A DNA stretch of 12,954 bases. Source: Desulfobacterales bacterium. Lineage in GTDB: Bacteria > Desulfobacterota > Desulfobacteria > Desulfobacterales > Desulfobacteraceae. The DNA is taken from NCBI GenBank assembly GCA_022361135.1, contig JAKSBM010000219.1, positions 1 through 12,954 on the forward strand. Direction: 5' to 3'. Position numbers and translations under genes: made by a program. This document shows positions 1 to 12,954 of this stretch, in pieces. The stretch's first letter is position 1, and every line of letters begins with the position of its first letter. The notes beneath the pieces are model-generated. The model saw nothing but the letters and a program-made list of their open reading frames with translations, had not been told where the DNA came from and did not search any database.

Positions 1-505
1 AATATCGTCCCCCGCAGGCACGGGCCAATTCTTCCCCCGCCTTGGAAGAGCGGTTGGCAATGGTCACCCGCCCTCCCCTGTCCTGTATGCCGTGGGCAAC
101 GGCCTTGGCTGCCCCCCCTGCCCCCAGAACAAGCACCTCCTTTCCTTGAATTCCATGGGCATCCAAAGGATCCACAGCTGCGCGCAAATCAGTATTGTAA
201 CCCTTGAGGGTTCCCCCCTCATTGACCAGGGTATTCACAGCCCCGATTTTTTCCGCCAGGGGATCCACCCAATCCAGATGGGGAAGGATGGATTCCTTGA
301 ATGGAATGGTCACCGAAACGCCTTGGATATCCAATGCCCTGACCGCCCCCACGGCCCCTGCGATATCCCTGGGTTCAAATGCCAGGTACACGGCATCGAT
401 GCCGTGGAATGCAAAGGCGGCATTGTGGATGGCCGGGCTGAGGGAATGGCCCACCGGACTGCCGAAGATACAATAGAGTCGGCTTGTGGTCGTTATGGTG
501 TTCAT
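1..505 (-). CDS. aroE: Shikimate dehydrogenase AroE (N-terminal 168 residues; cut by window edge)
   Basis: NADPH-dependent reduction of 3-dehydroshikimate to shikimate in the cytoplasmic shikimate pathway. I translated the frame from the ATG at 505, and it stays open to the left edge. Family motifs appear in order: the substrate-binding GSPVGHSLSP (about residues 15-24), VTIPFK with the catalytic lysine K70, GAVNTL (88-93), GYNTD with the catalytic aspartate D106, the glycine-rich NADP loop GAGGAAKAV (128-136), and NRSSK (151-155), the position that usually recognises the NADPH phosphate. The family is about 270-285 residues, so roughly 100 C-terminal residues lie outside the window. The start is one base after the pheA stop codon, so the gene is probably translationally coupled to pheA and shares its attenuator. 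No truncation or frameshift is visible in the part seen. Confidence 0.95.
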   Translation of the reverse strand, partial: MNTITTTSRLYCIFGSPVGHSLSPAIHNAAFAFHGIDAVYLAFEPRDIAGAVGAVRALDIQGVSVTIPFKESILPHLDWVDPLAEKIGAVNTLVNEGGTLKGYNTDLRAAVDPLDAHGIQGKEVLVLGAGGAAKAVAHGIQDRGGRVTIANRSSKAGEELARACGGRY

Positions 506-506
506 C

Positions 507-1604
507 CTAGTTGCCTTCCTCCGGGTGGGCGGGATATGCGCCCAGGATCTTGAGGGTTAATGTGTTTTCCTTTAAAAGGTCTATGGTTTCAGCCACCCTG
601 TCATCTGAAATGTGGCCGGCCAGATCCAGGAAGAAATAATAATGCCACTTTTCCTTACGGGTGGGCCGTGATTCCAATTTCAACATATTCATGCCTGCGG
701 TTTCAACCGGTTTTAATGCCTGAAACAAGGCACCGGGTTGGTGGGGGACGGCAAACATGACCGAGGTTTTATCATTTCCCGTGGCCCGGGGTGTTTCCCG
801 CCCAATGATCAGGTAGCGGGTGACATTGCCGGAACCGTCCTGGACCTGGGTTTCAATGGGTAAAAGATCATGGACGGCGCTGGTTTCTCCGGGAATAAGG
901 GCGCCGGTGTCGGGATCCTTCTGGGCAGTTGCCACGGCGTCAAGGTCCGAAGAGACTGCCACCAACTTTATATGGGGAAACTTGCGTCCCAGCCAACGGC
1001 GACATTGATCCAACACCCGGGGGGTGGCTGTGATGGATTTCAGGTGCTGGGTATTCCCTGTAATGGAAACCAGATCATGGGTGACCGGACTATAGTGTTC
1101 CCCGGTGATCTTCAGATCGTATTCCGCAAAGAGATCCAATGTATGGGCAACCGTGCCTTCCATGGAATTTTCCACCGGCACCACACCAAAGTGGGATTCG
1201 TTTTTTTCCACCTCCCTGAACAATTCCTCCAGGCTGGGCTGGGAAAGATATTCTCCGCAATGGTGGAAATGCTCCATGGCCGCCCGATGGGGAAAACCAC
1301 CCTTGGGCCCCAGGTAGGAGATTGTTTTGGGTTTTTGAATATCCCGGGTGGCCCGGATGATTACGTTGAACAGATACCTGAGAAGGGTCTGGTCCGCCGG
1401 TCCCTGGTTTTGACGGAAGAGATTTTCCATGACCCTTTTTTCCCGGGAACGGTCCAAAACCTGGGATCCCTTTTCCTTCTTGATATTGCCCACTTTCCGC
1501 CCCACTTCAAGGCGTTGGTTAACCAATTCGAGAATCTGGGAATCAATTCGATCGATCTCATCCCTCAAGGGTGCCAATTCTTTTTCCGGCACTGCTGACT
1601 CCAT
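507..1604 (-). CDS. pheA: Bifunctional chorismate mutase / prephenate dehydratase with ACT domain (P-protein)
   Basis: Converts chorismate to prephenate and then to phenylpyruvate, the committed branch to phenylalanine. The 365 residues show an AroQ chorismate mutase (about 10-90), a prephenate dehydratase (about 95-270) and an ACT regulatory domain (about 279-358), the usual P-protein length and order. Mutase active-site residues of the E. coli enzyme are kept at a constant +3 offset: R14, R31, K42, D51, R54, E55. The dehydratase has VVPVENSMEGTV (141-152) and the catalytic threonine T262 in NVTRY. The ACT domain has GALF (291-294) and ESRP (311-314), the phenylalanine-binding signatures, so allosteric Phe inhibition is expected. 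Two dehydratase positions are unusual: GGFPH where GTFS-like is typical, and TRY instead of TRF. The ATG at 1604 has an AGGGGG ribosome binding site 8 bases upstream. It lies just after the attenuator terminator and one base before aroE. Confidence 0.95.
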   Translation of the reverse strand: MESAVPEKELAPLRDEIDRIDSQILELVNQRLEVGRKVGNIKKEKGSQVLDRSREKRVMENLFRQNQGPADQTLLRYLFNVIIRATRDIQKPKTISYLGPKGGFPHRAAMEHFHHCGEYLSQPSLEELFREVEKNESHFGVVPVENSMEGTVAHTLDLFAEYDLKITGEHYSPVTHDLVSITGNTQHLKSITATPRVLDQCRRWLGRKFPHIKLVAVSSDLDAVATAQKDPDTGALIPGETSAVHDLLPIETQVQDGSGNVTRYLIIGRETPRATGNDKTSVMFAVPHQPGALFQALKPVETAGMNMLKLESRPTRKEKWHYYFFLDLAGHISDDRVAETIDLLKENTLTLKILGAYPAHPEEGN

Positions 1605-1621
1605 TTCTTTTTCCCCCTTCT

Positions 1622-1664
1622 AAAAATAAAAAAACCGCATCAGGTGCTTGCCCTGCTGCGGTTT
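1622..1664 (-). terminator. Intrinsic terminator of the pheA attenuator (3:4 hairpin plus U-tract)
   Basis: Read on the minus strand, AAACCGCAGCAGG (1664-1652) pairs with CCTGATGCGGTTT (1644-1632). This gives 12 of 13 pairs with a single G/A mismatch and a 7-base loop. T7-A-T5 (1634-1622) follows directly, the layout of a Rho-independent terminator. It sits 17 bases before the pheA start codon, so it must be conditional if pheA is expressed from the upstream promoter. Its 5' arm overlaps the alternative antiterminator. It can also end read-through transcripts from the CNNM/CorC gene, which has no other visible terminator. Confidence 0.88.
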
Positions 1665-1715
1665 GTCTGCGTTTTGTTCTTTTATTGAATCAGTGGATCA
1701 CCACAGACAGGCAGC
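1655..1715 (-). promoter_or_regulatory. Putative antiterminator (2:3 pairing) of the pheA leader
   Basis: On the minus strand, GCTGC (1715-1711) and TGTCTG (1709-1704) near the end of the leader gene can pair with GCAGC (1659-1655) and CAGACA (1669-1664). This makes an 11-pair stem with a small asymmetric internal loop. The 3' strand uses part of the terminator's 5' arm, so this stem and the terminator cannot form together. It is the expected anti-terminating form when a ribosome stalls upstream on the Phe/Tyr codons. The pairing was found by eye; no energy was calculated. Confidence 0.72.
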
Positions 1716-1778
1716 ATGGGTATAAAAATACCCATAAAAATAAAAGCTAAAAAATTTATTTGCGTGTCTGTTGTTCAT
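1698..1778 (-). CDS. Phe/Tyr-rich leader peptide controlling pheA-aroE (PheL-like)
   Basis: A 26-codon gene from the ATG at 1778 to the TGA at 1698. Residues 9-19 read FFSFYFYGYFY: five Phe and four Tyr in eleven codons. The peptide ends in a Trp codon directly before the stop. It lies between a TTGACA promoter and a terminator in front of pheA, exactly where the enterobacterial pheL leader lies. The likely role is in the act of translation: scarcity of charged tRNA-Phe or tRNA-Tyr stalls the ribosome over segment 1 and frees segment 2 for the antiterminator. The function is inferred from this layout. Weak point: there is no good Shine-Dalgarno sequence, only an A-rich AAAAGAA about 8 bases upstream. 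An AT-rich stretch could yield Phe/Tyr codons by chance, but the coordinated hairpins argue against that. Confidence 0.82.
   Translation of the reverse strand: MNNRHANKFFSFYFYGYFYTHAACLW
1703..1771 (-). promoter_or_regulatory. Putative protector/pause structure (1:2 pairing) of the pheA leader
   Basis: Inside the leader gene, ATGGGTAT (1735-1728) and ATACCCAT (1723-1716) form a perfect 8-pair hairpin with a 4-base loop. It is flanked by ACAGACA (1771-1765) and TGTCTGT (1709-1703), a second perfect 7-pair stem. Pairing here uses up segment 2 and so prevents the antiterminator. In known amino acid attenuators this 1:2 structure also pauses RNA polymerase so that translation can catch up. Confidence 0.7.
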
Positions 1779-1815
1779 TGGTAATTTCTTTTGATTTAAA
1801 AATTAGAGTCCCAAA

Positions 1816-1844
1816 ACCCTATATGGGCTTTGTTCGGTTGTCAA
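1816..1844 (-). promoter_or_regulatory. Sigma-70-like promoter for the pheA leader operon
   Basis: On the minus strand a perfect -35 TTGACA (1844-1839) is followed by TATAGG (1823-1818) at a 15-base spacing or TAGGGT (1821-1816) at 17 bases. The -10 is therefore imperfect and its exact position is uncertain. The sequence just upstream is A/T-rich (AAAGAAATTTTC), as in UP elements. A start near 1811 would give a leader RNA of about 200 bases containing the leader gene and the attenuator. Confidence 0.65.
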
Positions 1845-1862
1845 GAAAATTTCTTTAACCCG

Positions 1863-3104
1863 CTATTCCTTTTTCAGGATAAAGGATTGTATCCGGTTTC
1901 CGTCCATTTCCTTTACCGTGGCCGTCCACTTTCCAATTTTTATGAATTCACCGTCCTTTGGAATCCGTTCCACCTGGCCCAGGAAAAACCCGGACAGGGT
2001 ATCGTAATTGGCCGATTCCGGTAATTCGATTTCTATTTCCTTGTTCAAATCCTGGATGGCTATTTTACCCTTGACCAGCCATTTGTTCCCCTTGAGGCGG
2101 ACGATGTCCGGAGGTACCTGATCGGTTTCATCGGTGATCTCCCCAAGGATTTCCTCAACTAAATCTTCCAGGGTAACAATACCGGAAACGCCGCCGTGCT
2201 CATCCACCACCACGGCCATGTGGCTTTTCTGGGCTTTAAAATCCTGGAGAAGGGAATCCAGCTTTTTGGTCTCCGGCACAAAATAGGGCTGCTTCATGAT
2301 TTCCTTAACATCCAGGAAACCGGAACTATCCCGGCTGCTCATGAGACGTTGGTAGGAACTGAAAAGATCCTTCACATGAAGGATGCCGATGATATTGTCA
2401 ATGGTGTCCTCAATGATGGGAATCCGGGAAAAACCGGTTTTCAACGTGGCTTTGATGTCCAGCCCTTCGGCCACATCAATGACATACATATCAGCCCTTG
2501 GGGTCATAATCTCGGAGCAAAAGGTGTCGTCAAACTCAAAAATGTTTGAAATATATTCCTTTTCCGCTTCCTTGATTTCCCCCTCCTCTTCCACCACTTC
2601 CACCATGGTCATCAATTCATCTTCGGTGACGGTGTCCTGGGATTTATCCAGGCGTCCGTGGAGGGAAGGCACAAAATTGAGAATCATTATCAAGGGCCAG
2701 AAGAGTTTGGAAAGCCAGTAAATTGGATAGATTACGGCACGGGCCACAAGCACATTGTTCTGGTTGGCAAAGGATTTGGGGAAAATTTCACCAAAGACCA
2801 GAATCAAAAGGGTCATGACACCGGTGGCAATGCTCACGGCATTGGATTCAAAATAGCGCAAGGAGAGTGCCGTGGCCAGGGCGGAGGCACCGATGTTCAC
2901 CAGGTTGTTGCCGATGAGAATGGTGGTTAACAGAGTATTGGAGTCTTCCTTCATCTGCTGAATTAAACGACCGGTGGTTGATCCGTCTTTGGAAATGTGA
3001 AGGGCTTTGACTTTACTGATGGAAAACAAAGCCGTTTCAGAGGATGAAAAAAAACCGGAAAGAATAAGGCAGATGATCAGTAAAATAAGATCAAAGGTTA
3101 TCAA
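1863..3104 (-). CDS. CNNM/CBS/CorC-domain membrane protein (HlyC/CorC family; probable Mg2+/Co2+ efflux)
   Basis: Inner-membrane protein of 413 residues with the family's standard layout. A DUF21/CNNM membrane domain occupies about 1-150, with GNNLVN (65-70) and the GEIFPK motif (105-110). An acidic helical linker follows (about 155-190), then a CBS pair (about 195-250 and 262-322, including DEHGGVSGIVTLEDLVEEI) and a C-terminal CorC_HlyC domain (about 335-413). Relatives such as YfjD/CorB, CorC and MpfA are linked to magnesium or cobalt export and resistance; the hemolysin name is historical. The substrate cannot be read from sequence. The start is TTG at 3104: the membrane segment begins at once and the first in-frame ATG is at residue 51. 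AGAGGA lies about 11 bases upstream. The 71-base upstream gap holds a putative promoter, so it is probably a separate unit from the lpx operon. It is unrelated in function to pheA. Confidence 0.88.
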   Translation of the reverse strand: MITFDLILLIICLILSGFFSSSETALFSISKVKALHISKDGSTTGRLIQQMKEDSNTLLTTILIGNNLVNIGASALATALSLRYFESNAVSIATGVMTLLILVFGEIFPKSFANQNNVLVARAVIYPIYWLSKLFWPLIMILNFVPSLHGRLDKSQDTVTEDELMTMVEVVEEEGEIKEAEKEYISNIFEFDDTFCSEIMTPRADMYVIDVAEGLDIKATLKTGFSRIPIIEDTIDNIIGILHVKDLFSSYQRLMSSRDSSGFLDVKEIMKQPYFVPETKKLDSLLQDFKAQKSHMAVVVDEHGGVSGIVTLEDLVEEILGEITDETDQVPPDIVRLKGNKWLVKGKIAIQDLNKEIEIELPESANYDTLSGFFLGQVERIPKDGEFIKIGKWTATVKEMDGNRIQSFILKKE

Positions 3105-3139
3105 AGTTGAAACATTCCTCTAATGGTGAAAATTAATTT

Positions 3140-3168
3140 ATCTAATAGCTTTTCCCAACGTTTGTCAA
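3140..3168 (-). promoter_or_regulatory. Putative sigma-70-like promoter for the CNNM/CorC gene
   Basis: On the minus strand TTGACA (3168-3163) is followed by TATTAG (3147-3142) at a 15-base spacing or TTAGAT (3145-3140) at 17 bases. The -35 is perfect and the -10 is moderate. It lies in the lpxB to CNNM gap, 8 bases after the lpxB stop codon. No terminator hairpin is visible between lpxB and this promoter, so read-through from the lpx operon is also possible. Confidence 0.5.
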
Positions 3169-3175
3169 TTCCCTT

Positions 3176-4345
3176 TCAAGGGGGTGAGCCGGCGAGCTCA
3201 AGGGCAATTCTGGCAGCGCGTCTTGAGCAGCCCGGAGGGCCCAGCCGTTTTCTGATCAGGGACAATTGACGACGATGGTAATTCAGATCCTGGAGCATTT
3301 CCAGGGCGGTATCGAAAATTCGCTGTGGTGACGCCTCATCCTGGAGTAACTCCGGCATGACCGGCTGTCCGGCAACCAGGTTGGCCAGTCCGGCATATTC
3401 CACCTTCACCAGCAATTTTGCCAGTTTATAGGTCAAAGGCGACATCCTATAAACCAGGATGGTGGGAACGGTGCACAAGGCCGCTTCAAGGGTCACGGTC
3501 CCGGAGGCGGCCACTAACAGATCCGCCTGATTGAAAATACGATCCGGATGTCCTTTCACAACCTGGACATGGGATGCCAGGTCATGGCTGTCAATGATTT
3601 CATTGAATCGCTCCCCAAGCCGTCCCTGCACCGATTGGGCCGAGGAGATTAAAATGCGAAGTTTGGGGAATTTTTGTTTGAGCAGGGATGCACTGTCCAA
3701 CATCACGCCCAAAAGACTTTCAACCTCTGCCTTTCTGGAGCCGGGAAGGATTCCCAGGGTCAGTTCATTGCCGGATTCAGCAGATGCCGGGTACGGTTCA
3801 TGGGGATACCGGTCCATGAGGGGGTTTCCCACAAAGGTGGCTGGAATATCAAACTTTTTGTAAAGGGGAATTTCAAAGGGAAAAATCAAAGCGGCGTGGT
3901 CAACGTGGGCTTTGATTTTATTAAGGCGCCGCTGATTCCAGGCCCATACCTTGGGCGTGATATAATACATGACCCGGGCACGGGAATGGGCCTTGACCCA
4001 GGCTGCGGCCCTTAGGTTGAATCCGGGATAATCAATGAGAATGACCAGATCCGGATCCAGCTGTTTCATTTTCCGGGTGAATTTACGAAAGGCATCCCGG
4101 ATCTGCCGGAATTGCCCGAGGATTTCCACCACCCCCATGGCAGACAATTGATCAATGTCATAGAAAAGATCAACCCCTGCGGCTTCCATGTTGGGGCCGC
4201 CGATACCAGTCATTCGGCTATGGGGGCTGCTTTTACGTATGGCGGCGGCCAGATGGCCGCCGTGGACGTCACCGGAGGGTTCTCCGGCAAGAATCAAAAT
4301 TTGTTTTTCCTGTCCCCTGGGAACAGGGCTGGGCTCCGATGTCAT
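3176..4345 (-). CDS. lpxB: Lipid-A-disaccharide synthase LpxB
   Basis: Membrane-associated glycosyltransferase (family GT19) that joins UDP-2,3-diacylglucosamine and lipid X to form the lipid A disaccharide-1-phosphate. The length of 389 residues is normal. Motifs in order: AGEPSGDVHG (20-29), DYPGFN (105-110), ITPKVWAWN (129-137, where SPxVWAWR is more usual), FPFE (155-158), VGNPLMD (172-178), LPGSR (200-204), SGTVTLE (281-287) and YRMSPLTY (299-306). The ATG at 4345 overlaps the lpxI stop as ATGA and has GGAG 7 bases upstream, so translation is coupled to the gene that makes lipid X, one of its two substrates. It is the last gene of the envelope operon seen here. Confidence 0.96.
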   Translation of the reverse strand: MTSEPSPVPRGQEKQILILAGEPSGDVHGGHLAAAIRKSSPHSRMTGIGGPNMEAAGVDLFYDIDQLSAMGVVEILGQFRQIRDAFRKFTRKMKQLDPDLVILIDYPGFNLRAAAWVKAHSRARVMYYITPKVWAWNQRRLNKIKAHVDHAALIFPFEIPLYKKFDIPATFVGNPLMDRYPHEPYPASAESGNELTLGILPGSRKAEVESLLGVMLDSASLLKQKFPKLRILISSAQSVQGRLGERFNEIIDSHDLASHVQVVKGHPDRIFNQADLLVAASGTVTLEAALCTVPTILVYRMSPLTYKLAKLLVKVEYAGLANLVAGQPVMPELLQDEASPQRIFDTALEMLQDLNYHRRQLSLIRKRLGPPGCSRRAARIALELAGSPP

Positions 4346-5160
4346 GGTATTTCTCCGTCCGACAATGCCACAATACTGATTTTGTGCTCATCTGCCAGTC
4401 GAATCATCTCTTCCCTGTCAAAGGAAAGGCTCTTGCCGGATTCCAAAGCCAGAACCGTACATTGGTGGTCCACCATGGTCTGGATGGTATCCCGTCCCGA
4501 GGCCGGCACATCAAATCTCAAATCCTGATTGGGTTTGGATAATTTAACCACCACAGCCCCATCTCCCTTGGAAAGATCTCCACCCCGGGCAATGGTGGCA
4601 TCGGTGCCGTCAATGGCCTCCACGGCCAGTACGGAACCGTTACCAATGACAATGCACTGGCCGATGTCAAGGTCGCCGATGGCCTTGGCCAGTCTCCAGC
4701 CCTGTTGGATATCCTTCAGTTCTGCTTCATCGGGCTTGCGCCGGGTCCAGCAGCCTTGGGGGCTAAGGAGTTCGGGAAGGAGAAAGGTGGAAGACATGAT
4801 TTCAATGCCTTCTTCCTTCATGAGCTCGGCAAAGGATGACAGCACATTGTCGTCGTGGGTTTTCCGGGTTTTTGCAATGAAGGCCAACGCCTTTAGATCC
4901 GGGCGAATATCCTTAAAGATGCTGACTTTTTCAATGGAGCCCAGCATTACGGCCTGGGTGACCCCGTGCTTTTTAAAATACTTGAGCAGCTTGTTCAGCT
5001 GCCCCAGATAAAGCCATTTAAATTCAGCAACGTCATTTACCAAATCCGGATCTGTATCGGACTTGAACCCGGCGGCGATCACCTTGTACCCTTCCGCCTT
5101 TGCCCTTTGTGCAAAAAGACGGGGAAACTGACCACCACCGGCAATGAGACCAATGTTCAT
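4342..5160 (-). CDS. lpxI: UDP-2,3-diacylglucosamine pyrophosphatase LpxI (DUF1009 family)
   Basis: Hydrolyses UDP-2,3-diacylglucosamine to lipid X and UMP, the step done by the unrelated LpxH in E. coli. The length of 272 residues is typical. N-terminal IGLIAGGGQFP (3-13), GSIEK (74-78), GNGSVLAVEAIDGTD (173-187) and KLSKPNQDLRFDVPASG (206-222) are characteristic of the family. D217 in RFDVP probably matches the aspartate (D225) reported as catalytic in Caulobacter LpxI. The start lies 2 bases after the lpxA stop and the end overlaps lpxB by 4 bases. Position between lpxA and lpxB supports the role strongly. The ribosome binding site is poor: GAGGGG is about 13 bases from the ATG, so coupling to lpxA translation is likely. 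Confidence 0.93.
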   Translation of the reverse strand: MNIGLIAGGGQFPRLFAQRAKAEGYKVIAAGFKSDTDPDLVNDVAEFKWLYLGQLNKLLKYFKKHGVTQAVMLGSIEKVSIFKDIRPDLKALAFIAKTRKTHDDNVLSSFAELMKEEGIEIMSSTFLLPELLSPQGCWTRRKPDEAELKDIQQGWRLAKAIGDLDIGQCIVIGNGSVLAVEAIDGTDATIARGGDLSKGDGAVVVKLSKPNQDLRFDVPASGRDTIQTMVDHQCTVLALESGKSLSFDREEMIRLADEHKISIVALSDGEIP

Positions 5161-5162
5161 GC

Positions 5163-5933
5163 CTATCGGGTTACCCCTCTATTGGAGTTGGCGATAAAAT
5201 TCACAAAATTCATCACTTCAGGGGTCTGCTCGACTTCGGCCTTTACCCGTTCCACGGCCTGGGGAATGGTAAGCCCGATGCGGAAGAAGATGCGGTATGC
5301 TTTTTTTAATTCCTTGAGACCGGCCTTGGTAAATTTATGGCGCTTCAGTCCCACGTTGTTCAACCCGTGCAATGTGGCCCGGTCCCCGGCTGCAATGACG
5401 TAGGGCGGAATATCCTTAACCACAGCGGATTTTCCACCGATGTAGGCGTAATCCCCCACATTGACAAATTGGTGGATGGCCACAAGGCCACCCACGGTGG
5501 CATAGTTGCCCACTTCGATGTGGCCGGCCAGGGTGGAATTGTTGGCCAGAATTACGCCCTTGCCCGTCTTACAATCATGGGCAATGTGGGTGTAGGCCAT
5601 GAGGTAGTTGTTTTCTCCCACCTCGGTGATGCCGCCGCCAAACTCGGTTCCCCGATTGATGGTCACAAATTCACGGATAATGGAGCCGGAACCGATTTTC
5701 AGGTAGGTCTTTTCGCCGTGGAACTTCAGATCCTGGGGTGCACCACCAATGGAGGCGTACTGGGAGATCTGACATTTTTCACCAATGGTGGTGAATTTTT
5801 CAATGGTGACATGGGGACCGATGGTGGTTCCCGCACCAATGCATACATCTTTTTCAATCACGGCGTAGGGGCCGATGGTTACGTCTTTATCTATCTCTGC
5901 ACTTGGATCAACAATGGCAGTTGGATGGATCAT
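5163..5933 (-). CDS. lpxA: UDP-N-acetylglucosamine O-acyltransferase LpxA
   Basis: First enzyme of lipid A synthesis: transfers a 3-hydroxyacyl chain from acyl-ACP to the 3-OH of UDP-GlcNAc in the cytoplasm, as a trimeric left-handed beta helix. The 256 residues show hexapeptide repeats from residue 2 to about 185, then a helical C-terminus. The catalytic base is H119 (E. coli H125) in HIAHDC; H154 matches E. coli H160, both at an offset of -6. By that offset the chain-length position (E. coli G173) is G167, which suggests a long 3-hydroxy chain such as C14; this is inference. The ATG at 5933 has GGAG 5 bases upstream, inside the 3' end of lpxD. The gap to lpxD is 2 bases, with no fabZ between them. 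Confidence 0.96.
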   Translation of the reverse strand: MIHPTAIVDPSAEIDKDVTIGPYAVIEKDVCIGAGTTIGPHVTIEKFTTIGEKCQISQYASIGGAPQDLKFHGEKTYLKIGSGSIIREFVTINRGTEFGGGITEVGENNYLMAYTHIAHDCKTGKGVILANNSTLAGHIEVGNYATVGGLVAIHQFVNVGDYAYIGGKSAVVKDIPPYVIAAGDRATLHGLNNVGLKRHKFTKAGLKELKKAYRIFFRIGLTIPQAVERVKAEVEQTPEVMNFVNFIANSNRGVTR

Positions 5934-5935
5934 AC

Positions 5936-6988
5936 TTACTCCGATTTTTCTTTATTACCTTCCATTGCCTTCACCCGTCGTTCGAGGGAAAGCAATGTTT
6001 TACGCATCCCGGGCAACCGGGGAATGATATTGGCGGCTTTGAGCCAGTTTTTATGGGGCATGTGGGGGACACCGGAGACGATCTGTCCCGGTTCAACATC
6101 CGAGGAGACGCCGGACCAAGGCCCCACGATGGTTCCGTCACCCACGGTGAGGTGACCGGATATGCCGGACTTACCGGCTATGATAACATTTTTCCCAATG
6201 ACAGCGGAGCCGGCGATGCCCACCTGGGCAACAATGAGGGTGTTATCTCCCACCTTTACGTTGTGGGCAATGTGAACCTGATTATCGGTCTTTACCCCAT
6301 TGCCCAGGGTGGTGGTTCCCAGGGTACCCCGGTCAATGGTATTGCAGGCGCCGATTTCTACATTGTTACCAATTTCCACGTGACCGGTGTGGGGCAGTTT
6401 TTCATGCCCCCCTCCGGCCGGTGTAAAGCCAAACCCGTCGGAACCGATGACCGTGCCGGAATGGATGAGGACATCATTGCCCAAACGGGTTCGCTCCATG
6501 AGGGTCACGTTGGGCTTCAAGGTGACATTGTCCCCAAGGATCGCATCGTCCCCGATGTAAGAATTGGCCATGATCCGACAATTATCGCCCAGGGTAACAT
6601 TCTTTCCCAAAACCACATTGGCTTCCAGGACCACATTTTTTCCCAACCTTGCCCCCTCTCCCAGCTGGGCAGAGTCGGCAATTCCGGGAGTCACTTCTTC
6701 GGCGGGATGGAACCTGGCCACCAGCCTGAAAAATGAGAGCCGGGGATTTTCAACGCGCAGGATAACGGAAGTGCAAGACCGGGTAAGTTCTTCCTCGACT
6801 TCCGAGAGGATTATTACCGCACCGGCATTTGAACCCTGGATCTGATCCAGGTATTTTTTGTCGCCGGCAAAGGCGATTTCCGTTGAGCCGGCATCCTCAA
6901 GGGATGAAACCCCGGTTATTACCCGGTTTTCATCCCCCTGGATTTCTCCGTCAATGAAATCGGCTATTTCCTTTATTTTCATTTCCAT
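5936..6988 (-). CDS. lpxD: UDP-3-O-(3-hydroxyacyl)glucosamine N-acyltransferase LpxD
   Basis: Third step of lipid A synthesis: N-acylation of UDP-3-O-acylglucosamine from acyl-ACP. The 350 residues include an N-terminal uridine-binding domain (about 1-100, with FAGDKKY at 40-46), a left-handed beta helix of hexapeptide repeats (about 103-305) and a C-terminal helix. H242 (VHIAHN) and H279 (SGHL) match E. coli H239 and H276 at a constant offset of +3. Two starts are possible, the ATGs at 6988 and 6982. Neither has a clear Shine-Dalgarno sequence; the bases before 6988 read TCCTCC, the complement of one. I keep 6988. It lies 16 bases after skp and is probably translated by coupling. Confidence 0.95.
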   Translation of the reverse strand: MEMKIKEIADFIDGEIQGDENRVITGVSSLEDAGSTEIAFAGDKKYLDQIQGSNAGAVIILSEVEEELTRSCTSVILRVENPRLSFFRLVARFHPAEEVTPGIADSAQLGEGARLGKNVVLEANVVLGKNVTLGDNCRIMANSYIGDDAILGDNVTLKPNVTLMERTRLGNDVLIHSGTVIGSDGFGFTPAGGGHEKLPHTGHVEIGNNVEIGACNTIDRGTLGTTTLGNGVKTDNQVHIAHNVKVGDNTLIVAQVGIAGSAVIGKNVIIAGKSGISGHLTVGDGTIVGPWSGVSSDVEPGQIVSGVPHMPHKNWLKAANIIPRLPGMRKTLLSLERRVKAMEGNKEKSE

Positions 6989-7004
6989 TTAGGAGGACTT
7001 TCGT

Positions 7005-7544
7005 TTAGTTGGCCGCTTTGGCCTGCTGGGCGTTGTATGTCTTAATGACCCTGTCCGTTAAATCAACGGTGGAATCCATAAATATAACACCGGCATTCTT
7101 CTTTTCAAGAATCAGGGTGTAACCTGCTTTTTCACCCACTTCCTTGGCAATGAGGAAGACAGACTTCTGCATCTTGTTGACCAGGGAAATTTCAAGGCTT
7201 TTCAATTCGTTGGCTGCATCGTTTTTCATGCGATTAAAATCGTTCACCCGAATTCTGAAATCCCGTTCTTTTTCTTTTTTCTTTTCAGGACTGAGCACCA
7301 GAAATTCCCGCTCAAACCCTTTTCTAATCTTTTCGAGGTTATCCTTTTCGGCTTCCAACTTGGCCTTCAGGGCTTCGCCCTTTTTTTTCAGTTCCTGCTG
7401 GCCCAATTTTCCGGCACTGGATTCCTGCATGATTTTTTCGAAATTAATTATACCTATTTTAACGGAGTCGGCACTCCATCCTGTGGAAGAAATTCCCAGG
7501 GTAACCATCAGCGCCAACGCCAGTGTTAAGATCAGTTTTTTCAT
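7005..7544 (-). CDS. skp: Periplasmic chaperone Skp/OmpH
   Basis: Periplasmic trimeric chaperone that holds unfolded outer-membrane proteins before insertion by BamA. I start it at the ATG at 7544, giving 179 residues, because GGAGG lies 5 bases upstream. A longer in-frame start at the TTG at 7556 would overlap that ribosome binding site and add only four residues. Residues 1-25 form a Sec signal peptide (MKK, a hydrophobic core and a probable cut after GWSA). The mature protein shows VGxINFEKIM-like strand residues, then a long charged coiled coil (about 45-115) rich in Lys and Glu with QELKKKG, and a C-terminal strand region. This matches the jellyfish-like Skp fold. It sits directly downstream of bamA, its partner, as in many proteobacteria. 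Confidence 0.92.
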   Translation of the reverse strand: MKKLILTLALALMVTLGISSTGWSADSVKIGIINFEKIMQESSAGKLGQQELKKKGEALKAKLEAEKDNLEKIRKGFEREFLVLSPEKKKEKERDFRIRVNDFNRMKNDAANELKSLEISLVNKMQKSVFLIAKEVGEKAGYTLILEKKNAGVIFMDSTVDLTDRVIKTYNAQQAKAAN

Positions 7545-7569
7545 TATAGCCTCCAACTAAATTTAAGAA

Positions 7570-10221
7570 TTAGAAAAATGCACCAATTGAGAAGTCGAAT
7601 TGTCCGTCACCGGCCTTTTTCTTGTCCTGGCCGTCCAGAACCAGGCCATAGGCCAATCTGATGGGACCCATGGGAGAATTCCAGCGCACCTCAAAACCGG
7701 CACTGGAAAATTGGCTGCCCAGGTCAATGTCTTCACTGGCCCGGTAAACATCACCCCGGTCGTAGAAGAGCACGCCCATGACACCCATTTTCTCTTCAAT
7801 GGGAAAAATCATTTCAGCGTTGAATTGTATGAATTTCTCACCACCCCGTTGAATTGAGCTGCCATCGGGTGTGGCATTGATATCATCGGCATCATCGAAA
7901 CCACGGATGGAATTGATTCCCCCCAGATAGAAGCGGGCCCAGTCAATGTCCGGGTTTCCATCGGTTCTATCGTCCAGGTATCCCCCCTTCAGGTGAAGTG
8001 CTCCGGTGAACTTCCAGAACATGGGTACCCAGACGCCGGTTTCGGCCAAATATTTTGTGTAATCAATTTCACCCCCCACCACCTCTCCGGCATATTCGAT
8101 GGAGAACTTGTGGAAGGAGCCCTTGGTGGGCAGAAAATAATGGTTTCTGGAATCGTAACTGATATAGGGCTTGAGACTGGCGGTGAGGAATTTACCCGGG
8201 GTTACGCTGGTCTTGGTAACATCCACATCGGAAACCTCAAATTGCTCCAGGTTGTATTCCACGCCCAGGGAGGTGTAATCCCAAATCTGCCGATAGGCAT
8301 TTCGAATGGTGAAACCAATGGAATCCCGATCGTAGTGATCGTATTCCTTTTCCAGTTTATAGATATCACCGCCCAGGGAAATGGGTTTGTCAAACAGCCA
8401 GGGTTCGGTAAAGGAAATATTATAAAGTCCGGTTTCGCCGGAAAGGCGGGCCATGAGCTTCAGGTTGTAGCCCTTACCAAAAAGGTTGCGCTCTTCCAGT
8501 GAAACCTGGCCAAAGGGACCGTCCCCACTGTTAAAACCGCCGCCAAAGGCAAAGTTACCGGTGGCTTTTTCCTTGACCGTAACCTCAAGATTGCGCTGGT
8601 TGGCCACATCGGTTTTGGTGGGTTTGATATCCACCACTTCAAAATAATCCTTAAAGCGCAGGTTACGATAACTTCTCTGGATCTTGGCCAGGGAATACTT
8701 ACCCTGCTCCTTTACGGCCATTTCACGCCGAATGACCTTATCCCGGGTTTTGGTATTACCTGAAATATTAATGCGGTTGAAATAGACCATTTCACCCTGG
8801 GTAACCTTAAAACGGATGTCCACGATCTTGGTTTCGTTGTTTTTATCCACCAGGGGAACAACCTTGGCATTGGCATAGCCTTCATTGGCGTACTTGTCGT
8901 TGAGACGAAGCAGGTCGGTTCTCAGCTCTTCCCGATTAAACAGGCCGCCTTTTTTGATGCGCATGTCTTCCAACAAGTCTTCCTTGTTGCCCAGGATATC
9001 GCCTTCTATGTCGACCTTGCCGACGCTGTATTGGAATCCTTCTTCAATTTTGAACTTTACGGTGATGGATTCTTCGTTGTAGGCGATCTCTGGATCGGAC
9101 ACCTTAACATTGATAAATCCATTGTTTTTATAGAGGGACTCGATGCGGATGACATCATTTTCCAACTCGGTTTCATCCAGATCGCCGGATGAAGTTAAAA
9201 AGGACCAGAATCCCTTTTCCTGCACCTTCATCACATCGGCCAGATCGTCCTTGTCAAAATGACGATTGCCTTCAAAGGTGATGGACTCAATCTTGAGTTT
9301 CTCCCCTTCCTTGATATCAAACTGAATATCGGCCTGGCGATTCTTCACCGTGTCAATGTTGTAGGCAATTTGAACGTTGTGATAATTTTTTTCCGTGTAA
9401 AGGCGTCTGAGCTTGTCCACATCTGCATTGATCTTGTATACATTGAGAATGGAACCGGTGGAGGTATCCACCACATCAAACAGCTCTTCTTCTTCATAGA
9501 CATGGTTGCCGGAAAATTTAATATACCGAACCGTGGGCTTCTCGGTTACCTCAAAGGTAATTTCCAGGCCCCGGTCCAGGGATTTTTTACGGATGACCAC
9601 ATTTTCAAAGAATCCCATCTTGTAGATTTTCTGCAGATCCTGGGACAATTTGGAGGGGACCATTATTTCCTGGGGCTCGGAAGTGATGACCCTCAGGATG
9701 GCATCGGATTCAATGCGCCGGTTGCCGGCCACACGGATGCTTGAAATGATCCGTTTTTCGAATAATTCACCCACAACCCCTTTCTTCAATTGTTCAACGG
9801 CGGATGCAATGCTGGTGCTTGCCTTGCCGGAAGACTGGGCGAAGAGGGTCATGGGAACATCATCCCCATACACCGGATACATGGTGGCATCGATACTCAT
9901 GCGCTGGCCCAATGTAAAAATTTGGCCGGTGATGATCTGGTCCACGCCCATTTTGATGCCCTGGCCCTTGAATTCTTCCGGAGTCCATTGGCTGGTGTCC
10001 ACATCGTCTTCAATGATAACCACCGTGGCTCCGCTTTCCTTCAATTGGTCGGCCAGCATCAGGGGAATGGTTTTCCCAAGCTTGCCGTCCGGGGCATCGG
10101 CTTCAACCCCAAAGGGATAAATGGCGACGCTGACCTTTTGTTCAGCACTCAAGGGGGTGACAAGAGATAAAAGAAAAAACAATACCAGAACAATGGCGCG
10201 TTGCTTCAGGCGATTTACCAT
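7570..10221 (-). CDS. bamA: Outer membrane protein assembly factor BamA with extra N-terminal periplasmic domain
   Basis: Core insertase of beta-barrel proteins in the outer membrane. At 883 residues it is longer than the E. coli protein (810). A signal peptide covers 1-26 (cut after PLSA). An additional alpha/beta domain (about 29-155) begins VSVAIYPFG and looks like a TolB-N or FlgO-like fold. Five POTRA domains follow, each with a recognisable G-N or G-D turn: SIRVAGN (161), YIKFSGN (233), SITFEGN (313), KVDIEGD (402) and RINISGN (483). The barrel runs from about 555 to 883, with the loop-6 motif as SIRGF (771-775; usually VRGF), SPMGPIRLAYG (849-859) and a terminal FDFSIGAFF beta signal ending in Phe. 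The ATG at 10221 has AGGA 8 bases upstream. It lies 31 bases after lolD and 25 bases before skp. Confidence 0.96.
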   Translation of the reverse strand: MVNRLKQRAIVLVLFFLLSLVTPLSAEQKVSVAIYPFGVEADAPDGKLGKTIPLMLADQLKESGATVVIIEDDVDTSQWTPEEFKGQGIKMGVDQIITGQIFTLGQRMSIDATMYPVYGDDVPMTLFAQSSGKASTSIASAVEQLKKGVVGELFEKRIISSIRVAGNRRIESDAILRVITSEPQEIMVPSKLSQDLQKIYKMGFFENVVIRKKSLDRGLEITFEVTEKPTVRYIKFSGNHVYEEEELFDVVDTSTGSILNVYKINADVDKLRRLYTEKNYHNVQIAYNIDTVKNRQADIQFDIKEGEKLKIESITFEGNRHFDKDDLADVMKVQEKGFWSFLTSSGDLDETELENDVIRIESLYKNNGFINVKVSDPEIAYNEESITVKFKIEEGFQYSVGKVDIEGDILGNKEDLLEDMRIKKGGLFNREELRTDLLRLNDKYANEGYANAKVVPLVDKNNETKIVDIRFKVTQGEMVYFNRINISGNTKTRDKVIRREMAVKEQGKYSLAKIQRSYRNLRFKDYFEVVDIKPTKTDVANQRNLEVTVKEKATGNFAFGGGFNSGDGPFGQVSLEERNLFGKGYNLKLMARLSGETGLYNISFTEPWLFDKPISLGGDIYKLEKEYDHYDRDSIGFTIRNAYRQIWDYTSLGVEYNLEQFEVSDVDVTKTSVTPGKFLTASLKPYISYDSRNHYFLPTKGSFHKFSIEYAGEVVGGEIDYTKYLAETGVWVPMFWKFTGALHLKGGYLDDRTDGNPDIDWARFYLGGINSIRGFDDADDINATPDGSSIQRGGEKFIQFNAEMIFPIEEKMGVMGVLFYDRGDVYRASEDIDLGSQFSSAGFEVRWNSPMGPIRLAYGLVLDGQDKKKAGDGQFDFSIGAFF

Positions 10222-10252
10222 AGCTGTTTTCCTGACATCCTTAGCTTTAAAT

Positions 10253-10948
10253 TCATTTTACAGGTATTATCCGGTTTTCCTTGATGGAAACCCTTCGATC
10301 CATCAAGTCGGCGAGATGTGGGTTGTGGGTGACGACCATGACAGTCATCCCCAGTTCGGAATTCAACTCCCTCAACAATTGGTGAATTTCTTCACTGTTT
10401 TCCCTATCCAGATTCCCCGTGGGTTCGTCTGCAAGCAATAGGCGAGGGTGCTGTACCAGGGCTCTGGCAATGGCAACCCGCTGTTGCTCACCACCAGACA
10501 AATCCTCAACACGACTGTGAGCACGATTAGTTAGCCCTACCTTATCAAGCATATTTAAGGCCTGTTTTTCAACTCTTTTTTTGCGACCGTCTCCGATGTA
10601 TCCGGGCATGGCCACATTCTCCATGGCGGAAAATCCCTGGAGCAGATAATGGAACTGAAAAACAAAGCCAATATTCTTATTTCTAAATCGGGCAAGGGAA
10701 TCGTCGTCCAGGCTGAACAGATCCCGGGAATCATGTAGCACCCTGCCCCCGTCGGGTCGATCCAGGGTCCCCACCATATTTAAAAAGGTGGATTTACCAA
10801 TACCCGAGGCGCCAACCACGGCAACGGTTTCCCCCTTGTAAAGGGAAAAATCGGCATCCTTGAGGATATCCAATGTCGCAGTTGGAGAGGTGAACGATTT
10901 GCTGACCCCTTCCAGGCGGACCAGTTCTTCCCCACTGACATTATCCAT
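10253..10948 (-). CDS. lolD: Lipoprotein-releasing ABC transporter ATP-binding protein LolD
   Basis: Cytoplasmic ATPase that powers LolC/E to release outer-membrane lipoproteins to the carrier LolA. I choose the ATG at 10948 (231 residues), which overlaps the lolC/E stop by 8 bases. In-frame starts at 10960 and at the TTG at 10963 would add four or five residues deeper in lolC/E. Walker A is GASGIGKST (46-54; Ile where Ser is more usual). The Q loop is FVFQFHYLL (95-103) and is followed by the LolD-type ENVAMPGYI (110-118). The ABC signature is LSGGEQQR (150-157), Walker B is LLLADE (170-175), the D loop is NLD and the switch His is H208. All parts needed for ATP hydrolysis are present. MacB/FtsE-type ATPases are related, but the partner gene upstream favours LolD. 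Confidence 0.93.
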
Positions 10949-12158
10949 AGCGCACCGCATCAACTGTGTTCATCTTGGATGCCCGAATGGAAGGATAAAG
11001 TGTGGAAATAAAACAGATCACCAGAGCACTGACGGCAATGAGAACCACATCCCCCACTTCCAATTGGACCGGCAAAGTGGAAAAGGGATAGGCTTCCGGC
11101 AATTGAATGAAATCATATTTCTTCAAAAGCCAACAGATAACCACACCGGAAACGGTTCCGATGAAGGTTCCCAACGTACCGATGATCATACCCTGGATCA
11201 TGAAAATCCGGCGGATCAAAGCGTTGGTTGCACCCATGGTTTTCAGCACGGCAATGTCCCGGGTCTTCTCCATGACCATCATGATCAGAGCCGAAGCAAT
11301 GTTGAAGGCGGCCACCAGAATGATCAGGGTCAAAATGACAAACATGGCTGTTTTTTCAAGTTTCAACGCCGAGAAAAGGCTTTGGTTGATATCCATCCAA
11401 TCCCGAACGTAAAAGGGGTAATTAACGAAATCCATGCTCTTTTTCTGTACATCCTTGACGGAAAAGACATCGTCAACCCAGACACCAATGGCGGAGATCC
11501 GATCCTTGGCACCGGTGAGGCGCTGTGCCTGGTCCAGCCGGACATAGGCCAGTACCGAATCATACTCCTGCATGCCGGATTCAAAGATCCCCCGGACTTC
11601 AAAACGTTTCATGGAAGGGATCTGCCCCATGGGTGAGATAATACCCTTGGAGGACATGAGGATAATCTTATCTCCCTTGATGACGCCGATGGAATTGGCC
11701 AGGGCTTTACCCAGAATAATCCCCGGAAGCCCCTGGGCACTCTGTTCCAAAACCTGATTCAGCGATTCCGGGGAATAGCCTTTGATTAAAGCCGCTCCCG
11801 AACTGGGCTCTATGCCTCTGACCATGACCCCGGTAAAGGATTGCCGGGTTCGAATCATGGCCTGGCCAAAGAGAATTGGGGATGCGTGCCGGGCCGAAGG
11901 CAACTCCTCCAACCGGCTCAACATGGATTGATATTCCCCATAACTGCCACCATAGCTCATAACAAGCATGTGGGGCTCAAAACCCAAAATCCGCTTCCGG
12001 AAATCGGTTTCAGCCCCACTCATGACGGCGATGACCACCACCAGCGCCATCACACCGAGTGCAACGCCGGCCACGGAAAGAAAGGTAATCAAGGAGATGA
12101 ACCCTTCTTTCCGTTTTGCCTTTAGGTAGTTTTTCGCTATGAAAAATTCAACATTCAT
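10941..12158 (-). CDS. Lipoprotein-releasing ABC transporter permease LolC/LolE
   Basis: Inner-membrane permease of the Lol system, which extracts mature lipoproteins and hands them to LolA. The 405 residues give one N-terminal membrane helix (about 21-47), a large periplasmic MacB-like domain (about 48-268) and three C-terminal helices (about 270-295, 318-345, 370-390). Family marks are FIAKNYLKAKRKEGFIS near the start, the EKTRDIAVLKTMGA coupling region (297-310) that contacts LolD, and the C-terminal [17 protein letters not shown]. Only one permease gene is present here, so LolC and LolE cannot be separated by sequence alone; a homodimer, as in many non-enteric bacteria, is likely. The ATG at 12158 lies 3 bases after the lysS stop without a clear ribosome binding site. 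The end overlaps lolD by 8 bases. Confidence 0.92.
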   Translation of the reverse strand: MNVEFFIAKNYLKAKRKEGFISLITFLSVAGVALGVMALVVVIAVMSGAETDFRKRILGFEPHMLVMSYGGSYGEYQSMLSRLEELPSARHASPILFGQAMIRTRQSFTGVMVRGIEPSSGAALIKGYSPESLNQVLEQSAQGLPGIILGKALANSIGVIKGDKIILMSSKGIISPMGQIPSMKRFEVRGIFESGMQEYDSVLAYVRLDQAQRLTGAKDRISAIGVWVDDVFSVKDVQKKSMDFVNYPFYVRDWMDINQSLFSALKLEKTAMFVILTLIILVAAFNIASALIMMVMEKTRDIAVLKTMGATNALIRRIFMIQGMIIGTLGTFIGTVSGVVICWLLKKYDFIQLPEAYPFSTLPVQLEVGDVVLIAVSALVICFISTLYPSIRASKMNTVDAVRYG

Positions 12159-12161
12159 TCG

Positions 12162-12954
12162 TTATTTGGAAGGATTCTGTTTCATATGGGGGAACAGAAT
12201 AACTTCTCTGATGGACGGAGAATCGGTCAGCAGCATGACCAGACGGTCAATGCCGATGCCTTCACCGGCCGTGGGCGGCATGCCGTATTCCAATGCCTCA
12301 ACATATTCAGAATCCATGATATGGGCTTCATCATTGCCCTCGTCCCGCTGTCTAACCTGCATGAGGAAACGATTGTGCTGATCTTCGGGATCGTTGATTT
12401 CGGAAAAGCCGTTGGCAATTTCCCGGCCGGCAATGAAGAGTTCGAAACGATCGGTGAGTTCCGGATCGGTATCGCTCTTCCGGGACAGGGGAGAAACCTC
12501 CACGGGATAACCGGTGATGAATGTGGGCTGGATGAGGTTGGGTTCAACCAATGCATCGAAAAGTTTGGTGAGAACCTTGCCGTGGCGGTCTTTTTTGGTG
12601 ATGTGAATGCCCTTTTCTTCGGCAATGGCCAGCAGGGCTTCGGTGTCATTGAGAACGGAAGGATCGATGCCGGCCACTTCGGCCAGGGAGTCCACCATGG
12701 AAATCCGCTTCCATCCCTGGGCAAATTCGATGGTATGGCCCTGGTACTCAATGGCGGTTTCTCCGGTCACTTCCTTGACAATGGATTCGAACATGACCTC
12801 GGTGAGATCCATGAGGTCTTCATAATCGGCATAGGCCTGGTAGAATTCAACCATGGTGAATTCAGGATTGTGACGGGTGGATACACCTTCGTTCCTGAAG
12901 TTTCTATTGATTTCAAATACCCGTTCAAAGCCACCCACAACCAGTCTCTTGAGG
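12162..12954 (-). CDS. lysS: Lysyl-tRNA synthetase, class II (C-terminal 264 residues; cut by window edge)
   Basis: Attaches lysine to tRNA-Lys in the cytoplasm. The frame is open from the right edge to the TAA at 12162; the first codons read [15 protein letters not shown]. The part seen is about half of the usual 500-residue protein and holds most of the class II catalytic core. Motif 2 is [14 protein letters not shown] with the [17 protein letters not shown] stretch. The lysine-binding [20 protein letters not shown] region follows, and motif 3 is [18 protein letters not shown] near the end. The N-terminal anticodon-binding domain lies outside the window. The gene is only 3 bases ahead of lolC/E, an arrangement seen in several Deltaproteobacteria, so the operon promoter is probably upstream of or inside lysS, beyond this window. 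Confidence 0.96.

Follow-up and report, generated by a model that had tools for sequence, protein, structure and literature searches.

A Phe/Tyr-rich leader ORF and predicted attenuator upstream of pheA in Desulfobacteraceae, with related elements before DAHP synthase and ADH synthase genes

Introduction

What does a 26-codon open reading frame crowded with phenylalanine and tyrosine codons do in front of a pheA gene? The question is raised by a 12,954-nt stretch of contig JAKSBM010000219.1 (the window) from a Desulfobacterales bacterium, a member of a mostly anaerobic, sulfate-reducing group. Attenuators at trpL, hisL and other amino acid operons serve different amino acids and operons but belong to the same class of mechanism as that considered here. 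A first-pass annotation of the window, made from its letters alone, had proposed that the frame encodes a leader peptide of this kind. Judged from the sequence, its relatives and the pairing of its RNA, the pheA leader is very probably a classical ribosome-mediated transcription attenuator, and the device would most likely raise the production of aromatic amino acids when these run short.

Leader ORF and gene context

The leader peptide ORF (MNNRHANKFFSFYFYGYFYTHAACLW; 1698..1778, minus strand) runs from ATG to TGA and encodes 26 amino acids. Within its putative regulatory codons 9–19 (FFSFYFYGYFY; 1722..1754, minus strand), nine of 11 codons specify Phe or Tyr (5 Phe, 4 Tyr). Dinucleotide shuffling of the 258-nt intergenic region, with ATG, GTG and TTG starts allowed, reproduced nine aromatic codons in 11 in 0/5000 cases; the best 11-codon window of a shuffle held 3.4 aromatic codons on average and 8 at most. 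When starts were restricted to ATG in a separate run, 1/5000 shuffles reached 9/11. The short aromatic frame reported in the first-pass annotation is thereby confirmed.

Downstream of the leader lie pheA (507..1604, minus strand), encoding a chorismate mutase-prephenate dehydratase with an ACT domain, and the 5' part of aroE (1..505, minus strand), encoding shikimate dehydrogenase, which runs off the window. The pheA product scores above the Pfam cut-offs for CM_2, PDT and ACT, and reaches 216.1 against the NCBIfam prephenate dehydratase model (cut-off 219). Upstream of the leader is a CNNM/CorC-like gene (1863..3104).

An exact match to a -35-like TTGACA is found at 1839..1844 on the minus strand (read from 1844 to 1839), and a spacer of 17 nt separates it from a weak -10-like TAGGGT (1816..1821, minus strand), identified by script, with 3/6 matches. 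By eye, both this -10 and the Shine-Dalgarno sequence of the leader are poor. A consensus promoter scan of the window returned no promoters, the TTGACA site having been picked up by script. The consensus scan also missed the intrinsic terminator, its five terminator calls all being on the plus strand. In the fold, the terminator at about 1664..1628 (minus strand) is clear (z = -2.34; 4/200 shuffles fold equally well), and its T run TTTTTTT occupies 1628..1634 (minus strand). The leader ORF thus sits between the TTGACA site and the intrinsic terminator, before pheA-aroE, the placement first proposed for it, which sequence and fold both bear out.

Alternative RNA helices

The whole leader RNA folds into two helices, with all strands on the minus strand of the window. 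Strand 1 (ACAGACACGCA; 1761..1771) pairs with strand 2 (GCCTGTCTGTGGT; 1700..1712), which comprises the last codons and the first base of the stop, in the minimum free energy fold. Strand 3 (ACCGCAGCAGGGC; 1650..1662) pairs with strand 4 (CCTGATGCGGTT; 1633..1644), the 3' arm of the terminator, and seven T follow. The end of the ORF (GCCUGUCUGUGGU) is also able to pair with strand 3, which is both the 5' arm of the terminator and the 3' half of the antiterminator. Strand 3 is shared, and its pairings with strand 2 (antiterminator) and with strand 4 (terminator) are mutually exclusive. Duplex energies in the window are -16.2 kcal/mol for 1:2, -18.6 for 2:3 and -20.1 for 3:4.

A small GGUAU...AUACC hairpin is also seen just 5' of strand 2, at about 1715–1736, with a Tyr codon in its 5' arm. 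It recurs by eye in many leaders in alignment A4, which was built to view this hairpin and strand 1 and stands outside the pair counts given below.

pheA upstream regions of relatives

We located 45 pheA loci in named genomes and scanned the DNA upstream of 30 for the leader. It was seen in four of the 30 (L001, L002, L004 and L008), all of them Desulfobacteraceae-type records. No leader of this form lies directly upstream of pheA at L003, L005, L006 and L007, nor at the Nitrospirota, Desulfuromonadales and other loci among the 30 regions. The upstream DNA of L009 and L012 was short. Weak aromatic frames occur upstream of pheA at some of the loci that do not carry the leader, such as L023. At L001 the operon context reads corC-like gene, leader, pheA, aroE, aroA, shikimate kinase gene (best NCBIfam score 146.8, cut-off 161) and aroC.

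We then compared 52 pheA regions, those of the window and of 51/86 genomes of one Desulfobacteraceae family, the family of G001, which is the metagenome-assembled genome carrying L001. Each of the 51 genomes has a full-type pheA match preceded by at least some DNA; left out were G036 and G085, whose match opens a contig, and a further 33 whose matches were only weak or absent. Comparison of relatives had been named in the first-pass annotation as the way to check the leader, and its outcome is favourable: in 39/52 regions an aromatic-rich ORF ending at a CTGTGG-like strand 2, and then a terminator, lie directly upstream of pheA. The other 13 comprise four with the leader further upstream, one with it behind an IscB insertion, one cut by a contig end and seven without a leader.

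In three of the four with a more distant leader (G061, G062 and G054; pheA loci L087, L091 and L099), the element precedes an ADH synthase (ADHS) gene upstream of pheA (element loci L132, L133 and L135). The order at L132 is corC-like gene, leader, ADH synthase, DHQ synthase II-like gene and pheA, the corC-like and DHQ names being assigned by eye. In the fourth, G086 (L096), the element lies 366 nt before pheA (L134). At L074 an IscB gene with HEARO RNA stands between pheA and the leader, which is intact (L136), and at L084, where the contig end cuts the region, the terminator is still visible.

The seven pheA regions with no leader (L048, L061, L064, L081, L082, L095 and L097) imply that some members of the family have lost the leader or never acquired it. 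In five of the seven (G003, G007, G039, G049 and G056) the element model has a match elsewhere in the genome (E < 2e-8), and the matches in G039 (L191) and G007 (L151) were read as lying before a DAHP synthase (DAHPS) gene. Of the other two, G044 has a weak model match only (E = 0.0073) and G038 has no model match. At L061 the last 130 nt before pheA keep the TTGACA and the terminator and are missing the leader ORF, resembling an internal deletion.

An exact TTGACA lies at most 130 nt upstream of the leader in 34/39 rows, and at -57 to -72 in 31/39. The motif alone is unspecific, being found at most 260 nt from pheA in 6/8 regions with no visible leader. Under the same shuffle test, 12/39 rows (window included) are above all 300 shuffles, and for 17/39, mostly of the Desulfobacter type (MIFSFSKNFYFSTRFYRKDSLPVDY and the like), 10 to 50 of the 300 do equally well. 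In these 17 rows the codon run alone is not striking, and the case rests on homology and RNA pairing. At L093, a start at a GTG that lies in frame 5' of the called ATG would, by eye, lengthen the leader and bring an ACAGGC segment resembling strand 1 inside the ORF. At L088 the hairpin called by script is a later one, not the CAGCAG terminator of this locus.

Conservation and covariation

Pairs were counted separately in two alignments. A1 holds 27/39 pheA leader rows, 12 close relatives being left out. The second set, A3, holds 35/40 loci found with the first-set model, whose structure contained the terminator only; L132, L133, L134, L136 and L171 were left out. A joint alignment of both classes (A2) did not enter the counts, since in the pheA class the upper half of the antiterminator stands one base out of register with that of the other loci.

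Both competing helices are conserved and covary. In the 27 rows, the antiterminator 2:3 has 87.3% of cells paired and four pairs with two-sided changes; its paired fraction and its covariation score were each reached by 0/500 shuffles, and slid controls were at most 59.7% paired. The terminator 3:4 has 85.5% of cells paired and four two-sided pairs (slid controls at most 59.1%). The second set gave 86.9% for 2:3 against at most 41.6% in slid controls, with 6/500 shuffles reaching the paired fraction and 8/500 the covariation score, and 95.5% for 3:4 against at most 44.9%. Further pair types were not above shuffles in four counts, each count being reached by 60 to 426 of 500. In the second set, 2:3 and its +2 slide have equal numbers of two-sided pairs (5), and such cells number 9 in the slide versus 7. 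RNAalifold on A1 returned the terminator core only, as is expected of two competing folds.

A swap test on the 27 rows compared strands with their cognate and permuted partners. The mean cognate 1:2, 2:3 and 3:4 duplexes each beat all 5000 partner permutations, which were made between species with relatedness uncorrected and with the strand-3 window of L088 misplaced. The cognate ranks first in 12/27 rows. Strand 2 of the window ranks 1st of 27 as the partner of its strand 1, but its strand 3 comes no higher than 12th of 27 as the partner of strand 2, so that no single row can decide the matter. The 1:2 duplex, seen in the window fold and above permuted partners on average, is weak (-5 to -8 kcal/mol) in 6/27 rows.

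The reading frame of strand 2 changes among relatives. Peptide tails before the stop include CLW, SLW, PVDY, FVAR and PVVH, all encoded by the same RNA segment in different frames; pairing thus explains the conservation of the end of the peptide, and codons that of its middle. Taken with the leader and terminator of 39/52 regions, the conserved, covarying antiterminator supports the role of attenuator sensor that had been suggested for this peptide.

Ribosome-masked folding, in which the footprint of a ribosome is masked on the RNA, was applied to 25/39 rows. For most of the aromatic codons in the cluster, 2:3 can still form in these rows when the masked ribosome stalls there, and it is lost when the ribosome sits on the final codons or the stop. 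This drop at the end of the ORF is partly geometry; more informative is that occlusion sets in at about the point where the aromatic cluster stops. In the window, a stall at Tyr19, already past the onset of occlusion, scores low (0.17). When the window RNA was cut after strand 3 and folded with no ribosome, 2:3 (0.72) was favoured over 1:2 (0.10), so termination without translation is not assured.

Spread across the class

Model R1, which spans strand 2 to the terminator, matches 69/86 genomes of the family with an E limit of 0.05 and 161/389 genomes of the order with a limit of 0.01; some of these matches are chance hits or opposite-strand shadows, and match counts per genome overstate copies. 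Covariance model R2 matches, with an E limit of 1e-4, 200/291 genomes sampled from the class, the E-values being rough, and 34/297 phylum genomes, class members among them. Many R1 matches precede genes other than pheA.

We read 83 places: 40/40 of an earlier group of loci, 23/40 loci of a later group and 20/20 of a class-level sample. Mainly high-scoring matches make up 63 of the 83. All but one (82) lie before an ADH synthase, DAHP synthase or pheA gene, and the first of these three genes downstream is ADHS at 40 places, DAHPS at 38, pheA at 4 and none at 1, where the contig ends. Although the models reach no more than a few codons 5' of strand 2, 81/83 places carry aromatic leaders as called by script; the exceptions are L158, where the leader stops early, and L224, near a contig end. 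Scores above NCBIfam cut-offs were obtained for ADH synthase at L168, DAHP synthase (aroFGH) at L145 and L160, and prephenate dehydratase at L144. The class-level sample (n = 20) was hand-picked down the ranking among the matches listed, with E up to 2e-7; 19/20 have an aromatic leader (not L224), and 19/20 precede ADHS, DAHPS or pheA (not L217, which is at a contig end).

Seventeen loci stand outside the 83. Ten are repeats, and L175 has an aromatic leader before DAHPS. The remaining six (L203, L204, L206, L207, L208 and L210) are weak phylum-level matches, among which L210 has no aromatic frame and L203 none ending at strand 2. L207, L208, L204 and L206 have short aromatic frames; by eye, a shikimate kinase-like gene and another type of DAHP synthase lie downstream of L207 and L208, and an acyl-CoA synthetase-like gene and an ABC transporter binding protein-like gene downstream of L204 and L206.

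The occurrence of the element before DAHP synthase and ADH synthase genes in many genomes of the class goes beyond the first-pass annotation, which had concerned pheA. The archaeal-type early shikimate route begins with ADH synthase.

Proposed mechanism

The window combines a short ORF enriched in codons for what the pathway makes, a terminator before the first structural gene and an antiterminator that excludes it. Its location before a chorismate mutase-prephenate dehydratase gene is that of the functional pheL type. We infer the following course of transcription start, translation, stalling and amino acid response. RNA polymerase would start at the TTGACA promoter, and a ribosome would follow on the leader ORF. 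When charged Phe- and Tyr-tRNA are plentiful, the ribosome would reach the stop codon and cover strand 2; strand 3 would then pair with strand 4, and the terminator would stop transcription ahead of pheA. If charged Phe-tRNA, and probably also Tyr-tRNA, is short, the ribosome would stall in codons 9–19, leaving strand 2 free to pair with strand 3, so that the terminator could not form and pheA-aroE would be transcribed. At L001, read-through would also reach aroA, the shikimate kinase gene and aroC. Class-wide, the same predicted device also precedes DAHP synthase and ADH synthase.

Which amino acids such a device would sense may be judged from its codons. Leader bodies before pheA contain 28.9% Phe, 13.1% Tyr and 1.0% Trp (39 rows), those before ADHS 20.2% Phe, 22.0% Tyr and 3.2% Trp (39 leaders) and those before DAHPS 18.1% Phe, 22.9% Tyr and 2.4% Trp (37 leaders). 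We lean towards a single family of Phe/Tyr attenuators, often with Trp, as the main aromatic control across this Desulfobacterota class, heading DAHPS, ADHS and pheA with codons tuned to the target: Phe-biased before pheA, and balanced between Phe and Tyr with frequent Trp before the entry enzymes. The products of the L001 operon are shared by the synthesis of all aromatic amino acids, in keeping with a leader that holds more than Phe.

It is possible, but rather doubtful, that the attenuator works and senses Phe only, the Tyr codons being bystanders due to the similarity of TTT and TAT or to RNA constraint. Such a restriction would agree with the Phe bias of the pheA leaders and with aroR of Corynebacterium glutamicum (Phe-Tyr-Phe), which is reported in the review PMC11802643 to answer Phe limitation and not Tyr limitation. 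However, Tyr is present in all 39 pheA leaders and is commoner than Phe before both ADHS and DAHPS. Moreover, in the 11 genomes with both kinds of leader, F/(F+Y) averages 0.70 before pheA versus 0.53 before DAHPS and is higher before pheA in 10/11, the pattern that tuning of composition to need would give (Wilcoxon p = 0.002, uncorrected for relatedness; the DAHPS leader of G002 is an early-stopping frame). This difference in Phe share suggests that the Tyr codons matter.

A further alternative, which we consider very improbable, is that the ORF is untranslated, with a ligand or protein driving a terminator-antiterminator switch in the RNA, whose T-rich stretch only mimics aromatic codons. 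Conservation is indeed strong at the level of RNA, with strand 2 in different frames in relatives, and codon substitutions give weak evidence for translation. In a codon-substitution test on 26/39 rows, in groups of equal length, the group of 14 rows showed a synonymous excess (10 synonymous versus 18 non-synonymous changes, p = 0.012), and the groups of 5, 4 and 3 rows showed no significant excess. Against such a switch, an open aromatic frame from start to stop ends at strand 2 in all 39 pheA rows, and such a frame recurs at 81/83 further places before three kinds of gene, in a search whose models began only a few codons before strand 2; nor did any Rfam riboswitch reach threshold in the window or in 20 loci of relatives. 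As far as sequence comparison can tell, the persistent open aromatic frame is better evidence for translation than the weak codon substitution.

Least plausible of all is that the terminator merely ends the CNNM/CorC-like transcript, with pheA served by another promoter and the ORF coincidental: a corC-like gene does lie directly upstream in the window and seven relatives have pheA with no leader, but a promoter-like site stands between corC and the leader, the chance and covariation results speak against coincidence, and in G061 the leader is flanked by a gene that by eye looks corC-like and by an operon that opens with ADHS and ends in pheA, so the element heads an aro operon whatever its first gene.

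Comparison with known systems

The pheL-pheA attenuator of Escherichia coli, also treated in PMC11802643, shares with the one proposed here a Phe-rich leader, a chorismate mutase-prephenate dehydratase gene and mutually exclusive antiterminator and terminator. It differs in that here Tyr is a frequent partner of Phe, the RNA sequence is another, the operon includes common shikimate-pathway genes (aroE and, at L001, aroA, the shikimate kinase gene and aroC), and related elements precede DAHPS and ADHS. The aroR-aroF system of C. glutamicum (Neshat et al., 2014, as described in PMC11802643) is alike in having a leader with Phe and Tyr codons before a DAHP synthase gene and attenuation by stalling. 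It belongs to an actinobacterium, has only Phe-Tyr-Phe and is reported there to respond to Phe, not Tyr; if the Tyr and Trp codons are functional here, the leaders would form a multi-input starvation sensor, unlike aroR as reported.

The kind of attenuator is therefore known (pheL, aroR); the lineage-wide family was not found in the literature searched, and its set of targets is unexpectedly wide. Among the matches listed in that search, no attenuator is named for this lineage before pheA, DAHPS or ADHS; deltaproteobacterial predictions may be contained in the comparative attenuation survey of Lopatovskaya et al. (2010), which PMC4833913 cites. The proposed mechanism is a concrete, testable one by which a large bacterial group would regulate its synthesis of aromatic amino acids, and it annotates a very short gene. 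One attenuator design stands before two unlike pathway-entry enzymes and a branch enzyme, with leader codons that differ by target, and it points to an RNA family for which no model of Rfam 15 gave a match at threshold in this analysis.

At the gathering threshold, Rfam has no match in the window; a permissive scan gave 16 sub-threshold matches. Membership of the Phe_leader family (RF01859) was rejected at 18.8 bits and E = 0.72 against a gathering cut-off of 55, as was that of a Bacteroides sRNA model at 23.9 bits and E = 0.0012 against a cut-off of 174.8. Across 20 loci of relatives, the matches at threshold were one HEARO RNA and one tRNA only, and no family covers the leaders. At L136:546-1997 (G031), the IscB gene and its HEARO (omega RNA) stand between an intact leader and terminator and pheA.
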